NCBI GenBank assembly: GCA_040367435.1
Contig: BAABWY010000004.1
Location: 310,001 to 374,000 of the forward strand
DNA: 64,000 nucleotides
Origin: Hyphomicrobiales bacterium 4NK60-0047b
Lineage (GTDB): Bacteria; Pseudomonadota; Alphaproteobacteria; Rhizobiales; HXMU1428-3
Reading direction: 5' to 3'
Shown here: positions 1 through 64,000 of the stretch, one piece after another
Numbering within the stretch: the stretch's first letter is position 1
How the letters are laid out: each line of letters opens with the position of its first letter
Made by a program: the position numbers and the translations under genes
The notes under the pieces: model-generated
The model's database searches: none
What the model was told of the DNA's origin: nothing
Seen by the model: the letters and a program-made list of their open reading frames with translations, nothing else

Positions 1-288
<288 letters not shown>

Positions 289-386
289 GTTTTTTAGTTT
301 TATATCCTTCTCGTGATCTTCGTGATTTCTTGGGGGATATAATTTTTAGATTAATCCCATTAGATAGAATGAAAAGGGGACCCTTT

Positions 387-1796
387 ATGGCTGATGCAAA
401 TACAGTCTTGGCAAAAATCAAAGACGAAGACATTAAGTTTGTAGACCTTCGTTTTACTGATCCACGTGGTAAAGTTCAGCACGTTACTATGGATGTTAGT
501 GAAGTTAACGAAGATATGTTTTCTGAAGGCGTAGCCTTTGACGGTTCATCGATTGCTGGTTGGAAAGATATTTCTCAATCAGATATGACGCTGATGCCTG
601 ATGTTGATACAGTTCACATTGATCCATTTTTTGCTCAATCAACTCTTGCTGTTTTTTGCGATGTTACTGAGCCAGATACTGGTGAATATTATGAACGCGA
701 TCCACGCGGCATTGCTCGTAAAGCTGAAAACTACCTGAAATCAACAGGTATTGGCGACACGGCTAACTTCGGCCCAGAACCTGAATTTTTCATCTTTGAT
801 GATGTTCGCTTTTCTTCAGACCCATACAATTGTGGTTTTAAACTTGATAGCTCTGAGCTTCCAAGCAACAGCGACACAGAATATGAAATGGGCAACCTTG
901 GTCACCGTCCTCGCACTAAAGGCGGTTACTTCCCAGTTCCTCCAGTTGACTCATGCCAAGACATTCGCTCTGAAATGCTGAGCGTGATGAAAGACATGGG
1001 CGTTGGAGTTGAAAAGCATCACCACGAAGTGGCGTCAGCTCAACACGAACTTGGTATGAAGTTTAACACACTTCTTAAAGTTGCTGACCATGTGCAAATT
1101 TATAAATATGCCGTACACAACGTAGCACATGCTTATGGCAAGTCAGCTACATTTATGCCAAAACCAGTTTTTGGTGATAATGGTACTGGCATGCACGTGC
1201 ACCAATCAATTTGGAAAGACGGCTCACCTGTTTTTGCTGGTAACCAATATGCTGACCTATCTGAGACTTGCCTACATTACATTGGCGGCATCTTGAAGCA
1301 CGCTAAAGTAATTAATGCTTTTGCTAACCCGATTACTAACTCTTACAAGCGTCTTGTGCCTGGTTATGAAGCTCCTGTGCTTCTTGCTTACTCATCACGT
1401 AACCGTTCAGCTTCTTGCCGTATTCCACACGTTGCAAGCCCGAACGGCAAGCGTATTGAAATTCGCTTCCCGGATCCAGCTGCTAACCCATACCTTGCAT
1501 TCTCTGCAATGCTTATGGCTGGCCTTGATGGTATTGAGAACAAGATCAACCCTGGTGACCCAATGGATAAGAACCTTTACGATCTTCCTGCTGAAGAACT
1601 AAAGAGCATTCCAACAGTTTGTGGCTCACTTCGCGAAGCTCTTGAAGAGCTTGATGGCGGCCGAGATTTCTTGAAAAAAGGCGGTGTGTTTACTGACGAT
1701 CAAATCGATGGGTTTATCGAACTAAAAATGGAAGATGTTGAGCGCTTTGAGCTTATGCCTCACCCAGTTGAGTTTGACATGTACTACTCAATCTAA
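387..1796 (+). CDS. glnA: Type I glutamine synthetase
   Basis: Cytosolic dodecameric enzyme that makes glutamine from glutamate, ammonia and ATP; the main ammonium-assimilation step. The ATG at 387 is preceded by GGGGA at 376-380 with good spacing and gives 469 residues, the normal GS-I size; an upstream in-frame start at 330 has no such site. Seen: the beta-grasp N-domain with DGSSIAGW, the GPEPEFF and [11 protein letters not shown] metal and substrate segments, the [19 protein letters not shown] region, and NLYDLP with the adenylylation tyrosine at residue 398 (Tyr397 in E. coli). The enzyme is therefore likely covalently regulated through the adjacent PII protein. It ends at a clear terminator hairpin. 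Confidence 0.97.
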
Positions 1797-1842
1797 GGCA
1801 CCTAGATGCTTTAGTACAAACATCTGATTGACAGATAATTTT

Positions 1843-1875
1843 AAGAGGAGTGGCTTTGGCTGCTCCTCTTTTTTT
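1843..1875 (+). terminator. Rho-independent terminator after glnA
   Basis: An 8-bp stem AAGAGGAG/CTCCTCTT with a 12-nt loop runs straight into a T-run ending at 1875. It lies 46 bp after the glnA stop codon. The T-run is only on the plus strand, so it serves glnBA and not the opposing gene. Confidence 0.85.
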
Positions 1876-1901
1876 AGGAATTGATCTACTGCAAAGACTT
1901 T

Positions 1902-2207
1902 CTAAACAACAACGAACATAATAAAGATCAGGCTAATCACGCTGTAGGCTGCGATATTGTCTTTGTTAATTGATAGCCAGCCGACTATTGTTGCTGGTAC
2001 TTTTAGAAGAAATGAACTTGAAAGCCAGAGACAAATGCTGGAGGCAACTATGCCCCACATCCAGGTGGCCGCATGATGGTTATATTCCGGAGCAAAATCA
2101 CCCGATTGGATGATAACACCGCTTAATAGGGGAATTGAGATGAAAAGTGCCACAATAGAGGTCAACCCTAGCAGCACCAGGAAGGTGTAACGCACTAACT
2201 CAAACAT
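1902..2207 (-). CDS. Small hypothetical membrane protein
   Basis: Not recognised. It encodes 101 residues with three or four hydrophobic segments (about residues 4-28, 46-68 and 80-101) separated by short polar loops, so it should be an inner-membrane protein. An upstream ATG exists at 2219, but the ATG at 2207 is preceded by GGAG with a 6-nt gap (the GGAG itself lies within the longer reading), so 2207 is the better start. It is convergent with glnA and divergent from the universal stress protein. The product ends in a hydrophobic stretch with no cytoplasmic tail. Function unknown. Confidence 0.55.
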   Translation of the reverse strand: MFELVRYTFLVLLGLTSIVALFISIPLLSGVIIQSGDFAPEYNHHAATWMWGIVASSICLWLSSSFLLKVPATIVGWLSINKDNIAAYSVISLIFIMFVVV

Positions 2208-2362
2208 AACTAACTCCATACTATACAGAGCTAGTTTAACGAAAATTCGTTAAAATTTTATATTATTTGTATGTTTAGTTTTTAAGAATTTGCTAACTAT
2301 TTAAGTCTGTTTGATTGTTGCTTACGAGTTTTCTTTACCAATGAACCATAGAGATTGATAAA

Positions 2363-2770
2363 ATGACTGGAATCCTCGTTCCCTTTGATGGATCAAAACA
2401 TTCTCTTAAGGCCTTACATGTGGCCTGCGATTTAGCTGAGAAATATGAAAATAAGTTGTTTCTTTTATATATCATACAACTTGAAGCCCCATTTAAACCG
2501 ACCGATGTGAGCCCTGAGGCTCATAAAGATGCTCAGACCATAATAGGTAAGGCTGCTGCAAAAGCCAAACATCGCCGCGTTGATTTTGATATTTTAGATT
2601 TTGAATATGGTGACCCTGCTACTGGTATACTAACTGCTAGCAAACGCATGAAACCAAGCACTATTGTTATGGGCTGCCGAGGGCTAACGGCAGCTGACGC
2701 GGAAATATTCGGCACAGCCTCACGAACCGTGTTCGAACATGCTGAGTGCACCTGTATTTCAGTTAAGTGA
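2363..2770 (+). CDS. Universal stress protein (UspA family)
   Basis: A single-domain 135-residue Usp protein of the nucleotide-binding alpha/beta fold. It opens with ILVPFDGSKHSLKAL (beta1 and the conserved Asp) and near the C-terminus carries VMGCRGLTAADAEIFGTAS, which fits the ATP-binding G-2x-G-9x-G(S/T) pattern exactly. It is therefore the ATP-binding type rather than the UspA type that lacks the motif. Such proteins are cytosolic, often dimeric, and induced by growth arrest or stress; the specific role here is unknown. It stands alone between a divergent membrane-protein gene and a folded intergenic element. Confidence 0.85.
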   Translation: MTGILVPFDGSKHSLKALHVACDLAEKYENKLFLLYIIQLEAPFKPTDVSPEAHKDAQTIIGKAAAKAKHRRVDFDILDFEYGDPATGILTASKRMKPSTIVMGCRGLTAADAEIFGTASRTVFEHAECTCISVK

Positions 2771-2805
2771 GCTTTATTTTATCTCACGGTCTATTACCAT
2801 TTTGA

Positions 2806-2835
2806 GGCTTCAGATTGCCTACCAGCAACCGCACT
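2806..2835 (+). repeat. Diverged copy of the dispersed palindromic repeat
   Basis: The stretch gcttcagattgcctacca followed by gcaaccgcac matches the units of the arrays at 4404 and 38047 (CTTCAG, stem, CCCACT-like loop, stem, CCGC). One stem position is mismatched here (GATTGC against GCAACC). A second hairpin, ACCGC/GCGGT, overlaps its right end. It lies 37 bp downstream of the universal stress protein gene. Confidence 0.65.
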
Positions 2836-2860
2836 GCTAATAGCGGTGGGCCCTCCGATG

Positions 2861-2928
2861 GGCGGCGTTAACGCCGGGCAGCTCATGCTGCCATGTCCGT
2901 GCTCCTTAAAGGAACACTCCCTTCTTCG
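2861..2928. repeat. Folded intergenic core element, copy 1
   Basis: This 68-bp stretch aligns over its whole length with 4635-4701. Both begin GGCGGC, carry GCCATGTCC in the middle, and end AAAGG..CACTCC..TTCTTCG. Copy 1 has clear hairpins: GGCGTTAACGCC, GGCAGC-TCAT-GCTGCC, and GTGCTCCTT/AAGGAACAC with one mismatch. The rest of the 2771-3034 gap is unexplained except for a further GAAGAC/GTCTTC inverted repeat at about 2930. No ORF covers it. It is a repeated, structured non-coding element of unknown role. Confidence 0.6.
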
Positions 2929-3034
2929 GGAAGACACTTCTGAGACGTCTTCTCAATTCATATTAATGCCGTACGCTCTAGTGAGCTCTTAAAACAACTG
3001 AAAACTCATAGTTACTTCATGAAACGGCCGAAAT

Positions 3035-3068
3035 AAAAAATGCCCCCCTATTTCTAGGAAGGCATTTT
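3035..3068 (-). terminator. Terminator of the cold-shock gene
   Basis: Read on the minus strand, AAAATGCC pairs with GGCATTTT across an inner CTA/TAG pairing and is followed by a T-run. It lies about 55 bp beyond the stop codon of the cold-shock protein gene. Confidence 0.75.
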
Positions 3069-3123
3069 CAATGGTAGTATTGCGAACTCATATGATCATA
3101 CGATCAAGTGAGCTCTAGCAAAA

Positions 3124-3336
3124 TTAGCCCATTTGGATGTTTGTAGCTTGCTTGCCACGACCGCGAGGATCATCTTCGATTTCGAAAGAAACTTTGTCGC
3201 CTTCGTCAACTTGAGAGATGCCAGCACGCTCTAGAGCTGTAATGTGTACGAAAATGTCTTTGCTGCCATCTTCTGGAGTGATAAAGCCGAAGCCTTTAGA
3301 GTGGTTAAAAAATTTAATTGTGCCTTTAGTAGACAT
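3124..3336 (-). CDS. Cold-shock domain protein (CspA family)
   Basis: A 70-residue single OB-fold protein that binds single-stranded RNA and DNA as an RNA chaperone. Both nucleic-acid motifs are present: RNP-1 KGFGFITPEDG and RNP-2 DIFVHI. The length is normal for the family. AGGATCC precedes the ATG. The gene has a long leader (about 190 nt if the promoter proposed at 3528-3563 is right), typical of csp genes controlled after transcription, and its own terminator. The genome probably carries several paralogues, so no specific csp letter is assigned. Confidence 0.93.
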   Translation of the reverse strand: MSTKGTIKFFNHSKGFGFITPEDGSKDIFVHITALERAGISQVDEGDKVSFEIEDDPRGRGKQATNIQMG

Positions 3337-3563
3337 AGTGGGATCCTTTCCCGATAAATATTAAAATTTGACAACTAATCTTCTCGACTTCATGTCTCTC
3401 AATCTTTGAGCGTAACGCCATCAGATTTGCTGTCGTCTCAGATAGTCGGGTAGGGCCAGTCTGTCTAAAAAACAAAATAAGTCTTAACCGTGCGTCTGAA
3501 CAAGTGCTCCACTTGCAAGAAGAGCATATTGAGTGTTTTAAGCGCTCAATATAAACAGTGCAA
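3337..3563 (-). promoter_or_regulatory. Long 5' leader and candidate promoter of the csp gene
   Basis: On the minus strand TTGCAC (3563-3558) and TAAAAC (3540-3535) are 17 nt apart, which would give a transcript start near 3528. An 8-bp inverted repeat ATATTGAG/CTCAATAT at 3526-3552 overlaps the -10 region and could be an operator. The leader of roughly 190 nt has no ORF and is long for this genome; long leaders in csp genes commonly act as temperature-responsive structures. The rest of the gap up to 3818 holds only a weak 61-codon reading frame. Confidence 0.35.
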
Positions 3564-3818
3564 GCTTTACTTTAAAATAATGTCCAGAAACTGAGAAATT
3601 GAGTAATTGTTGAGCAATTCTGCGCCATTTCCCAGAAAAACTCTGAGTTCTGCCCATCAATTATCATGGTTCTATAACAGTCTTGTGAATATGTTATGCA
3701 CTCCGAATTTATGCCATATCCATTTAACAAGCTAACTAGGTGGCGCATTTTCTTCACACTAGCTTCTCAACTGTCTGTTTTTTGCTTTTATAAAGGAGCA
3801 TTATTTACCAGATGGCAC

Positions 3819-4379
3819 TCACGCTGCATCCGTTTTCCATTTGATAGAACAGCCCATTGACGGGATCTGATCTTCTGGCCCTTTTCCTGTTTCGACAACT
3901 TGTTTCATTGCCTCAAACAGGTCTCTTTTCACATCAATTGGGGCAGCTTCTTTACGGCTCTCATCTAGACGGCCTCTGTATTGCAAGCCTAAATTTAAAT
4001 CAAATCCGAAAAAATCAGGTGTGCAAACGGCATCATAAGTTTTGGCGATTTGTTGAGTTTCGTCTTGAAGATAAGGAAATGTAAAACCGTGATCCTTGGC
4101 AAACTCGATCATATTTTCAAAACTGTCTTCTTCATATTCATTGGCATCATTTGCGCAAATGGCCACAACCCCTACGCCCATCCCTTGCAACTCTTTCACA
4201 TCTCTCACAATGCGATCAATGATTGATTTAACATAGGGGCAATGATTACAGATAAACATAACCAACGTTGCTTTTTCACCTTTGATGTCAGACAGTCCAT
4301 AGTCCTTACCATCAGTCCCTTTTAGGGTGAAGTCTGGTGCTTGCCAGCCAAAATTACAAATTGGAGTTACTACAGCCAT
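3819..4379 (-). CDS. Thioredoxin-fold AhpC/TSA-family protein
   Basis: A 186-residue soluble thioredoxin-fold protein. It begins with the peroxiredoxin/TlpA-like APDFTLKGTDGKDYGLSDIKG. The redox motif is C44-N-H-C47-P, a CxxC placed like that of thioredoxins rather than the single peroxidatic Cys of peroxiredoxins. VCTPDFFGFD follows, with a cis-Pro-type TP. It has no signal peptide, so it should act in the cytoplasm as a thiol-disulfide reductase or peroxiredoxin-like enzyme; the substrate is unknown. The start is next to AGAGAGATAG. The palindromic repeat array begins 25 bp upstream and would lie in its 5' untranslated region. Confidence 0.8.
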   Translation of the reverse strand: MAVVTPICNFGWQAPDFTLKGTDGKDYGLSDIKGEKATLVMFICNHCPYVKSIIDRIVRDVKELQGMGVGVVAICANDANEYEEDSFENMIEFAKDHGFTFPYLQDETQQIAKTYDAVCTPDFFGFDLNLGLQYRGRLDESRKEAAPIDVKRDLFEAMKQVVETGKGPEDQIPSMGCSIKWKTDAA

Positions 4380-4403
4380 ATCTATCTCTCTTTTTTAGTG
4401 CGG

Positions 4404-4579
4404 CTTCAGATGCCCACTATGCATCCGCCGCGTTTGTGCGCCTTCAGATGCCCACTATGCATCCGCCGCGTTTGTGCGCCTTCAGATGCCCACTATGCAT
4501 CAGGCGCGTTTGTGCGCCTTCAGATGCCCACAATGCATCAGCCGCGTTTGTGCGCCTTCAGGTTGCCCACTATGCATCC
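4404..4579 (+). repeat. Tandem array of five 38-bp palindromic repeats
   Basis: CTTCAG recurs at 4404, 4442, 4480, 4518 and 4556, exactly 38 bp apart. Each of the first four units contains GATGC-CCACNA-TGCATC, a hairpin with stem GATGC/GCATC and the CCCACT-type loop, flanked by GCG on the left and CGC on the right. The fifth is hybrid: its left arm is GGTTGC and its right arm GCATCC. There are no unique spacers, so it is not CRISPR. Because 38 is not a multiple of three, the long plus-strand frame across it is an artefact. The array directly precedes the start of the minus-strand thioredoxin-fold gene. Confidence 0.95.
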
Positions 4580-4634
4580 CGCTCTTATGTTCTCTCTCGG
4601 CTATTCCATGAGCTGAAGCTTTGGGCCTACGAGA

Positions 4635-4701
4635 GGCGGCACTCGCGCCGGACGACTATGGCGCCATGTCCTAACGCCGAAAAGGCTTCACTCCTTCTTC
4701 G
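4635..4701. repeat. Folded intergenic core element, copy 2
   Basis: This aligns with 2861-2928: GGCGGC start, GCGCCATGTCC centre, AAAAGG..CACTCC-TTCTTCG end. Its inner palindrome is ATGGCGCCAT, flanked by GGAC/GTCC. It lies just after the repeat array. Two imperfect copies of CTCTC..CGGCTATTCCA flank it (about 4594 and 4717). No coding frame is credible. The recurrence of this core next to palindromic repeats at both sites suggests a composite element. Confidence 0.55.
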
Positions 4702-4741
4702 TACCTTGCAGGTTACTTCTCTCAACGGCTATTCCAAGTGC

Positions 4742-4779
4742 TTTTTTAGTGGCACTTCAAATGACTACAAAGCATCCGC
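4742..4779 (+). repeat. Degenerate copy of the palindromic repeat
   Basis: TTTTTTAGTGGCACTTCAAA followed by TGACTACAAAGCATCCGC aligns along its length with the first unit of the 4404 array, including its TTTTTTAGTG lead-in, but the stem has decayed. It lies 16 bp beyond the stop codon of the rhodanese gene. Confidence 0.6.
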
Positions 4780-4795
4780 AATAGGCAACAGCGTT

Positions 4796-5188
4796 TTATT
4801 TACTTACAGGGCCACCGGCTTTGATCCATTCTGAAAACCCACCTTTAATATGAGAGACCGGTTTTAGCCCCATGTCACTTGCCGTTTTCGTTGCTAAAGC
4901 TGAGCGCCAGCCTGATGCACAATGAAAGATGAAATGCTTATCTTCTGCAAATAATGGTTTATGATAAGGGCTATCCGGATCAATCCAAAATTCGAGCATG
5001 CCGCGTGGCACATGCATAGCCCCTTCTATAAAACCTTCTCTTTGGCGCTCTCGTACATCTCTTATGTCTACTATGACAGTGCCCTCATCGCCAATGAGAC
5101 TGATTGCCTCATTGGGCTCAACCTCATTAATTTGGCCTCTTGCATCTGCCACCATGTCTTTGATGTGTTTTGTGATTTTTTGCGACAT
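4796..5188 (-). CDS. Rhodanese-like domain protein
   Basis: A 130-residue single-domain rhodanese. It has the VIVDIRDVRERQREGFIEGA core and the active-site loop C90-A-S-G-W-R-S-A with the persulfide-forming cysteine, so it is potentially a sulfurtransferase. The start at 5188 is chosen because AAGGGA lies 6-7 nt upstream; an in-frame upstream ATG at 5230 lacks a site. It has no signal peptide and should be cytosolic. It is separated by 98 bp from the upstream PEP-mutase-like gene on the same strand. The physiological acceptor is unknown. Confidence 0.9.
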   Translation of the reverse strand: MSQKITKHIKDMVADARGQINEVEPNEAISLIGDEGTVIVDIRDVRERQREGFIEGAMHVPRGMLEFWIDPDSPYHKPLFAEDKHFIFHCASGWRSALATKTASDMGLKPVSHIKGGFSEWIKAGGPVSK

Positions 5189-5286
5189 TTCGTATCCCTT
5201 CATTTTAAAATGAAGAGTACCTATAAACATTCAAATTGTGAAATGTGTTTTGTGTAAGATGTTTGTAAGATTTGCGGCGTGGCTTC

Positions 5287-6150
5287 TTAAAAAGACGCTA
5301 CTTTCGTTTGAGCGCCCACCGTTTCACAAAGAATGTCAGACATATCGTTTTCTGACATGGCATTTTCCAAATGTCCGAACTGACCTGTGGCCATTAGGTT
5401 TTCGGCTTTGTTTTTCATATCGCTAAGCGCTGAGCGCATCAAACCTGTTCCTAATGAAACAGCTGTAATTCCTGCGTCTCTATATTCTGCAAGAGTTGGT
5501 GCATTACCATGACTTACCGTGATCATTAAGGGGCCATTAATCTGTGATTTTAACTGTTGGACGACATCAATATTTTGAAGACCCGGCACGTGAACCAGGT
5601 CAGCACCAGCATTTAGGAATGTGTTTGCTCTTTTAATTGCTTCCTCAAATGGGTTTGCAACCAATGCGCCCATGTGAAGAGCATCTGTTCTTGCAATCAA
5701 GACCAGATCTTTTTTCATTTCCATTGCTGCCATGCGTGCACTTTTGATGCGATTGGCAACTTCCATAACACCAAGCATTTGATGCATACCATCTCGCCCA
5801 CCATCACCTAAAATCACGCCTTTGCCGCCAATGGTTAGCGCCGCCATTACGCCGCGTTTGATATATTGATTTGAACGGTCAAAGCACCCTTCAAGGTCAG
5901 CCATAACTGGTTTTTGGCAATCCCTTATGATGCGTCCGGCGACAACTAAAAGCTCTTCAAGGCCAACCCGTTCACCAGGACGATAACCTTGCGCCCAGGC
6001 ATAGGCAGCTGCTGAAGTCGTGAGGGTTGGAAATCCTGCTTCAACCAGGATACGAGCAGATGCGACATCCCAAACTTCAGGGATAATCAAAGGGGCATCT
6101 GATTGCCATTCGCAACCTAGCATCGTTGCGAGCTCACATCCTTTAATCAC
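5287..6150 (-). CDS. Isocitrate lyase / PEP-mutase superfamily protein
   Basis: A 287-residue TIM-barrel enzyme of the ICL/PEPM superfamily (PF13714 type). Seen: an N-terminal IIPEVWDVASARILVEAGF barrel start, MADLEGCFD in place of the metal-binding DxDxGYG, LIARTDAL, and VHVPGLQ. The isocitrate-lyase catalytic KKCGH loop is absent, so it is not isocitrate lyase; members split C-C or C-P bonds of oxaloacetate-, methylisocitrate- or phosphonopyruvate-like acids. Substrate not predictable. The longest frame starts at a GTG; an in-frame ATG at 6123 is an alternative. Confidence 0.75.
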   Translation of the reverse strand: MIKGCELATMLGCEWQSDAPLIIPEVWDVASARILVEAGFPTLTTSAAAYAWAQGYRPGERVGLEELLVVAGRIIRDCQKPVMADLEGCFDRSNQYIKRGVMAALTIGGKGVILGDGGRDGMHQMLGVMEVANRIKSARMAAMEMKKDLVLIARTDALHMGALVANPFEEAIKRANTFLNAGADLVHVPGLQNIDVVQQLKSQINGPLMITVSHGNAPTLAEYRDAGITAVSLGTGLMRSALSDMKNKAENLMATGQFGHLENAMSENDMSDILCETVGAQTKVASF

Positions 6151-6672
6151 TGCTCTATCCTAATCTTCGAATTTCAGCTAGTTAGCTTGTTACACGAGAT
6201 ATACCTCACATAGGGGGATATTTGCCCCTACAGACAGTTGTCCATCTCAGACAGATATAAAGTCTCGTTCTTTAATCTTATACGGCTATTTTTCTCGATT
6301 CGTACCGAACTGCAAATGATTTGAACAATTTATCCGTTAGTTGGCTGCTAAATGATGCTCAAATATTACTTTTACAAATTTCACTTTTACAAAAATCATA
6401 TCTCAAACAGCCTCTTAAGCTTTTATCCTCTTAGATAACTTGACACTTCTCATTATTGCCCCATCTCAATGGTATGGGTTATCTGGATTGTTTTCGAGGA
6501 ATAAGCTCTAAACTGGTTGTTCTATTAAGACGGATCAACTAGGGACAGTTCAACTAGAGACAATATTACTAAGATCGATGCCCAGATTGCTGGAGAGGTA
6601 AACTAACAATCAAAAAGATTGTTTTTGTTTTCTTTGCTTGATTGGTTTGATAATGAGGGATGAAATCAAATA
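6151..6672. other. Intergenic gap between divergent genes
   Basis: This 522-bp AT-rich spacer separates the minus-strand PEP-mutase-like gene from the plus-strand coiled-coil protein. I see no ORF with a ribosome site, RNA gene or repeat-family copy. Both promoters must lie here but no box stands out. Confidence 0.4.
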
Positions 6673-7971
6673 ATGATTGTACGTAAATTATCTATATTGG
6701 AGCCAATCTTTTCCGGTATCGCACTCTCAACCGTGACGCTATCAAGTGTAATTGCCCTTGTCTTAACTGTTGGTTTCTCAGCCCCTACTGATGCAAAAGA
6801 TCAGAATGACCTGACAACTGAAGTGCAAAAACATAATGATGCACCTCAGGTTAAACGTTCCCTCAATGGAAATGAAGACAAAGAAGCAAAACGTTTATTT
6901 CAGGCTATTTCAAAACTTCTTTCGCAAACAGCTACCCAGCGCCATGCTGCAAACAAGCTTCCTTCTGAAAGTGATTTTCTTGTTTCCCCTTTATGGAGCG
7001 AAACCAAAGAAAGCCGCATGAAAGATGTGCAAGATTTACTTAATGCTGCCCTTGATGTTGTGACTGATGTCCCTTTGGTCACAATCCAAAAGAGAATAGA
7101 CGCCGCGAACGCGCGCATTAATGCTATTGAAAATCAAATTACTGAACTTAGAGAACGCCGCCTTTCTGCCCCCTCTGACGCACTGTTACCCGGCATTTTG
7201 AGTGACACGGTTGCTTCTATTGATGAAGAGATTGCAGATCTAAATAAGCGTATTTCTGAGAACAAAAAAGAAATCACTAAAGCTAAACTAGAAATTCAAT
7301 CGGCTCTTTTTGCTTCTGGTATTGAGGTTACAGGCGACCAGCTGGAACTGCTTCTTGGCTCTGTTCTTGGTGGTGATCTGATTAAAATGGTCGCAGCTTT
7401 TGAAGCGTCTCGAAAAATTGATGAACGACTTGCTGAACTGATGACTGAAGCAGATGGTGAAATAAAAACCTCTCGGCGATATTTTGCGATGCATGCCGCC
7501 CTATTTGCCATGTTGGTTCATGCGCAAAACCATGTCATTGAGAAAATTGATACAGTTTATATGAAACGTATGAGTGCTGTTCTTAAAGACATTAGGCGAG
7601 CGCGTGCAGAGACGCGTAAATTACTCCGTGGACGGAATAGAGACGACCAAGTTCGTGTGTTAAATGCAAATTTAAAAGCTCAGGCCTTTTCAGAACGTGT
7701 TGCGATTTTTTATCGTGATTATTTGAAAACCCAGCGCTCACAACTTGTCAGAGCCAGAGCTCGCAGTAAACGAGACCTTCGAATTGCCGATAACACTTAC
7801 TCAACGGTTGAAGCAAGTTTTCAACTTCGAGCTTTAATTGATGATGCTAAATCTTCGTTTAAAGCTCTTCAAATGCTTGAAGCGCCCGGGTTTGATCAGG
7901 TCTTTAAAAATAAAGAGCTACGTGAAGAATTTGAGAACATTACTGAGAAACTAGCCCCACCTAGTAGTTAA
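6673..7971 (+). CDS. Hypothetical membrane-anchored coiled-coil protein
   Basis: Not recognised as a named family. It encodes 432 residues: an N-terminal hydrophobic segment (about residues 15-36, ending FSAPTDAKD, either a signal peptide or anchor), a charged linker, then mostly alpha-helical sequence with heptad-like stretches (about residues 135-210 and 290-380). The middle stretch around residue 268 has a short hydrophobic AMHAALFAMLVHA. The protein probably acts in the periplasm. It occupies the position just upstream of plsY where many Hyphomicrobiales carry pyrC. Function unknown. Confidence 0.6.
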   Translation: MIVRKLSILEPIFSGIALSTVTLSSVIALVLTVGFSAPTDAKDQNDLTTEVQKHNDAPQVKRSLNGNEDKEAKRLFQAISKLLSQTATQRHAANKLPSESDFLVSPLWSETKESRMKDVQDLLNAALDVVTDVPLVTIQKRIDAANARINAIENQITELRERRLSAPSDALLPGILSDTVASIDEEIADLNKRISENKKEITKAKLEIQSALFASGIEVTGDQLELLLGSVLGGDLIKMVAAFEASRKIDERLAELMTEADGEIKTSRRYFAMHAALFAMLVHAQNHVIEKIDTVYMKRMSAVLKDIRRARAETRKLLRGRNRDDQVRVLNANLKAQAFSERVAIFYRDYLKTQRSQLVRARARSKRDLRIADNTYSTVEASFQLRALIDDAKSSFKALQMLEAPGFDQVFKNKELREEFENITEKLAPPSS

Positions 7972-8138
7972 AGGTTTGTTTTCTTAAGTCGCTTCATTCA
8001 TTTAATGAAGGAGCTATGTATTTCTTATAAAATTCACCGCATTTAATACTTATCACCATATTATGTAAAATTTCTCTTTTCCTTCAGGGCCTTCTCTGAT
8101 TATCTTTGTTTTAAAGCAATCTGTTAGAGGGAAGATTG

Positions 8139-8747
8139 ATGGATCATTGGTTAGTTATTTTATGTTTTTCGGCTTTTGTAGGCTATTTATTTGGATCAAT
8201 TCCTTTTGGCCTAATCATCACAAAGCTTGCAGGTATGGGAGATGTTCGTAATATTGGGTCTGGCAATATTGGCGCAACCAATGTTCTACGTACTGGAAAG
8301 AAACCTTTGGCGGTTCTCACTTTACTTGCCGATATTTTAAAGGGATTTCTTCCAACACTTCTTATCTCCAACAATTATGATTTAATTCCATATGGGCTAA
8401 TTGCTGGTTTTATGGCTTTAATTGGCCATATGTTTCCCATTTGGCTTAAATTTAGGGGTGGTAAAGGCGTTGCGACTTACATAGGTGTTGCATTTGGCTT
8501 TTTCTGGCCATCAGGTCTTTGTTTTATTGTTTTCTGGCTACTCATGGCAGTGATCTTTCGCTATTCGTCTCTTTCGGCCCTGGTAGCTTGCCTTGTCACC
8601 CCTCTTCTCACCTTTTTTATGACAGAAGAAGTTATTGCAACGACACTTTTTGTTATGTCAATCTTGGTCCTTATTCGGCATCGTAGTAACATTGAACGGT
8701 TGATTGCCGGTGAGGAAGATAAAATTGGTCAACAACAAACAAGCTGA
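8139..8747 (+). CDS. plsY: Glycerol-3-phosphate acyltransferase PlsY
   Basis: An integral membrane enzyme that transfers an acyl group from acyl-phosphate to glycerol-3-phosphate, the first step of phospholipid synthesis; it needs PlsX, which is not in the window. The 202 residues have five or more membrane segments and all the signature motifs: SGNIGATNVLRTG, DILKG, GHMFPIWLKFRGGKGVAT and HRSNIERLIAGEE. The start is the ATG at 8139 with GAGGGA 6 nt upstream; a TTG immediately before it is not needed. The 3' end overlaps the dprA start by 23 bp, suggesting translational coupling. Confidence 0.95.
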   Translation: MDHWLVILCFSAFVGYLFGSIPFGLIITKLAGMGDVRNIGSGNIGATNVLRTGKKPLAVLTLLADILKGFLPTLLISNNYDLIPYGLIAGFMALIGHMFPIWLKFRGGKGVATYIGVAFGFFWPSGLCFIVFWLLMAVIFRYSSLSALVACLVTPLLTFFMTEEVIATTLFVMSILVLIRHRSNIERLIAGEEDKIGQQQTS

Positions 8748-9915
8748 TTTGTTTCAATCTACTGCGCCTTTACACCCTCAAACTTTAAGTGGTCAGCAGC
8801 GCGTTGATTGGCTGCGCCTTATCAGATCACCGAACATTGGCCCTATTACCTTTCGAGATTTAATCAACCACTTTGGAAGTGCATCTGTCGCACTTTCAGC
8901 ACTTGAAGGTCGTAAGTTTAATGGCAAACACTTTCAAATAAGTTCAAAAGATGCCGCATTACGCGAAATTGAAATGGCTGAGAAATTTAACGCGTCGATT
9001 GTTGCTCTTGGTGAAAAGACTTACCCAAAGTGGTTACAATCGATAGATAGTGCACCCCCTCTTTTATATATTAAAGGTCATTCTGAATTAGGATGCAGGC
9101 CAAGTGTTGGTATTGTTGGGTCGCGAAATGCTTCTGGGGCGGGATTAAAGTTTGCTGCTCAGCTTGCACGAGACTTAAATGAACAAGGCTTTGTTATAAC
9201 ATCAGGTTTGGCCAGAGGAATTGATGCTGCAGCCCATAGTGCGTCCCTCTATCATGGTACGATTGCTGTTTTAGGAGGTGGACTTGATCATATTTATCCT
9301 GCGCAAAATGAGGAAATTTATCACAGAGTTGCTTCAGAAGGGCTTTTGGTCTCTGAACGACCTCTTGGTGTTTACGCTAAAGCTAAAGACTTTCCTCGAA
9401 GAAATCGATTAATTTCAGGCATTTCTCATGGAACGATTATTGTAGAAGCTGCGGTTCGTTCAGGGTCTCTAACAACCGCTCGTTTTGCTAGCGAACAAGG
9501 GCGTGAAGTTTTTGCCGTGCCTGGTCACCCGCTTGACCCGCGTGCAAATGGTACAAACCGGCTCATACAAGATGGCGCTACTTTAATCACGAATGCGCAA
9601 GATGTTATAGATGCATTACAACCTCAGATTAAATCTGAAGCATCAGATTTAAAGCTGCAAGGTTTTAGAGAAGACTTTGAGAGAGATGACACAACTTTAA
9701 GTTCGTCCACAACTCTAACTGATTATGAAAGCGGGACGGTTGACTTAAAACAGAGTGTTTTAGAAATACTTGGAACAACACCAATTGAACGTGATGTGTT
9801 GGTCAGATTATTAAAATGCACTGCTAAAGAACTGCAGATTGTGTTACTCGAGCTCGACTTGGAGGGCTGTATTGAACATCATGGTCAACAAAAACTATCC
9901 CTCAAGCAGGGATAA
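8725..9915 (+). CDS. dprA: DNA-processing protein DprA
   Basis: Cytoplasmic single-strand DNA-binding protein that loads RecA on incoming DNA during transformation. A TTG at 8725 with AGGAAG 6 nt upstream is the most likely start (396 residues), placing the start inside plsY. Seen: an N-terminal SAM-like helical region (WLRLIRSPNIGPITFRDL), then the Rossmann core with VGIVGSRNASGAG, TSGLARGIDAAAH, GGGLDHIYPAQN, SGISHGTIIVEAAVRSGSL and GREVFAVPGHPLDPRANG, and a C-terminal winged-helix-like tail (residues about 330-396). The plsY-dprA-topA order is common in Hyphomicrobiales. No other competence genes are in the window. Confidence 0.95.
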   Translation: MVNNKQADLFQSTAPLHPQTLSGQQRVDWLRLIRSPNIGPITFRDLINHFGSASVALSALEGRKFNGKHFQISSKDAALREIEMAEKFNASIVALGEKTYPKWLQSIDSAPPLLYIKGHSELGCRPSVGIVGSRNASGAGLKFAAQLARDLNEQGFVITSGLARGIDAAAHSASLYHGTIAVLGGGLDHIYPAQNEEIYHRVASEGLLVSERPLGVYAKAKDFPRRNRLISGISHGTIIVEAAVRSGSLTTARFASEQGREVFAVPGHPLDPRANGTNRLIQDGATLITNAQDVIDALQPQIKSEASDLKLQGFREDFERDDTTLSSSTTLTDYESGTVDLKQSVLEILGTTPIERDVLVRLLKCTAKELQIVLLELDLEGCIEHHGQQKLSLKQG

Positions 9916-9944
9916 TCCGTTTTTCTACAGTTTTAATTGTCCCT

Positions 9945-10193
9945 TTAATCTTCCTCACCCACACTATTTTTTTCTTTTAATTGAACAATAGAATTTGCTT
10001 CCATTTCGGCCATGTTAATTAAGTGATATAACATTCTATGACCTGATTGATCCGCTATCATTTTTAATTGTTTTAGTAAGCTAGCGGTATATTCAATATC
10101 ATTTTTTTCTTCACTTGGGTGTGCTTCTTTGGACTGAGCCACTTCTGAGTAAGCATTTGCGGCCTCCCCTTCATTTTCATTGTTTGTCTTCAT
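9945..10193 (-). CDS. Small acidic hypothetical protein
   Basis: The 82-residue product has an acidic, low-complexity N-terminus and a helical C-terminal half (YTASLLKQLKMIADQSGH then MLYHLINMAEMEA). The latter resembles a short conserved alphaproteobacterial family of unknown function that I recall only in outline. The ATG at 10193 has GGAGG 6 nt upstream, which is much better than the in-frame ATG at 10208. It is convergent with dprA, 29 bp away. No signal peptide, no membrane segment. Function unknown. Confidence 0.7.
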   Translation of the reverse strand: MKTNNENEGEAANAYSEVAQSKEAHPSEEKNDIEYTASLLKQLKMIADQSGHRMLYHLINMAEMEANSIVQLKEKNSVGEED

Positions 10194-10611
10194 TGTGAGC
10201 CTCCACACTAAAGTTTTCTAGAAAGTTATGGGTATAATTCGATGAGATATTGATATTTTTTACTCAAAATCTGGTTAGAAAGTTATTCAATTTTTGATTT
10301 TAGCCTATTCCATAAAAATTTAATATTGAGCTCTCCATTTACATGCCTTGGAAAATCGCTATATAAAATTGTTAAATTATTGCATTCGACCATGCAAACA
10401 CTTTTTAGTTGTTTTCATGGAGCTATCAATCTTAGGTTGATTTTTTTGATGTATGAAAAACTGGTGAGTAGTTGTTGCTGAAAGTACAATTATCAGACAA
10501 ACTAAAGCCATTACATTCAAGTGAAAACACTAACAAGTTGAGTATAGCTAAGCATAAATCTAACAAAAAGCATAGTGTTTATCGCTATTATTGAATATAA
10601 AGAGGCAAATT
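10194..10611. other. Intergenic gap upstream of topA
   Basis: A 418-bp very AT-rich spacer between divergent genes. It must contain the topA promoter, but no confident -10/-35 pair, RNA gene or repeat copy is apparent. Confidence 0.35.
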
Positions 10612-13296
10612 ATGAATGTTGTTATTGTTGAATCTGCTGCCAAAGCAAAAACAATAAATAAATATCTTGGAAGTGACTACACGGTCCTTGCCTCTTATGG
10701 TCACGTTAGAGACCTTCCATCAAAAAACGGCTCTGTTGAACCTGATAATGATTTTGAAATGCATTGGGATACTGATTCTAAATCAGCAAAAATTCTCAAA
10801 GACATTACAAATGCTGTGAAAGGCGCTGACAAACTAATCCTCGCAACTGACCCCGACCGGGAAGGTGAAGCCATTTCTTGGCATATCATGCAGGTTTTAG
10901 AAAAGAAGAAGGCGCTTAAGAATGTAACAGTTGAGCGTGTTGCCTTTAATGCTGTCACCAAATCAGCGATTTTAGAAGCTTTATCTAATCCTCGTGAAAT
11001 TGATCAACCTCTTGTTTCAGCTTATTTGGCACGGCGTGCTCTTGATTATTTAGTTGGATTTAGTCTTTCCCCTGTTTTATGGCGCAAACTTCCTGGCTCT
11101 CGCTCTGCTGGCCGTGTTCAATCTGTAGCATTACGTTTAGTGTGTGCACGAGAATTAGAAATCGAGCAATTTAAGCCGATTGAATATTGGTCTGTTCTTG
11201 CTGATCTGAAAAATAAAGATCAGGCAAAATTTCAGGCTCGTATCTATTCTGAAAATGGGAAAAAATTTGCTCCCCATGACATTCAGAATGAAGAACAAGC
11301 TCATCGGATAAGAGATGCTGTGCAATCGGGCGACTTGAAGGTAGGCTCTGTTGCAGCCAAATCTGTTCAAAGACGCCCCTATGCACCTTTCACAACCTCA
11401 ACCCTGCAAATGGATGCTGCTCGTAAATTAGGATTTACAGCCAGGCAGACCATGCAAGTTGCGCAAAAACTTTACGAAGGTATTGACCTTGGAGGCGAAA
11501 CCGTTGGTCTCATTACTTACATGAGAACGGATGGTGTGCAGATCATTCCTGAGGCGATCCAATCGTGTCGCTCCGTGATTGGTCAAGATTATGGTGATAA
11601 TTATGTACCTGAAAGCCCGCGGCTTTATAAAACTAAGGCGAAAAATGCTCAAGAAGCTCACGAAGCAGTTCGCCCCACAGAATTAACGCGCCGGCCTAAT
11701 ATGGTTTCCAAATATTTGGATAAGGATGGCCAAGCGCTCTACAAACTGATTTGGCAACGGACTATCGCCAGTCAAATGGCTGCGGCTGTTATGGAGCGAA
11801 CGACTGCTGATATTGATGTTAGCACTTCTGACGGTTCAAATTTTCAATTAAGAGCCACTGGTTCAGTTATGAAATTTGACGGTTTCCTAAAACTTTATGA
11901 TGAAGGCAAGGATGAAGCGACTTCTGATGATGACAAGTTGTTACCGGCTTTAAATGAAGATGAGCCTTGCTCAACGGATAAGATTGAAGCTAAACAACAT
12001 TTCACTGAGCCACCTCCTCGCTACAGTGAGGCTAGCCTTGTGAAAGGTCTTGAAGATTTAGGTATTGGTCGCCCGTCTACTTTTGCTAGTACCTTGAGTG
12101 TTTTGCGAGACCGAGAATATGTTCGATTGGAAAAGAAGCGCTTTATCCCTGAGGATAAGGGCCGTTTGGTAACAGCCTTTCTTGAAAGCTTTTTCACGCG
12201 CTATGTTCAGTATGATTTCACAGCTGATCTTGAAGAAAAACTTGACCTGATTTCTGACGATAAACTTAAATGGAAAGATGTTTTAAAAGAATTCTGGACT
12301 GACTTTACCTCTGCACTTGATGAAACAAAAGACCTTCGTATTTCAGCTGTACTTGATGCTTTAAATGAGATGTTAGGTCCTTATGTTTTCCCTGTGACTG
12401 AAGAAGGAACGGACCCCAGAAAGTGCCCTGCCTGTGATGACGGGCAGATTGGTCTAAAAGTCGGGCGATTTGGCGCCTTTGTTGGTTGCACCAACTATCC
12501 TGAATGTAAATTCACACGCCAGTTTAACCAATCAAATGATGAGGCCAGTCTTGGTGATGCTGGAGATAAATGCCTTGGTGAAGACCCGACAAGTGGTTTG
12601 CTTGTTTATGTGAAAACCGGACGGTTTGGGCCTTATGTACAACTTGGTGATGCTGAAGATACGGATAAGCCAAAACGTGCTTCACTTCCTAAAGGACAAG
12701 ACCCTGAAGCTCTTGATCTTGAGCGGGCCCTGCAATTGCTCTCATTACCACGTGATGTTGGCAAACACCCAGAAACCGAGAAGATGATTACAGCAGGACT
12801 TGGACGTTACGGACCTTTTGTTTTGCATGATGGACTTTATGCGAACCTTCCAAGTGCTGAAGACATTTTCACTATTGGTCTCAATCATGCTGTCACCCTG
12901 TTAGCTGAAAAAGCTAAATCCGGTGGTCGGCGCGGGGCACAAGCTTTGAAAGAACTTGGTGAACACCCAGAACTTGGCGGACCTGTTAATGTGATGTCAG
13001 GGCGTTATGGTCCTTATATTAAACATGGTAAGATCAATGCGACCTTGCCAAAGGACAAAGAACCTGAAACCATTACGATGGAAGAGGCTGTTGCGTTGAT
13101 TGCAGCGAAATCCAACGCCAAACCAAAAGCAAAGAAAGCCGCCCCAAAGAAAAAGGCTGCTGCTAAGAAAAAAACAACAACAAAGAAAGCGGCCCCTAAA
13201 AAAGCAGCTGCGAAAAAGACCACAGCTAAAAAGGCAGCACCTAAGAAGGCTGCAACAAAAAAAGCTAAAGAAGCTACTGATGATGATGAGGCTTAG
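10612..13296 (+). CDS. topA: DNA topoisomerase I
   Basis: Type IA topoisomerase that relaxes negative supercoils. The ATG at 10612 has GAGG 6 nt upstream and starts directly on the Toprim domain (VVIVESAAKAKTI, then TDPDREGEAISWH). The active-site tyrosine is Tyr303 in LITYMRTDG. The gate region PPPRYSEASLVKGLEDLGIGRPSTFA follows. One clear zinc-ribbon segment (CPACDDGQ..VGCTNYPEC) is at about residue 605, and repeated GRFGPYV/GRYGPYI modules follow. The 894-residue protein ends in about 55 residues of Lys/Ala/Thr repeats, a histone-H1-like tail common in alphaproteobacterial TopA. Confidence 0.97.
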   Translation: MNVVIVESAAKAKTINKYLGSDYTVLASYGHVRDLPSKNGSVEPDNDFEMHWDTDSKSAKILKDITNAVKGADKLILATDPDREGEAISWHIMQVLEKKKALKNVTVERVAFNAVTKSAILEALSNPREIDQPLVSAYLARRALDYLVGFSLSPVLWRKLPGSRSAGRVQSVALRLVCARELEIEQFKPIEYWSVLADLKNKDQAKFQARIYSENGKKFAPHDIQNEEQAHRIRDAVQSGDLKVGSVAAKSVQRRPYAPFTTSTLQMDAARKLGFTARQTMQVAQKLYEGIDLGGETVGLITYMRTDGVQIIPEAIQSCRSVIGQDYGDNYVPESPRLYKTKAKNAQEAHEAVRPTELTRRPNMVSKYLDKDGQALYKLIWQRTIASQMAAAVMERTTADIDVSTSDGSNFQLRATGSVMKFDGFLKLYDEGKDEATSDDDKLLPALNEDEPCSTDKIEAKQHFTEPPPRYSEASLVKGLEDLGIGRPSTFASTLSVLRDREYVRLEKKRFIPEDKGRLVTAFLESFFTRYVQYDFTADLEEKLDLISDDKLKWKDVLKEFWTDFTSALDETKDLRISAVLDALNEMLGPYVFPVTEEGTDPRKCPACDDGQIGLKVGRFGAFVGCTNYPECKFTRQFNQSNDEASLGDAGDKCLGEDPTSGLLVYVKTGRFGPYVQLGDAEDTDKPKRASLPKGQDPEALDLERALQLLSLPRDVGKHPETEKMITAGLGRYGPFVLHDGLYANLPSAEDIFTIGLNHAVTLLAEKAKSGGRRGAQALKELGEHPELGGPVNVMSGRYGPYIKHGKINATLPKDKEPETITMEEAVALIAAKSNAKPKAKKAAPKKKAAAKKKTTTKKAAPKKAAAKKTTAKKAAPKKAATKKAKEATDDDEA

Positions 13297-13393
13297 CCTT
13301 AAGTAGAGAAACCGGTTTTGTGAGTTTTAATGCTTTTCAAACTCTGGTCAGCTAATTTTATACTTTGTCTATTTGTTTTATGGTTTTAAATAA

Positions 13394-13435
13394 GTGCCCG
13401 CTCTTTATTCTTTAAGAGTGGGCTCTTCATTTTTC
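13394..13435 (+). terminator. Terminator between topA and rnr
   Basis: GCCCGCTCTT pairs with AAGAGTGGGC (one G-T pair) around an 8-nt loop, followed by TCTTCATTTTT. It lies about 100 bp after the topA stop codon. Confidence 0.7.
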
Positions 13436-13487
13436 TCTGCTAAATTTTACTCTGCAGTATTCTCCTGTGCCATGAAAGGGCAAGCTT

Positions 13488-15944
13488 GTGGTTAAAAAAA
13501 AGAATCAAACATCAGATCGCCCCTTACCATCAAAAGAAGAAATTCTCACCTTCATGCAGGATGCGCAAGGCAAAGTTGGCAAGAGAGAAATTGCACGCGC
13601 CTTTCATATTAAAGGGGGGCAACGCATTGCTCTTAAACGCATCTTAAAAGAGATGAGTGAAGAGGGTTTAATTGAAGGCAACCGCAAAAAGATGCGCCAG
13701 CCTGGCACCTTGCAAAAAGTCACAATTGTTAAAATTGTTGGGCAAGATGGTGAAGGGGATTATTTTGCGAACCCTGTTCAATGGAATGTCCAGAAGGAAG
13801 GCCCTTTACCTGTCATTTTAATTGGTGAAGGCAAGGAACACCGTGGTTCACCACCTGGTGTTGGTGACCGTGTTTTAGCTCATATTGACAAAGTCGATAA
13901 AGAGCAGATTGGTTATGGCTTTGTGGCGCGCCCGATTAAAGTTCTCCCGAGGGACAAGCAGAGATTACTTGGCGTTTTTCAATCTGTTGATGATCCTACC
14001 GGTCGGACTGGCGGGGAAATTCAGCCCATTGACAAGAAGCAGTTGAAAAATTGGTTTGTTCATCCCAATGATTGTAATGGCGCCACAACAGGCGAACTGG
14101 TCGCTTTTGAAATTACCAGCCGAGGGCGCTCTAGTATTCCGCGGGCTAATGTCACTGAACGGTTAGGTAACCCTGAAGACCAGGGACTTATAAGTTTAAT
14201 TGCTATTGAAACACATGGTATTCCTAACCATTTTCCAGAATTTGTTTTAAGTGAGCTTAGTCATCTACCAGAAGTTACTTTAGAGAAACGCGAAGATTTA
14301 CGAGACACCCCTTTTATAACGATTGACCCTGCTGATGCTCGTGATCATGATGATGCTGTATGGGCTTCACGAGATAACTCTCCAGACAATGAGGGCGGGT
14401 ATGTTGTTATTGTTGCCATTGCTGATGTTTCTTATTATGTACGACCTGGCTCAGCATTAGATGAGGAAGCTCAAAGACGAGGGAACTCCGTTTATTTTCC
14501 TGATCGCGTTGTTCCTATGCTCCCGGAACTCATCTCCAATGATCTTTGCTCTTTGCGCGAAGGTGAGGAGCGCCCTGCTCTTGCTGTTAAGCTCATATTT
14601 GACAAAGGTGGGCAAAAACAATCGCATGAATTTTCACGCATCTTGATGAAGTCTGCTGCAAAGCTTTCTTATGACCAAGCACAAGCTGGTATAGAGGGAC
14701 GACCAGATGAGAAAACAGCACCTTTTGTTGAGCCTCTTTTAAAACCTCTCTGGGAAGCCTATGCGGTAGTTCAAAAAGCACGAAAGAACAGAGCACCTCT
14801 TGAGCTTGACTTACCAGAGCGCAAAATATTGATGGATGAAAATGGTGGCATTAAAGACATCATAACACCTGACCGTTTTGACGCACACAAACTCATCGAA
14901 GAGTTTATGATCCAGGCGAATGTTGCAGCCGCTCAAACACTCGAGCAAAAGAAGACGCCTCTTATATACCGCGTTCATGACCAACCATCAGATGAGAAAA
15001 TTCAAGGATTAAAAGATTTCCTAGCAACGCTTGATTTAAGCTTTGGTGGATCTGGTCCTTTAAAAGCTAAATTGTTTAACGGCATTCTTTCCCAAGCTAA
15101 GGGTAAAGAGTGGGAAGACATGGTCACTGAGATGGTGCTTCGCAGTCAATCTCAAGCGGAATACCGCCCGGATAATTTAGGTCACTTTGGTTTGAATTTA
15201 GCGCGCTATGCTCATTTCACGTCTCCTATTCGGCGCTATGCTGACTTGGTTGTTCATCGCGGTCTTGTTCGCGCGCTTGGGTTTGGTGAAGGCGGATTGG
15301 TTGATGATGAGATTGATCAACTTGATGAGCTCTCTCAACAAATTTCTGATTTTGAACGCCGCGCCATGGTAGCTGAGCGCGAGACCGTTGACCGGCTTAT
15401 TGCAAGTTTTCTTTCAAGCAAAGTTGGCTCTGACTTTAAGGGTCGGATTGCTGGTGTGACGCGCGCAGGCCTTTTTGTAAAATTAGATGACACTGGTGCT
15501 GATGGGTTTATTCCCATTTCTACATTATCGAGTGATTATTACATTCATGATGAAGAGCATCAGGCTCTTGTGGGCGAGCGAACCGGTGAGCGATTCCATC
15601 TTGGCCAGAGGGTCGATGTTCGCTTGGTTGAAATTGTTCCAACGGCTGGGGCTATTCGTTTTGAAATGATCTCAGACGGCGTTACTGGTGGTGCTAAAGT
15701 TTCACGGGCACCGCGATCACGCATAAGAAAACCATCTCGCCATAAATCAAGCTCTTTTAAGGGGAAACGAGGAGCTTCATCTAAAGTAACGAGAGGAGCT
15801 TCTAAGTTTAACAACTCAGAAGGCGAACAAAAACCCGACAAATCAGAGCCTAAAAAGAGATCAAAGAATTCCTCAACGTCTAAAAAAGATGCTAAACGTA
15901 AAGGTGGGCGGGTCCTCTCAAAGAGAAAGCCAAAAGAAGGATAA
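13488..15944 (+). CDS. rnr: Ribonuclease R
   Basis: Processive 3'-5' exoribonuclease for structured RNA. A GTG start at 13488 with AAAGGG 7 nt upstream gives 818 residues. Domain order: N-terminal winged helix (about 15-70), cold-shock-type OB domains (80-240), RNB catalytic domain with TIDPADARDHDDAVWAS (the acidic Mg-binding cluster, about 280-300) and HFTSPIRRYADLVVHRGL, then S1 domain (about 640-725). The last about 90 residues are a basic, Ser/Lys-rich tail, as in many alphaproteobacterial RNase R proteins. The topA-rnr order supports the call. Confidence 0.97.
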   Translation: MVKKKNQTSDRPLPSKEEILTFMQDAQGKVGKREIARAFHIKGGQRIALKRILKEMSEEGLIEGNRKKMRQPGTLQKVTIVKIVGQDGEGDYFANPVQWNVQKEGPLPVILIGEGKEHRGSPPGVGDRVLAHIDKVDKEQIGYGFVARPIKVLPRDKQRLLGVFQSVDDPTGRTGGEIQPIDKKQLKNWFVHPNDCNGATTGELVAFEITSRGRSSIPRANVTERLGNPEDQGLISLIAIETHGIPNHFPEFVLSELSHLPEVTLEKREDLRDTPFITIDPADARDHDDAVWASRDNSPDNEGGYVVIVAIADVSYYVRPGSALDEEAQRRGNSVYFPDRVVPMLPELISNDLCSLREGEERPALAVKLIFDKGGQKQSHEFSRILMKSAAKLSYDQAQAGIEGRPDEKTAPFVEPLLKPLWEAYAVVQKARKNRAPLELDLPERKILMDENGGIKDIITPDRFDAHKLIEEFMIQANVAAAQTLEQKKTPLIYRVHDQPSDEKIQGLKDFLATLDLSFGGSGPLKAKLFNGILSQAKGKEWEDMVTEMVLRSQSQAEYRPDNLGHFGLNLARYAHFTSPIRRYADLVVHRGLVRALGFGEGGLVDDEIDQLDELSQQISDFERRAMVAERETVDRLIASFLSSKVGSDFKGRIAGVTRAGLFVKLDDTGADGFIPISTLSSDYYIHDEEHQALVGERTGERFHLGQRVDVRLVEIVPTAGAIRFEMISDGVTGGAKVSRAPRSRIRKPSRHKSSSFKGKRGASSKVTRGASKFNNSEGEQKPDKSEPKKRSKNSSTSKKDAKRKGGRVLSKRKPKEG

Positions 15945-16044
15945 TTTATTCCTTTCTTTAACCAGTTCTTTTGCTGGTTGTGACAAAATGTCCGATAATT
16001 AAATTCTTATTGATTAAGTTATATTTAGAAAGTAAGTTTTGGCC

Positions 16045-16488
16045 ATGATTGATAAAGCAGCATATGAAAATGTTACATTACCAAAGCGCAATATTATGCG
16101 TGCGGTTCTTAGCGGTTTTTCCCAAAAATGCCCTAATTGCGAAAAGGGCTCTATTTTTGGCAAATTCTTAAAGGTCAACCATCAATGTTCGGCTTGCGGT
16201 GAAGAGCTTCACCATCACCGTGCTGACGATGCTCCTCCTTATTTTACCATTTTTGTTGTTGGACACGTGATATTACCACTCATGATGGCAGTAGAAATTG
16301 CGTATATGCCAGCAATTTGGATCCATATTGCCTTATGGCTTCCTATGACCCTAATTATGTGTGCATGGCTTTTACCACGCATTAAAGGGGCTTTAATCGG
16401 AGTTCAATGGGCTAATTATATGCATGGGTTTAATCCACATCACAACGAAGCTGATGAATATCCTACTTCGCAAATTCCAAATACTTAA
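16045..16488 (+). CDS. DUF983 membrane protein
   Basis: A 147-residue protein of the DUF983 family, found mainly in Alphaproteobacteria and often next to rnr and NUDIX genes as here. Seen: CPNCEKGSIFGKFLKV and CSACGEELHHHRADDAPPYF, so two CxxC pairs likely bind zinc, followed by two membrane segments (about residues 75-95 and 100-120). The function is not established. The ATG at 16045 is preferred to the TTG two codons earlier; no strong ribosome site is visible for either. Confidence 0.85.
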   Translation: MIDKAAYENVTLPKRNIMRAVLSGFSQKCPNCEKGSIFGKFLKVNHQCSACGEELHHHRADDAPPYFTIFVVGHVILPLMMAVEIAYMPAIWIHIALWLPMTLIMCAWLLPRIKGALIGVQWANYMHGFNPHHNEADEYPTSQIPNT

Positions 16489-16584
16489 AACACAGCTATT
16501 TTTGGATTGCTAATTCGCACTTGTTTGATGAGATATGAATTGTATAAACTAAATCTTTAGCGCGCTTAAAGATTGGAATTTTCT

Positions 16585-17499
16585 ATGGTTCATTCGTTTG
16601 ACAGATTAAAGCTTCTCAATGGGAAAGACAGATCTGACAAACACCCTCTTATCCACCCGAGAGATGCGGCCAGTTTGCTAGTCATTGACCGCAGACACTC
16701 CCCATTTAAAATTTTAATGGGGTTGAGACATCAGAAAAGTTCATTCATGCCTGATGTCTATGTGTTTCCAGGTGGTGCTTTAGATTTGGCGGATTTAACG
16801 CTAGCTCAGACTTACCTGCCTGAATTCGACAAACAACCACTTCAAACATCCATTCTTTCTGGGCGGGATAGTCATCTTTTAGATACATACAAAGACAGTG
16901 AACTTTTCACACTGACTTCTAACCAAGGGCTTACTCGTCTTACTGGTATTCCAGATAATTTCTCCGCCTCTTCTAATCAATCATTGTCGAATACTGGCCT
17001 TTTCAGTACGCAGCGTGAGTTAGGGGCTGGATTGGTTCTTTGCGCCCTTAGAGAGCTTTATGAAGAGACAGGGTTGCATCTTGACCCAACTATTATGGAG
17101 ACTTCCATAGATAACCCCACTCAAACTCACCCTTTTTGCCCTGAATGCTTGCCATTTACCCAATTTATTCCTCTGTTTGAAAATATTATCTTTTTGTCCA
17201 GAGCGATTACTCCTCCTGGTATTAAACATCGGTTTGATACGCGGTTTTTTTTACACGATTATAAGGGGCCTGAAGGCTGGACTGGTGAAGGTGACAATGA
17301 ACTTGTTAAAACGGCCTGGGTGAGCTTTGAAGAGGCTCTATCGCTCAAAATACACCCTATGACGAGGGTGATACTTGAAGATGTCAATGAGCACTTATCT
17401 TCCCCATCAGCTTTAAAACAACCTGATAAAGTATCTTTTTATCAATATTCTGAAAAAAGATTTCAAATTGAATCAATTGAAATGGAAACTCCCTCTTGA
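16585..17499 (+). CDS. NUDIX hydrolase family protein
   Basis: A 304-residue NUDIX-fold protein. The start region AASLLVIDRRHSPFKILMGLRH and DVYVFPGGALDLAD match the large NUDT19/RNUDIX-like branch. The Nudix helix is recognisable as LRELYEETGL, but the upstream glycine and glutamate of the full GX5EX7REUXEEXGU signature are not in register (the Glu position reads Ala). Hydrolysis of a nucleoside-diphosphate-linked substrate, such as a CoA derivative, is possible but not certain. An insertion of about 70 residues separates the FPGG strand from the helix. The ATG at 16585 is preferred over a TTG at 16573. Confidence 0.8.
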   Translation: MVHSFDRLKLLNGKDRSDKHPLIHPRDAASLLVIDRRHSPFKILMGLRHQKSSFMPDVYVFPGGALDLADLTLAQTYLPEFDKQPLQTSILSGRDSHLLDTYKDSELFTLTSNQGLTRLTGIPDNFSASSNQSLSNTGLFSTQRELGAGLVLCALRELYEETGLHLDPTIMETSIDNPTQTHPFCPECLPFTQFIPLFENIIFLSRAITPPGIKHRFDTRFFLHDYKGPEGWTGEGDNELVKTAWVSFEEALSLKIHPMTRVILEDVNEHLSSPSALKQPDKVSFYQYSEKRFQIESIEMETPS

Positions 17500-17621
17500 C
17501 AGATGGAGCAACTCACGGCATGTTCGCCCCTACTTAAGACCTTGGCTATTGAGCATAAGCATGCTCTAGCGGGCACCCACACTGAAATGATTAATTATTA
17601 GAATTTTAAAGGCATTGAATA

Positions 17622-17789
17622 ATGGCTAAGCCGACCACACAAAAGATTAAACTATTAAGCACAGAAGGTACTGGCTTTTATTACGTCACTAAAAAGAATG
17701 CCCGTACTATGACTGAAAAAATGGTACTTAAAAAATACGATCCCGTTGCTCGCAAGCACGTCGAATTTAAAGAAGCCAAAATCAAATAA
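17622..17789 (+). CDS. rpmG: 50S ribosomal protein bL33
   Basis: A 55-residue ribosomal protein starting [20 protein letters not shown] and ending in KEAKIK. It contains the family core [11 protein letters not shown] and [11 protein letters not shown]. The zinc-binding cysteines of the C+ form are absent, so this is the zinc-independent C- form. It is followed by a strong terminator. A small perfect hairpin (GAGCAT-AAGC-ATGCTC, 17551-17566) lies in its upstream region and might belong to the leader. Its position after rnr, DUF983 and NUDIX fits Hyphomicrobiales. Confidence 0.95.
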
Positions 17790-17800
17790 CACCTCTTATT

Positions 17801-17842
17801 TCCTTATTTCTTTTCATCTAGAACAAGAAATAAGGATTTTTG
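17801..17842 (+). terminator. Terminator of rpmG
   Basis: TCCTTATTTCT pairs with AGAAATAAGGA around a 14-nt loop and is followed by TTTTTGTTTT. It starts 12 bp after the rpmG stop codon. Confidence 0.85.
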
Positions 17843-18060
17843 TTTTGTGATATTTTATGGTTAATAAAATATTAGATTACCTCCTCACAATACTTATTTT
17901 AATTTCTTGATTAGCCTCAGGAAGGTTCTATTTTGCCTTTTGTACTCTGAAAAAGCTATTTAGCGTACACTGGATCAACAAGTTGGTGACTATTTAGAGA
18001 CAATTGAGAGCTCAATTAGATAAAAACCAACTTTATGTGGTCTATCTATTAAATACGAAC

Positions 18061-18325
18061 CCGACTACTAAAAATAAGAACCAGGCTAAACAAAGGAAAT
18101 TGGGGCTTAAAACGCAGCTGGCCCCACAACACAACGGTAGCGGGGTGAAACCGAAGTTGCGAGGCCAGCCTTTGTCAAATGGACCAAAGAGGGCCTGTGG
18201 TCATTTGACTTCGAGGTCGACTAGTATCGGCGTAACGAGGAGGCCACTCATACCTTTACCAGCCGACCGCACCCAACGGAACCAGGAGATGCGGCGGTAC
18301 CTGTACATCCCGCTGGGATTTTCGT
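18061..18325 (+). ncRNA. Candidate structured non-coding RNA (unidentified)
   Basis: Between rpmG and pleD lies nearly 1 kb without a credible gene. Its centre is markedly richer in G and C than the AT-rich flanks and full of complementary segments: GTCAAATG/CATTTGAC (about 18175/18201), GCTGGCC/GGCCAGC, GGCCT/AGGCC, CCGCA/TGCGG, and a final ATCCC-GCT-GGGAT followed by TTTT near 18306-18322 that could end a plus-strand transcript. I looked for RNase P, SRP, 6S and tmRNA hallmarks on both strands and found none. Strand and limits are inferred. The remaining 18326-18782 is AT-rich and featureless. Confidence 0.3.
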
Positions 18326-18782
18326 AGACAGTTTTAATATTAGGAAATTTAAAAAAAGATTTAGATACCCCAACATAAAGCCGCCTAATAACTCACCTAA
18401 CAAGCGACCTATAAACGAAAAAATTGCATCTAAATTCTTTAGATTTGGCTTGCTAGTTTAAAAAATATTTTTCGCACTTGTAGACAAATTAGCGCAATGG
18501 CACAATAAATCAATATTATCCCCTATTTTCTTAGCTATATTTCAACATCATTGTAAAGAAAAATGGTAAATTCGTGACACTAGCCTGTTAATATATTCCA
18601 TATTCTTGCTGTTTTTGAATAGAATCACTGAAATTGAGTGATTCTCAATAAATTTAGCCTTTTTGGTACAACCAGCTTAAAACCTAAAAAAAACCTAAAA
18701 TTTTAATCCGTTTTCTTCAGCTGTGATTTTTCCATATTTAGATCTTTTTGATGAATGCGTGGCTTTGACCTATCGAGCGTCC

Positions 18783-20156
18783 TTACGCAGCGTCAGCCGC
18801 TACACGGTTACGCCCATCTCTCTTCGCGCAATAAAGAGCTTGATCAGCTCGTTTCATTAGCAAGTCAATATCTTTAATGTCATCATCAAGAGACGTGATA
18901 CCAATACTTGTTGTGATATTTAGAGGTGCATCAAGTTGAGAGATATGGAATTGCTCCATTTCTATCGATTTTCTCAAGCGTTCTGCAACATTATAGCATT
19001 CGGTTAAACTAGTATCTGGCATGACTATGACGAACTCTTCACCGCCAATTCTACATGCTAAATCCATACCACGAATGTTTGTGCGAATACGACGAGCGAA
19101 TTCTTTTAGTACCAAATCACCAACATCATGACCATGAGTGTCATTCACTGATTTAAAGTAGTCAATATCAGTCATCAATACTGAAAGAGATTTTCTCTGT
19201 GCCTTTGCTTCATCGTATAATGTTTTTAAATGACTTTCTAAATAATGGCGATTATGAAGCCCTGTTAATGCATCTGTGACGGCTAACTCAACCTTTGTCT
19301 CTAAACAATTACGCAAGTAATCGGTATATTTTTTACGGCGCACTTGTGTATTCACTCTTGCCATCATTTCATTGGCGCAGATAGGACGTACCATATAGTC
19401 ATTTACACCCATATCTAAGCCGCGCATTAAACGTGCTTTATCTTCTGGATTTACAATGATGAGAATAGGTAAGCTTCTTGTTCTCTCTAATGAACGAACC
19501 TGGCTTGCTAAACGTAGGCCATCAACTCCATTTAGATCCAAGCTAATTACAAGCAAATCATACTCTTGCTCGGCCAATCTAAAGAGTGCTTCTTGAGGGT
19601 TTTGTTCTATTTCAACAGAATGTTCTTTGGTGAGTGTTTTGGTCATTCTGTCTGCAGATCGTTGATTATCCTCAACAATAAGGATGTTTCCTGCCCATTT
19701 TTTTTCACTAAAAATTGGTGTTGTTTCTTGAGACAAACCCATTTGGCTGCCTGTTTCAGCTCTCATAGTCATTTCATCTGTCAGCATTTTTAAACGCGCC
19801 AGATTTTTTACTCTTGTAACTAAAGCAACATCATCAACCGGTTTTGTTAAAAAATCATCTGCACCAACTTCCAAACCATGCAAACGATCTGATGGAGTGT
19901 CTAAGGCTGTTACCATGACAACGGGAATGTGCTGTGTTTTAGGGTTTGTCTTTAACCGCTCGCACACTTCAAATCCATCCATTCCTGGCATCATGACATC
20001 AAGCAAAATCACATCAATACGCTCAACTTCACAAACTTCCAGGGCTTCTGGGCCTGAATATGCTGTTAAAATTTCAAAATACTCAGCACTTAAACGTGCT
20101 TCGAGCAATTTGACATTGGCCTTAATATCGTCAACCACTAATACTCTTGCGGTCAT
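18783..20156 (-). CDS. pleD: PleD-type diguanylate cyclase response regulator
   Basis: A 457-residue response regulator that makes cyclic di-GMP and in Caulobacter drives the swarmer-to-stalked transition. Domain order: REC1 (1-120) with VVDDIKAN and phospho-acceptor D53 in [11 protein letters not shown]2-like (about 150-270) used for dimerisation; GGDEF (about 290-455) with [14 protein letters not shown] and the RGMD inhibitory site five residues upstream, so product inhibition is expected. Its start overlaps the divK stop by 4 bp (ATGA-type), so the two are translated from one mRNA. This is the classical divK-pleD operon. Confidence 0.96.
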
Positions 20157-20545
20157 TGTGAAACATCCTCATCCTCGGTCACTGTTAAAAGTTGACCAAT
20201 TGTTTCCAAAAAATGCGTTACTGATATGGGCTTCGAAATATAGCCCTCACAGCCCCCTTCCCGTATGCGCTCTTCGTCACCTTTCATAGCGAAAGCTGTT
20301 ACAGCAACAACCGGGATTTTGCATAACTCATCATCATCCTTGAGCCATTTGGTCACTTCAAGACCAGAAACCTCAGGCAATTGTATATCCATTAAAATTA
20401 AGTCGGGTCTATGAACACGCGCTAAATCTAGTGCGTCTACACCGTTTCGAGTTTGGTATACTGTATAGCCGTGGGCAGATAACAAATCATGAAACAACTT
20501 CATGTTTAGTTCATTATCTTCAACAATTAGAATACTTTGTGACAT
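20153..20545 (-). CDS. divK: Single-domain response regulator DivK
   Basis: A 130-residue stand-alone receiver domain that controls DivJ/PleC/DivL/CckA signalling and so CtrA activity. Seen: acidic pocket E9-D10, phospho-acceptor D53 in [25 protein letters not shown] and the lysine in GYISKPIS. The length is close to the 125 residues of Caulobacter DivK. It is first in the divK-pleD operon. No perfect TTAA-N7-TTAA CtrA box was seen in the 190-bp upstream region, unlike two other sites in this window. Confidence 0.96.
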
Positions 20546-20736
20546 AACTCAAAACGCCTTACTTGAGTGAAATATAATGTTTCCAACCAACCAAAAATCC
20601 TTTAGAGACTTCACAATTGAATGGCAAAGATTACATACCAATATGTTATATAATCCTAAACATGTAAAATAAGCGTTTATATTTTTAACTTTTTCATATT
20701 TAATTAAAGTTTGAAACATTCATTCAGGAACCGCTT

Positions 20737-21021
20737 ATGACGTCAACAAACGAACAAATCAGCATGAAATCTGCGGCTTTTATTGCAATAAAATCATTAG
20801 CTTACATATCTCAATCGCAGGAAGAAATATCCAAATTCATGACTCTTACAGGAATTGAAAGCTCTGACATTATTCGCCTAAAAGAGAATCTTAAGTTTTT
20901 AGGAGGTGTCCTTGATTTTGTAAGCTCTGATGAAAGTTTGTTGTTAGCATTTTGTTCTAGCGAAAATATTAGCCCTGAAGGTGTGGAGGCAGCCCGTATT
21001 CAACTTCTTGGATCTCAATAA
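20737..21021 (+). CDS. DUF3572 family protein
   Basis: A 94-residue helical protein of the alphaproteobacterial DUF3572 family, recognisable by AAFIAIKSLAYISQSQEEIS, LKFLGGVLDFVSSDESLLLAF and a C-terminal PEGVEAARIQL. AGGAACCGCTT precedes the ATG. It is divergent from divK-pleD, the usual neighbourhood of this family in Hyphomicrobiales. It abuts the downstream ROK kinase start without a gap (TAAATG), so the two are probably co-transcribed. Function unknown; cytosolic. Confidence 0.88.
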   Translation: MTSTNEQISMKSAAFIAIKSLAYISQSQEEISKFMTLTGIESSDIIRLKENLKFLGGVLDFVSSDESLLLAFCSSENISPEGVEAARIQLLGSQ

Positions 21022-21930
21022 ATGAGCTTCCATATAGGAATTGACCTTGGGGGAACCAAAGTTTTTGGTGCTGCTGTTTCTCATGAGGGAACAACCCTTT
21101 TCACACAGCGCCGCGCAACACCCCGCCACAATTATCAATCTACGATTTTAGCCATATCTGACATCGTTTCAGCAATTGAAACAAAGCTTAATAATTCTGC
21201 CCCCGTTGGTATCTGTATACCTGGCTCTATTTGCCCGAAAACGGGTCTCATTCAAAATGCGAATAGTACATGGCTTAATGATCAACCTTTCCATGTTGAT
21301 CTAGAGGACGCTTTGGACCGCCAACTTAGATTTGAAAATGATGCGAATTGCTTTGCACTGTCTGAAAGTGTTGATGGTTCTGGTAAAAATGCTAATTCGA
21401 TTTTTGGTGTCATAATGGGAACTGGTGTTGGTGGTGGTCTGGTTATTGACAACAAAATCGTCAATGGTCCACGCTCAATTGGTGGTGAATGGGGTCATTG
21501 TTCCCTGCCCTTTCCTACTGATGAAGAACAAAAATCAGCAGCCCTTTGCTGGTGTGGCCAAAAGGGATGTATTGAAAGTTGGATTTCAGGACCAGCGCTT
21601 ATTAGGCATCATAATTCGGAATTTAATGCGTCTTATAACTCTGTAGAGGAGCTCATAAATGGTGCGAATAAAGGTGATGCTCATGCTCAAACATCATTAG
21701 GCAGACATGCCTCACGAACAGCCCGCGCTTTATCTATGGTCGTGAATATTATTGACCCGGAGGTTATCATTTTAGGAGGGGGACTTTCACAGATGGATCA
21801 TCTCTACGATGAATTGCCTAAACTTATGGCTCCAACCATATTTTCTTCTGATCCCCATATAGAAATCCGCCGCCCTCAATTTGGGCCAACAAGTGGTGTT
21901 CGAGGTGCGGCGAGATTATGGAAATTTTAA
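21022..21930 (+). CDS. ROK-family sugar kinase
   Basis: A 302-residue ROK-family kinase, cytosolic, phosphorylating a hexose such as fructose, glucose, mannose or N-acetylglucosamine. Seen: N-terminal phosphate-binding GIDLGGTKVFGA, FENDANCFALSES with the catalytic Asp, GVIMGTGVGGGLVI, and the ROK zinc motif CWCGQKGCIESWISGPAL. There is no N-terminal DNA-binding domain, so it is an enzyme and not a NagC/Mlc-type repressor. The GGEWGH motif supports sugar binding, but specificity cannot be read. It immediately follows the DUF3572 gene. Confidence 0.88.
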   Translation: MSFHIGIDLGGTKVFGAAVSHEGTTLFTQRRATPRHNYQSTILAISDIVSAIETKLNNSAPVGICIPGSICPKTGLIQNANSTWLNDQPFHVDLEDALDRQLRFENDANCFALSESVDGSGKNANSIFGVIMGTGVGGGLVIDNKIVNGPRSIGGEWGHCSLPFPTDEEQKSAALCWCGQKGCIESWISGPALIRHHNSEFNASYNSVEELINGANKGDAHAQTSLGRHASRTARALSMVVNIIDPEVIILGGGLSQMDHLYDELPKLMAPTIFSSDPHIEIRRPQFGPTSGVRGAARLWKF

Positions 21931-21964
21931 TAATTCTCACTTTGATAACAAGCAGATAAGTAGT

Positions 21965-22852
21965 TTAGTTGCATTTGTTTTCAGGCAGGAATTCAATATT
22001 TGAAACTTTGCCATCAAGTGAGAAATCACCGTAATCAATCAGCAAATTTCGGCTTACACCGTTTTCATAAAGTCTGAATGCGATTTCATAATCAGGGATT
22101 AAATCTTGTTTAGTGCTTTTCTTTTTATCGAAGAAAGAAATAGCAACTGGCCATGATTTCATGTCTTTTAGTACGGCAATGTTTTTAATTTTACTTGTTG
22201 TAACTGTTGCATCCGATGCTAGTTCTTTGCCAATGATCGCAGTTGTGTCGTAAAGTGTGTTGCCATTTTCAGAGCCATCATAGATCGGTGCTTGGACAAC
22301 CTTCTTACCTTGCAAAGCGCCTTCTAGCATCAGCTTTGTGTGTTCCGTTGGAAAGTATGCTTTTTGATCAAATTTTACAGTGCCTGGCTTTGGACTTTCA
22401 ATTTTGACCTTAATGCCATCGTTTTTATTTTTTCTGGCTGCATCCCCTATTGTCGCTTTGGAAAACTTCTGATTGTAGTATTGGCTTGTATTAAAACGAA
22501 AACGTTCTGCTTTTCCATCTTCCCAACTGGATGTTCGGACATCTGTTAGATTAACAGTTCCTTTTGTATCAGCGATCGAGAGGATAAAGCGCATATTGAC
22601 TAGATAGCCTTCACATTTAGAACCGCTTAATTCGAAAACCATGCGACCATGGGCGTCCGCGATATTGGCACTGGAATGAGTATCCTTTAAAGTGAGATCA
22701 TATACAGCGCGGTGAGGGGCAAGGTGTGTATCTTTTGTATCAATCACTTGGTTCACTGCATTGGCTGATGAAACTCCCATGAGAGTGGTTCCAAGAACGA
22801 GCGCTACAGTTGTTTTCATCTTTTGCTTGAAGGAAAGTGAATGAGATATCAT
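21965..22852 (-). CDS. eipB: EipB-like periplasmic cell-envelope integrity protein (DUF1849)
   Basis: A 295-residue exported protein: hydrophobic signal peptide (about 12-32, ending SSANAVN), then the family start LAPHRAVYDLTLKD, and GRMVFELSGSKCEGYLV. It matches the DUF1849 family, whose Brucella member EipB is a beta-spiral periplasmic protein needed for envelope integrity. That protein has one disulfide between an N-terminal and a C-terminal cysteine; here the corresponding pair would be C80 and C294, the penultimate residue. It is convergent with the ROK kinase (34-bp gap). The upstream region holds a palindromic repeat. Confidence 0.8.
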   Translation of the reverse strand: MISHSLSFKQKMKTTVALVLGTTLMGVSSANAVNQVIDTKDTHLAPHRAVYDLTLKDTHSSANIADAHGRMVFELSGSKCEGYLVNMRFILSIADTKGTVNLTDVRTSSWEDGKAERFRFNTSQYYNQKFSKATIGDAARKNKNDGIKVKIESPKPGTVKFDQKAYFPTEHTKLMLEGALQGKKVVQAPIYDGSENGNTLYDTTAIIGKELASDATVTTSKIKNIAVLKDMKSWPVAISFFDKKKSTKQDLIPDYEIAFRLYENGVSRNLLIDYGDFSLDGKVSNIEFLPENKCN

Positions 22853-23012
22853 ATGGATTTAAACCTTTTTCCTGTTTTTATAGTCTATAAAAGTAAAGTG
22901 AATTGACTGAGTTATCAAGTCATGATCGCTTTGCCATTACTCATCAACAAACTAATATAGTGTGAATTCTGACATACATCCTTAGATGACACAATCATGT
23001 TAATGATCACAC

Positions 23013-23050
23013 TTTAGGCGCTCCTTCAGTTGCCCACTAGCAACCGTCGG
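23013..23050 (+). repeat. Single copy of the dispersed palindromic repeat
   Basis: TTTAGGCGCTCCTTCAGTTG followed by CCCACTAGCAACCGTCGG matches the array units, with perfect stem GTTGC/GCAAC around CCCACTA. It lies in the 467-bp divergent gap between eipB and the RidA gene. The rest of that gap is AT-rich, with no gene seen. Confidence 0.85.
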
Positions 23051-23319
23051 AACATATGGCTAAATTTTATCATGACTTCTTAAATAGCTAAGATTATGAC
23101 AGAGATGTGTTTGTTCTCTTTTCATATATTTAATGGGGCTTAAATCACTTTTGTTTGAAGTCATTTATATTTTAAGCCTCTTACTATTTTATCTTTTCCC
23201 TATTTAGACAATGGAAATTCGCGCAAAAGAACAAAACCAAATTTTCATCTGTTCAATTGATATCCAGCCCTTTAAACTCCTTAATATGAACTTGTATGCG
23301 CAGTGAAGGAACTTATTAT

Positions 23320-23802
23320 ATGCAAAATGTTGTTGAAACTCGTCTTTCAGAACTTGGAATTCAATTAAAGGATGCTCCGGTGGCTGTTGGTGCCTATGTT
23401 CCTTGTGTTGTTGAGGGTTCGTTTCTTTATATTTCCGGGCAAGTTCCCATTGAAGAAGGACAAGTAAAATTTACAGGACAAATGTCGACAGATGGACAAG
23501 CTTCTTCCAATGACATTTCTGTGGGGCAAGCTTCTGCGCGGCTTTGTTGCATTAATATTTTGACACAAGCTAAGGCCACATTAGGCTCGCTTGATCGCAT
23601 TGAGCGCTGCATTCGTCTGGGTGGTTTTGTTTCTTGCCCTCCTGATTTTTATGACCATGCTCAGGTGATAAATGGTGCATCAGATTTAATTAAAGACGTT
23701 CTTGGTGAGAATGGTCAACATTGCCGAGCCGCTGTTGGCTGTAGTAGTTTACCCCTAAACTCCTTAACTGAGGTTGAGGCTTTGTTTAAAATTAGGGCCT
23801 AG
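23320..23802 (+). CDS. RidA/YjgF family protein
   Basis: A 160-residue small protein of the RidA superfamily, the branch with the longer chorismate-mutase-like form (COG0251). RidA proteins hydrolyse reactive enamine/imine intermediates of PLP enzymes; this branch is less well defined. Seen: LGIQLKDAPVAVGAYVPCV, LYISGQVPIEEGQV, and the C-terminal ENGQHCRAAVGCSSLPLNSLTEVEALF. The ATG at 23320 with AAGGA upstream is preferred to the ATG at 23296. It leads a plus-strand run with GDPD, FemAB-like and HIT genes. Confidence 0.85.
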   Translation: MQNVVETRLSELGIQLKDAPVAVGAYVPCVVEGSFLYISGQVPIEEGQVKFTGQMSTDGQASSNDISVGQASARLCCINILTQAKATLGSLDRIERCIRLGGFVSCPPDFYDHAQVINGASDLIKDVLGENGQHCRAAVGCSSLPLNSLTEVEALFKIRA

Positions 23803-23853
23803 GGTCCTGCCTCAAGTTGTTTCTTTCACTCAAATTATCGAGAAAAAACTTTA

Positions 23854-24624
23854 ATGCCCTTAGATCAAATTTCAGGCTATGCACACCGCGGCCTTCATAA
23901 TCCTCTCTTTTCAGTTGTTGAAAATAGTGCAGCTGCAATTCGCATGGCAGTTGAAGCCGGTGTTGGCATTGAGATAGATGTTCAAATGAGCAGTGATCGC
24001 ATACCAATGGTCTTTCATGATGAAACTCTTTTTCGCCTCACCGGAGAGGATGGGCGCTTGTCTTTCATGAAAGCTAAAGAACTTGAGAAAGTTTCTTATT
24101 CAGTTGGGACAGACCATATCATTCCCTTAGAAGATTGCTTGAGTTTGGTTGATGGTAAGGTCCCTCTTCTAATTGAAGTTAAAAGTCACTGGACTGGACT
24201 TCCTGAAATGGAGCAAGGTTTAATCGACGTATTAAAAACCTATGATGGTCCTCACGGTCTTATGTCGTTTGATCCGTCAATTATCGAGCGCTTGAAAAAC
24301 TTACGCTCTCCTAGCCCGCTTGGATTGGTAACTGCACAATGCCCCTCTAAAGATTGGCCCGGTATTACAGAAGAACAAAGACAAAGTGGCATACTTCAGT
24401 TTGAAAAAGCGCGAGATCTTGATATCGATTTTATTGCACATGAAATTGGTGATATTCATAATTCATATCTCTCGAAACTAATTCAAGATTTAAAAATTCC
24501 ACTGATGAGTTGGACTGTAAAATCTAGCGCTATGCTACAAAGTGCAAAAGAGATGAATGCCATTCCTATTTTTGAAATAGGTGATGATGATCGTTTGCGA
24601 GACCTGCTCCGACATGAAAGATAA
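23854..24624 (+). CDS. Glycerophosphodiester phosphodiesterase family protein
   Basis: A 256-residue TIM-barrel phosphodiesterase that releases glycerol-3-phosphate from deacylated phospholipids. The catalytic set is present: H11-R12 in YAHRGLH, E40 and D42 in GIEIDVQMS, and H55 in FHDETLFRLTG; LIEVKSHW supplies the later acidic residue. There is no signal peptide, so it should be cytoplasmic (UgpQ-like). It lies 51 bp after the RidA gene and 9 bp before the FemAB-like gene, so an operon is likely. Confidence 0.9.
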   Translation: MPLDQISGYAHRGLHNPLFSVVENSAAAIRMAVEAGVGIEIDVQMSSDRIPMVFHDETLFRLTGEDGRLSFMKAKELEKVSYSVGTDHIIPLEDCLSLVDGKVPLLIEVKSHWTGLPEMEQGLIDVLKTYDGPHGLMSFDPSIIERLKNLRSPSPLGLVTAQCPSKDWPGITEEQRQSGILQFEKARDLDIDFIAHEIGDIHNSYLSKLIQDLKIPLMSWTVKSSAMLQSAKEMNAIPIFEIGDDDRLRDLLRHER

Positions 24625-24633
24625 GAATTACGT

Positions 24634-25797
24634 ATGACTGGTCCACTTGAAATCAAAACGGTCCGCTCCATTGATGAGATCAGCAAAGAAGATTGGGATG
24701 GTTTGGCCAACCCAACGAATTTGCCATACGACCCGTTTCTCTCCTATGATTTTTTTGCAGCTTTAGAACATAGCGGTTCGGTTGCACCTGAAACTGGTTG
24801 GGGGCCCTACCACCTTATAGCGACAGATGAGAATGATGAACTGGTTGGAATTATGCCGCTTTATTTAAAGGGGCACAGCCGAGGGGAATATGTCTTTGAT
24901 CATGGATGGGCCCGCGGCTTTGAAATGGCTGGAGGGCAATATTACCCTAAATTATTATGTGCTGTTCCTTTTACACCTGTTACTGGCCGGCGTTTATTTA
25001 CCTTGGGTGAGCACGCATCGTATATTAAAATACAGTTACTGAGATATGCTGTTAGGCAAGGTCAATTACAGGGCTTATCCTCGCTTCATATTAATTTCAT
25101 TGAGACTGAACTATCACCAGTTCTTGAAGATCAAAATTTTCTTATTCGCTCCGACACTCAGTTTCATTGGGAAAATCAGGACTATAAAAGTTTTGATGAT
25201 TTCCTTGGTTCTCTACAATCTCGAAAACGTAAGGCTATTAAGAAAGAACGCCGCCAGGCTTTAATCAATGACTTAGCGGTGGAGAGGGTCACTGGTGACG
25301 ACCTTAAGACAAAACATTGGGATGCTTTTTATCAGTTTTATGTTGATACCTTTGATCGTAAATGGGGCACACCTTATTTAACCCGTTCATTCTTTGATCA
25401 AATCCATGAAACACTCAGTAAGCATATTGTTCTCATCTTTGCTAAACGAGATGAAGATTATATAGCTGCCGCATTAAATTTTATTGGAGAAGATACGCTT
25501 TACGGCAGGTATTGGGGAGCAAAGGAGCATCATGATTTTTTGCATTTTGAACTTTGCTATTATCAGGCGATTGATTATGCCCTCCAACATAACTTAAATC
25601 GTGTAGAAGCTGGTGCGCAAGGTGAGCATAAATTACTACGAGGTTATTCCCCTCAAAAAACTTTTTCAGCACATTATATTTTGCATGAGGGTTTACGGGC
25701 TGCTGTAAAAGATTTTCTTATTGATGAAGAACGTTTTGTTGATATGAGAACAGACGCCCTGAAACAGCACCTGCCATTTAAATCTAGTGAAAACTAA
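24634..25797 (+). CDS. FemAB-like GNAT-fold protein (PF04339/COG3146)
   Basis: A 387-residue protein of the peptidogalycan-biosynthesis/FemAB-like family (DUF482). Hallmarks seen: YDPFLSYDFFAALEHSGSV at the N-terminus, RKRKAIKKERRQA in the middle, and the C-terminal HFELCYYQAIDYALQ, VEAGAQGEHKLLRGYSP core. Members have a double GNAT fold and are presumed acyl- or aminoacyl-transferases, but no reaction is established. Cytosolic. It follows the GDPD gene by 9 bp. Its stop codon falls inside a 16-bp tandem duplication (25779-25810). Confidence 0.85.
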   Translation: MTGPLEIKTVRSIDEISKEDWDGLANPTNLPYDPFLSYDFFAALEHSGSVAPETGWGPYHLIATDENDELVGIMPLYLKGHSRGEYVFDHGWARGFEMAGGQYYPKLLCAVPFTPVTGRRLFTLGEHASYIKIQLLRYAVRQGQLQGLSSLHINFIETELSPVLEDQNFLIRSDTQFHWENQDYKSFDDFLGSLQSRKRKAIKKERRQALINDLAVERVTGDDLKTKHWDAFYQFYVDTFDRKWGTPYLTRSFFDQIHETLSKHIVLIFAKRDEDYIAAALNFIGEDTLYGRYWGAKEHHDFLHFELCYYQAIDYALQHNLNRVEAGAQGEHKLLRGYSPQKTFSAHYILHEGLRAAVKDFLIDEERFVDMRTDALKQHLPFKSSEN

Positions 25798-25810
25798 ATC
25801 TAGTGAAAAC
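25779..25810 (+). repeat. Exact 16-bp tandem duplication over a stop codon
   Basis: TAAATCTAGTGAAAAC occurs twice in direct succession and a third, decayed copy follows. The stop codon of the FemAB-like gene (25795-25797) is the first three bases of the second copy. It looks like a slippage product. Confidence 0.9.
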
Positions 25811-25885
25811 TGAAAATCTACTGAAGACTGATCATGTTAATTACAAAAATATAGACCGCTAAACTTAAGCATAGGACTTAAATTT

Positions 25886-26308
25886 ATGAATTATGATGAC
25901 AATAATATTTTTGCTAAAATTCTTCGCAAAGAAATTCCCTCGCATGTCATTTTTGAAGATGAACATACAATTTCCATTATGGATGCCATGCCACAATCTG
26001 ATGGTCATGCCCTTATACTTCCCAAAGAACCGTCTGTGAACTTACTTGAAGCCAGTACAGAGAGCTTGGCTCACTGCATGAAGACAGTGCAAATAATAGC
26101 AAGAGCTTCGATGAAGGCTTTTGAAGCTGATGGAATTGTTGTTCGCCAATTTAATCACGAGCCAGCTGGCCAAACAGTTTTTCACACGCACTTCCATGTC
26201 ATTCCACGATATGAAGGCATCCCACTAAAAGGGCATGGTGTGAAAATGGCTGATGGAGATCTACTCAAAACTCATGCAGAGAAATACCTTGCCGTTTTAA
26301 ATGGGTGA
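25886..26308 (+). CDS. HIT-family nucleotide hydrolase
   Basis: A 140-residue histidine-triad protein of the HINT/Hit-like branch, hydrolysing nucleotidyl amidates or dinucleotide-type substrates. It starts NIFAKILRKEIPSHVIFED and has the catalytic motif H100-T-H102-F-H104-VIP near the C-terminus. Length and start are normal. It is probably the last gene of the RidA-GDPD-FemAB-HIT run; its 3' end overlaps the convergent azlD-like gene by 12 bp. Confidence 0.92.
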   Translation: MNYDDNNIFAKILRKEIPSHVIFEDEHTISIMDAMPQSDGHALILPKEPSVNLLEASTESLAHCMKTVQIIARASMKAFEADGIVVRQFNHEPAGQTVFHTHFHVIPRYEGIPLKGHGVKMADGDLLKTHAEKYLAVLNG

Positions 26309-26650
26309 TCCCACTAAAATGTGTAGGCCCCATAGCAAAATTAGAAACGATGCTAGGCCAACTGCAATAGCTAATAGAAGACGTTTTTTAAAGATGAAGA
26401 ATGTCAGCGTTGCACAAAGAACTGCCAAGAGGCGCACCTCTAGTGGTGTCTCCTCTAGGCTCCCTGGTGGGGAGAGTAACAATCTCATGATTAGTGCTGC
26501 TATAAGAGCCGTGGATACAGCGCGAACCCAAAGAATAACTTCACTGTTTTCATCTAAGTTTTTAGAAAAGAACACACCCGCCCATCGCCATGGTTCGGTT
26601 GCTAAAAAACCAACCAATATGATCAACCAGATTGAAAGATCATTTATCAT
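26297..26650 (-). CDS. AzlD-like transporter subunit
   Basis: A 117-residue hydrophobic protein with about four membrane segments, of the AzlD family. It starts LSIWLIILVGFLATEPWRWAG and has FFIFKKRLLLAIAVG. AzlD works with AzlC as a small exporter or permease for branched-chain amino acids. The gene overlaps the end of the upstream azlC-like gene by 11 bp, so they are translationally coupled. An antisense frame of equal length on the other strand is a shadow. Confidence 0.85.
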   Translation of the reverse strand: MINDLSIWLIILVGFLATEPWRWAGVFFSKNLDENSEVILWVRAVSTALIAALIMRLLLSPPGSLEETPLEVRLLAVLCATLTFFIFKKRLLLAIAVGLASFLILLWGLHILVGSPI

Positions 26651-27416
26651 TTAACTTTCCTTTACGATCTCTTTGGCCTTTAGGATCTCTTTGGTCTCTC
26701 TGGCTTCTCTTTACACTGAAGTATGCAACCGAGCCTCCGATGAGACCCGAGCCGATGAGAGCCCAATTGGGTAACCAAATGGTCAACGGTATTGCCAGTG
26801 TTATTCCTAAAAGAAACGCAAGTCTTTCAGTTTCTCTTTTTGCGGTTTCTATGAGGGAGAGGAAAAAGTAAATTGGTGTGATCATCAACGTCGCAGCGGC
26901 GATGTTGGGGGGAAGAAAATGAGCGGCATGAAAGCCGAGTATTGTGCCACAACTTGTGAAGAGTAACAGCCCTATACAAAACCCCAAGCAATGAAGTGCT
27001 CTTTGATCTTTTGGCAAGGGTGGTAAATTCACCATGGATTGCACCCAAACTGTCACAGCAATAAAATGAGCAATCGAAATTTCTAACCATTTGGGAGTGT
27101 TTTCCTCGCGAATGACGGGTAGCAGAGAAACTGTTAGGGGCAATAACCTGATTGAGGTGAAGGTTGTGAGAAGCCCTGCCGTTATTAAACTGCTTCCTCT
27201 TGCTATTTCATCTACGAGAACAACTTGTCCTGGAATGGCAAAAACAAAAATGGTGAGCCCCAGACCTAACTCTAATGGCAAGTTACTACTCGCAACGAGA
27301 GCACCGTAAGCAAAAAATGTTAGGAATAATACCATTCCGGCTGGAGAGAGAGACGTTTTTGCACCGCTTAAAAATATTTGTACCTTCGGCGCTTTCATAT
27401 TTCTCACTTTAATCAT
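26640..27416 (-). CDS. AzlC-family permease
   Basis: A 258-residue integral membrane protein with about seven hydrophobic segments, matching AzlC (branched-chain amino acid permease/exporter). Typical segments are FFAYGALVASSNLPLELGLGLT and PGQVVLVDEIARG. It is paired with the overlapping azlD-like gene. The start is uncertain: 27416 has no obvious ribosome site, while the in-frame ATG at 27398 is preceded by GTGAGAAAT. Upstream, ATCATATGGAGC is directly repeated (27413 and 27433). Substrate inferred only from family. Confidence 0.85.
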   Translation of the reverse strand: MIKVRNMKAPKVQIFLSGAKTSLSPAGMVLFLTFFAYGALVASSNLPLELGLGLTIFVFAIPGQVVLVDEIARGSSLITAGLLTTFTSIRLLPLTVSLLPVIREENTPKWLEISIAHFIAVTVWVQSMVNLPPLPKDQRALHCLGFCIGLLLFTSCGTILGFHAAHFLPPNIAAATLMITPIYFFLSLIETAKRETERLAFLLGITLAIPLTIWLPNWALIGSGLIGGSVAYFSVKRSQRDQRDPKGQRDRKGKLNDK

Positions 27417-27485
27417 ATGGAGCCCTGCTTAAATCATATGGAGCTCGGCTTTAAACCTACACTCAGGACCTAAGTATTGGGTAGA

Positions 27486-27520
27486 TACAAAAATGGCAAC
27501 CGCTTCTAACGATTGCCATT
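27486..27520 (-). terminator. Terminator of clpSA
   Basis: On the minus strand AATGGCAATCG pairs with CGGTTGCCATT (one mismatch) around a 7-nt loop and is followed by TTTTGT. It is about 68 bp past the clpA stop codon. Confidence 0.8.
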
Positions 27521-27587
27521 ATTTTATAAGTGAACCTTTGAAAAATCCAGCCCTAACAATCTAATGCACTTTTGGGCTTAACTGTTT

Positions 27588-30026
27588 CTATTGTTCTTTT
27601 TTTCCAGTTGGCTTGCGCGGTTTTTTAACCGCTGGTTTCCGCCTTGTGGTTGTTTTCTTCGTTGCCGGTACTGCACCTACTTTTGCCTTAGGCTTTCTTT
27701 TGGCCGCAGGCTTTCTTTTTGGTGCTGTTGGCTTTTTGATTGTTTCAGGACTTACATAATTAAAGGCTAATTCTTTTTTGGCGCCTTCACCAACAACCCG
27801 AACTTCAACCGTGCCACCATTTTCAAGCTTACCAAAGAGCAACTCTTCAGCGAGAGGCTTCTTGATATATTCCTGAATGACACGTGCAAGAGGTCTTGCG
27901 CCAAATTTTGGATCATAGCCTTTTTTCGCTAACCAGATTTTTGCTTCTTTTGTCAGTTCAAAAGCGACAGAACGATCTGCTAGTTGAGCTTCCAGTTCGT
28001 AGATGAATTTATCCACCACTTGCGAAATGGTATCTTCAGACAAGCTGTTGAATGGAATAATTGCATCAAGACGATTTCTAAATTCAGGACTGAACAGACG
28101 ATTTAGCTCTTCCTGATCATCTCCTGTGCGCTCATCTCTATTAAAGCCGATTGGTGCTTTTGCCAGATCAGCGGCACCAGCGTTAGATGTCATGATTAAG
28201 ATGACATTTCTAAAATCAACTGCTTTGCCGTTGTGATCTGTTAATTTGCCATGATCCATTACCTGCAACAAAATGTTGAAAATATCTGGATGTGCTTTTT
28301 CTATCTCATCAAGCAAGAGAACACAGTGTGGGTTCTGATCTATGCCGTCCGTTAACATGCCACCTTGGTCAAAACCGACATATCCTGGAGGGGCGCCGAT
28401 GAGACGAGACACCGCGTGTTTTTCCATATATTCAGACATATCAAACCGGAGCATTTTCACGCCCATGGTATCAGCTAGTTGGCGCGCAACTTCTGTTTTA
28501 CCAACACCGGTTGGACCTGAGAACAGATAACAGCCAATTGGTTTATCTGGTTGGCGCAGGCCAGCACGAGATAGTTTTATTGCTGAAGATAAAGATACAA
28601 TTGCTTGATCCTGGCCATAAACAACGCGTTTTAAGTCGCGCTCCAAATTGCGCAAAATTTCAGCGTCTGATTTGGACACAGATTTTGGTGGAATGCGTGC
28701 CATTACCGCTATGGTTTCTTCAATTTCTTTAATGCCAATGGTTTTGAGGCGCTTGTCTTCCGGGACGAGCATTTGAGCAGCGCCGCTTTCATCAAGCACA
28801 TCAATAGCTTTATCTGGCAATTTTTTGTCGTGCAGATATTTGACAGATAAATCAACAGAACCTTGGATAGCTTGATCTGTATATTCTACCTTGTGATGTT
28901 TTTCATAATAAGGCTTAAGGCCTGTTAGAATTTTAACTGCATCTTCTGGAGTTGGCTCTTCAACATCAATTTTCTGGAACCGGCGGACCATTGCACGATC
29001 TTTTTCAAAATAATTTCGAAATTCTTTATAGGTCGTTGAGCCGATGCACTTAATTGCCCCGTTGGCCAATGCTGGCTTTAAGAGGTTTGAGGCATCCATC
29101 GCACCACCAGATGTGGCACCAGCACCAATAATGGTGTGAATTTCATCAATGAATAAAACTGAACCTGGTGTTTTTTCAATTTCCTTGATTACAGACTTTA
29201 GACGTTCTTCAAAGTCACCGCGATAACGGGTGCCTGCTAACAGTGATCCCATATCTAACTGGAAAATCACGGCATCATGTAATACTTCGGGTACTTCTTT
29301 ATTGACAATTCGCCGGGCTAAACCTTCAGCAATCGCGGTTTTACCAACGCCTGGTTCTCCCACAAATAGCGGGTTGTTTTTCTGGCGGCGACAAAGAATT
29401 TGTATGGTGCGGTTCACTTCCATATCACGGCCAATAAGAGGGTCTATTCGACCTTCATTTGCCTTTTTATTTAGATTTATGCAGAAATTTTCGAGAACGT
29501 CTGGTTCTCTATTTTGATCTTCAGCACTTTCAACTGTTGCTGCGTCATCATCCACACCTCTTGCTGAGCGTGTTTCAGATTGATCTCCGCGCTTTGCAAC
29601 GCCGTGACTGATGTAATTCACTGCGTCAAACCTGGTCATGTCTTGCTCAAGCAAGAAAAAGGCTGCGTGGCTTTCTCGTTCGGCAAAAATCGCAACTAGA
29701 ACATTGGCGCCGGTTACTTCTTCACGGCCAGATGATTGGACGTGAATGAGTGCTCGCTGGACCACACGCTGAAAGCCGGTTGTTGGCTGCACATCTTCAA
29801 TTTCTGAGACAATGAGTGCGTCTAAGTCTGTATCTATGTACTGAATAAGCTGTTTGCGTAAAATTTCTAAATTTACACTACAAGCGCGCATAACCGCTGA
29901 CGCGTCTTTATCATCAATTAATGAAAGGAGAAGATGTTCTAACGTCGCGAATTCCTGGCGACGTTCGCTCGCATATTCTAAGGCGCGATGAATGGCTTCT
30001 TCAAGGCTTTCGGTAAATGAAGGCAT
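27588..30026 (-). CDS. clpA: ATP-dependent Clp protease ATPase subunit ClpA
   Basis: An 812-residue AAA+ unfoldase that feeds ClpP and, with ClpS, N-degron substrates. Seen: N-domain with the double Clp repeat (1-145), first AAA module with Walker A GEPGVGKTA (about 228-236) and Walker B VLFIDEIH, second AAA module with GPTGVGKTE and LLLDEIEKAHPDIF. The last about 55 residues, after ELAFNYV, form a Lys/Pro/Ala/Arg-rich tail that ClpA proteins I know lack; it resembles the TopA tail. The gene follows clpS by 6 bp, forming the standard clpSA operon. Confidence 0.97.
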   Translation of the reverse strand: MPSFTESLEEAIHRALEYASERRQEFATLEHLLLSLIDDKDASAVMRACSVNLEILRKQLIQYIDTDLDALIVSEIEDVQPTTGFQRVVQRALIHVQSSGREEVTGANVLVAIFAERESHAAFFLLEQDMTRFDAVNYISHGVAKRGDQSETRSARGVDDDAATVESAEDQNREPDVLENFCINLNKKANEGRIDPLIGRDMEVNRTIQILCRRQKNNPLFVGEPGVGKTAIAEGLARRIVNKEVPEVLHDAVIFQLDMGSLLAGTRYRGDFEERLKSVIKEIEKTPGSVLFIDEIHTIIGAGATSGGAMDASNLLKPALANGAIKCIGSTTYKEFRNYFEKDRAMVRRFQKIDVEEPTPEDAVKILTGLKPYYEKHHKVEYTDQAIQGSVDLSVKYLHDKKLPDKAIDVLDESGAAQMLVPEDKRLKTIGIKEIEETIAVMARIPPKSVSKSDAEILRNLERDLKRVVYGQDQAIVSLSSAIKLSRAGLRQPDKPIGCYLFSGPTGVGKTEVARQLADTMGVKMLRFDMSEYMEKHAVSRLIGAPPGYVGFDQGGMLTDGIDQNPHCVLLLDEIEKAHPDIFNILLQVMDHGKLTDHNGKAVDFRNVILIMTSNAGAADLAKAPIGFNRDERTGDDQEELNRLFSPEFRNRLDAIIPFNSLSEDTISQVVDKFIYELEAQLADRSVAFELTKEAKIWLAKKGYDPKFGARPLARVIQEYIKKPLAEELLFGKLENGGTVEVRVVGEGAKKELAFNYVSPETIKKPTAPKRKPAAKRKPKAKVGAVPATKKTTTRRKPAVKKPRKPTGKKEQ

Positions 30027-30032
30027 GGAAAG

Positions 30033-30404
30033 TTACTCCTTCTCCATGGTGCATTGCAGTGGATGTTGATGCTCTTGAGCAAACAACATGACCTGGGTGA
30101 CTTTTGTTTCAGCGACTTCATATGTAAATACTCCACATACGCCGACGCCGCGATGATGCACCTGAAGCATGATTTTTTCTGCCTCAGAGCGGTTTTTATT
30201 AAAATATCTCTCCAATATATGAACAACAAACTCCATTGGAGTGTAATCATCATTGAGCAATAAGACTTTATAAAGGCTAGGCTTCTTTGTCTTTTCCTTT
30301 ACTTTTTCAGTAAAGCCAGGACTAGTGACACCCGTATTGCCATCCTCATCATCTTCATTAGAATTACAGAAGATGTTGTTAATATTGCTCCCTAAATTCA
30401 ACAT
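30033..30404 (-). CDS. clpS: ClpA adaptor protein ClpS
   Basis: A 123-residue N-recognin adaptor that delivers proteins with bulky hydrophobic N-terminal residues to ClpAP. The core is intact: [20 protein letters not shown] forms the N-degron pocket, followed by [20 protein letters not shown]. The flexible N-terminal extension (about 40 residues, Asn/Asp-rich) is the part that enters the ClpA pore. It lies 6 bp upstream of clpA on the same strand. Alphaproteobacteria may carry two ClpS paralogues; the clpA linkage marks this as the principal one. Confidence 0.96.
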
Positions 30405-31187
30405 TTTTCCGTCAACATCACTTTAGATTTAATCAATGGTTACTATTCGTTACCATTCGTGTTTCAACTGCTTCAATTTTATCGATTTGGTCTTTATGCA
30501 TCTTAATTTTTTTTAAGACTTATCTCTCATCGCATTATTGCAGCTTCTCACGACAAGGGACCAAATCAATCATCATCTGTTTTATATCTTGTCACACTTT
30601 TTTCCATCCGCCGAATATTTTTCTTTAAAATATCGTAAATTTTACTGAATTTATTTGGGAATGAAGCGGTAAAAGCATGATTGATTACTTATTATCTAGG
30701 TGCCGCGTCAAAAAAATCAATTGTGCATTGCACTATTTTTTATGAATTGAGGGGAATTCATATCAAACGAATCGAATTATCGTTCTATTTGGGGCGTTCG
30801 GAATGATTTTATCGAAATTTTTTGAGATAACTAAAATTTTAATCAAATTTGATTTAAGTGCTTAAGAAATATTCAAAGTAATTCATTTATATATATCCTC
30901 ATGAAATAGATTTTGGCACCAAATGACTAAGATTTCTTATTTTGATTTTATTTTTGTCTAATTGATGCCCAAAAATGATGCTTTTTTGAAAATTCAGAGG
31001 GCTACCATTTGCTATTTTGACAAGTTTACTATTTTGAATATGTACTCCAGGTCTTCTTTGGAGGGGGCTTACTTTTTGTAATTTTTAGGACTTACAATTC
31101 AGCTTTTCTTCCCCTCATATCAAATCTTTTTTGGATTTGGCTGATCTGGAAGTTTGTTTTGTGGCAGGAACAATAAAAGAGACAAAC
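30405..31187. other. Long AT-rich intergenic region
   Basis: 783 bp between clpS and the D,D-carboxypeptidase gene, divergent, extremely AT-rich with many T and A runs. I found no gene-like ORF with a ribosome site, no palindromic repeat copy and no tRNA. A weak CTCCA..TGGAG inverted repeat at about 31044 is the only folded feature. It must hold two promoters. Confidence 0.4.
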
Positions 31188-32648
31188 ATGCGGAACATTA
31201 AGTTTCTAGGTGTAAATACACTTATTTTTAGTTTTTTGATTTTAGCACCAGTTTTCACTGGGCTGGAAAATGCACACGCAGCGCGTAAGTCAGCTGCGAT
31301 GGCAATCGACGCTCATACGGGACGTGTTTTATACTCGCATAATGTTGATAAACCGCACCATCCTGCGTCTCTCACAAAAATTATGACCCTTTATATGATG
31401 TTTGAATATATTGAAGCTGGTCGTTTTCATATGAATTCACCTTTGAAAGTCACCGCCAATGCAGCACGGCAAGTTCCTTCAAAGCTAGGCTTGAAACCCG
31501 GAACTACTATCTTGGTTAAGGATGCTATCAAAGCACTTGTTACAAAAAGTGCTAATGATGTCGCCGTTACCATTGCTGAAAACTTAGCGGGTTCGGAATG
31601 GAAATTTACACGACTTATGACTTGGAAAGCTCGCAAGATGGGCATGAACAAGACAGTATTTGTGAATGCGTCAGGCCTACCTGACAAGAGACAAACGACT
31701 ACAGCCCGTGACATGATCACTTTGGGTATGCGCATTCAAAAAGACTTCCCACAATTTTATCCGCTATTTTCAATGAAGAAATTTGCTTATCGCGGCAAGG
31801 TTTATAAAAACCACAATGGCCTTATGTCTCGCATGAGAGGAATTGACGGTATTAAAACAGGCTACACTCGAGCCTCTGGTTTTAATTTAACATCTTCCAT
31901 CTGGAGTGGCCGCAAACATGTTGTTGCTGTTGTTCTTGGTGGCAAGACTGCCCGCAAGCGAGATAATTTCATGGCTCGCGTTCTAAAGAAATCTTTGCGC
32001 AAAGCGCGGCGGGGCAAATCAAAGAAACAATTTGTTGCTGCTAACTTTGCTCGCAAGGCACCGCGTAGAAAAGTTGCTGCTGTTCAAAGACGGGCTCCTA
32101 AAAAGATAGCACCGCGCAAACAAGTGGTTGCAAAGCGCCCCCTTCCTCGTGAAAACTCTGCTCCTGTTAAACAGAAGGCGCTTGTTCAGAAAGCTGCGCT
32201 AAAAGTAGCACCGGCTAAGGTTATTAATGACCGCTTGCAGCAAGATCTGGCAGATGCCCCTGCGCAAGAAATTATTGTGCATAGCAAAAAGACAGCTTTA
32301 ACGCAGCGTGAAGTTGCCAACAAAGCTCTGATTGACCCTTCTGATACTACAGGTGACATTAAAGAGACTTCTGACAAGCAGCTCGTTGTCACTACGCCGC
32401 CACAAGGCCCCTATCATATTCAAATCGGTGCATTTGGCTCAGAAGAAGATGCTGAACGCCGGTTACATTCCATTGGTTCTAAAGCCGGCAAGCTCTTAAA
32501 CGGGCATAAAAGTTTTACCATGAAGGTTTCTAGCAACAATGTTTATCGTGCTAGGTTTGCAGGCTTTAGCGAAGCGGATGCGAGAAAAACTTGTCGTCAG
32601 CTGAAGAAAAAAGCAATCGACTGCATGGCGATTTCTGCTCAGCAATAA
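31188..32648 (+). CDS. D-alanyl-D-alanine carboxypeptidase with C-terminal SPOR domain
   Basis: A 486-residue penicillin-binding protein of the PBP5/DacA type that trims the terminal D-Ala of peptidoglycan stem peptides in the periplasm. The ATG at 31188 starts a clear signal peptide ending ENAHA. Catalytic motifs: S61-L-T-K64, S121-A-N123, K223-T-G. A long basic linker (about 265-400) follows, and residues 405-486 form a SPOR domain (YHIQIGAFGSEEDAERRL), which binds denuded septal glycan. The linker and SPOR domain replace the usual PBP5 C-terminal beta domain. The layout suggests a role at the division site. Confidence 0.92.
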   Translation: MRNIKFLGVNTLIFSFLILAPVFTGLENAHAARKSAAMAIDAHTGRVLYSHNVDKPHHPASLTKIMTLYMMFEYIEAGRFHMNSPLKVTANAARQVPSKLGLKPGTTILVKDAIKALVTKSANDVAVTIAENLAGSEWKFTRLMTWKARKMGMNKTVFVNASGLPDKRQTTTARDMITLGMRIQKDFPQFYPLFSMKKFAYRGKVYKNHNGLMSRMRGIDGIKTGYTRASGFNLTSSIWSGRKHVVAVVLGGKTARKRDNFMARVLKKSLRKARRGKSKKQFVAANFARKAPRRKVAAVQRRAPKKIAPRKQVVAKRPLPRENSAPVKQKALVQKAALKVAPAKVINDRLQQDLADAPAQEIIVHSKKTALTQREVANKALIDPSDTTGDIKETSDKQLVVTTPPQGPYHIQIGAFGSEEDAERRLHSIGSKAGKLLNGHKSFTMKVSSNNVYRARFAGFSEADARKTCRQLKKKAIDCMAISAQQ

Positions 32649-32707
32649 AATCTTTCTTGTTTTTATATATAAGTACATCTGTTTTCTTGCGCTAAATGAC
32701 GTGAGAT

Positions 32708-33415
32708 TTAGCCAAGTAAACAATCCTTAGCCATGTTAATTTTGGCCGCTAAGAATGGTGACCCACCTTGATCTGGGTGAAACCGTTTCATCAGTAGGCG
32801 ATGGTTAGCTTTCACTTCTTCATTTGTTGGATGTGAACTTAGGCCGAGTATCTCAATTGCTTCTCTTCTGGTAATTCTGCTTGAAGTTGAACTTACGAGT
32901 TTATCTTCGGTCTCATAATATCCGCGCACCTCTTTACGCCAACTGTCGTGGTTTAAATCCATATAACTAATTAGAATTTGTTCGCTTGCTTTGTCTTTTG
33001 ACGAGTAAAATATTAATAGCTCGTTTAATTCCGCAAATGACAAACTGGAAAGACTTTGCCCTTTTTTTACACCGCTTATGACTGTCCCTGACATCTCATT
33101 CTTTATTGGGTCTATTATGATTTTAAGAAACGAGGATGAAATGACTGGATTTCTTGGACCATGATTTTGAGGACCATGGTTTCTCGCAGTGGCATTTCTT
33201 ATACCCTTGTTTTTTTTTGACCATGGCAGTTCAAGCAGAAAGTCTGTATTTCGAATAAAAAGATAGGCCATGATAAAAAGTGGGACTGCGAAAGCAAACA
33301 AGCCTCGACTTAGGGCCAACAACGCCATGACAAAGAGTGAAGCGCTAAGTGCCTTTGGACCGAACCTGAAATAAATATAAAGGGTGATGACACCAACAAA
33401 GAGCACATAGTGCAT
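32708..33415 (-). CDS. Membrane-anchored J-domain protein
   Basis: A 235-residue protein with two N-terminal membrane segments (about 3-20 and 25-55) and a C-terminal J domain (about 175-235) ending RFHPDQGGSPFLAAKINMAK, with the HPD needed to stimulate DnaK. The layout, TM segments first and J domain last, resembles TIM14/Pam18-like proteins common in Alphaproteobacteria. A short internal duplication gives NHGPQNHGPRN. Client or site of action unknown; inner membrane with the J domain in the cytoplasm is expected. It is convergent with the carboxypeptidase gene. Confidence 0.85.
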   Translation of the reverse strand: MHYVLFVGVITLYIYFRFGPKALSASLFVMALLALSRGLFAFAVPLFIMAYLFIRNTDFLLELPWSKKNKGIRNATARNHGPQNHGPRNPVISSSFLKIIIDPIKNEMSGTVISGVKKGQSLSSLSFAELNELLIFYSSKDKASEQILISYMDLNHDSWRKEVRGYYETEDKLVSSTSSRITRREAIEILGLSSHPTNEEVKANHRLLMKRFHPDQGGSPFLAAKINMAKDCLLG

Positions 33416-33676
33416 ATTTTAAACTTCGCCTTTATGCTCTGTTATTTAATAACTAGGTGATATTATATTAATTTCCATTCATTTAAAAGTTTGCTCTACT
33501 TCCATATAAAGTTCCTACCTTTTCATTCCTAATCACTTTATAAAGATTTTGATAAATCATTTTCTTACCTATCTCTTTTCATCAATTTTGTTATTGGTAG
33601 TGAAAATCATTTTTAGATGACATTGAATTACTCTCTAGTAAATTTTTGTAGAGAGTTGATATTTTGGAGTTCCCAA

Positions 33677-34534
33677 ATGGATGACCACCGCCTTACTATA
33701 GTTAGCAACATTCAAGTGCTACGTGAGGAAATTGCTGACCTTCGCGCTGACAAAAAGACTGTTGCGCTTATCCCAACAATGGGAGCATTACATGAGGGAC
33801 ATTTATCTTTAATTGATTTTGCCAAGGAGCACGCTGACAAGGCCGTTTGCTCCATATATGTTAACCCAACTCAATTTGCTCCTGGTGAGGACTTGAATGC
33901 TTATCCAAGACCGCTCATTGATGATATTCGTGCGCTTGAGGGAAAGCTCACTGATTTTGTTTTCACACCAACAGACGACGAAATGTATCCGGATGGTTTT
34001 TCAACCAAAGTTTCTGTTTCTGGAGTGAGCTCACCTCTTTGTGGTAAAAGCCGCCCTGATCATTTTGATGGTGTTGCAACGATTGTCACCAAGCTACTCA
34101 TGATGGTGCAACCTGATTTTGCCATTTTTGGTGAAAAGGATTATCAGCAATTATTAGTTATTCGGCGCTTTGTCAGTGACCTCAATATCCCCATTGAAAT
34201 TTTAGGGGCACCTATTGTGCGCGCAGAAGATGGCCTAGCCCTTTCATCCCGAAATCAGTATCTTTCAACGAAAGAGAGAGAGGTTGCACCTTTGCTTAAT
34301 CAAACTCTTGCGAAACTATCTGAAGAGATCAAAACATCAAACGGAGATCCTTCAAAATTAATCACTTCATCAATCAATCAATTGTCTAAGGCAGGATTTG
34401 AGGTGGATTATTTAGAAATAAGGGATGCTAAAAGCTTAGCGCCAATCATCGAAATCTTCGAAGATCAAACAGCTCGTTTATTTGTTGCAGCTAAATTAGG
34501 GAAAACACGTTTGATCGACAATATTGCCGTTTGA
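33677..34534 (+). CDS. panC: Pantothenate synthetase
   Basis: A 285-residue cytosolic enzyme joining pantoate and beta-alanine with ATP, last step to vitamin B5. Seen: TMGALHEGHLSLI (HIGH-like ATP motif), YVNPTQFAPGEDLNAYPRP, FGEKDYQQL, and ALSSRNQYLS (KMSKS-like). The start is the ATG at 33677 with GGAG 7 nt upstream; the frame is open further upstream but without a site. panB, its frequent neighbour, is not here. Confidence 0.96.
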   Translation: MDDHRLTIVSNIQVLREEIADLRADKKTVALIPTMGALHEGHLSLIDFAKEHADKAVCSIYVNPTQFAPGEDLNAYPRPLIDDIRALEGKLTDFVFTPTDDEMYPDGFSTKVSVSGVSSPLCGKSRPDHFDGVATIVTKLLMMVQPDFAIFGEKDYQQLLVIRRFVSDLNIPIEILGAPIVRAEDGLALSSRNQYLSTKEREVAPLLNQTLAKLSEEIKTSNGDPSKLITSSINQLSKAGFEVDYLEIRDAKSLAPIIEIFEDQTARLFVAAKLGKTRLIDNIAV

Positions 34535-35263
34535 ATTATGTTGTTTAATTAGCTTAGAAAAGCAAAAGGCTGACTCTCAATCTATATAGAATGAGTGCCA
34601 GCCCAATTGGTGTATTATGAACGATACGCAGCTCACAAAACATTATATATATACATTACGCATTACATATATCGGTACTGATATAAATTTAAGTTAAACT
34701 TAAGCCATATCCAAACGCATTACTCTGTACCTAAGCCGATTATATTATACTCAAAACGATTCGGCAATACGCATTACTAAACACTCAAACTTTAAATTTT
34801 TATGAAACAAACTCGATAAATTTTTGTTTCTATCACTTCGAGGCTTATATGCCACGGAAGGATCGTATTCGTTTTATTCAGTATCTACGATGTTATCTAG
34901 TGATGCTGCACTTTTGATGCTGCACTTTACATTGGAGGGGGAAACCAATGCGTTAAAGCTTAACTGCACCACCAGCTAACAATATGAAAAACTTACAGTA
35001 TTTCATATTGACCCAGCTTAATTTTGGTCCTAAGGGGACTTGGGGGGCTGATAAGTTTAGAACCATCAAAAAACTGGGTCAAACAGTATGTTATGATTAA
35101 TAGATAGGTATTGAGGCCCGAATTTGAAGGCTTTAAGGCGATTATGTGATATATGTTACTGAATGTTACACTTGTGTAATCTACTTTTTTTCACCCACTT
35201 GATCTTATTTGCTTCTACAGGCATGATAATACATATCCTTTCTCTAACATTTTGGAGGCGCTT
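34535..35263. other. Intergenic region with short repeats
   Basis: 729 bp without a gene. It holds an exact 14-bp tandem duplication (TGATGCTGCACTTT twice, from about 34901) and a 75-bp segment bounded by the 9-bp inverted repeat TTGACCCAG/CTGGGTCAA (see 35008). The rest is AT-rich with no recognisable signal. Confidence 0.45.
35008..35082. repeat. 75-bp segment with 9-bp terminal inverted repeats
   Basis: TTGACCCAG at 35008-35016 and CTGGGTCAA at 35074-35082 are perfect inverted copies; the similarity extends outwards weakly (CATA/TATG). Inside is a shorter GTCC/GGAC pairing. It could be a miniature inverted-repeat element, an IS remnant or an RNA stem. Only one copy is visible here. Confidence 0.4.
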
Positions 35264-35680
35264 TTGAGCTCTGGTTCTTTGGTTATCCCTTTTCCTAAAA
35301 TAACTTCTGGTCTTCAAAAAACTGCTCGTGCCTGTATTGTTTTATCTTCCAACTCACCCCCTACTCATTTTTCAAATAATCTAGTTGTTAGTTTCCATAG
35401 AACAGAACTGAACCAAATTCTGTTTTACTATGGAACTATGGTGTCTAAAGGAGAATGGCGTGATTATGCCATTGATACAGGACCGCATGAGGCTGTGTTT
35501 TCTATATTTCGGCATAGCAGTGAACAGCCGTTATATCGTATTGAGAAGATCCCTAAACTAACTAATAAACAAGGTGCTTATCGTATTGTCGGGCATGATG
35601 GCCAAACATTGAAACGAGGTAAAGACCTTAGCCAAGTTTTAAAAATTTTTACGAAGAAAATTGAAGAAACTCAAACATAA
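35264..35680 (+). CDS. DUF2794 family protein
   Basis: A 138-residue cytosolic protein of the alphaproteobacterial DUF2794 family, identified from the core FHRTELNQILFYYGTMVSKG, EWRDYAID, AVFSIFRHSSEQPLYRIEK and GQTLKRGKDLSQVLK. No function is established. The start is a TTG at 35264 with GGAGG 5 nt upstream; there is no ATG near the conserved start. It ends at a strong symmetrical terminator shared with the opposing gene. Confidence 0.88.
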   Translation: MSSGSLVIPFPKITSGLQKTARACIVLSSNSPPTHFSNNLVVSFHRTELNQILFYYGTMVSKGEWRDYAIDTGPHEAVFSIFRHSSEQPLYRIEKIPKLTNKQGAYRIVGHDGQTLKRGKDLSQVLKIFTKKIEETQT

Positions 35681-35711
35681 ATATCTGTTAGTATTGTTTT
35701 TGTAATCAAAT

Positions 35712-35745
35712 AAAAAACCCGGTGAGAGCTCTCACCGGGTTTTTT
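35712..35745. terminator. Bidirectional terminator, perfect palindrome
   Basis: A 34-bp perfect palindrome: an A-run, CCCGGTGAG, AGCT centre, CTCACCGGG and a T-run. It terminates both the DUF2794 gene (plus) and the Bax-inhibitor-like gene (minus). Confidence 0.95.
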
Positions 35746-35768
35746 ATTTTAGTTCATTCAACCAAGAC

Positions 35769-36500
35769 TTAATCGCTTGAACCGAATATACTGAGCAAGC
35801 TCATGAATAGATTGATGAAATCCAAGTACAAGCTAAGAGCACCCATGATCGCCAATTTACCTAATGTTTCAGCACCGTGGCCTACATAATACGCTTCTTT
35901 GATGCGCTGTGTGTCATAAGCTGTTAGGCCAGCGAAAATCAACACGCCAATAACAGATACAGCAAATTGAAGAGCTGATGAAGCAATGAAGATATTTACG
36001 ATGCTAGCAATGATAATGCCGATAAGGCCCATGAACAGGAATGTTCCCCAGCCAGATAAATCTTTTTTGGTCACATAGCCATAAACACTTAAAGCACCAA
36101 ACGCTGCGGCACTAATGAAGAAAACACGTGTAATGCTTGTGCCACCGTAGCGTAAGAAAATCCAGGATAGAGATGCGCCCATTAAAGCTGCGAATATCCA
36201 AAAAGCGATTTGTGCGCCACTAAAGCTCATTTTGTGCATGCGAGCTGAAAGGAAGAAAACCATACCCAATGGGGCGAACATTAAAACCCACTTTAACGGG
36301 CTATTATACATTAACTGACCAAATGCTGGGTTAGTTGTTGCCATGTGAAACACACCGTAAGCGACAACACCTGTAAGGGCGACACCAGCCATCATGTAGT
36401 TATAAACTTGCATCATGTAAGCCCGTAGGCCTTGATCAATCTCACGGGCGCGACTAAGCGATCCTGTTGAGACATCTTGATGTTGTTGATAATCAGACAT
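35769..36500 (-). CDS. Bax inhibitor-1/YccA family membrane protein
   Basis: A 243-residue protein with seven hydrophobic segments after a polar N-terminus of about 30 residues, of the BI-1/YbhL/YccA family. It has YDTQRIKEAYYVGHGAE near the C-terminal end and closes with LYLDFINLFMSLLSIFGSSD, a typical family ending. In E. coli YccA modulates FtsH; some homologues are pH-sensitive calcium leak channels. The role here is not known. AGGATACAAAC precedes the ATG. In Alphaproteobacteria an RNA motif named ybhL has been described upstream of this family; a palindrome in the right place is listed separately. Confidence 0.93.
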   Translation of the reverse strand: MSDYQQHQDVSTGSLSRAREIDQGLRAYMMQVYNYMMAGVALTGVVAYGVFHMATTNPAFGQLMYNSPLKWVLMFAPLGMVFFLSARMHKMSFSGAQIAFWIFAALMGASLSWIFLRYGGTSITRVFFISAAAFGALSVYGYVTKKDLSGWGTFLFMGLIGIIIASIVNIFIASSALQFAVSVIGVLIFAGLTAYDTQRIKEAYYVGHGAETLGKLAIMGALSLYLDFINLFMSLLSIFGSSD

Positions 36501-36579
36501 GTTTGTATCCTTTAAATATTTGCCATCTAACTTAAATTTGTTTGCTTGATTACATTTTATTCAACTTTGAAACTTGGCC

Positions 36580-36595
36580 TTGCACAATTGTGCAA
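36580..36595 (-). promoter_or_regulatory. Palindrome in the leader of the Bax-inhibitor-like gene
   Basis: TTGCACAATTGTGCAA is a perfect 16-bp palindrome 80 bp upstream of the start codon. It could be an operator or the stem of the ybhL leader RNA motif known from Alphaproteobacteria. I cannot check the consensus here. The rest of the 397-bp gap is AT-rich with no gene. Confidence 0.4.
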
Positions 36596-36897
36596 ACCTC
36601 ATTTTCAAATACCTCAGACTTATAAAATAATGTGTAATTTTGATCTTACAATTTCATTTCTCTTATAAACTTGTCTTATTTAAGGAATTTAAACGCAATT
36701 CAGCTTTCCTTGCTAATATGGAGTTTATACCCTCTTATTTCAAGTGCTGTAGCTGCGACTTTTTATATTTTATTTTATTACTAACCTTTAAAAAGCATTA
36801 ATTGCACTTAATACACCCCGAATTTGTTACTATTCTTAGTTTTTAAGCATTAATTTGCTTTGTTTCTTACAATCTAACCAAATGATTTGATTTATTT

Positions 36898-37434
36898 ATG
36901 CCTCGTCTTTTTACAGGAATAAAGATTCCCCCTGCTATTTGCGACCAACTCTCTTTTATACAATATGGGCTATTAGACGCTCGATGGATTGAGCCACATG
37001 ATTTTCATATTACATTGCGGTTTATCGGAGATATTGATGATCATTTAGCAAATGATCTTGCTAATGCTTATTCTCATATATCTACCGCCCCTTTCACCTT
37101 GCAGTTAAACTCTGTGGGTATTTTTGGTGGGAATAGGCCTCGTATGGTTTGGGCCGGTGTTTCTCACTCACCCGCCTTAGAGCAGTTGCACAAATCACAT
37201 GAAGCTCTGTCTCAAAAGTTTGGATTAAAGCCAGAGGGGAGAAAATTCATCCCTCATGTTACCTTGGCTCGGTTTAAAGCAGGACAAGCCAGCGGTGTTG
37301 AGACATATCTTATTGATCACAGTCGCTTTCAATCACTGGAATTTGAAGTCTCTTCTTTTGAGCTTTACTCAGCGAAGGCTTCAAAAGGGGGTGGGCCTTA
37401 TGTTATTGAACAAAGCTATGAGTTAGGTGACTAG
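36898..37434 (+). CDS. thpR: RNA 2',3'-cyclic phosphodiesterase
   Basis: A 178-residue member of the 2H phosphoesterase superfamily (formerly 2'-5' RNA ligase LigT). It starts RLFTGIKIPPAI and has both catalytic H-x-T-L motifs: HITLRFIGDI (about residue 41) and HVTLARFK (about residue 121). It is a cytosolic enzyme that opens 2',3'-cyclic phosphates on RNA. Standing alone between two divergent promoters, it is convergent with the phosphatase gene. A 14-bp segment CTAGGTGTCTCAGA is repeated just downstream (about 37473 and 37495). Confidence 0.92.
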   Translation: MPRLFTGIKIPPAICDQLSFIQYGLLDARWIEPHDFHITLRFIGDIDDHLANDLANAYSHISTAPFTLQLNSVGIFGGNRPRMVWAGVSHSPALEQLHKSHEALSQKFGLKPEGRKFIPHVTLARFKAGQASGVETYLIDHSRFQSLEFEVSSFELYSAKASKGGGPYVIEQSYELGD

Positions 37435-37529
37435 ACAATTTTTTTGTCACTCTTAAGTACTCAATGTGTCTGCCTAGGTGTCTCAGAATACCTGGCTAGG
37501 TGTCTCAGACTGCATCTTAAGAACTGGAC

Positions 37530-38024
37530 CTAACTAATGTTCTGCTTACTTAGTTCCTTTATTATCTTTGCTAACAACCCTTCAGATGCTTCTTCAACCA
37601 AATCAATTACATGATTAAACCCTTCGGTTTTGCCGTAATAGGGATCTGGTACATCTTTGGATTTTATATTCTCTGCATAATTCAAAAACAATCTTAAATC
37701 TGCCTTGGCTGAACTGGGTTCGATATCCTGCAAGCTATATAAATTGTCTGTATCCATTGCCAATATATGATCAAATTTTTCAAAATCACTTGACACAGCT
37801 TGTCTTGCACGTAGCGAACTTAAATCATAGCCTCGCTCTTGGGCGGCTGCCATCATACGCTCGTCTGGTGATTTACCAACATGCCAAGCTGCTGTACCAG
37901 CGCTATCGACGACTAAACGGTCAAGGATATTTGCCTCTTTTGCTTTTTTTCGAAAAACGCCTTCTGCCACTGGCGAGCGACATATGTTGCCAAGACATAC
38001 AAAGAGAATTGATTGTTTCTCCAT
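37530..38024 (-). CDS. Low-molecular-weight protein-tyrosine phosphatase
   Basis: A 164-residue LMW-PTP. It starts ILFVCLGNICRSPVAEG, with the P-loop C10-LGNIC-R16-S, and has the general-acid loop DVPDPYYGKTEGF near the C-terminus. It is cytosolic. Bacterial members act on capsule/exopolysaccharide kinases or as arsenate reductases; no exopolysaccharide genes are nearby, so the substrate is open. The 39-bp repeat array begins about 20 bp upstream of the start codon and would be in its mRNA leader. Confidence 0.92.
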   Translation of the reverse strand: MEKQSILFVCLGNICRSPVAEGVFRKKAKEANILDRLVVDSAGTAAWHVGKSPDERMMAAAQERGYDLSSLRARQAVSSDFEKFDHILAMDTDNLYSLQDIEPSSAKADLRLFLNYAENIKSKDVPDPYYGKTEGFNHVIDLVEEASEGLLAKIIKELSKQNIS

Positions 38025-38046
38025 ATTTATCCCTCTTTTAGTTATG

Positions 38047-38247
38047 CTTCAGGTTGCCCACCAGCAACCGCACTATTTAGTTGCGCTTCAGGTTGCCCAC
38101 TTGCAACCGCACTATTTAGTTGCGCTTCAGGTTGCCCACTTGCAACCGCACTGTTTAGTTGCGCTTCAGGTTGCCCACTTGCAACCGCACTATTTAGTTG
38201 CGCTTCAGGTTGCTTGCGTGTGTTTTCAGTTTCCCAGCAGAAACCAC
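38047..38247 (+). repeat. Tandem array of 39-bp palindromic repeats
   Basis: CTTCAG recurs at 38047, 38086, 38125, 38164 and 38203, exactly 39 bp apart. Complete units contain GGTTGC-CCACTT-GCAACC, a perfect 6-bp stem, preceded by TTTAGTTGCG and followed by GCAC. The fifth unit is cut short, and a sixth, diverged copy at 38225 has stem GTTTC/GAAAC around CCAGCA. No unique spacers. The 39-bp period keeps two plus-strand frames open, giving false proteins with 13-residue repeats. The array directly precedes the phosphatase start. Confidence 0.95.
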
Positions 38248-38367
38248 CACAAGCAACCGGTGCAAAGCTTCGGCACTTAAATCAGGTGTTCTATAGGTTC
38301 ATTCAACACAATAACTTTGATTTGTGATAAATTTAATTATCTTCACACATAAAAGGAGTTATCAACA

Positions 38368-38652
38368 TTGAGCTTAATCAATTTAGATGAGATTACCAAC
38401 TTTTTGGATGGGATGAATGGGTGGGAAAACGATGAAAATCGACGCACCCTCATAAAAACTTTTAAATTCAAAGATTTTAATGAAGCTTTTTCGTGGATGA
38501 CGAAAGTTGCGCTATATGCAGAAAAAGTAAATCATCACCCAGAATGGTTTAATGTCTGGAATAGAGTGGATGTTGCCTTAACCACTCATGATGCTGGCGG
38601 TATTACACCTAAAGATATTAAACTGGCACAATTTATGGAAAAGGCCAGATAA
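38368..38652 (+). CDS. Pterin-4a-carbinolamine dehydratase
   Basis: A 94-residue small cytosolic enzyme (PCD/DCoH, phhB type) that dehydrates 4a-hydroxytetrahydropterin formed by aromatic amino acid hydroxylases. Seen: the [20 protein letters not shown] segment and the signature [18 protein letters not shown], and a C-terminal [15 protein letters not shown]. It starts at a TTG; AGGAG lies 9 nt upstream and no ATG is available. Its stop codon is inside the terminator stem. No phenylalanine hydroxylase is in the window. Confidence 0.93.
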
Positions 38653-38702
38653 AAGACTTTGAAGAACTGTTGTCTGAACGGTCTTAATTATCTGGCCTTT
38701 TC
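38639..38702 (+). terminator. Terminator overlapping the PCD stop codon
   Basis: AAAAGGCCAGATAA pairs perfectly with TTATCTGGCCTTTT over a 34-nt loop. The left arm includes the stop codon TAA at 38650-38652. T-runs on both strands make it potentially bidirectional. Confidence 0.75.
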
Positions 38703-38727
38703 AATTATAGGATCAACTGCTTAAGCT

Positions 38728-39795
38728 TTACCAACTGCTATATTGATAGCTGTATTTTTTATATTTATATTTTTTAGGTCTATAAACTTTCTTACGCTTA
38801 TAAATACGAGCAACTTTTCTACGATATCTGGCCTTTTTCGAACGTCTTGCTCTTTTAACAGCTGTGTTTAGCGTCCTGGCATATTTGGCTTTTAACCTTC
38901 TATACTTCTTCTTTGATGTGAGCGCTGCCACTCTTAAATTTTCTGCTCGTTTTGATTGAGCAATATGCATGCGGCGCTTCTTTTCAGCATCAAGAATAGC
39001 ATATTTCTTATGAACGGCTTTTGCTTCAGCACTCCACGGTTTTGGCTTACAATTCGCACCTTTTACATATTTTTTGCGGTAAAGAAATGCTGTTTTTAAA
39101 GAACTATAACGCTTGCCCTTTAAATCTCGCATGCTAGCTAGATCATCGCTTGTATTGCGATAGTAGAAAAGTCGCACCTTACCTGAGCAGCTTTTTTGGC
39201 ATTTAATCCGGTCTTTTCTGAAATCGGCTTTGCTTCTCGCGAAACTGATGGGCCAATAAAACCCATCTTTAATACGGACACACATGGTTCTATATGCGCC
39301 TGAACCTTTTGATCGCCTATTGCGTTTTTTCTTGATGATGTATTTATCTGTATCATCAAAATATTGACCGTTTGGTCCGCCATTATAATTATAAGTTTTT
39401 ATATAACCTTTTGGGTTTTTAAAACCGAGAGAATATTTGGGCGCTTTGACTTTATATTTGTTATGAGCCTTGGCTTTCTTTTTATATTTATATTTTTTGT
39501 ATTTTTTTTGTTTTACGCTTGTTCCATAAGGATTGAAAAAACCAGGTTCCGCGTCAGCGACTCTCACATATTTCTGCATGGAATCTGCTACACTAACGGT
39601 TTTGACATAGTATTCAGTCAAACTAGTTGTCTCGGAAGGCGCTGCTTTTAATGGCGATATCATTGTAAGGCAAGCAAATGCTATCAATGAGGTGCTCACA
39701 AGAAAAATTGTTTTCCACATTGATAATTTACTTATTTTTTTGTGGCTGTAAGACCCCACGTTATTCTCACTTACTGCACTCATCTCTACAGTCAT
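38728..39795 (-). CDS. DUF2865 domain protein, Lys/Tyr-rich, exported
   Basis: A 355-residue protein with a hydrophobic segment (about 26-50, then PLKAAPS), i.e. a signal peptide with a long N-region or an anchor. Residues about 165-255 match DUF2865, a Hyphomicrobiales family: YRTMCVRIKDGFYWPISF, KCQKSCSGKVRLFYYRN, SLKTAFLYRKKYV. Its cysteines may form disulfides. Lys/Tyr-rich stretches (KYKKYKYKKK type) flank the domain, and the C-terminus is again Lys/Arg/Tyr-rich, so the protein is very basic. Function unknown; an envelope role is inferred. It may share the CtrA-like site at 40045 upstream. Confidence 0.8.
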   Translation of the reverse strand: MTVEMSAVSENNVGSYSHKKISKLSMWKTIFLVSTSLIAFACLTMISPLKAAPSETTSLTEYYVKTVSVADSMQKYVRVADAEPGFFNPYGTSVKQKKYKKYKYKKKAKAHNKYKVKAPKYSLGFKNPKGYIKTYNYNGGPNGQYFDDTDKYIIKKKRNRRSKGSGAYRTMCVRIKDGFYWPISFARSKADFRKDRIKCQKSCSGKVRLFYYRNTSDDLASMRDLKGKRYSSLKTAFLYRKKYVKGANCKPKPWSAEAKAVHKKYAILDAEKKRRMHIAQSKRAENLRVAALTSKKKYRRLKAKYARTLNTAVKRARRSKKARYRRKVARIYKRKKVYRPKKYKYKKYSYQYSSW

Positions 39796-40044
39796 ATCCT
39801 GATGTCCCCAAAACTCAATGTAACTTTTTGAAAATCAAAAAAGAGCCCGTTTTTCTGATTTACTATTTTTTTGATCTCTTAATAAGCAATCTTAAACTAT
39901 TTGCTTATTTTACTTAAAACCGCGTACGATCTCTTTTTATCAGATGCTTTAATGCGCCCTTATATGACAAGGCTAAGAACCAAGAAACCATCCGATGTAA
40001 CCTCTTACAAACATGTTAGACGTATTTAACCACGATCAACAGCC

Positions 40045-40060
40045 TTAACAAAAGGTTAAC
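40045..40060. promoter_or_regulatory. Candidate CtrA binding site
   Basis: TTAACAAAAGGTTAAC fits the CtrA consensus TTAA-N7-TTAAC exactly. It lies in the 495-bp divergent gap, about 250 bp from the DUF2865 start and 230 bp from the DUF1232 start; another TTAACC half-site is 20 bp away. DivK and CpdR in the same window show that the CtrA pathway exists. In AT-rich DNA such matches can be accidental. Confidence 0.4.
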
Positions 40061-40290
40061 ACATCTAATTAATCGCACGCTAACAAATCAACAGCACTAA
40101 CACTAGTGTTTTTTTGCTGTTTTTCATTATGTTAAAGTTTTTTTTTGATAAAATGGTAGAATGTTACTAAATGGTACGAATATGTTGAACTAGTCATTAA
40201 ATGGATTTGAATAAATCTCATCAATGATTATATCCTTACTAACTTAGTGATATAACACTGAGCTAGCGCAATATATTCTAGGAGCTTTTT

Positions 40291-40635
40291 ATGACTAATC
40301 CGGATGAAAAATCAACGACAAAAAATGGTTTTTTACAATTTGTCGGCAGAATTCCGGGAATTATGCCAACTGCCTCACTATTTTATTGTGCGATTGACAA
40401 AGAAACTCCAACTGGTGTTCGTTTCTTTGGTTTATTTGCCTTGTTTTACTTGGCTTTTCCTGTTGACCTCATTCCGGATGTCTTTCTTATTCTAATGGGA
40501 ATAGGAGCTCTTGATGATATTGCCGTGATTTATATGGCTTATAAATATGCTCATTCTCACATCAAGCCGCACCACAGACAACAAGCTTTAGATCTTTTTC
40601 AAATCACTGAAGAAGACCTTCAAAAGAATAGTTAA
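40291..40635 (+). CDS. DUF1232 (YkvA-like) membrane protein
   Basis: A 114-residue protein with the DUF1232 signature: LFALFYLAFPVDLIPDVF followed by LMGIGALDDIAVIYMAYKY. One or two hydrophobic segments place it in the membrane. The family is widespread and uncharacterised. AGGAGC lies 8 nt before the ATG. It ends at a short hairpin shared with the opposing oxidoreductase gene. Confidence 0.88.
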   Translation: MTNPDEKSTTKNGFLQFVGRIPGIMPTASLFYCAIDKETPTGVRFFGLFALFYLAFPVDLIPDVFLILMGIGALDDIAVIYMAYKYAHSHIKPHHRQQALDLFQITEEDLQKNS

Positions 40636-40680
40636 GGCCGCTTAAAACTATTTTGCCCCATGGCAATCAGCTTAATTATA

Positions 40681-40700
40681 AGAAGCACCAAGGTGCTTCT
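40681..40700. terminator. Short hairpin between convergent genes
   Basis: AGAAGCACC-AA-GGTGCTTCT is a perfect 9-bp stem with a 2-nt loop, lying between the DUF1232 stop and the oxidoreductase stop. T-runs are poor on both sides. Confidence 0.5.
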
Positions 40701-40707
40701 ATCTTTA

Positions 40708-41691
40708 TTATGACTTTACCTGGATTAAAATCTTCCCTGTAGCTTTACGATCAGCAATAATACTTAACGCTTCAACCGTTTTTTCAATTGGATTGACTGT
40801 TTCGATATGAGGTCTCAACTTTCCATCTTGGCACCAAGCCAATAATTGCCTCATATGATCTTGGAAATCTTCTGGTTGTTCGTCTATGAAGCGTCCCCAA
40901 AACACGCCGGAGACGTGGATCCCTTTTAACATAATCAAATTCAACGGAATTTTGGGAATTTCTCCTGCAGCAAACCCCACAACCAGGTAGCGCCCTTTCC
41001 ACTTCAAAGCACGCAGGCTTGGTTCTGCTAACTCACCGCCAACACAATCATAAACACCATCAAGTCCGCTGTTATTGTTCAGGCTTTTTAATTTTGCTTT
41101 CAGATCAGGTGTGGTTGATAGAACACCGTCCTCAGCGCCATGCTCTTTTGCTAGATTAATTTTATCTTCACTTGATGCGATGGCAATTGGTGTTAACTCC
41201 ATTGCTTTGGCGATTTCAACAGCTGCGAGCCCAGCGCCACCTGCTGCACCTAGAATAGCTATAAAATCGCCTTTTTTAAAATCTGCCTGGTCCATGAGCC
41301 CATGCATGGCTGTACCATATGTAATTGAAAGACTTGCAGCGACTTCATCGGAGACATCATCAGGCAATTTGACCAATTGTTTTTCAGTCACTACGACTTG
41401 CTCACGAATGCCGCCATGGCCAATATAGGCCATCACCCTATCGCCAACTTCAAAACCGGTTACAGAGCTACCTTTTTGGGTTATTTTGCCCGAAATCTCT
41501 CCGCCAGGGGAAAATGGCAAGTCTGGTTTGAACTGATATTTACCGCGTGTAATCAATGTATCAAAGAAATTTAGAGCTGCCATATGAACATCTACAATCA
41601 CTTCATTGTCTGCAATTTCTTTAGGTCCCTCTATGGTTTCTAAGGAGAGATCTTGATATCCGGTCAAGTCATTACAGATGATGGCTTTCAT
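40708..41691 (-). CDS. NADPH:quinone oxidoreductase (zinc-independent MDR family)
   Basis: A 327-residue medium-chain dehydrogenase/reductase of the quinone-oxidoreductase branch. Seen: VDVHMAALNFFDTLITRGKY and LPFSPGGEISGKI in the GroES-like domain and IAILGAAGGAGLAAVEIAKA as the NAD(P)-binding glycine motif. The zinc-binding cysteines of alcohol dehydrogenases are missing, as expected for this branch. It reduces quinones or enones with NADPH; exact substrate unknown. Monocistronic by layout. Confidence 0.88.
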   Translation of the reverse strand: MKAIICNDLTGYQDLSLETIEGPKEIADNEVIVDVHMAALNFFDTLITRGKYQFKPDLPFSPGGEISGKITQKGSSVTGFEVGDRVMAYIGHGGIREQVVVTEKQLVKLPDDVSDEVAASLSITYGTAMHGLMDQADFKKGDFIAILGAAGGAGLAAVEIAKAMELTPIAIASSEDKINLAKEHGAEDGVLSTTPDLKAKLKSLNNNSGLDGVYDCVGGELAEPSLRALKWKGRYLVVGFAAGEIPKIPLNLIMLKGIHVSGVFWGRFIDEQPEDFQDHMRQLLAWCQDGKLRPHIETVNPIEKTVEALSIIADRKATGKILIQVKS

Positions 41692-41938
41692 TGGCTGGTT
41701 ACTTTCTTTGTTTTTATGAGAAACATCTTACTTGGAAGAATTTTTTTAGTTTATAAAATTTCGTCTATTTGACCAGCCAAAAGTCATTTCATACAGCTTG
41801 ATGTTGTTATTTGGCTGCTTTTAAGTGTTAGAATATAGTTTCTTAAGAAAAATCAAGTGCAAGACTGGTGTTTTTCGTTCAAAATGTTGTATATGTTTGC
41901 AGCAATATCGGGAATTAAACTAATTTAGGATGTGATTT

Positions 41939-42469
41939 ATGCAGGTTCTGTTCAAAAGATTTACTCGCTCACTGCTCGGAGCTCTTATCTCTTCTTTATT
42001 CATAATGGGAGCCAACATTGCTGCTCATGCTGCAGATAGTACTGTTGTTAAGCGCTTTAATGATTGGACCGTTTATAAAGCAAAAACCAAAGATGGAACG
42101 CTTTGCTTTGCGGCTTCTACTCCTAAAGACATTGAGCCTAAAAATGTGAAACGTGGTGACATCTTCTTTTATATAACTACATGGCCTAAATTTAAGGTTC
42201 GTGAAGAAGTGAGTGTGAAACTGGGATATCCATTGAAAGCTCAATCAACACCATCCATCACCATTGGTGCCAAGAACTTTACTCTTTATGATAAAGGTGA
42301 GCGAGCTTATATCCATTCAAGCTTAGAGAATAACTTACTTGCGGCTATGAGAGCTGGATCCAAGATGGTGATTAAAGGTACATCTAAGAGAGGCACGAAT
42401 ACGACCGATATATACTCTCTTTCTGGAATTACTGCTGCTCTTAAGGCTACGAAGAGCGCTTGCAACTAG
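41939..42469 (+). CDS. Invasion-associated locus B (IalB) family protein
   Basis: A 176-residue exported protein: signal peptide (about 10-31, ending AHAADS), then the IalB domain (PF06776) with RFNDWTVYKAKTKDGTLCFAASTP, ITTWPKFKVREEVSVKLGYP, and a C-terminal KATKSACN. Two cysteines (in TLCF and SACN) probably form a disulfide. The family is named from Bartonella, where it affects erythrocyte invasion, but it is common in free-living Hyphomicrobiales, and a general envelope role is more likely here. Monocistronic with its own terminator. Confidence 0.85.
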   Translation: MQVLFKRFTRSLLGALISSLFIMGANIAAHAADSTVVKRFNDWTVYKAKTKDGTLCFAASTPKDIEPKNVKRGDIFFYITTWPKFKVREEVSVKLGYPLKAQSTPSITIGAKNFTLYDKGERAYIHSSLENNLLAAMRAGSKMVIKGTSKRGTNTTDIYSLSGITAALKATKSACN

Positions 42470-42505
42470 CGTTTAGAGCTTATCTCCTGTAAATTCATTC
42501 ATTAT

Positions 42506-42547
42506 ATGAGCTCACTTTAGATCTATTAAAGTGGGCTCATTTGTATT
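42506..42547 (+). terminator. Terminator of the IalB-family gene
   Basis: ATGAGCTCACTTTA pairs with TAAAGTGGGCTCAT (one mismatch) around a 7-nt loop, followed by TTGTATTT. It lies 37 bp after the stop codon. Confidence 0.7.
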
Positions 42548-42669
42548 TACGAACAAATTGCTCCTTTTAAATTATGAAGCAAATAATCTGAGTATTTTAG
42601 TAATTTCGACTTTTTTCTCGAATTGTATATACTCAGCTCAGTTAAACCACATTGATAAAGACACTTTTT

Positions 42670-43896
42670 ATGACCGAATTAACTCCCTTGCTTGGGCTTT
42701 CAAAAGAAGACGTTCAATCCGCTCTTGCCACTATAGGGGTTAAAGAGAAGCAATTACGTATGCGTGCCAATCAACTTTGGCACTGGCTCTATTTTAGAGG
42801 GACGACTGACTTTAATGACATGACTACCATGTCGCTTAGTCTGCGCGAAGAGTTAAAAGAACATTTCACAATTGAGCGCCCTGATATTGTTTCCGAGCAA
42901 ATTTCTGTTGATGGTACGCGCAAATGGTTGATGGCTTTAAAACCGCTTAACCCGCGTGAAAAAGCACCAGAAGTTGAATGTGTTTACATTCCTGAAAGTG
43001 ACCGGGGGACGCTTTGTATTTCTAGCCAGATTGGTTGCACTCTCAATTGTAGTTTTTGTCACACTGGGACCCAGCGCCTGGTTCGCAACCTGACGGCAGG
43101 TGAAATCATTGCGCAAATCATGCTTGCCAAAGATCGCATCGGCGATTGGCCTGAGACTGAAGCTGATGATAAAACTGGATTACCCGACGCAGACCGCAAG
43201 ATTACAAACATTGTTCTCATGGGAATGGGGGAACCGCTTTATAATTTTGAGAATGTTAAAGCAGCGATGAAGCTTGCCATGGATGATGATGGCCTTAGTT
43301 TTTCACGGCGGAAAATTACGCTTTCGACCTCTGGTCTTGTGCCTGAAATTAAAAAATGCGGTGATGAGATCAATGTGATGCTTGCCATCTCGCTTCATGC
43401 TGTGCGTGATGATTTGCGCGATATATTGGTTCCTATCAATAAGAAATATAAAATTGCTGAATTGCTTGATGCGTGCCGGAATTACCCAGGTGCATCCAAT
43501 GCGCGGCGCATTACCTTTGAATATGTGATGCTTAAAGGGGTGAATGATAGTTTGGCAGATGCCAAGGAGCTTGTTCGCTTGCTTGCTGGAATTCCCGCGA
43601 AAATTAATCTCATTCCTTTTAACCCCTGGCCGGGCAGTCCGTATGAATGTTCTGACTGGGAACAAATTGAAGCTTTTGCTGAAATTGTAAACAAGGCTGG
43701 TTATGCGAGCCCTGTTCGCACCCCTCGCGGGCGGGACATTATGGCGGCATGCGGGCAACTCAAATCCTTGAGTGAGAAGTTACGGGCTAGTGATAGTGAC
43801 CTTAATAAAATTGCAGGCTATGAGCCCTCAGAGACTTTATCAAAGGTTGTTGCTGAAGCTGAAGCGCCAATTAACTCACCGGTTGACGCTGAATAA
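42670..43896 (+). CDS. rlmN: 23S rRNA A2503 / tRNA A37 C2-methyltransferase RlmN
   Basis: A 408-residue radical-SAM enzyme methylating A2503 of 23S rRNA and A37 of some tRNAs. The [4Fe-4S] cysteines are C123-TLN-C127-SF-C130; [12 protein letters not shown] is the SAM-binding GGE-like motif. The catalytic C-terminal cysteine is in [10 protein letters not shown], and the other catalytic Cys lies in [15 protein letters not shown] context. The start is the ATG at 42670; a TTG six codons earlier is not needed. No good ribosome site is visible. Confidence 0.95.
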
Positions 43897-43941
43897 GTCC
43901 CCATTGTCTCTTAAACTCATATAGTTGAAAGATTGATTTAG

Positions 43942-44391
43942 ATGATTTTCAAAATATTGGGCCGTATTATTGTGGTTGGCTTTGGCCTTTTTCTTTCTGT
44001 TCTCTTTGGGTTTCTTATCCTCACTTATCTTGGAAGTACTTTATTTTCTGAAGATTTAGCCGGACGTTATGGCTCAGAAGCACAAGCGTCAGATTTAGAG
44101 ACAACGATTTTGACATTTCTTGGGGCGATTAGTTTTGTCTTTTCACTCTACCCTGCCCTGACCATATTGCCAGCACTGCTCGTGGCTGCCATTGGAGAAA
44201 TTGGCCATATTCGCTCGTCATTGTTCTATATCATCGCTGGCGGCCTTGGCGCTCTTTCTATACCACTCCTTTATGTTGTGATGAGCCCAGAAGTCAATGA
44301 TATGCCTTCCCAACATTTTCTAGCAATTTTTGCGACTTCAGGCTTCGGAGCTGGTCTGCTTTATTGGTTCATAGCTGGGCGCCGGGCTTAA
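43942..44391 (+). CDS. Hypothetical four-TM membrane protein
   Basis: A 149-residue protein with four clear hydrophobic segments (about 8-33, 54-82, 93-112, 125-145) and short loops. I do not recognise the family with confidence, though similar small four-helix proteins lie between rlmN and argG in other Hyphomicrobiales as far as I recall. It follows rlmN by 45 bp in the same direction and may be co-transcribed. A final GRRA marks the cytoplasmic end. Function unknown. Confidence 0.7.
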   Translation: MIFKILGRIIVVGFGLFLSVLFGFLILTYLGSTLFSEDLAGRYGSEAQASDLETTILTFLGAISFVFSLYPALTILPALLVAAIGEIGHIRSSLFYIIAGGLGALSIPLLYVVMSPEVNDMPSQHFLAIFATSGFGAGLLYWFIAGRRA

Positions 44392-44574
44392 GACTAAAGT
44401 CTTTTTAAATAAGTGACATATCAGGTCTTTGAATTATGTCATTGCCCGTACTCAAACTCTTTGCTAGTAAGATTTTTATATTTGCTTTGTCTATTACTTA
44501 TCTGGGCTTGTTTCATGACCATTTCATGAGATAAGAGACAGAGTTTAATCCTTTAACTTCAATAGGTTTCTTTC

Positions 44575-45801
44575 ATGGTCGATAAAAATAAAATCAACAA
44601 AGTCGTACTGGCTTATTCTGGTGGTTTGGATACTTCTATTATTTTGAAGTGGTTACAAACTGAATATGACTGCGAGGTTGTGACATTTACGGCTGACCTT
44701 GGTCAGGGGGAAGAGCTTGAGCCAGCGCGCTCTAAGGCTGAACTGCTTGGCATTAAAGAGATTTACATTGAAGATTTGCGCGAAGAATTTGTGCGCGATT
44801 ATGTGTTTCCGATGTTTAGAGCGAACGCTCTTTATGAAGGCATTTATCTGCTTGGAACGTCTATCGCTCGCCCGCTTATTTCTAAGCGACAAATTGAGAT
44901 TGCTCGCGATACCGGGGCAGACGCTGTTTGTCATGGTGCGACCGGCAAGGGCAATGATCAAATCCGTTTTGAGCTTAGCTATTATGCGCTTAACCCCGAC
45001 ATTCACGTCATTGCACCATGGCGCGAATGGGACCTAACGTCTCGTACAACTTTGATTGATTTTGCTGAAAAAAATCAAATTCCAATTCCTAAAGATAAAC
45101 GCGGTGAGGCGCCCTATTCTGTTGATGCGAACCTGTTGCACACGTCATCAGAAGGTAAGGTTCTTGAAGATCCGGCTGTTGAGGCACCTGAATATGTGTA
45201 TCAACGCACACAATCTCCAGAAGAAGCTCCTGATAAGCCTGAAATTATCGAAATCGGTTTTGAAAAAGGTGATGCTGTTTCTATCAATGGTGAGAACCTC
45301 TCACCAGCTGAACTGCTCACGAAACTAAATGAATATGGCCGAGTGCATGGCATTGGCCGTCTTGATCTGGTTGAAAACCGGTTTGTGGGCATGAAAAGCC
45401 GCGGCATTTATGAAACGCCTGGTGGCACCATTCTTCTCTCTGCTCACCGCGGCATGGAAAGCATCACGCTTGATCGCGGCGCGGCTCACCTTAAAGACGA
45501 CATTATGCCACGTTATGCAGAGCTTATTTATAATGGCTTCTGGTTCTCACCTGAGCGTGAAATGTTGCAAGCTTTAATCGATACGTCACAAGAATGTGTC
45601 ACTGGTTCTGTATCTGTGAAGCTTTACAAAGGACGTGCTGATGTGATTGGGCGGACTTCACCTTACTCACTTTATAGTGAAGACCTGGTGACCTTTGAAG
45701 AAGGCTCTGTTGCTTATGACCATCATGATGCTGAGGGCTTTATTCAACTGAATGCGCTTCGCTTGAAGACACTTGGTCGTAGAGATTTGAAACTGAAATA
45801 A
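44575..45801 (+). CDS. argG: Argininosuccinate synthase
   Basis: A 408-residue cytosolic enzyme joining citrulline and aspartate with ATP in arginine synthesis. Seen: PP-loop [19 protein letters not shown] at the start, [36 protein letters not shown], and [14 protein letters not shown]. Length and ends are normal. It stands as its own unit after rlmN and the four-TM gene, with 180 bp upstream; argH is not in the window. Confidence 0.97.
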
Positions 45802-45855
45802 GCTGACTTCTAAAACCAGCATATATAATCTATTTCGTTAGGAGATTTTGTAGTT

Positions 45856-46482
45856 ATGACACGGCGTACTTTAAAGAGACAAATTCGCAAATTTGTAAGT
45901 GTTATGATGCTGCTTATTCTCATTGCCGGTGCTGCAAAATTTTCTACCGAATTTGGTTGTCCGCTAAAGTGGCTTGAGAGTGTTTATAAATTCATCATTG
46001 ATATGTCCTTGCTGATCTTTACGATCGGCGCGGCCTATTTAGCGAACATTTTTCAGCAACGTTCAAATTTCATTACCAACCTCAAGGATGAGTGGCATGA
46101 AATTGTGCGGGCGAAGTCTTCTTTGATTGTTTATCTCGATAAGCCGAACAGATCAGTTGATGATTATTTCCACGCCTATCAGCAACTTTCTCAATGTATT
46201 GATTATATGCGAATTGTTTATCGAAATGTTGGTGAGACGGATAAGTATATTGGCAAATATCCTTACGAATCTTTACATGATATGCGCCGCTCTATTGAAA
46301 GCGTTGATCCTCGCAAGGGCCAGGTTACGGAAGATGCTTTGCTTGTTGCCAGAGCGGATATTTGGGATGCGTTTAATGCTTTACGTGAACGTTTTCTTGA
46401 AGAGCTTGACTTGGAAACTCCAGAACGTCCGATCATAACGTCTGGAGCTAAGCGCAAGAAAAAAGAAGGCTCGGCTGTATAG
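45856..46482 (+). CDS. Conserved hypothetical membrane protein
   Basis: A 208-residue protein with two membrane segments (about 12-28 and 45-67) followed by a cytosolic helical domain with NLKDEWHEIVRAKSSLIVYL, QLSQCIDYMRIVYRNVGET and LREAFLEELDL-like sequence (LRERFLEELDLETPE). I recall homologues in other Hyphomicrobiales but know no named family. The C-terminal end is basic (KRKKKEG). GGAG lies 11 nt before the ATG. It is followed by a nested palindromic-repeat locus. Confidence 0.7.
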   Translation: MTRRTLKRQIRKFVSVMMLLILIAGAAKFSTEFGCPLKWLESVYKFIIDMSLLIFTIGAAYLANIFQQRSNFITNLKDEWHEIVRAKSSLIVYLDKPNRSVDDYFHAYQQLSQCIDYMRIVYRNVGETDKYIGKYPYESLHDMRRSIESVDPRKGQVTEDALLVARADIWDAFNALRERFLEELDLETPERPIITSGAKRKKKEGSAV

Positions 46483-46510
46483 GAGGTTTTTCTATGTGCG
46501 CTCTTTGATT

Positions 46511-46579
46511 TGCTTCAGATGCCCACTCTTTTGACTAGCCTTCAGGTTACGCACTAACAACCGGCGCAGCATCCGCACA
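46511..46579 (+). repeat. Apparently nested palindromic repeats
   Basis: The left half of a GATGC-type unit (GCTTCAGATGCCCACT) is followed by about 40 bp that themselves resemble a GGTTGC-type unit (CCTTCAGGTTACGCACTAAC then AACCGGCGC), and then by the right half AGCATCCGCAC. The simplest reading is one repeat interrupted by another. It lies between two convergent stop codons. Confidence 0.7.
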
Positions 46580-46586
46580 GATTCTA

Positions 46587-48083
46587 CTAATCTTTGTTTT
46601 GCAAACTTGTGTAAGCGTCCAAGGCTATTTGCCTGCTTGTCTTTAAATCCACAATTGCTTTGGGGTATGTTTTGCCTAGCGTTACCCCTGCATCTTTTAA
46701 AACTTCTTTTGGTGCCGATGATGGGTTGTGAATGTATTTTTTTGGCATGTTGCTCAGCTCGGGAACAAACTCTCTGATAAAATCTCCGTCTTTATCAAAC
46801 TTTTCAGATTGTGTGACGGGGTTGAATATTCTGAAATAAGGAGCGGCATCTGCACCTGTGCCAGCAACCCATTGCCAACCGCCTGTGTTGTTGGCCAGGT
46901 CAGCATCTAGTAATGTATCCCAGAACCAATCGGCACCATGTTGCCAATGTAGGCGAAGATTTTTTACGAGAAATGAACCTACAACCATACGCAACCGGTT
47001 GTGCATCCAACCTGTTTGCCAGAGCTGGCGCATAGCGGCATCAATGATGGGGTAGCCTGTTTTCCCCTGTTGCCACGCCTTGAGAAATTCCTCGTTTTCT
47101 TCCCATATGAAATTTTTGAATTTTTCCTGAAAAGGTTCTTTTTTTATTTCTGGCCAATGGAAAATGAGATGATAACAAAATTCACGCCAGCCTAACTCTC
47201 TTTGATAAAAGTCCGCCCCTTCATGCCCATCTACCTTGTGCCAAAGCTCGCGAATGCTGATATTTCCAAAAGCTAAAAAAGGAGAGATTTTTGATGTCCC
47301 TTGAATGGCGGGGTAATCTCTCATTTTCTTATATGAGTGCACAGGTCCCTTGAGAAATTTGTCAACGGTCTTCTTTACATGCTCTTCACCTGGTTGCCAT
47401 AGTTCATTGAACTCAGCGGCCCAATCAGGATTTGTTGGGAGCAATTGCCAACTTTCTAGAGTTTCTGATTTCGGAATTTGTTTAGGTGCCGGAATATTTT
47501 TTGGAACTGGAATGGGTTTTGTTGGCTGTGGCTGTTCTAAGCAGGTGCGCCAAAAGGGAGTGAAGACTTTATATGGTGTATTACCACCTGTTTTTATGTC
47601 CTTAGGCGTAAATAGTAGCTCTCCTTTGAATCGCTTGCACTCGATTTGTTTTTCTTCGCACAATTCTGCCAGTTCTGTTTCAAGGTCTCCTTCACCTGGT
47701 AAAACTGAGTGATGAAAATAGATATTCTCAACATTCAATTCACTTATAAGTTCTCTGATGACATCAACTGCCGGGCCAGAACGCAACAGTAACTTTGTAC
47801 CTTTCTTCTCTAGTGATTTGCTTAAACAGTCTAGACTGTGATGCAACCACCAAAGGCTTGCACTGCCGTAGTTTGTGATGTTTGGTGAGTGATTATCCAA
47901 AACATAAAGTGGCAAGATTGCGGCCCCTGTTTCTTTATGTTTTTTGATGGCTGCCGTTAAGGGGAGGTGATCGGAGAGACGCAGATCTCTTCGAAACCAG
48001 ACAATTGTTACAGGTTCTGGCATTTTGTTTTGTGCAGCCATTTTAAATTTTCTTCTTTCAGGAACGGTTTTAGTCTGCTGCAT
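46587..48083 (-). CDS. phr: Deoxyribodipyrimidine photolyase
   Basis: A 498-residue (or 484 if started at 48041) class I CPD photolyase that repairs UV-induced pyrimidine dimers with light. Seen: N-terminal antenna domain VTIVWFRRDLRLSDHLPL, and the FAD-binding domain with GYPIIDAAMRQLWQTGWMHN, NRLRMVVGSFLVK, WFWDTLLDADLANN and GGWQWVAGTGADAAPYFRIF. The tryptophan-rich electron path residues appear present. Start uncertain: 48083 is the longest frame, while 48041 or 48023 begin closer to the conserved start. It is 30 bp downstream of an uncharacterised gene on the same strand. Confidence 0.95.
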   Translation of the reverse strand: MQQTKTVPERRKFKMAAQNKMPEPVTIVWFRRDLRLSDHLPLTAAIKKHKETGAAILPLYVLDNHSPNITNYGSASLWWLHHSLDCLSKSLEKKGTKLLLRSGPAVDVIRELISELNVENIYFHHSVLPGEGDLETELAELCEEKQIECKRFKGELLFTPKDIKTGGNTPYKVFTPFWRTCLEQPQPTKPIPVPKNIPAPKQIPKSETLESWQLLPTNPDWAAEFNELWQPGEEHVKKTVDKFLKGPVHSYKKMRDYPAIQGTSKISPFLAFGNISIRELWHKVDGHEGADFYQRELGWREFCYHLIFHWPEIKKEPFQEKFKNFIWEENEEFLKAWQQGKTGYPIIDAAMRQLWQTGWMHNRLRMVVGSFLVKNLRLHWQHGADWFWDTLLDADLANNTGGWQWVAGTGADAAPYFRIFNPVTQSEKFDKDGDFIREFVPELSNMPKKYIHNPSSAPKEVLKDAGVTLGKTYPKAIVDLKTSRQIALDAYTSLQNKD

Positions 48084-48113
48084 TTCTTCTTTTGATAGAT
48101 TCAGAGGAACGCT

Positions 48114-48974
48114 CTAACGCACAACATACCATTGACCATTAATCTTTGACCAGTATTGTCCGGTTAAGATTATTTTTCCGCCGTTGCCATATCTGAAATA
48201 GACCCTTATTGGCGCAAGGCCGTCTTTATTGGTTACTCTTACCACCTTGCCATCTGCATAGGGAATGACCCTTAGCTGACCTAAAGGTTCAGGCTCTCCT
48301 TTTAATATTATCTCGCCTCTATATTGGCGGCGCTCCAAACCTTCGCGGCCGGTTAGTCTTTCCATATCATCAAAGAGGAATTTTTCTGTTTCTCGAATGG
48401 CACTTATATTTTTCTTTTTAAAGGCACTGTGTAGTTTATAAACGGCGGCTTTAATTTCTCTTATGTCATGGAAATCGGCTTTGCCATTACTCCACCCCCA
48501 TTCTGGTAATTCACTTGCCTGAATAAAGTAGGTTTGCGGAATATCGCTATCATTACTATTTAATGGTGGTAGGTTTTTCAGTTCGAATAATTGATTTTTT
48601 GTAATGGTGCCTAATTTAGGTTGGAAGTGAACAGACGCTTTTAAAGTCGATGTTTCTTGTGACTTTGGGGCTTTTGATTTGTTTATTGATACTTGGAGTT
48701 TGTTTTCTCCATTCGTTAGCCACGGCGTTAAAGAAATAGTCGTACTTCTTTTCGTTTCACCCAGTTTGTAATTGGCAATGGATATGCCGTTTAGGATGAT
48801 ATTGCCTTGAACATTTTGTCCTACAAGGTGGAGATTATGTAAAGGGAATGGATTGGGGCGCCCGGCATTTGGGTCTTTTGGTTTCATGTAAAGCATGAAG
48901 GCGGCTACCAAAGTAAATGGTACGACCACCCATAAAAAGCGCTTGATATCAAATGTAGGATTTATTTTTCCCAT
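48114..48974 (-). CDS. Hypothetical single-pass membrane protein
   Basis: Not recognised. It encodes 286 residues with one membrane segment near the N-terminus (about 12-28), after a short basic cytoplasmic stretch; the rest should be periplasmic. It is rich in beta-type sequence (HLVGQNVQGNIILNGISI, NKLQVSINKSK) with a C-terminal IRVYFRYGNGGKIILTGQYW segment. No cysteines. It is followed 30 bp later by phr and preceded by the J-like gene, all on the minus strand, so it may be in one transcript. Function unknown. Confidence 0.65.
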   Translation of the reverse strand: MGKINPTFDIKRFLWVVVPFTLVAAFMLYMKPKDPNAGRPNPFPLHNLHLVGQNVQGNIILNGISIANYKLGETKRSTTISLTPWLTNGENKLQVSINKSKAPKSQETSTLKASVHFQPKLGTITKNQLFELKNLPPLNSNDSDIPQTYFIQASELPEWGWSNGKADFHDIREIKAAVYKLHSAFKKKNISAIRETEKFLFDDMERLTGREGLERRQYRGEIILKGEPEPLGQLRVIPYADGKVVRVTNKDGLAPIRVYFRYGNGGKIILTGQYWSKINGQWYVVR

Positions 48975-49049
48975 TTGATTTATTTATCGTGATTTGCACG
49001 AAACTCAAAGGGTATTTTTAATTTAAGGAAGCTTGAACTTCCCCTGTTC

Positions 49050-49553
49050 TTATTTTTCCGGAACAGGGGGAGGCAACATTTCCATTTTACCTTCAAGTTG
49101 TTTGTAAGCTGAATTTAGCCCTTTGTAACTTGTGTCGAGATAATCCAAAATCTCGTGAAAGTTTTTAAGCTGACGTTGGTAGGCAGCTGAAATTGCTTCG
49201 CTATCTGCTTCTTTATCAACACCAAGGACTTGATGTGGGTCTGTTCTCAAGAAGTTCTTTAACTTGTTTGGCAGGCTTTCTTTTTCAGGGACCTGAACGG
49301 GCCGCAAAGACCGCAAGCTATCTTTTGAGATATAATGAATTTCATTATCATAGGTATAGAGCTCTATGAACTGATTAAGACCATTTAAAATACAAGCCAA
49401 GCCGCCATCTACTGGCACTTCTATCCGACCCTTGAGGATGCTGCTATCATCCATTACCAATTCAACTAACATTTTAGCTTTTTTGGGCTGATCATAGTGT
49501 GACTTTAACTCAAACATGATTTGCACTGTGCTTTCTGTTTCAAGATGAAACAT
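49050..49553 (-). CDS. Hypothetical protein with degenerate J-like domain
   Basis: A 167-residue soluble protein (155 if started at the ATG at 49517). The N-terminal 80 residues are beta-rich, including SSILKGRIEVPVDGGLACI. The C-terminal part, DPHQVLGVDKEADSEAIS then AAYQRQLKNFHEIL and GLNSAYKQL, follows the J-domain pattern closely, but HPD is replaced by HEI. It therefore should not stimulate DnaK in the usual way. It ends PPPVPEK. Function unknown. It begins the 49.5-46.6 kb minus-strand run with the membrane protein and phr. Confidence 0.65.
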   Translation of the reverse strand: MFHLETESTVQIMFELKSHYDQPKKAKMLVELVMDDSSILKGRIEVPVDGGLACILNGLNQFIELYTYDNEIHYISKDSLRSLRPVQVPEKESLPNKLKNFLRTDPHQVLGVDKEADSEAISAAYQRQLKNFHEILDYLDTSYKGLNSAYKQLEGKMEMLPPPVPEK

Positions 49554-49906
49554 TCGAATTTGACTAACCTAAGTCATTGCATCTTCCTTGCCAAAATTTG
49601 CGGCCTTCTCATCTAATAGGCATATTTGCGACAAATCTGCCCAAATTTTACATATAAAACAGCTGTTTGAATTTTATCGTAAGTTAAATCTGCCTAAATT
49701 TGCTTTTTATGTGGTGTTTTTTCTCTTTTCGTGTTAATTCGCCGCTTTCCCTCGTCTATTTCATTTTTGAGCAGATTCTTAAAAATTTAGGCGATGTCAC
49801 TGAAAAATTACGCGTCATTGTCTCATTCCGGTAATTCCTTCTTTAGAGGACCGGGTATCCCTTTTTGTTGAAGAGGGAGGCCTTTTTGTTGAAGAGAGAG
49901 GAATTA

Positions 49907-49933
49907 ATGATGCGTAATGAGCCCAAACTGTAG
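49907..49933 (+). CDS. Possible 8-codon leader ORF upstream of typA
   Basis: ATGATGCGTAATGAGCCCAA followed by ACTGTAG encodes MMRNEPKL. It has a very good ribosome site (AGAGAGAGGA) 4-5 nt upstream, better than that of typA itself 67 bp downstream. Just before it, CTTTTTGTTGAAGAG is tandemly duplicated (49861 and 49882). It could be a leader peptide or chance. The rest of the 49554-50000 gap shows no gene. Confidence 0.3.
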   Translation: MMRNEPKL

Positions 49934-50000
49934 ATTCTCTGCTTAACAAGTTTTGGGACATGAATTTTTAAGAATAGATTTAAGAAAGAAGGTCGGGTCA

Positions 50001-51818
50001 ATGGACTTGCGCAATATTGCTATTATCGCTCACGTGGATCACGGTAAGACGTCTCTAATTGATGTTTTGTTGAAACAATCAGGAGCCTTTCGTGACAACC
50101 AAAAGGTTGAAGAACGTGCTATGGATTCCAATGACCTGGAACGTGAACGCGGCATTACTATCCTTGCCAAAGTGACGTCTATCATCTGGAAAGATACACG
50201 TATTAATATTGTTGATACTCCTGGTCACGCTGATTTTGGCGGCGAGGTTGAGCGTATCTTGAATATGGTTGATGGTGTTATTGTTTTGGTTGATGCCGCT
50301 GAAGGCCCGATGCCTCAGACTAAATTTGTGGTTTCCAAAGCTCTTAAGCTTGGTCTCAACCCAATTGTTGCAATCAACAAGATTGATAAGCCTGAAGAGC
50401 GGCACGAAGAAGTGGTGGATGAGGTTTTTGATCTCTTTGCCAATTTGGATGCGAACGAGGAACAGCTTGATTTCCCAATTCTTTATGGTTCAGCAAAGCA
50501 AGGCTGGATGGCTGCTAATGCTGAGGGTCCGCAAGAAAATATGGAACCATTATTTGATTTGGTGACGAAATACGTTCCTGCGCCTGAGAAAAAAGAAGGC
50601 GCTTTTTCTATGCTTGTGACAACGATTGGCTCAGACCCTTTTCTTGGTCGTATCCTCACAGGTCGTGTGACATCAGGTACTGTTACACCTAATCAGTCAA
50701 TCAACGCTCTAGCAGCAGATGGCTCGATTGCTGAAAAGGGAAGAATTTCTAAAGTGCTTGCATTCCAAGGCTTGGACCGTGTGCCTGTTGAGAGCGCAAG
50801 TGCTGGTGATATTGTTTCTATTGCCGGTATGACGACAGCAACTGTTGCTGACACTTTATGTGATCCTGAAGTAACGACACCAATTGCTGCCGATCCAGTT
50901 GACCCGCCAACGCTCTCTATGACCTTTAGAATTAATGATGGTCCATTTGCCGGGCAAGAAGGGTCTAAAGTACAGAGCCGTGTTATTCGCGATCGTTTAT
51001 TGCAAGAAGCTGAGGGCAACATTGCTCTACAAATCACTCTTAACGATGATGACCGAGATAGTTTCGAAGTAGCTGGCCGCGGTGAATTACTGCTTTCTAT
51101 TTTGATTGAAACGATGCGCCGTGAAGGGTTTGAGTTGACTGTGTCTCGCCCGAAAGTGGTTTACCAAACCATCGATGGTGTGCGCCATGAACCAATTGAA
51201 GAAGTGACCATTGATGTTGATGAAGAACATTCTGGTGTTGTTGTTCAAAAACTTTCTGAGCGCAAAGGTGATTTGCTTGATATGCGCTCTTCAGGTGGTG
51301 GCCGCCAACGTTTGGTCATGCGTGTGCCAACACGAGGCTTGATTGGGTATCACTCTGAGCTGTTATCTGACACGCGTGGCACTGCCATTATGAACCGTGT
51401 GTTCCATGCTTTTGAACCTCATAAAGGAAAAATTCAAGGACGTCACACAGGCGTTCTTATTTCAAACAATATGGGCGACGCTGTTGCTTTTGCTCTGATG
51501 AACCTTGAAGAACGCGGCCCGTTGATGATTGGCCATGGTGTGAGAGTTTATGAAGGGATGATTGTTGGCGAACATACTCGCGGCAATGACCTTGAAGTGA
51601 ATGTTATTAAGGGTAAGAAACTCACAAACGTTCGTGCTGCTGGTAAGGATGATGCGACAACCTTGACCACACCGATGCAAATGAGTTTGGAGCGGGCACT
51701 ATCGTACATTAACGATGACGAGTTGGTGGAAATTACACCAGAGAATATTCGTCTTCGTAAACGTCATCTTGATCCGAATACGAGAAAAAGAGCCTCGAAG
51801 CTCTCTGAAAGTGCTTAA
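50001..51818 (+). CDS. typA: Translational GTPase TypA/BipA
   Basis: A 605-residue ribosome-associated GTPase needed for 50S assembly and stress or cold adaptation. The ATG at 50001 starts directly on the G domain: IAIIAHVDHGKTSLIDVLL (G1), ERERGITI (G2), VDTPGHADFGGEV (G3), NKID (G4). Domain II, III, V and the TypA-specific C-terminal domain follow (VRAAGKDDATTL near the end). A TTG-initiated extension to 49953 is open but out of line with the family length. AGAAGG precedes the ATG. Confidence 0.96.
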   Translation: MDLRNIAIIAHVDHGKTSLIDVLLKQSGAFRDNQKVEERAMDSNDLERERGITILAKVTSIIWKDTRINIVDTPGHADFGGEVERILNMVDGVIVLVDAAEGPMPQTKFVVSKALKLGLNPIVAINKIDKPEERHEEVVDEVFDLFANLDANEEQLDFPILYGSAKQGWMAANAEGPQENMEPLFDLVTKYVPAPEKKEGAFSMLVTTIGSDPFLGRILTGRVTSGTVTPNQSINALAADGSIAEKGRISKVLAFQGLDRVPVESASAGDIVSIAGMTTATVADTLCDPEVTTPIAADPVDPPTLSMTFRINDGPFAGQEGSKVQSRVIRDRLLQEAEGNIALQITLNDDDRDSFEVAGRGELLLSILIETMRREGFELTVSRPKVVYQTIDGVRHEPIEEVTIDVDEEHSGVVVQKLSERKGDLLDMRSSGGGRQRLVMRVPTRGLIGYHSELLSDTRGTAIMNRVFHAFEPHKGKIQGRHTGVLISNNMGDAVAFALMNLEERGPLMIGHGVRVYEGMIVGEHTRGNDLEVNVIKGKKLTNVRAAGKDDATTLTTPMQMSLERALSYINDDELVEITPENIRLRKRHLDPNTRKRASKLSESA

Positions 51819-51851
51819 GAGCTACAGCCCTATAATCCAATTTTACAAATG

Positions 51852-51885
51852 AAAACAGCCATTCAATAGAATGGCTGTTTTTTTT
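51852..51885. terminator. Terminator after typA, bidirectional
   Basis: AAAACAGCCATT pairs with AATGGCTGTTTT around a 6-nt loop and runs into eight T on the plus strand. A-run on the left gives a shorter T-run on the minus strand, so it may also serve the small secreted protein gene ending at 51918. Confidence 0.9.
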
Positions 51886-51917
51886 GCTTCGTGAGAAGGC
51901 TTTAAAGAATTGAGAAA

Positions 51918-52157
51918 TTAGTTTGAGCCACGAGGTTCACTGTCTGAGCCGCGCGTATCTTTAACACATTTCTTTTTTGATGAACTCCAGATGTACCCGT
52001 CTTTTGCTTGGCATTGAGCTTTCGTTAGTTTTTTGCCATATACAATTGACTGTGATGTCATCACTTCTAAAGACGTGTTTGTTGTTGCTGAAGCTTGTAT
52101 CGCACCCATTGCTAGAACCGCACCAAGAGTAAGAGCACCAACTGCAGATTTGATCAT
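51918..52157 (-). CDS. Small secreted protein with two cysteines
   Basis: A 79-residue exported protein with an obvious signal peptide (residues 1-24, ending IQASATT). The mature part is about 54 residues with AQCQAKDGYIWSSSKKKCVK, two cysteines 15 residues apart that could pair, and a charged C-terminus. Similar short cysteine-pair domains exist in other Hyphomicrobiales as far as I recall, with no known role. AGGATGAATT precedes the ATG. Confidence 0.75.
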   Translation of the reverse strand: MIKSAVGALTLGAVLAMGAIQASATTNTSLEVMTSQSIVYGKKLTKAQCQAKDGYIWSSSKKKCVKDTRGSDSEPRGSN

Positions 52158-52225
52158 AATTCATCCTTTCAAGAAATTTACCGAACATTAAATTCGCTTT
52201 GAAGCTTATGTTCAGCTCTAACGAA

Positions 52226-53734
52226 TTAGAAATAATATTCTTGTGAGCTCTTTGTGATCACCTCTGCTTTTTCTGTTCTGTTCTTTTTCTTTAGAGGCAA
52301 AACTTGCATTAATGCGGTCTTTAAATTTGGCGCCTTAAATTTAAATCCAGACCGAATTATTTTAGCATTATCAACCTTTTGACTGGCTAATAAAAGTTCT
52401 TTTGCGAAATCACCAAGTAGTAACTTTAAGACTTTTTCAGGCATTGGCATGAAAGATGGTCTATTTAACGCATCACCTAACATTTTCGTGAACTCTTTAT
52501 TTTGAAGGGGTTCGGGTGCCACTGCATTTACAGCCCCTTGGATTTCCTCGTTTGTTAAACTATGCGCGATTAACCTAACAAGGTCATCTCGTGTTATCCA
52601 GCTCATCCAATGTTGACCTGATCCTATTGGGCCTCCTAGTCCATATTCAAAAGGGACGAGCAGGTTAGCTAACATTCCCCCTTCAATGCCTAGAACTAAC
52701 CCAATTCTTAAGTTGATCACACGGCAGTTAAAGTCTTTTAGGCGGTTGTTTTTTTGCTCAACGCTTTGACATACTTCATGGGTAAAACAAGGTTCAGCTT
52801 CGGTTTCTTCTGTTAGTTTTTCACCACCTCTTAGGCCATACCAACCTATTGCAGATGCTGTGATTACAGTTTTAGGAGGGACGTAAAGACGTTCGCAAAG
52901 TTGATATATTTCATCTGCAATTTTTTCTCTTGAGCTTAGAATTTTTTGTTTTTTAGCTTTGGTCCAAAAGCCATTTGCCAGCGGTTCACCGGCCAGATTT
53001 ATTATGGCATCAACTGGCGCATCATCTCTGATTTGTTCTAAGTCTGTGATGATATTTAGTGGGCTTCCTAGGTTTGCTGCCTTTTCAGGGTTTCGAGTAA
53101 GAACTGTGATATTTTGCCCTTTTGCAATGAGTGCTTTTGTCAACCTTTGACCAACAAACCCTGTTGCGCCGGTGATTAAAATATTTTGATTGGCTTTGAG
53201 CTTACTGAGGAGTTCAGCACCAGGAATTTCATTTAAATTCTCTAATCTAACGGCCGCGAAATAGTCTCTTAAACCGAAAAGAAAAACACCGATACTAGCG
53301 ATCATTAGGGCATATGAGCCTAGACCATAATCAATAAGGCTATAACTTGTTGGTTCTTTTGATAGGCTCCAAAGTTCAGGAAGTAGCAAAATTAAAATGG
53401 CACCGTAATTCAAGGCTAATAAAGTATGCAGTACTCGCTCTGTTGCCGGTAATTTACGACTTAGATCTTCTTCAACAAAATCCCAAAGTGTGATTAAAAC
53501 CTCAGCAATGATGAAAGCTAAAGCTATTAAGGCCAGTGTGCCGTTTGGTACTCCCCAAGCAAAAGCCCCAAAAAGCCCTGCATAAATAAAATTTCTGAGA
53601 GCATGTAATTTTAGTTCCGTTTTAGCAGATGGTTGCCAGGCTAAGCGTTCTGTAAACTCATGATGCAAGAGGGTATCGGTGCCGCCCATTAGAATTTGCA
53701 TAAACACTGTTAGCCATAATAATTCGTTTGTCAT
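52226..53734 (-). CDS. TIGR01777-family NAD-dependent epimerase with N-terminal membrane domain
   Basis: A 502-residue fusion. Residues 1-175 form about five membrane segments, starting NELLWLTVFMQILMGGTDTL. Residues about 185-480 are an extended-SDR nucleotide-sugar-epimerase-like domain of the TIGR01777/SDR39U1 type: NILITGATGFVGQRL (Rossmann motif), INLAGEPLANGFWT, SAIGWYG with the catalytic Tyr region, and LRIGLVLGIEGGML. Its start overlaps the DUF4166 stop by 4 bp. Together with the upstream GbsR-like regulator this makes a conserved alphaproteobacterial cluster. Reaction unknown. Confidence 0.88.
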   Translation of the reverse strand: MTNELLWLTVFMQILMGGTDTLLHHEFTERLAWQPSAKTELKLHALRNFIYAGLFGAFAWGVPNGTLALIALAFIIAEVLITLWDFVEEDLSRKLPATERVLHTLLALNYGAILILLLPELWSLSKEPTSYSLIDYGLGSYALMIASIGVFLFGLRDYFAAVRLENLNEIPGAELLSKLKANQNILITGATGFVGQRLTKALIAKGQNITVLTRNPEKAANLGSPLNIITDLEQIRDDAPVDAIINLAGEPLANGFWTKAKKQKILSSREKIADEIYQLCERLYVPPKTVITASAIGWYGLRGGEKLTEETEAEPCFTHEVCQSVEQKNNRLKDFNCRVINLRIGLVLGIEGGMLANLLVPFEYGLGGPIGSGQHWMSWITRDDLVRLIAHSLTNEEIQGAVNAVAPEPLQNKEFTKMLGDALNRPSFMPMPEKVLKLLLGDFAKELLLASQKVDNAKIIRSGFKFKAPNLKTALMQVLPLKKKNRTEKAEVITKSSQEYYF

Positions 53735-54426
53735 TGCTCTATCTCCTCATAAATTGCGGTTTGAAAAATTAACTCCCCCCAAAACTTGTGAGTTAATGTG
53801 AGACTAAAACGAAAGCGCTTTGGCCCCGCTTCTTTGTGACTGACACATAGGCGACCTGGCGTCAGGAACGCCGGAATTTTTATTCTTCTATTTCCAAGTT
53901 TTACAAAATAGTGATCTGAAATAAAATTTAGCCTATTTGGTGTTGCTTCTAATGTGAGGGCTATGCCGATTGATTTTGTAATCATTTCCTCAAGGCCAGT
54001 TTCACCTTCAAATCGTTTTAATGATTGAATGACCTGAGGCACATTTTTTTTTCTTGGGTAAATACGTGTCCAGATTTGTCCGTTTGTTTTACGGCATTCA
54101 CGGACTATAACGGTTGCCGGTCCGCGTATATTGCTTTTGTCGGGAAGTGGATTACCAATTAGCCAACAGAAACTTGAGAGTAAGCGCCCTAATTTTGAGA
54201 ATCGTGTTTCTAGTAGGCGACCTTGATAAAGGATAACCTTTCTGTTCTGGGTCCATTTCACAAATCTTTTTTGAATTGACTGAGGTAGAGTTCCCCACTG
54301 ATCCCCGAGTAAAATCGGGTATCTTAGTGTTTTGCACACAGCAAATTGTAATGAGGGTGTTGCTTCGGTGTTCAACGGGTTCTGCTTATCTGGTTGATTA
54401 TCTTGATTTCTAGCAACTAATTCCAT
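53731..54426 (-). CDS. DUF4166 family protein
   Basis: A 231-residue protein of the DUF4166 family, which usually lies beside TIGR01777 proteins, as here. Seen: GDQWGTLPQSIQKRF at the start, RGPATVIVRECRKTNGQIWTR, FISDHYFVKLGNRRIKIPAF, and HKFWGELIFQTAIYEEIEQ at the end. No signal peptide. The ATGA overlap with the epimerase gene indicates translational coupling. Family function unknown; a lipid-binding or small-molecule role is only speculation. Confidence 0.75.
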   Translation of the reverse strand: MELVARNQDNQPDKQNPLNTEATPSLQFAVCKTLRYPILLGDQWGTLPQSIQKRFVKWTQNRKVILYQGRLLETRFSKLGRLLSSFCWLIGNPLPDKSNIRGPATVIVRECRKTNGQIWTRIYPRKKNVPQVIQSLKRFEGETGLEEMITKSIGIALTLEATPNRLNFISDHYFVKLGNRRIKIPAFLTPGRLCVSHKEAGPKRFRFSLTLTHKFWGELIFQTAIYEEIEQ

Positions 54427-54590
54427 TTTACATCACCATTCATTGTATTCTGTTATTTCTGTATAAAGAGAAATAACTAGATAAAAATTTAGCTAAAACC
54501 CAATATGGTTTAGCGGTTTCAGTGTTTCCAACATTCTTTCTCTCCTATTCAAGCAGTCTCTTCACCTTGAAAAGATGTTGTAGTCTTCTT

Positions 54591-55166
54591 TTATTTTTTT
54601 GAACTTCCCAATTGCACAAAATTCATAATTGTTTTTCCCATTTTCATCATTGCAAACATTTTACTTTTTGGAACCGACGCCATGTCCACGTACCACTTAT
54701 CCATAGTAACTAGGAATTCAAGCATTTCGTTTATTCTCTCTTTTGCTAAAGGTGGTACTTTTGTGTCTCCTTCGGCCTCTAGTGCACATTGACGCATCAT
54801 TTCTATTGTCGGGTCTATTTCTCTGTGTTTGCGCCCGACTGCAATTTTCATCAACATTTCCCACAAATCAGCTTCGGCTTCAAAATGATCTCTTCTGTCT
54901 CCCATTACATGGACGCGTTTTATTAATTGCCAAGTTAATAGTTCTTTTAAGGAATTTGACACATTGGAACGGGCCAAGCCTAGAGTTTCTGAAATTTGTT
55001 CGGCTGTTTGAGGTTTGGTACTCACAAAAAGGAATGCATGAACTTGCGCTACAGAGCGGTTTACACCCCACCTTGTGCCCATTTCGCCCCAGTGCAATAC
55101 GAAATGCTCGATTGCTTTTGGTAGCTGACTGTCTGGATGATCTGTATTTTTCGTAATTTCTGTCAT
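54591..55166 (-). CDS. GbsR/MarR-family transcriptional regulator
   Basis: A 191-residue winged-helix regulator of the GbsR type. The N-terminus AIEHFVLHWGEMGTRWGVNR is characteristic, followed by the recognition region PQTAEQISETLGLARSNVSNSLKELLTWQLIKRV and wing VMGDRRDHFEAE. A helical C-terminal part (about 115-191) probably dimerises. It lies 165 bp upstream of the DUF4166-epimerase pair in the same direction, and is the obvious candidate for their regulator. Confidence 0.88.
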   Translation of the reverse strand: MTEITKNTDHPDSQLPKAIEHFVLHWGEMGTRWGVNRSVAQVHAFLFVSTKPQTAEQISETLGLARSNVSNSLKELLTWQLIKRVHVMGDRRDHFEAEADLWEMLMKIAVGRKHREIDPTIEMMRQCALEAEGDTKVPPLAKERINEMLEFLVTMDKWYVDMASVPKSKMFAMMKMGKTIMNFVQLGSSKK

Positions 55167-55433
55167 GAGAGAAATATAACGTTTTTATTTGATTAAAGTC
55201 AAGTGCGCATATTTCATTTTATGCAAAGGTTTTTAAATTGGTAAATTTTAGTTCTGGGAGACTTTTCACAACACTGTTATCTACGGATCATTTTTTTTAA
55301 CATCTCATCAACTTACAATTTACCTTTAAGGCATACTGTCGATTACTGGCTTAGTTATAAATGATATATACTAGCTTATTAGAAAACATTAGTGATAAAG
55401 CTAATAACTGGAAATAGAAAGAAAAATGTAACT

Positions 55434-55574
55434 ATGTTTATGAGTATGGCCTTACTTGCTTGGATGTGGATATTCATCTTTACAATACTCTTTGTAATAG
55501 GTTGCATAGTTTTATTTAAATGGATAATCCCTTATTTAAATAGGGTTTTCTTTAAGCAAGATGAAAAAAAATAA
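55434..55574 (+). CDS. Possible small single-pass membrane protein
   Basis: A 46-residue frame (60 if begun at the GTG at 55392) with one strong hydrophobic segment, SMALLAWMWIFIFTILFVIG, extending to about residue 30, then a polar, basic tail NRVFFKQDEKK. The composition is protein-like and the tail is typical of small membrane proteins, but the ribosome site is weak and no homologue is recognised. Confidence 0.35.
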   Translation: MFMSMALLAWMWIFIFTILFVIGCIVLFKWIIPYLNRVFFKQDEKK

Positions 55575-55632
55575 AGGAATGGCAGCACCCAACACCAACT
55601 TAACAAAATATGATAATTCATTTTAAGGAAGA

Positions 55633-55707
55633 TGGTGGGACGTACTGGGATTGAACCAGTGACCCCTTGGATGTCGACCAAGTGCTCTCCCGCTGAGCTA
55701 ACGTCCC
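55633..55707 (-). tRNA. tRNA-Val (anticodon GAC)
   Basis: Read on the minus strand it folds as a complete cloverleaf: acceptor GGGACGT/ACGTCCC with discriminator A and encoded CCA (55635-55633), D arm GCTC/GAGC, anticodon stem CTTGG/CCAAG with loop TCGACAT, T arm ACTGG-TTCAATC-CCAGT. The anticodon GAC (complement of 55673-55675) reads GUC valine codons. 75 nt including CCA. It is not flanked by an integrase gene. Confidence 0.95.
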
Positions 55708-55836
55708 GCTTCGCTATAACTAGGCTATTCTTTTCAATAGATCAATATTAATTTTGATAAGCTAAACATTGTTTCCATTGATATTTTTTACCGCTTAGCA
55801 CGAGAAGCAATTTAAAGAATAGCCAAAGTCATTTTA

Positions 55837-56223
55837 TTATGCTGCAAGCATACGGTCGACTTCATTTACCAGATCACGCAAGTGGAAAGGTTTAGAGAGA
55901 ACCTTTGCATCTGGTGTTGAATTTTCAGCATTTAATGCAACTGCTGCAAAACCAGTGATAAACATAATTTTTAGCTCTGGATCAACTTCAGCTGCTTTTC
56001 TAGCTAGTTCAATGCCATCCATTTCAGGCATGACGATATCAGTTAACAAGAGGGTAAATGGTTCTTCTTTCAAACGCTCAAATGCTTCAATGCCGGTGCC
56101 GAAGGATTTTACTTCATATCCGGCTTTACTTAATGCTTTTTGTAAGAATACACGCATAGATTCGTCGTCTTCTGCAAGCAGTATTTTTTGTGTTTTTTTC
56201 TCTGATGGCTTGTTTTCTGACAT
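55837..56223 (-). CDS. cpdR: Response regulator CpdR
   Basis: A 128-residue single receiver domain that, unphosphorylated, directs ClpXP to substrates such as PdeA and helps remove CtrA. Seen: ILLAEDDESMRVFLQKAL, phospho-acceptor D62 in LLLTDIVMPEMDGIELARKA, MFITGFAAVALN, VLSKPFHLRDLVNEVDRML. The C-terminus ends in AA, the residues known in Caulobacter to make CpdR itself a ClpXP substrate. The N-terminus is about 11 residues longer than the Caulobacter protein. N-formylglutamate amidohydrolase next door is a common neighbour. Confidence 0.95.
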   Translation of the reverse strand: MSENKPSEKKTQKILLAEDDESMRVFLQKALSKAGYEVKSFGTGIEAFERLKEEPFTLLLTDIVMPEMDGIELARKAAEVDPELKIMFITGFAAVALNAENSTPDAKVLSKPFHLRDLVNEVDRMLAA

Positions 56224-56384
56224 TGAAATCTTTCCTTAAAACAGTTTAGGCCTTCTTAATTTGAAACTTAAAAAAGCAGCACTTCCTGTATCTTAATGAT
56301 TTTAATTGCGATTAGTAATTTTTAAGAGACAATGCGCTAATTTTGGGCGTTTTTTAGTCTCATACTCTTTTCAATCTTATTTGG

Positions 56385-56399
56385 TTAATTATAGCTTAA
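56385..56399. promoter_or_regulatory. Candidate CtrA site upstream of cpdR
   Basis: TTAATTATAGCTTAA fits TTAA-N7-TTAA, about 160 bp upstream of the cpdR start in a 491-bp divergent gap. The flanking DNA is AT-rich, so chance is possible. No ORF or RNA gene is seen in the rest of the gap. Confidence 0.3.
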
Positions 56400-56714
56400 T
56401 GGGATCACCTTGACTAATGTTTGATCGTATAAGCTTGCGTTTTACCGTGTATAATTGGGGTTATTAAATGCTATTCATAAAAGTTAAGCACTGATTGTTT
56501 CCTATACATATATTTTCCCAGGCAAAGGCTTTATAAATTATCGCTCATTTTATGAAGACTTTTGGCTTCAAATATTAGGATGGGCAATCGATTTTTATCC
56601 CATAATATAATAGCTGTGGGGAAAGACGCATAGAACGTGCCAATTGCCTATTAATTGTATATTTTGCCTAAACAACGTTATTTTTAACTTACGTTATGGG
56701 AATTGCGTGTCTGA

Positions 56715-57617
56715 ATGGACGATTTTCAACTTCATTACACAGATCAACTGAAGGTACCTGGGTTTATTGTATCAAATCCGGACCTGATTACTGTGCCATT
56801 TGTGTTCAATTCTCCTCATAGCGGCCGTCATTACACTCCGTATTTTCTAAATCAATCACGATTAAGCCCTTTATTGTTGCGTAAATCTGAAGATGCTTTG
56901 GTTGATTATATGTATGAGTTTGTAACGGACCTTGGCGCTCCCTTGCTTTCTGCAACGTTTCCGCGCGCTTATGTTGATGTTAACAGAGAACCTTATGAGC
57001 TTGACCCTCATTTAATTTCTTCTCCGCTACCATCTCATGCCAATAGTGAAAGTGTTCGTGTGGCAGCTGGGCTTGGCACTATTGCACGTGTTGTTGGCAC
57101 TGGATTAGAAATTTACCGACAACAATTAACACTTGAAGAAGCATTGTGGCGCATTGAGAATTTTTATTATCCCTATCACCAGGCATTGAAATCTTTACTT
57201 GATGAGCAAGTTGGTCGCTTTAACAAAGCCATTTTAATTGATTGTCATTCGATGCCGTCTAGTTCGCCAAGTTACTCCAGTTCAATTCGTCCAGACATTG
57301 TAATTGGCGATCGTTTTGGTCATTCAGCTAACAGCGAAATGGTCACCTATCTCATAGAGCTGTTAAGTGAGAAAGGGTTTAACGTTGCTTATAATACGCC
57401 TTATGCTGGTGGTTATATTACTGAGCATTATGGCAATCCAAAAGCTTTAATCCATGCTATTCAGGTCGAAATTGATCGCTCTTTATACATGGATGAGGTT
57501 TTACTTGAACCGCATAGTGGATTTAGTGAATTAAGTGAAAAGTTAGAAAGTGTCTTTAAACGCTTTGTCACCGATGTGACACAATCGCTCATACCTAATC
57601 AACGCGCTGCTGAGTAA
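56715..57617 (+). CDS. N-formylglutamate amidohydrolase family protein
   Basis: A 300-residue metal-dependent amidohydrolase (PF05013) that releases formate from N-formyl-L-glutamate or related substrates. Seen: VFNSPHSGRHYTPYF, RAYVDVNREPYELDP with an Arg-Glu pair, AILIDCHSMPSSS with the metal-binding Asp-His, and PYAGGYITEHYG near the end. No hut genes are nearby, so a role in histidine breakdown is not supported here. The cpdR linkage is typical of Hyphomicrobiales. Confidence 0.88.
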   Translation: MDDFQLHYTDQLKVPGFIVSNPDLITVPFVFNSPHSGRHYTPYFLNQSRLSPLLLRKSEDALVDYMYEFVTDLGAPLLSATFPRAYVDVNREPYELDPHLISSPLPSHANSESVRVAAGLGTIARVVGTGLEIYRQQLTLEEALWRIENFYYPYHQALKSLLDEQVGRFNKAILIDCHSMPSSSPSYSSSIRPDIVIGDRFGHSANSEMVTYLIELLSEKGFNVAYNTPYAGGYITEHYGNPKALIHAIQVEIDRSLYMDEVLLEPHSGFSELSEKLESVFKRFVTDVTQSLIPNQRAAE

Positions 57618-57647
57618 AAAAGAAATTTTTCTCTATTTCATTTTTTT

Positions 57648-57730
57648 GAAAAAATGGCCGTTCATAACGAACGGCCCAAGTTAAAAGGGAGGAAACGCCC
57701 ACATATGGGCATTGCTGGTTCTTCAGCAAT
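57648..57730 (-). ncRNA. mmgR: suhB/mmgR-type (alpha-r8) small RNA
   Basis: On the minus strand, an 80-odd-nt transcript unit: hairpin ATTGCTG/CAGCAAT, hairpin GCCCATATGTGGGC, unpaired GTTTCCTCCCTTTTAACTT, then terminator GGCCGTTC-GTTAT-GAACGGCC with a T-run. A promoter TTGAAA-N17-CATATT (57765-57737) puts the start exactly at the first hairpin. TTTCCTCCCT is, as I recall, the conserved single-stranded core of the alphaproteobacterial mmgR family, also described as the suhB motif found opposite suhB-type phosphatase genes; the adjacent plus-strand gene here is an inositol-monophosphatase-family HisN. MmgR is about 77 nt and restrains polyhydroxybutyrate accumulation in Sinorhizobium. Confidence 0.8.
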
Positions 57731-57903
57731 CATTCCAATATGTCAGTCTGGATAATTGGTTTCAAGGCGACAAAGAGGGGTTAAATTAATTTGTGTCTTT
57801 TGAGCCACGCGCCGTGTTGCCAATATATCGCTTATCTTTTGTGTTCTATATAATTTAATTTGCACCTTGCACTTTCTTTATGGAATAAGGTATTTGCAAG
57901 ACA

Positions 57904-58749
57904 ATGAATGGCTTAGGCCAAATGAATGGTGAAGCCATGACTGATAACTCCATTAATAATTTCAAAGCCTACCTAGCCTCTGCCCATGAGATGGCTGATT
58001 TATCTTCAAGGGAAATTTTACCCTTTTTTCGTCATGAATTTGCAGTTTTACACAAGGACGGTAAGGGGATTTTTGACCCTGTAACGGATGCTGACCGAAA
58101 ATCGGAACAAGCGATTCGTTCCTATTTAGGAGAAAATTGGCCCAATCACTCCATTATTGGCGAAGAATATGGACAAGATATCAAGGATGATGATCATTGC
58201 TGGATCATTGATCCGATTGATGGCACACGTGCTTTTGTTCTTGGAAGCCCTTTATGGGGAACTTTAATTGGCTTGAATTTCCAAGAGCGCCCTCTTATTG
58301 GCATGATGAACCAACCTTTTACTGGTGAGCGTTTCTGGGCGTCACCTGATGGGGCCTTTGCCCGATGGGGTGGTACCGAACATGCACTTAGTACACGTGC
58401 TTGCCATGACCTTTCAGAAGCGGTTATTACGACAACTTGCCCTGATTTATTTGCAAACGATACTGACCGCGTCCAGTTTGATGAACTGCGGTCTCATTGC
58501 CGGATGACACGCTATGGTGGAGATTGCTATAATTATTGTTTGCTGGCCATGGGAACTGTGGACTTAATTGTTGAATCTGGCTTAGCTGCGTACGATATTG
58601 CGCCGCTTATACCCTTAATTGAACAATCTGGTGGAGTGATTACAACTTGGTCAGGTGAGAGTGCAGCTAAGGGAGGGCAAATTATAGCTGCCGGTTCACA
58701 GCAGTTGCATGAAAAAGCTCTTGAAATATTTTCAAAGGCTGCTGTTTAA
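57904..58749 (+). CDS. hisN: Histidinol-phosphatase, inositol-monophosphatase family
   Basis: A 281-residue Mg-dependent phosphatase. Motifs of the IMPase superfamily: IIGEEYG (Glu metal ligand), WIIDPIDGTRAFVLGSPLWG, and AYDIAPLIPLIEQSGG. The DGTRAF form and the overall sequence fit HisN-type histidinol-phosphate phosphatase rather than SuhB, whose motif reads DGTTNF. The start is uncertain: 57904, 57922 and 57937 are in-frame ATGs, the last with GGTGA upstream. No other his genes are near. The divergent sRNA promoter is 140 bp upstream. Confidence 0.85.
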   Translation: MNGLGQMNGEAMTDNSINNFKAYLASAHEMADLSSREILPFFRHEFAVLHKDGKGIFDPVTDADRKSEQAIRSYLGENWPNHSIIGEEYGQDIKDDDHCWIIDPIDGTRAFVLGSPLWGTLIGLNFQERPLIGMMNQPFTGERFWASPDGAFARWGGTEHALSTRACHDLSEAVITTTCPDLFANDTDRVQFDELRSHCRMTRYGGDCYNYCLLAMGTVDLIVESGLAAYDIAPLIPLIEQSGGVITTWSGESAAKGGQIIAAGSQQLHEKALEIFSKAAV

Positions 58750-58778
58750 AAGACATTGCTCTTTAAGCTGATTATACT

Positions 58779-59759
58779 TTAAGCCGATCTTTTAAGGCTG
58801 GAAACAGCTTGATCTTCGCCTGGAATAAAAGCGTCAAAGCCTGCCCAGAACTGGTCTCTCACACTGTCGACCTCTTGCAATATTTCATGACGGGAATTTG
58901 GTATGATGACATTACTGCCATTCTTCATGCGTTCCGCAAATTCTCTTGTTGCAAAGTTTGAGACAATTCTATCTGACCCAGCGCCAACAAGTAAAATTGA
59001 GATCTTTATTTTTTGCGTAAATGAGGGTTGCATAACCAAGCTTGTTGATCGGAGTGCGGCTAGTAACCAGGCATAGGTAGGAGAACCTATGGATAATTCA
59101 GGGGCAGCTTCTAAAATTTCCTTGTTTCTTTGAAAACGTTCTTTGTCTCTTGTGAGTTTGTTTTTTCTAAAACCTCTTAGGTTCATATTTTCATCTTTGC
59201 CATGCAGAACATAAGATTCGCCCAAACCACACCAACCAGCCAATGTGGCAGCCACACTCACAACTTCATGGGGAAGTCCCGTAATTTCACGTGAAAGACG
59301 CAACATTGGCGCCGAGAGGACAATTCTTTCAAACTGACAAAGCCCCATTCCGGCATTGCGCAATAAATTGTGTGCTCCCATTGAATGACCAAGGGCGTAA
59401 TATGGTTTTGGGCAATCTGGTAGCACAACTTCGGACATAAAATGTTTGAGGTCATTATCATATTGACCAAAATCCCAAATATGACCTTTATTTGGATTGT
59501 TTAAATCTCTGCTTGAGCGCCCCTGACCGCGCCAATCAAACGTTGCCACCCAAAAGCCGCGTCGTCTTAAATCACTTACCGTTTCAAAATATTTTTCAAT
59601 ATATTCGGAGCGCCCTTGCACCAGTACAACTGTTCCCCGGACATAGTGAGTGGTCGGTGCCCAACGGGCATATCGAAGATACACTCGCTCATCTATCTGG
59701 ACCTTGCCTGAATGCGCCCCTTCGGGGATGGGGTTTTTATATAGACTGACAAGTTCCAC
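58779..59759 (-). CDS. Alpha/beta hydrolase (monoacylglycerol-lipase-like)
   Basis: A 326-residue serine hydrolase of the PldB/Hydrolase_4 type, probably acting on lysophospholipids or monoacylglycerols. Seen: TVVLVQGRSEYIEKYFE oxyanion region, FDWRGQGRS, nucleophile elbow GHSMGAH with S126, AGSDRIVSN with the acid, and NSRHEILQE with the catalytic His. No signal peptide. The RGQGRSSRDLNNPNKGH segment is typical of Hyphomicrobiales PldB-like proteins. Convergent with hisN. Confidence 0.9.
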   Translation of the reverse strand: MELVSLYKNPIPEGAHSGKVQIDERVYLRYARWAPTTHYVRGTVVLVQGRSEYIEKYFETVSDLRRRGFWVATFDWRGQGRSSRDLNNPNKGHIWDFGQYDNDLKHFMSEVVLPDCPKPYYALGHSMGAHNLLRNAGMGLCQFERIVLSAPMLRLSREITGLPHEVVSVAATLAGWCGLGESYVLHGKDENMNLRGFRKNKLTRDKERFQRNKEILEAAPELSIGSPTYAWLLAALRSTSLVMQPSFTQKIKISILLVGAGSDRIVSNFATREFAERMKNGSNVIIPNSRHEILQEVDSVRDQFWAGFDAFIPGEDQAVSSLKRSA

Positions 59760-59934
59760 GAGCTTTGCCTTTTAAACAGAAGTGCTAATTTGAAATACAG
59801 ATCGTAACAGAGAATAAGTCACTGCATCTTACATTGCTGTGCTCAGTATAGCTAATCATTAGGGCAGCTTTGAAGCTTAATTTTGTAGTTCGCCCTGCTT
59901 ATTTCCCTTTCTTCAACATAAAAATGTTCAGCAT

Positions 59935-59966
59935 AAAAAACCAGCCTCTTTTTATGAAGAGGCTGG
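59935..59966 (-). terminator. Terminator of the 60066-60536 gene
   Basis: Minus strand: CCAGCCTCTT/AAGAGGCTGG stem, 6-nt loop, six T. It lies 100 bp past the stop codon of the small secreted protein gene. The remainder of the 59760-60065 gap has no gene. Confidence 0.85.
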
Positions 59967-60065
59967 TCTCTAATCTTTCAGCCAGAGTTTGGGATATGGG
60001 GGGCTGTAGTGACTGACCGAAAGATATTCTTAAATTTGATATTTTTCTTCAAATTGGATCAAGCT

Positions 60066-60536
60066 TTAGTTCCATCCCCAATATTTTCTCATCGGAATCC
60101 GACGAATAATGTGTCCTGTACAAGCGTTTAAAACCAATTTGAAGCGTCTACCATTATAATTTGTGGCTAATAATTTTATCCGTCTTGGGCGTTCCTTAAG
60201 GATATGAAAATCATGCCATCCTCGTTTGATTAATGTGCGACGGATTTTGCGCTTTGGTAGACAATGCCGGCGCCAATTTTTCTCTTGCTCATATCTATTG
60301 TGTTTATTATCAAACCGCTCCTTGTGAGATTTATATCTCTCGTCTTCATAATCATTTTTATATTCATTTTTGTAAGTGGGCCTTTGACCTGTTTTTCTTT
60401 CAAAATCGTCTAATGTTCTGTCAATATAAGACCTATCTCTTGTCTCATAATAATCTAGATCAGCTGCCTTTGCGACCGTACCGCCGAGAATTGCGAATAT
60501 GAGAGTGGTCATTGAGATAATAGAAAGTTTGTTCAT
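60066..60536 (-). CDS. Small secreted basic protein, paralogue A
   Basis: A 156-residue exported protein: signal peptide (1-24, ending TVAKAAD), a charged low-complexity middle (about 27-88), and a C-terminal domain of about 65 residues starting HCLPKRKIRRTLIKRGWHDF and containing LATNYNGRRFKLVLNACTG. The same domain ends the 60736-61365 protein, and more distantly the 62275-62625 protein. Two cysteines bracket the domain and could form a disulfide. GGAG lies upstream of the ATG. Family unknown; periplasmic or outer-surface location inferred. Confidence 0.75.
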   Translation of the reverse strand: MNKLSIISMTTLIFAILGGTVAKAADLDYYETRDRSYIDRTLDDFERKTGQRPTYKNEYKNDYEDERYKSHKERFDNKHNRYEQEKNWRRHCLPKRKIRRTLIKRGWHDFHILKERPRRIKLLATNYNGRRFKLVLNACTGHIIRRIPMRKYWGWN

Positions 60537-60651
60537 CTTTTCTCTCCTGCCCTAAAGTTTTGTTATCCATTAATCCTATGATGACATAGCTAAGCTGAAC
60601 CAATATGGAGTAGTGCATTCAGGTTAGGTTCATATCGTTTTAGTGGGGATC

Positions 60652-60682
60652 AAAAAGCCTCTTCTATGTTAAGAGGCTTTTT
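60652..60682 (-). terminator. Terminator of the 60736-61365 gene
   Basis: AAAAAGCCTCTT pairs perfectly with AAGAGGCTTTTT around a 7-nt loop. T-run on the minus strand follows. It is 54 bp beyond the stop codon. Confidence 0.85.
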
Positions 60683-60735
60683 GTGAAGATCACCACCTAG
60701 AGCGTGTCGTATTTTATTGAATTCAATGTCACGCT

Positions 60736-61365
60736 CTAGTAATCGAGTGGGATTCTTTTTATTAATCTACCTGAGCATTTGTGAACAACGAGCTTATATC
60801 TATCGCCATAGTGGTTCGACGCAAATAATCTGGCACGGTTTGGACCTTGGTTGATCAGGCGAATGCGTCTCCAACCATTGTTTTTCAAGCGACGAAACAC
60901 TCTGTGTTTTGGAACACAATGGTTGTTTTGCTTTCTATAACGGTGTGGTCTATCGTTATGGCCATAATAATTTCTTGCGTGTCTATTAGGAGCTCTGTAA
61001 TGATTTTGGTTATAGGCATCTTCAGCTAATAATTTCAGAGTTTTCTTGAAGAACTTTTTAATTTTTGCGTGTTTCTTTTTCTTCTTTCTATGGTGTACTT
61101 GTGGTGCTGGAGGACGATACCCTTTATTCGCCACTTTTGGCTTTTTGTTTGCCTTTTTGGGTTTGTTTTTCCTAGCTACGGCTTTGTTAGCTTTGTTCTT
61201 TTTGCCTGCTTTATTTTTTTTATTTTGGCGTTTCTTTTTTTTCTCAGCTTTTTCAATAGCACTCTTTGGTTTATAGCTGCCATCTTGCTGTTTTTTAGCA
61301 TAAGCATTTGCTGGCAACACAAAGGTACCAACAAGCACTATTGTCATTAGAAAATGTCTATTCAT
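60736..61365 (-). CDS. Small secreted basic protein, paralogue B
   Basis: A 209-residue exported protein: signal peptide (1-23, ending ANAYA), then an extremely Lys/Asn-rich segment (about 25-110), and a C-terminal domain starting HCVPKHRVFRRLKNNGWRRI with LFASNHYGDRYKLVVHKCSG, clearly homologous to paralogue A and with the same two cysteines. The Lys-rich part makes the antisense strand read as long hydrophobic frames, which are artefacts. GGAG is 7 nt upstream of the ATG. Function unknown; binding to anionic envelope polymers is a reasonable guess only. Confidence 0.75.
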   Translation of the reverse strand: MNRHFLMTIVLVGTFVLPANAYAKKQQDGSYKPKSAIEKAEKKKKRQNKKNKAGKKNKANKAVARKNKPKKANKKPKVANKGYRPPAPQVHHRKKKKKHAKIKKFFKKTLKLLAEDAYNQNHYRAPNRHARNYYGHNDRPHRYRKQNNHCVPKHRVFRRLKNNGWRRIRLINQGPNRARLFASNHYGDRYKLVVHKCSGRLIKRIPLDY

Positions 61366-61531
61366 CTTACCACTCCAGCTTCTTCATTCTGTTGTTTGCT
61401 GCCCCTATATTTGATATTTCAGCGTTGTTTTTTGTTGTTCTTGAGTTTTTTATAAGCCTTTGCGTCTGAATGAATTTGGAACTTGATATTCAGTTTCCGT
61501 TCATGTTTTTTTGTTTTGATTGTTTTTTCCC

Positions 61532-61559
61532 CTTGAAAGACAGATTTTTCCTCCCAAAT
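61532..61559 (+). promoter_or_regulatory. Candidate heat-shock (sigma-32) promoter
   Basis: CTTGAAA (61532-61538), 14 nt, then CCCAAAT (61553-61559) resembles the sigma-32 consensus CTTGAAA-N13/14-CCCCATNT. It would start transcription near 61566, giving the Hsp20 mRNA a leader of about 134 nt. Confidence 0.55.
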
Positions 61560-61565
61560 CTATAG

Positions 61566-61699
61566 TATGCACGCCGCTTATGGGTGCATTTGCTGGTTTG
61601 ACGTTAGTGAGAAGTGAATTTCATTAATGCTCTTAAAACAGCATTTGAACGTCATTTATTGGCGTTATTTGCCATGTCGCTTATATGAAAGGATATGAT
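61566..61699 (+). promoter_or_regulatory. ROSE-like RNA thermometer in the Hsp20 leader
   Basis: The leader folds into successive hairpins: ATGCAC/GTGCAT at 61567; an outer GACGTT/AACGTC stem enclosing AATGCT/AGCATT; and a 3' hairpin in which ATGTCGCTT (61674-61682) pairs with AAAGGATAT (61688-61696), burying the ribosome site AGGA. The opposing strand reads UCGCU, matching the conserved UYGCU anti-Shine-Dalgarno of ROSE elements including its G opposite G mismatch. Such elements repress small heat-shock genes at low temperature in Hyphomicrobiales. Confidence 0.75.
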
Positions 61700-62149
61700 A
61701 TGCAACATTTAGATTTTACACCGCTTTACAAATCAACCGTCGGGTTTGATCACCTGTTTAATTTACTCGATAACACTGGTCATATTGAAAAAACCACTAC
61801 GACCTACCCTCCTTATAATATTCAGAAATTTGATGAAAACACTTATCGGATTTCCATGGCTGTTGCCGGGTTTACTGATGAAGAAATTGACATTGAGATA
61901 AAAGAACAATCTTTGCAGGTTGTTGGCGATAAGACACCAGCTGAGGATATCGAATATCTTCATCAGGGCATAGCTAATCGTGCTTTTAAACGGAATTTTC
62001 AACTTGCTGACCATGTTGAAGTGACCGGTGCAAAACTTGAAAACGGGCTTTTACACATTGATTTAAAAAGAGAAATTCCGGAGAAAATGAAAGCTCGTAA
62101 AATTTCTATCGTTAAGCAAGAAACGCCAAAAACTATACAAGCTGACTAG
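61700..62149 (+). CDS. Small heat-shock protein, Hsp20 family (IbpA-like)
   Basis: A 149-residue ATP-independent holdase chaperone. The alpha-crystallin domain spans about residues 38-125: YNIQKFDENTYRISMAVAGF, EEIDIEIKEQSLQVVGDK, FKRNFQLADHVEVTGAKLENGLLHIDL. The N-terminus DFTPLYKSTVGFDHLFNLLD is typical of IbpA-type proteins. The ATG at 61700 is used because AGGA lies 6 nt upstream; the ATG at 61685 overlaps that site. The gene sits behind a heat-shock promoter and a ROSE-like leader, and ends at a strong terminator. A 16-bp palindrome TAGGGTCTAGACCCTA follows the stop codon. Confidence 0.93.
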   Translation: MQHLDFTPLYKSTVGFDHLFNLLDNTGHIEKTTTTYPPYNIQKFDENTYRISMAVAGFTDEEIDIEIKEQSLQVVGDKTPAEDIEYLHQGIANRAFKRNFQLADHVEVTGAKLENGLLHIDLKREIPEKMKARKISIVKQETPKTIQAD

Positions 62150-62207
62150 GTAGGGTCTAGACCCTAGTCGTAATTGTAATTAATTATAGCAAACTTGAGC
62201 AACAATG

Positions 62208-62246
62208 AAAAAGCCCCTCTTGAAAGTATCAAGAGGGGCTTTTTTT
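62208..62246. terminator. Bidirectional terminator
   Basis: AAAAAGCCCCTCTTGA/TCAAGAGGGGCTTTTT is a near-perfect stem with a short loop, serving Hsp20 on the plus strand and the small secreted protein ending at 62275 on the minus strand. Confidence 0.9.
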
Positions 62247-62274
62247 GATTTAAAACTTAAAGCTTATAATCAGC

Positions 62275-62625
62275 TTACCATTTTGAGTGGTGACGATGCT
62301 TATAACCATAGCCATAACCACACCAACCGATACGTTTACGTGCCATCACTTCACCCCAACGGTTAATACGTAGTTTAAAACGTTTACCGCGTTTACATAC
62401 CTTAGCCTTATAAACTGGCAAATAGCGATCTACGAAACGGATTTTATAAAAGCCACGGTGGCGTAATTTTTTGCGAATAACATGTAGCGGAATGCCCTTA
62501 TTATAGCCATAACCTGGACCGTGATGATGTTTCTTATAACCGTTTGAATGGGCTGAAGCGCCTGAAACGCTAGCAAAAAGCCCTACACCTACTAAAGCTG
62601 CGATTGCTATAATTTTCTTAAACAT
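62275..62625 (-). CDS. Small secreted basic protein, distant paralogue C
   Basis: A 116-residue exported protein: signal peptide (1-25, ending SGASAHS), then a His/Gly/Tyr-rich stretch (KKHHHGPGYGYN), and a domain starting PLHVIRKKLRHRGFYKIRFVD with KRGKRFKLRINRWGEV. This resembles the C-terminal domain of paralogues A and B (IRR-L--RG--dI, G-RfKL-), though only weakly. It ends in a His-rich KHRHHSKW. Metal binding by the histidines is possible. The ATG at 62625 has GGAG 7 nt upstream; a longer frame to 62718 has no signal-peptide logic. Confidence 0.75.
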   Translation of the reverse strand: MFKKIIAIAALVGVGLFASVSGASAHSNGYKKHHHGPGYGYNKGIPLHVIRKKLRHRGFYKIRFVDRYLPVYKAKVCKRGKRFKLRINRWGEVMARKRIGWCGYGYGYKHRHHSKW

Positions 62626-62907
62626 ATGAAGTCTCCTAAGTTCAAAGTGAGATTTTTTATCTCGTTGAATAATTTCTTGTCTGTCAGTTTTTAGAGCATT
62701 GTCTATTCTCAAAGACACAACTGAATGCTCTAAATTTTTCTACTTGGGCACAATTTTTCCGATCCTCGTTATACTCTGGTCGGATTGTGCTCTTCCTCTT
62801 GATCTGACTATAGATTTTTCAACCTGAACTTAATTCGAATTCCCTGTTCATCTAGCTTTCATATTTCTCAGCCCTGTTTATATATGAGTTTTACGGACCA
62901 GTACTGC

Positions 62908-64000
62908 TCATATATCAAGTGCCTGTTTGAAGAAATGCTCTTCTTCTTCTAAAACTTTCATGATTGTTTCTGCGCTGCGGAACCCATGCCCTTCATTTTC
63001 AAATAGAAATAATTGGGCTTCTATCCCTTTTTCTTTTAATGCTTCATAGACAGCAGTAGGCTGTGAAGGAGGGACAACTTTATCGTCCATGCCTTGAAAG
63101 AAGATCACAGGGGCATTTAGCTCATCTATATGAGCCAGTACTGAGCGTTCGTATAATTCTTGTTTGGCATTTCCTTTCGTTGTGCCAGTTAGTCCGTATG
63201 TATAGCCATATTCAAATTTGTGGGTTATCTCCAGGAGTTGTCCTAAGTCGGTAACGGGGTAATTACAGGACGCACATTTAAAGAGGTTTGACTTTATCAG
63301 CGCCATTAAACAAGTGTAACCGCCTGCGCTGCCACCAGAGACGATGAGTTTTTCTGGATCAGCAAGTTTTTCTTCAATCAAAAATTCAGCTGCACTAACA
63401 ACATCGTTGACATCGGCAATGCCCCACTTAGCGTTTAGACGGTTTCTATAAGTAGTGCCATATCCACTTGAACCAGAATAATCGATATCAAAGACAGCAT
63501 ATCCTCTGTTGGTCCAATATTGAGTTTTCATTTTGAGGCCACGATCAGCCATTGCTGTTGGCCCACCATGAATGGTGATGATGGTTGGTGGTGTGGTTCC
63601 TTGTTCACCAGAAAGCCGAGCATTTGTTGGCGGGTAATAAAGACCAAAGACATGACCTTGTTTGCCTGAAAATTGTTTTAACTGACCTTCAGATATATCA
63701 TTTGGGTTGCAATCAACTGCGCTACCTTCTTGAATAATCTTTATTTTTCCAGTTTTTGGCTCGATTAAACCAACTGAGGGTGGGCTGTTCTTTAAGGTAA
63801 GAATAGCTGCGATTTTCTTTCCTAAAAAGCGAGGCATTTCCACTGAGAGGGCATCAGTAGTTAATTCTTGCCCCTTTGTTTCTTCATCAATGAGCTGAAG
63901 ATGACACTTCCCTTCTTTAAATGCCGAGATAATAATCTTGCCGGTTTGCGATAAAGCAAAAGATCCCATACCGAATACCCATTGAGCTCTTAATGCATCG
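62908..64000 (-). CDS. S9-family prolyl-oligopeptidase-like peptidase (5' end outside window)
   Basis: The C-terminal 364 residues or so of a serine peptidase whose frame stays open to the window edge. The end of a beta-propeller (about residues 1-110 here) is followed by the alpha/beta hydrolase domain: TIITIHGGPTAMADRG, FDIDYSGSSGYG, nucleophile SGGSAGGYTCL, acid GMDDKVVPP, and His in FENEGHGFR. Family proteins are about 600-700 residues, so roughly half is missing. Likely cytosolic dipeptidyl/acylaminoacyl peptidase; specificity unknown. Confidence 0.88.
   Translation of the reverse strand, partial: DALRAQWVFGMGSFALSQTGKIIISAFKEGKCHLQLIDEETKGQELTTDALSVEMPRFLGKKIAAILTLKNSPPSVGLIEPKTGKIKIIQEGSAVDCNPNDISEGQLKQFSGKQGHVFGLYYPPTNARLSGEQGTTPPTIITIHGGPTAMADRGLKMKTQYWTNRGYAVFDIDYSGSSGYGTTYRNRLNAKWGIADVNDVVSAAEFLIEEKLADPEKLIVSGGSAGGYTCLMALIKSNLFKCASCNYPVTDLGQLLEITHKFEYGYTYGLTGTTKGNAKQELYERSVLAHIDELNAPVIFFQGMDDKVVPPSQPTAVYEALKEKGIEAQLFLFENEGHGFRSAETIMKVLEEEEHFFKQALDI

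Follow-up and report, generated by a model that had tools for sequence, protein, structure and literature searches.

REPs are the closest described counterparts of the repeats reported here. As surveyed in PMC3733652, they bear GTAG or CGTC tags and their dimers are mostly inverted; those of the CGTC type are mainly alphaproteobacterial, include the rickettsial RPE-4 and RPE-6, and appear in that account as short hairpins with 8- to 9-bp stems, AT first pairs, 4- to 5-nt loops and CCA tails that occur mainly as HH dimers and have no dedicated transposase. The same survey places REPs within other palindromes in A. variabilis (GTAG-15), T. roseum (GTAG-23) and H. neapolitanus (CGTC-1), and it does not settle whether REP-like repeats that lack a dedicated transposase are mobilized, or by which agent (PMC3733652). 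In P. fluorescens SBW25, according to PMC3116915, the orientation of tandem REP arrays depends on the side of the genome, being forward on one and reverse on the other. The transposases of IS200/IS605 elements are described as targeting the lagging-strand template, and a loss of tnpAREP from REP-bearing genomes has been suspected (PMC6006769). Elements that insert into that template are predicted to show strand polarity.

In this study, we have analyzed a palindromic repeat array and its relatives in the draft genome of Hyphomicrobiales bacterium 4NK60-0047b; "the window" denotes the whole 64,000-nucleotide stretch from which the analysis started. Mosaics of palindromic units are known in the Hyphomicrobiales as the rhizobial mosaic elements (RIME, A/B/C palindromes). 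In the open-access literature, judged by titles and the openings of abstracts, we recognized no paper on the present family or on a replication-polarized, loop-nested REP.

Repeats in the window

The features of the window are listed in Table 1. The preliminary description had reported five hairpin units exactly 38 bp apart, all with a GATGC/GCATC stem; the spacing is exact, but only four of the five units carry that stem, the fifth being a hybrid (GGTTGC/GCATCC) with one mismatched pair. The other stem alleles mentioned there are present, namely, GGTTGC/GCAACC (38047-38187), GTTGC/GCAAC (23024) and GTTTC/GAAAC (38224, in a degenerate copy). All copies found in the window run in the plus direction, as had been claimed, and a fuzzy scan of the reversed window gave 1 and 0 matches.

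Table 1. Hairpin repeats and long elements of the window (SH, hairpin repeat of about 38 nt; LE, long multihairpin element; z, folding relative to shuffled sequences)
Feature	Coordinates	Strand	Cores or anchors	Remarks
LE with SH in first hairpin	2781-2938	+	anchors 2781, 2849, 2891; SH core 2808-2831	
Tandem array of five SH units spaced 38 bp	4398-4579	+	cores 4404, 4442, 4480, 4518, 4556	Tandem Repeats Finder: period 38, 4.8 copies, 93% matches; hybrid unit 4556-4579
LE, long covarying multihairpin element	4592-4701	+	anchors 4592, 4624, 4664, 4691	adjoins 3' end of array; taken alone, no better fold than shuffles, z -0.33
Second LE, 5' part	4719-4785	+	anchor 4719	degenerate SH in first hairpin; sequence read by eye
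Single SH core, GTTGC allele, CTC class	23024-23046	+		pattern match
Second tandem array of SH, GGTTGC allele, 39-bp units	38037-38213	+	cores 38047, 38086, 38125, 38164	Tandem Repeats Finder: period 39, 95% matches
Nested pair: host SH (GGTTGC...GCAACC) with degenerate GTTTC-allele SH in loop	38203-38259	+	inner core 38224-38246	inner core found with 3 substitutions; host by eye; z -2.68
Nested pair: host SH (GATGC...GCATC) with SH in loop	46513-46575	+	inner SH 46540-46563	host by eye; no better fold than shuffles, z +1.61

At gathering level, Rfam matched neither SH nor LE in the window, and a permissive search of positions 2600 to 4900 gave three matches, none on SH or LE. On the minus strand, the small RNA families EcpR1 (Atu_C6) and mmgR (suhB) matched at 18210-18320 and 57640-57717, and a sub-threshold match to the cspA thermoregulator (3034-3492, minus strand) lies over what seems by eye to be a cold-shock gene.

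A family of about 38 nt with two covarying stems

The 38-bp array belongs to a large family of hairpin repeats, which we have named SH. Its pattern, CTTCARN{0,2}TGCCYAC, was matched 206 times forward and 187 times in reverse (393 matches, with positions available for the first 100) in the draft genome (3,466,275 bases in 26 contigs, 99.67% complete), and the reversed-pattern control gave 0 and 0. A covariance model built from 11 window units was run over contig C1 (1.16 Mb, in 60 stretches) and returned 163 rows at an E value of ≤0.5; removal of 4 overlap duplicates left 159 distinct copies, 147 on the minus strand and 12 on the plus strand in a tally made by eye. Restriction of the motif to the window, which would have spoken against the preliminary description, is thus excluded, and the view taken there of a palindromic family with a REP-like design is supported.

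Read 5' to 3', an SH consists of a T-run, an outer arm, an unpaired CTTCA bulge, an inner arm, a CCACNA loop, the returning inner arm, C or CC plus G, and the returning outer arm. In a flank profile of 225 cores, T occupies the positions 9 and 8 nt 5' of CTTCA in 86% and 81% of cores, respectively, and the consensus ahead of CTTCA is TTAGTTGTG. The 157 fully paired inner arms were GGTTGC (53), GATGC (52), GTTGC (39), GTTTC (6), GGTTTC (3) and four others. The sequence of the outer arm varies freely: among 130 cores, its first pair is GC in 80, CG in 20 and AT in 8; its second is CG in 42, TA in 41 and GC in 20; and its third is GC in 68, TA in 14, CG in 9 and AT in 3. A further class (CTC; 24 of 161 parsed cores) has GCTC...GTCGC flanks and lacks a simple outer stem.

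The preliminary description had held that base pairing is kept while the sequence changes. The covariation inside the window is thin on its own, with one inner and two outer pairs changing on both sides; compensatory changes are, however, found in copies elsewhere in the genome, and the signal is strong at the scale of C1. Their absence, the other result that would have spoken against the preliminary description, was thus not observed. In the C1 model alignment (150 rows, 146 distinct, itself fitted to the structure), 84.5% of cells are paired, compared with 21.4 to 51.0% when the 3' partners were slid, and changes on both sides are found at eight of nine pairs. For the inner and outer stems together, 149 cells are doubly changed, compared with 50.6 (standard deviation, 5.3) after shuffling, and none of 500 shuffles reached 149. 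Any inner arm of 4 to 7 nt is fully paired in 157 of 320 cases, compared with a shuffled mean of 51.6 and maximum of 73. The outer stem, which the pattern does not impose, gave 334 Watson-Crick cells of 520 (shuffled mean, 185; maximum, 218) in 130 of 161 cores, after removal of the CTC class (24 cores) and of 7 cores in which no G follows the inner stem; its register (offset 1) was picked after a count one base off had given fewer pairs than the shuffles. Registers one base either way gave 107 and 91 cells, below their own shuffles, and with the register left free the mean of 3.19 is barely above the shuffles (mean, 2.73; maximum, 3.15).

On the plus strand, the advantage of two single window units over shuffles in folding was only modest (z of -1.87 and -0.75). 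Both strands of a unit fold, at -6.1 and -6.6 kcal/mol in one unit and at -4.3 and -7.8 kcal/mol in another, and in both units measured the complement strand gives the more stable fold.

A longer element with the same habits

The remaining over-represented k-mers of C1 derive from LE, an element of about 115 nt. Its order is TTTCTCTCACGG, CTATTC, a hairpin, GGCCTCCGAGGGGCGG, a hairpin, CCGGGC, a hairpin, CATGTCC, a hairpin and CTCCTTCTTCG. In 43 uninterrupted copies, 1,074 of 1,118 cells are paired, compared with 916 (maximum, 936) in column shuffles, the structure having been predicted from the same 43-copy alignment; individual positions show up to four pair types. C1 has 42 copies on the minus strand and 2 on the plus strand, and 68 of 71 copies agree with the majority of their own stretch.

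Nests and arrays

Some SH copies lie inside the hairpins of other elements. LEs longer than 128 nt make up 28 of 71, and CTTCA lies within 22 of those 28; LE linkers occur on both sides within 75 nt for 32 of 225 SH, most of which, judged by eye, are inside an LE hairpin and a few between two LEs. GATCAG is present in 8 of the 28 long LEs, and an LE hairpin at offsets 992401, 249085 and 467245 of the reverse-complemented C1 holds a further palindromic unit, GATCAGCTTATCCGTACTCGCT..GTTCGGGCTGATC, which has a T-run on its 5' side.

For SH within the loop of another SH, we found 19 candidates in the own genome, 11 with a matching host arm, and 14 in other genomes, 11 with a matching arm, some of the candidate rows being plainly unrelated coding matches. 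A restored host stem was found around 24 of 225 SH (shuffled mean, 9.8; maximum, 17), although a few of these 24 rows look like an array or chance. In a stricter set, restricted to copies whose left-hand host half is incomplete, the figure was 18 of 33, compared with 10.5 shuffled; 18 was reached by 4 of 2,000 shuffles because few arm alleles exist. Solo SH gave a modest result in the flanking-stem test: stems of at least 6 bp flank 16 of 90 (shuffled, 4.4; maximum, 12) and stems of at least 7 bp flank 5 of 90 (shuffled, 1.3; maximum, 6). Nesting is thus present in a subset, and most SH copies are not demonstrably inside a loop.

Neighboring SH copies within 250 bp of each other form 99 head-to-tail pairs and 2 pairs in opposite orientation, and the head-to-tail spacing is most often 34 to 41 bp.

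Strand polarity and its relation to replication and transcription

SH copies are strongly polarized. Of 225 cores in the fetched sequence (≤1 substitution), 216 have the majority orientation of their own stretch; C1 has 113 cores on the minus strand and 8 on the plus strand, and one of the rare plus-strand copies (1135100) lies in the hairpin of an LE that has the usual orientation. Genome-wide, the GGTTGC allele follows the majority strand of its contig in 80 of 82 copies, both exceptions being in C1, and in a congeneric genome (G002) 46 of 50 copies match the contig's majority, among the matches listed and by a tally made by eye.

The GC skew of C1 is -0.07 to -0.17 in every 50-kb step. Its minus strand bears the sole 16S rRNA gene found and, in a motif scan, rpoB, rpoC, tuf, nusG, rplB and rpsM, assigned by motifs that we take to mark these genes; looser motifs gave chance matches on both strands. 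Because the minus strand is the strand of the rRNA, rpoB and ribosomal protein genes, the conserved strand of SH would be the leading-sense strand, that is, the template of the lagging strand, with the direction of replication read from skew and gene strands in a 26-contig draft rather than from a located origin. GC and AT skews are both strong in C1 and most of C2; in the sampled parts of C3, C5, C6, C7 and C8 and the right part of C4, including the window, the GC skew is weak or close to zero, while the AT skew is mostly clear. Replication direction there therefore rests on AT skew and on the consistency of the repeats themselves. In all 16 of the sampled stretches with SH copies, the sign of the AT skew agrees with SH orientation; 20 stretches were taken, mostly picked to hold SH, so that they are uninformative on density. 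SH thus has the lagging-strand-template orientation bias of IS200/IS605-type mobile DNA, and since both strands of the unit fold, this polarity requires that the sequence of one strand be read.

With a home-made gene caller, 93 of 97 SH pattern matches in C1 are intergenic and 4 are inside predicted genes. Relative to their neighbors, the 93 intergenic copies are antisense to both genes in 38 cases, sense to both in 29, in convergent space in 18 and in divergent space in 8; convergent space amounts to 25.9 kb and divergent space to 63.3 kb. An orientation set by transcription was rejected, as copies antisense to both neighbors outnumber those that are sense to both. At locus L231 of G002, near position 8183, the open reading frame for a large protein of the adhesin/CdiA-like type contains an SH, and the frame is unbroken.

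Distribution and presence or absence between species

The family of the organism comprises one genus with eight genomes (G000, the genome of the window, to G007), in which SH pattern matches numbered 393, 296, 305, 30, 239, 106, 1 and 2, respectively. The covariance model matched 46 times in G003, 5 times in G006 and 46 times in G007; the whole-genome model search scored 150 candidates per genome, and where copies are plentiful its results therefore do not give the copy number. The 46 model matches in G007, set against 2 pattern matches, indicate that its copies have diverged from the pattern. LE follows a different distribution: G005 has 106 SH and 2 LE pattern matches, G006 has 1 and 34, and G007 has 2 and 0. 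Across 397 genomes of the order, those beyond the family that rise above background by eye are G201 (17 matches), G343 (11; control, 3) and perhaps G256 (6; control, 1). At least 119 pattern matches carried names, and the best 80 of these 119 belong to Methyloligella sp., Hyphomicrobium sp., and other Hyphomicrobiales or Hyphomicrobiaceae.

Alignment of 119 fetched loci of other genomes with the own sequence gave 34 gaps, with flank identities of 66 to 98%. Several gaps correspond to an SH, a nested SH or an LE present on one side (for example, L066 versus L220, L118 versus L228 and L094 versus C1), and one to an extra SH array unit (L046 against L224); many others of the 34 hold sequence unrelated to these elements, and some do not have the form of a clean insertion. 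Neither a target site duplication nor an exact excision was established among these 34 gaps between species. A third repeat type, with ends CTAGAGCAT...ATGCTCTAG, is also one-sided at several aligned loci (for example, L041 versus L227, L046 versus L224, and both L092 and L126 versus C1).

Search for an enzyme

We searched for three enzyme families, PF01797 (Y1 transposase), PF00078 (reverse transcriptase) and PF04986 (IS91-type Y2). PF01797 had no match over the cutoff in the genome of the window (best E value, 0.59). Within the genus, it matched two genes, both in G002, and none in the other seven of the eight drafts (78 to 99.67% complete). The two G002 genes are RAYT-like, lie at 11451-12125 and 15011-15676 of L231 between AATTACGGTGACAGT-type repeats with no SH adjoining, and are within a locus that we named FhaB/CdiA-type by eye from its sequence. 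At an E value of 0.001, no Y1 was found in G201, G343, G256, G003 or G005. PF00078 had no match in the genome of the window and, among the eight genus genomes, matched only in G001 and G003; PF04986 likewise had no match in the genome of the window, a weak negative because 0 of 14 control genomes matched either. A recognizable Y1 gene was accordingly rejected as the partner of SH, none being over the cutoff in the genome of the window and the G002 genes being flanked by other repeats; a Y1 enzyme that acted in trans and has since been lost or has diverged may nevertheless have served it.

Discussion

SH shares an imperfect palindrome with conserved pairing with the GTAG REP/RAYT elements, and it resembles GTAG REPs, BIMEs and REPINs in being a small intergenic imperfect palindrome with many copies, few of them in divergent space. 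Unlike these, SH has no GTAG or GTGG foot 5' of the hairpin in the flank profile of 225 cores, no partner RAYT that we could find, neighbors that are head to tail, a near-uniform polarity and copies nested in loops. The Y1 gene of a GTAG REP/RAYT system usually lies between its REPs, and the dimers of such systems are inverted (HH/TT). Like the CGTC REPs, SH is an alphaproteobacterial short hairpin for which the genome of the window gave no dedicated Y1, reverse transcriptase or Y2 match; it differs from them in its CTTCA bulge, CCACNA loop, direct neighbors, stems and tail, and a CGTC string is found in a minority of copies (of 161 parsed cores, 29 have a 5' flank ending in TC, and in 22 of these the inner stem is followed by GTC). 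The preliminary description had likened the array to REP/RAYT-type elements; that membership is not supported, and because SH departs from REPs in tag, partner gene and dimers, we do not class it as a REP proper.

As hairpin repeats within other palindromes, SH copies recall GTAG-15, GTAG-23 and CGTC-1; however, those REPs have one target palindrome type per family, whereas SH is found in SH loops and in several LE hairpins and is strand polarized. SH differs from IS200/IS605 elements in that the element itself shows no transposase gene and none was detected in the genome. By description rather than by sequence, SH and LE also resemble the RIME-type mosaics of palindromic units in Hyphomicrobiales.

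We consider it probable, though by no means assured, that SH and LE are nonautonomous REP-like elements that spread as single-stranded DNA at replication forks, with hairpin loops as favored sites, and whose enzyme has been lost or has gone unrecognized. In this scheme, SH and LE would fold as single-stranded DNA on the lagging-strand template; the loops of hairpins that have already folded would be the preferred targets, which would give rise to nests, and head-to-tail copying would give rise to arrays. The enzyme acting in trans would most likely be a single-strand-processing nuclease or transposase, either lost or outside the families searched. The observations themselves extend to the number of copies, their covariation and nesting, a polarity that does not depend on transcription, the differences in presence between species and the lack of a detected Y1 or reverse transcriptase gene; we infer from them the single-stranded intermediate, the targeting of loops as the origin of the nests and the enzyme acting in trans.

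A conservative form of the same explanation is that SH and LE are classical REPs that a Y1 transposase once moved and that are now remnants after loss of the RAYT. The stem-bulge-stem anatomy and the lagging-strand polarity fit single-strand Y1 transposition, the lagging-strand targeting of IS200/IS605 and the suspected tnpAREP loss in REP genomes offer precedents as reported in PMC6006769, and pattern counts that span 393 to 1 within the genus also speak in its favor. It is possible, but on balance unlikely, given that seven of eight genus drafts gave no Y1 match and the G002 pair is flanked by other repeats, that the three SH-bearing outgroup genomes also gave none, and that the repeats have no GTAG-type foot and 99 head-to-tail versus 2 inverted neighbors.

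At the other end, SH and LE may be served by a previously undescribed system of single-stranded DNA mobilization, neither Y1/RAYT nor retroelement, that would recognize, on the template of the lagging strand, the CTTCA bulge and the CCACNA loop and would place elements in the loops of hairpins. We regard this stronger proposal as speculative and put it forward tentatively; were it true, elements would grow into nested hairpins.

No enzyme would be required if the repeats had grown through replication slippage and template switching at hairpins of the lagging strand, and the 34- to 41-bp spacing of head-to-tail neighbors, the extra unit of L046 against L224 and the lagging-strand bias are what such growth would produce. 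As an account of the whole family, it is improbable, since slippage cannot take copies to hundreds of new loci or place a different allele in a host loop, and it leaves unexplained why one of two foldable strands was chosen.

It is more improbable still that SH and LE are polarized signals made by the host, similar to KOPS or to primosome assembly hairpins, and selected for replication or segregation. Their polarity, intergenic location and high copy number are in keeping with such a role; set against it are pattern counts that drop to 30 (G003), 1 (G006) and 2 (G007, which retains divergent copies), presence or absence at aligned loci, nests and arrays, freely varying stem sequence, and the fact that LE, although equally polarized, is distributed differently. 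That the repeats act in RNA, as 3' transcript hairpins such as terminators or stabilizers, is very improbable despite the hairpin, the T-run and the enrichment in convergent space, because the excess of copies antisense to both neighbors, a T-run that is 5' of the hairpin on the conserved strand and the lack of an Rfam match on SH or LE in the window all argue against it.

In conclusion, whichever enzyme may have moved SH and LE, the genus offers a handle on the process: SH pattern counts range from 1 to 393, species differ in the presence of copies, the orientation is close to absolute, and landing sites are recorded as nests, so that single-strand, fork-coupled, loop-targeted insertion becomes directly testable. 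The CTTCA bulge and the CCACNA loop provide a probe with which the enzyme may be sought.
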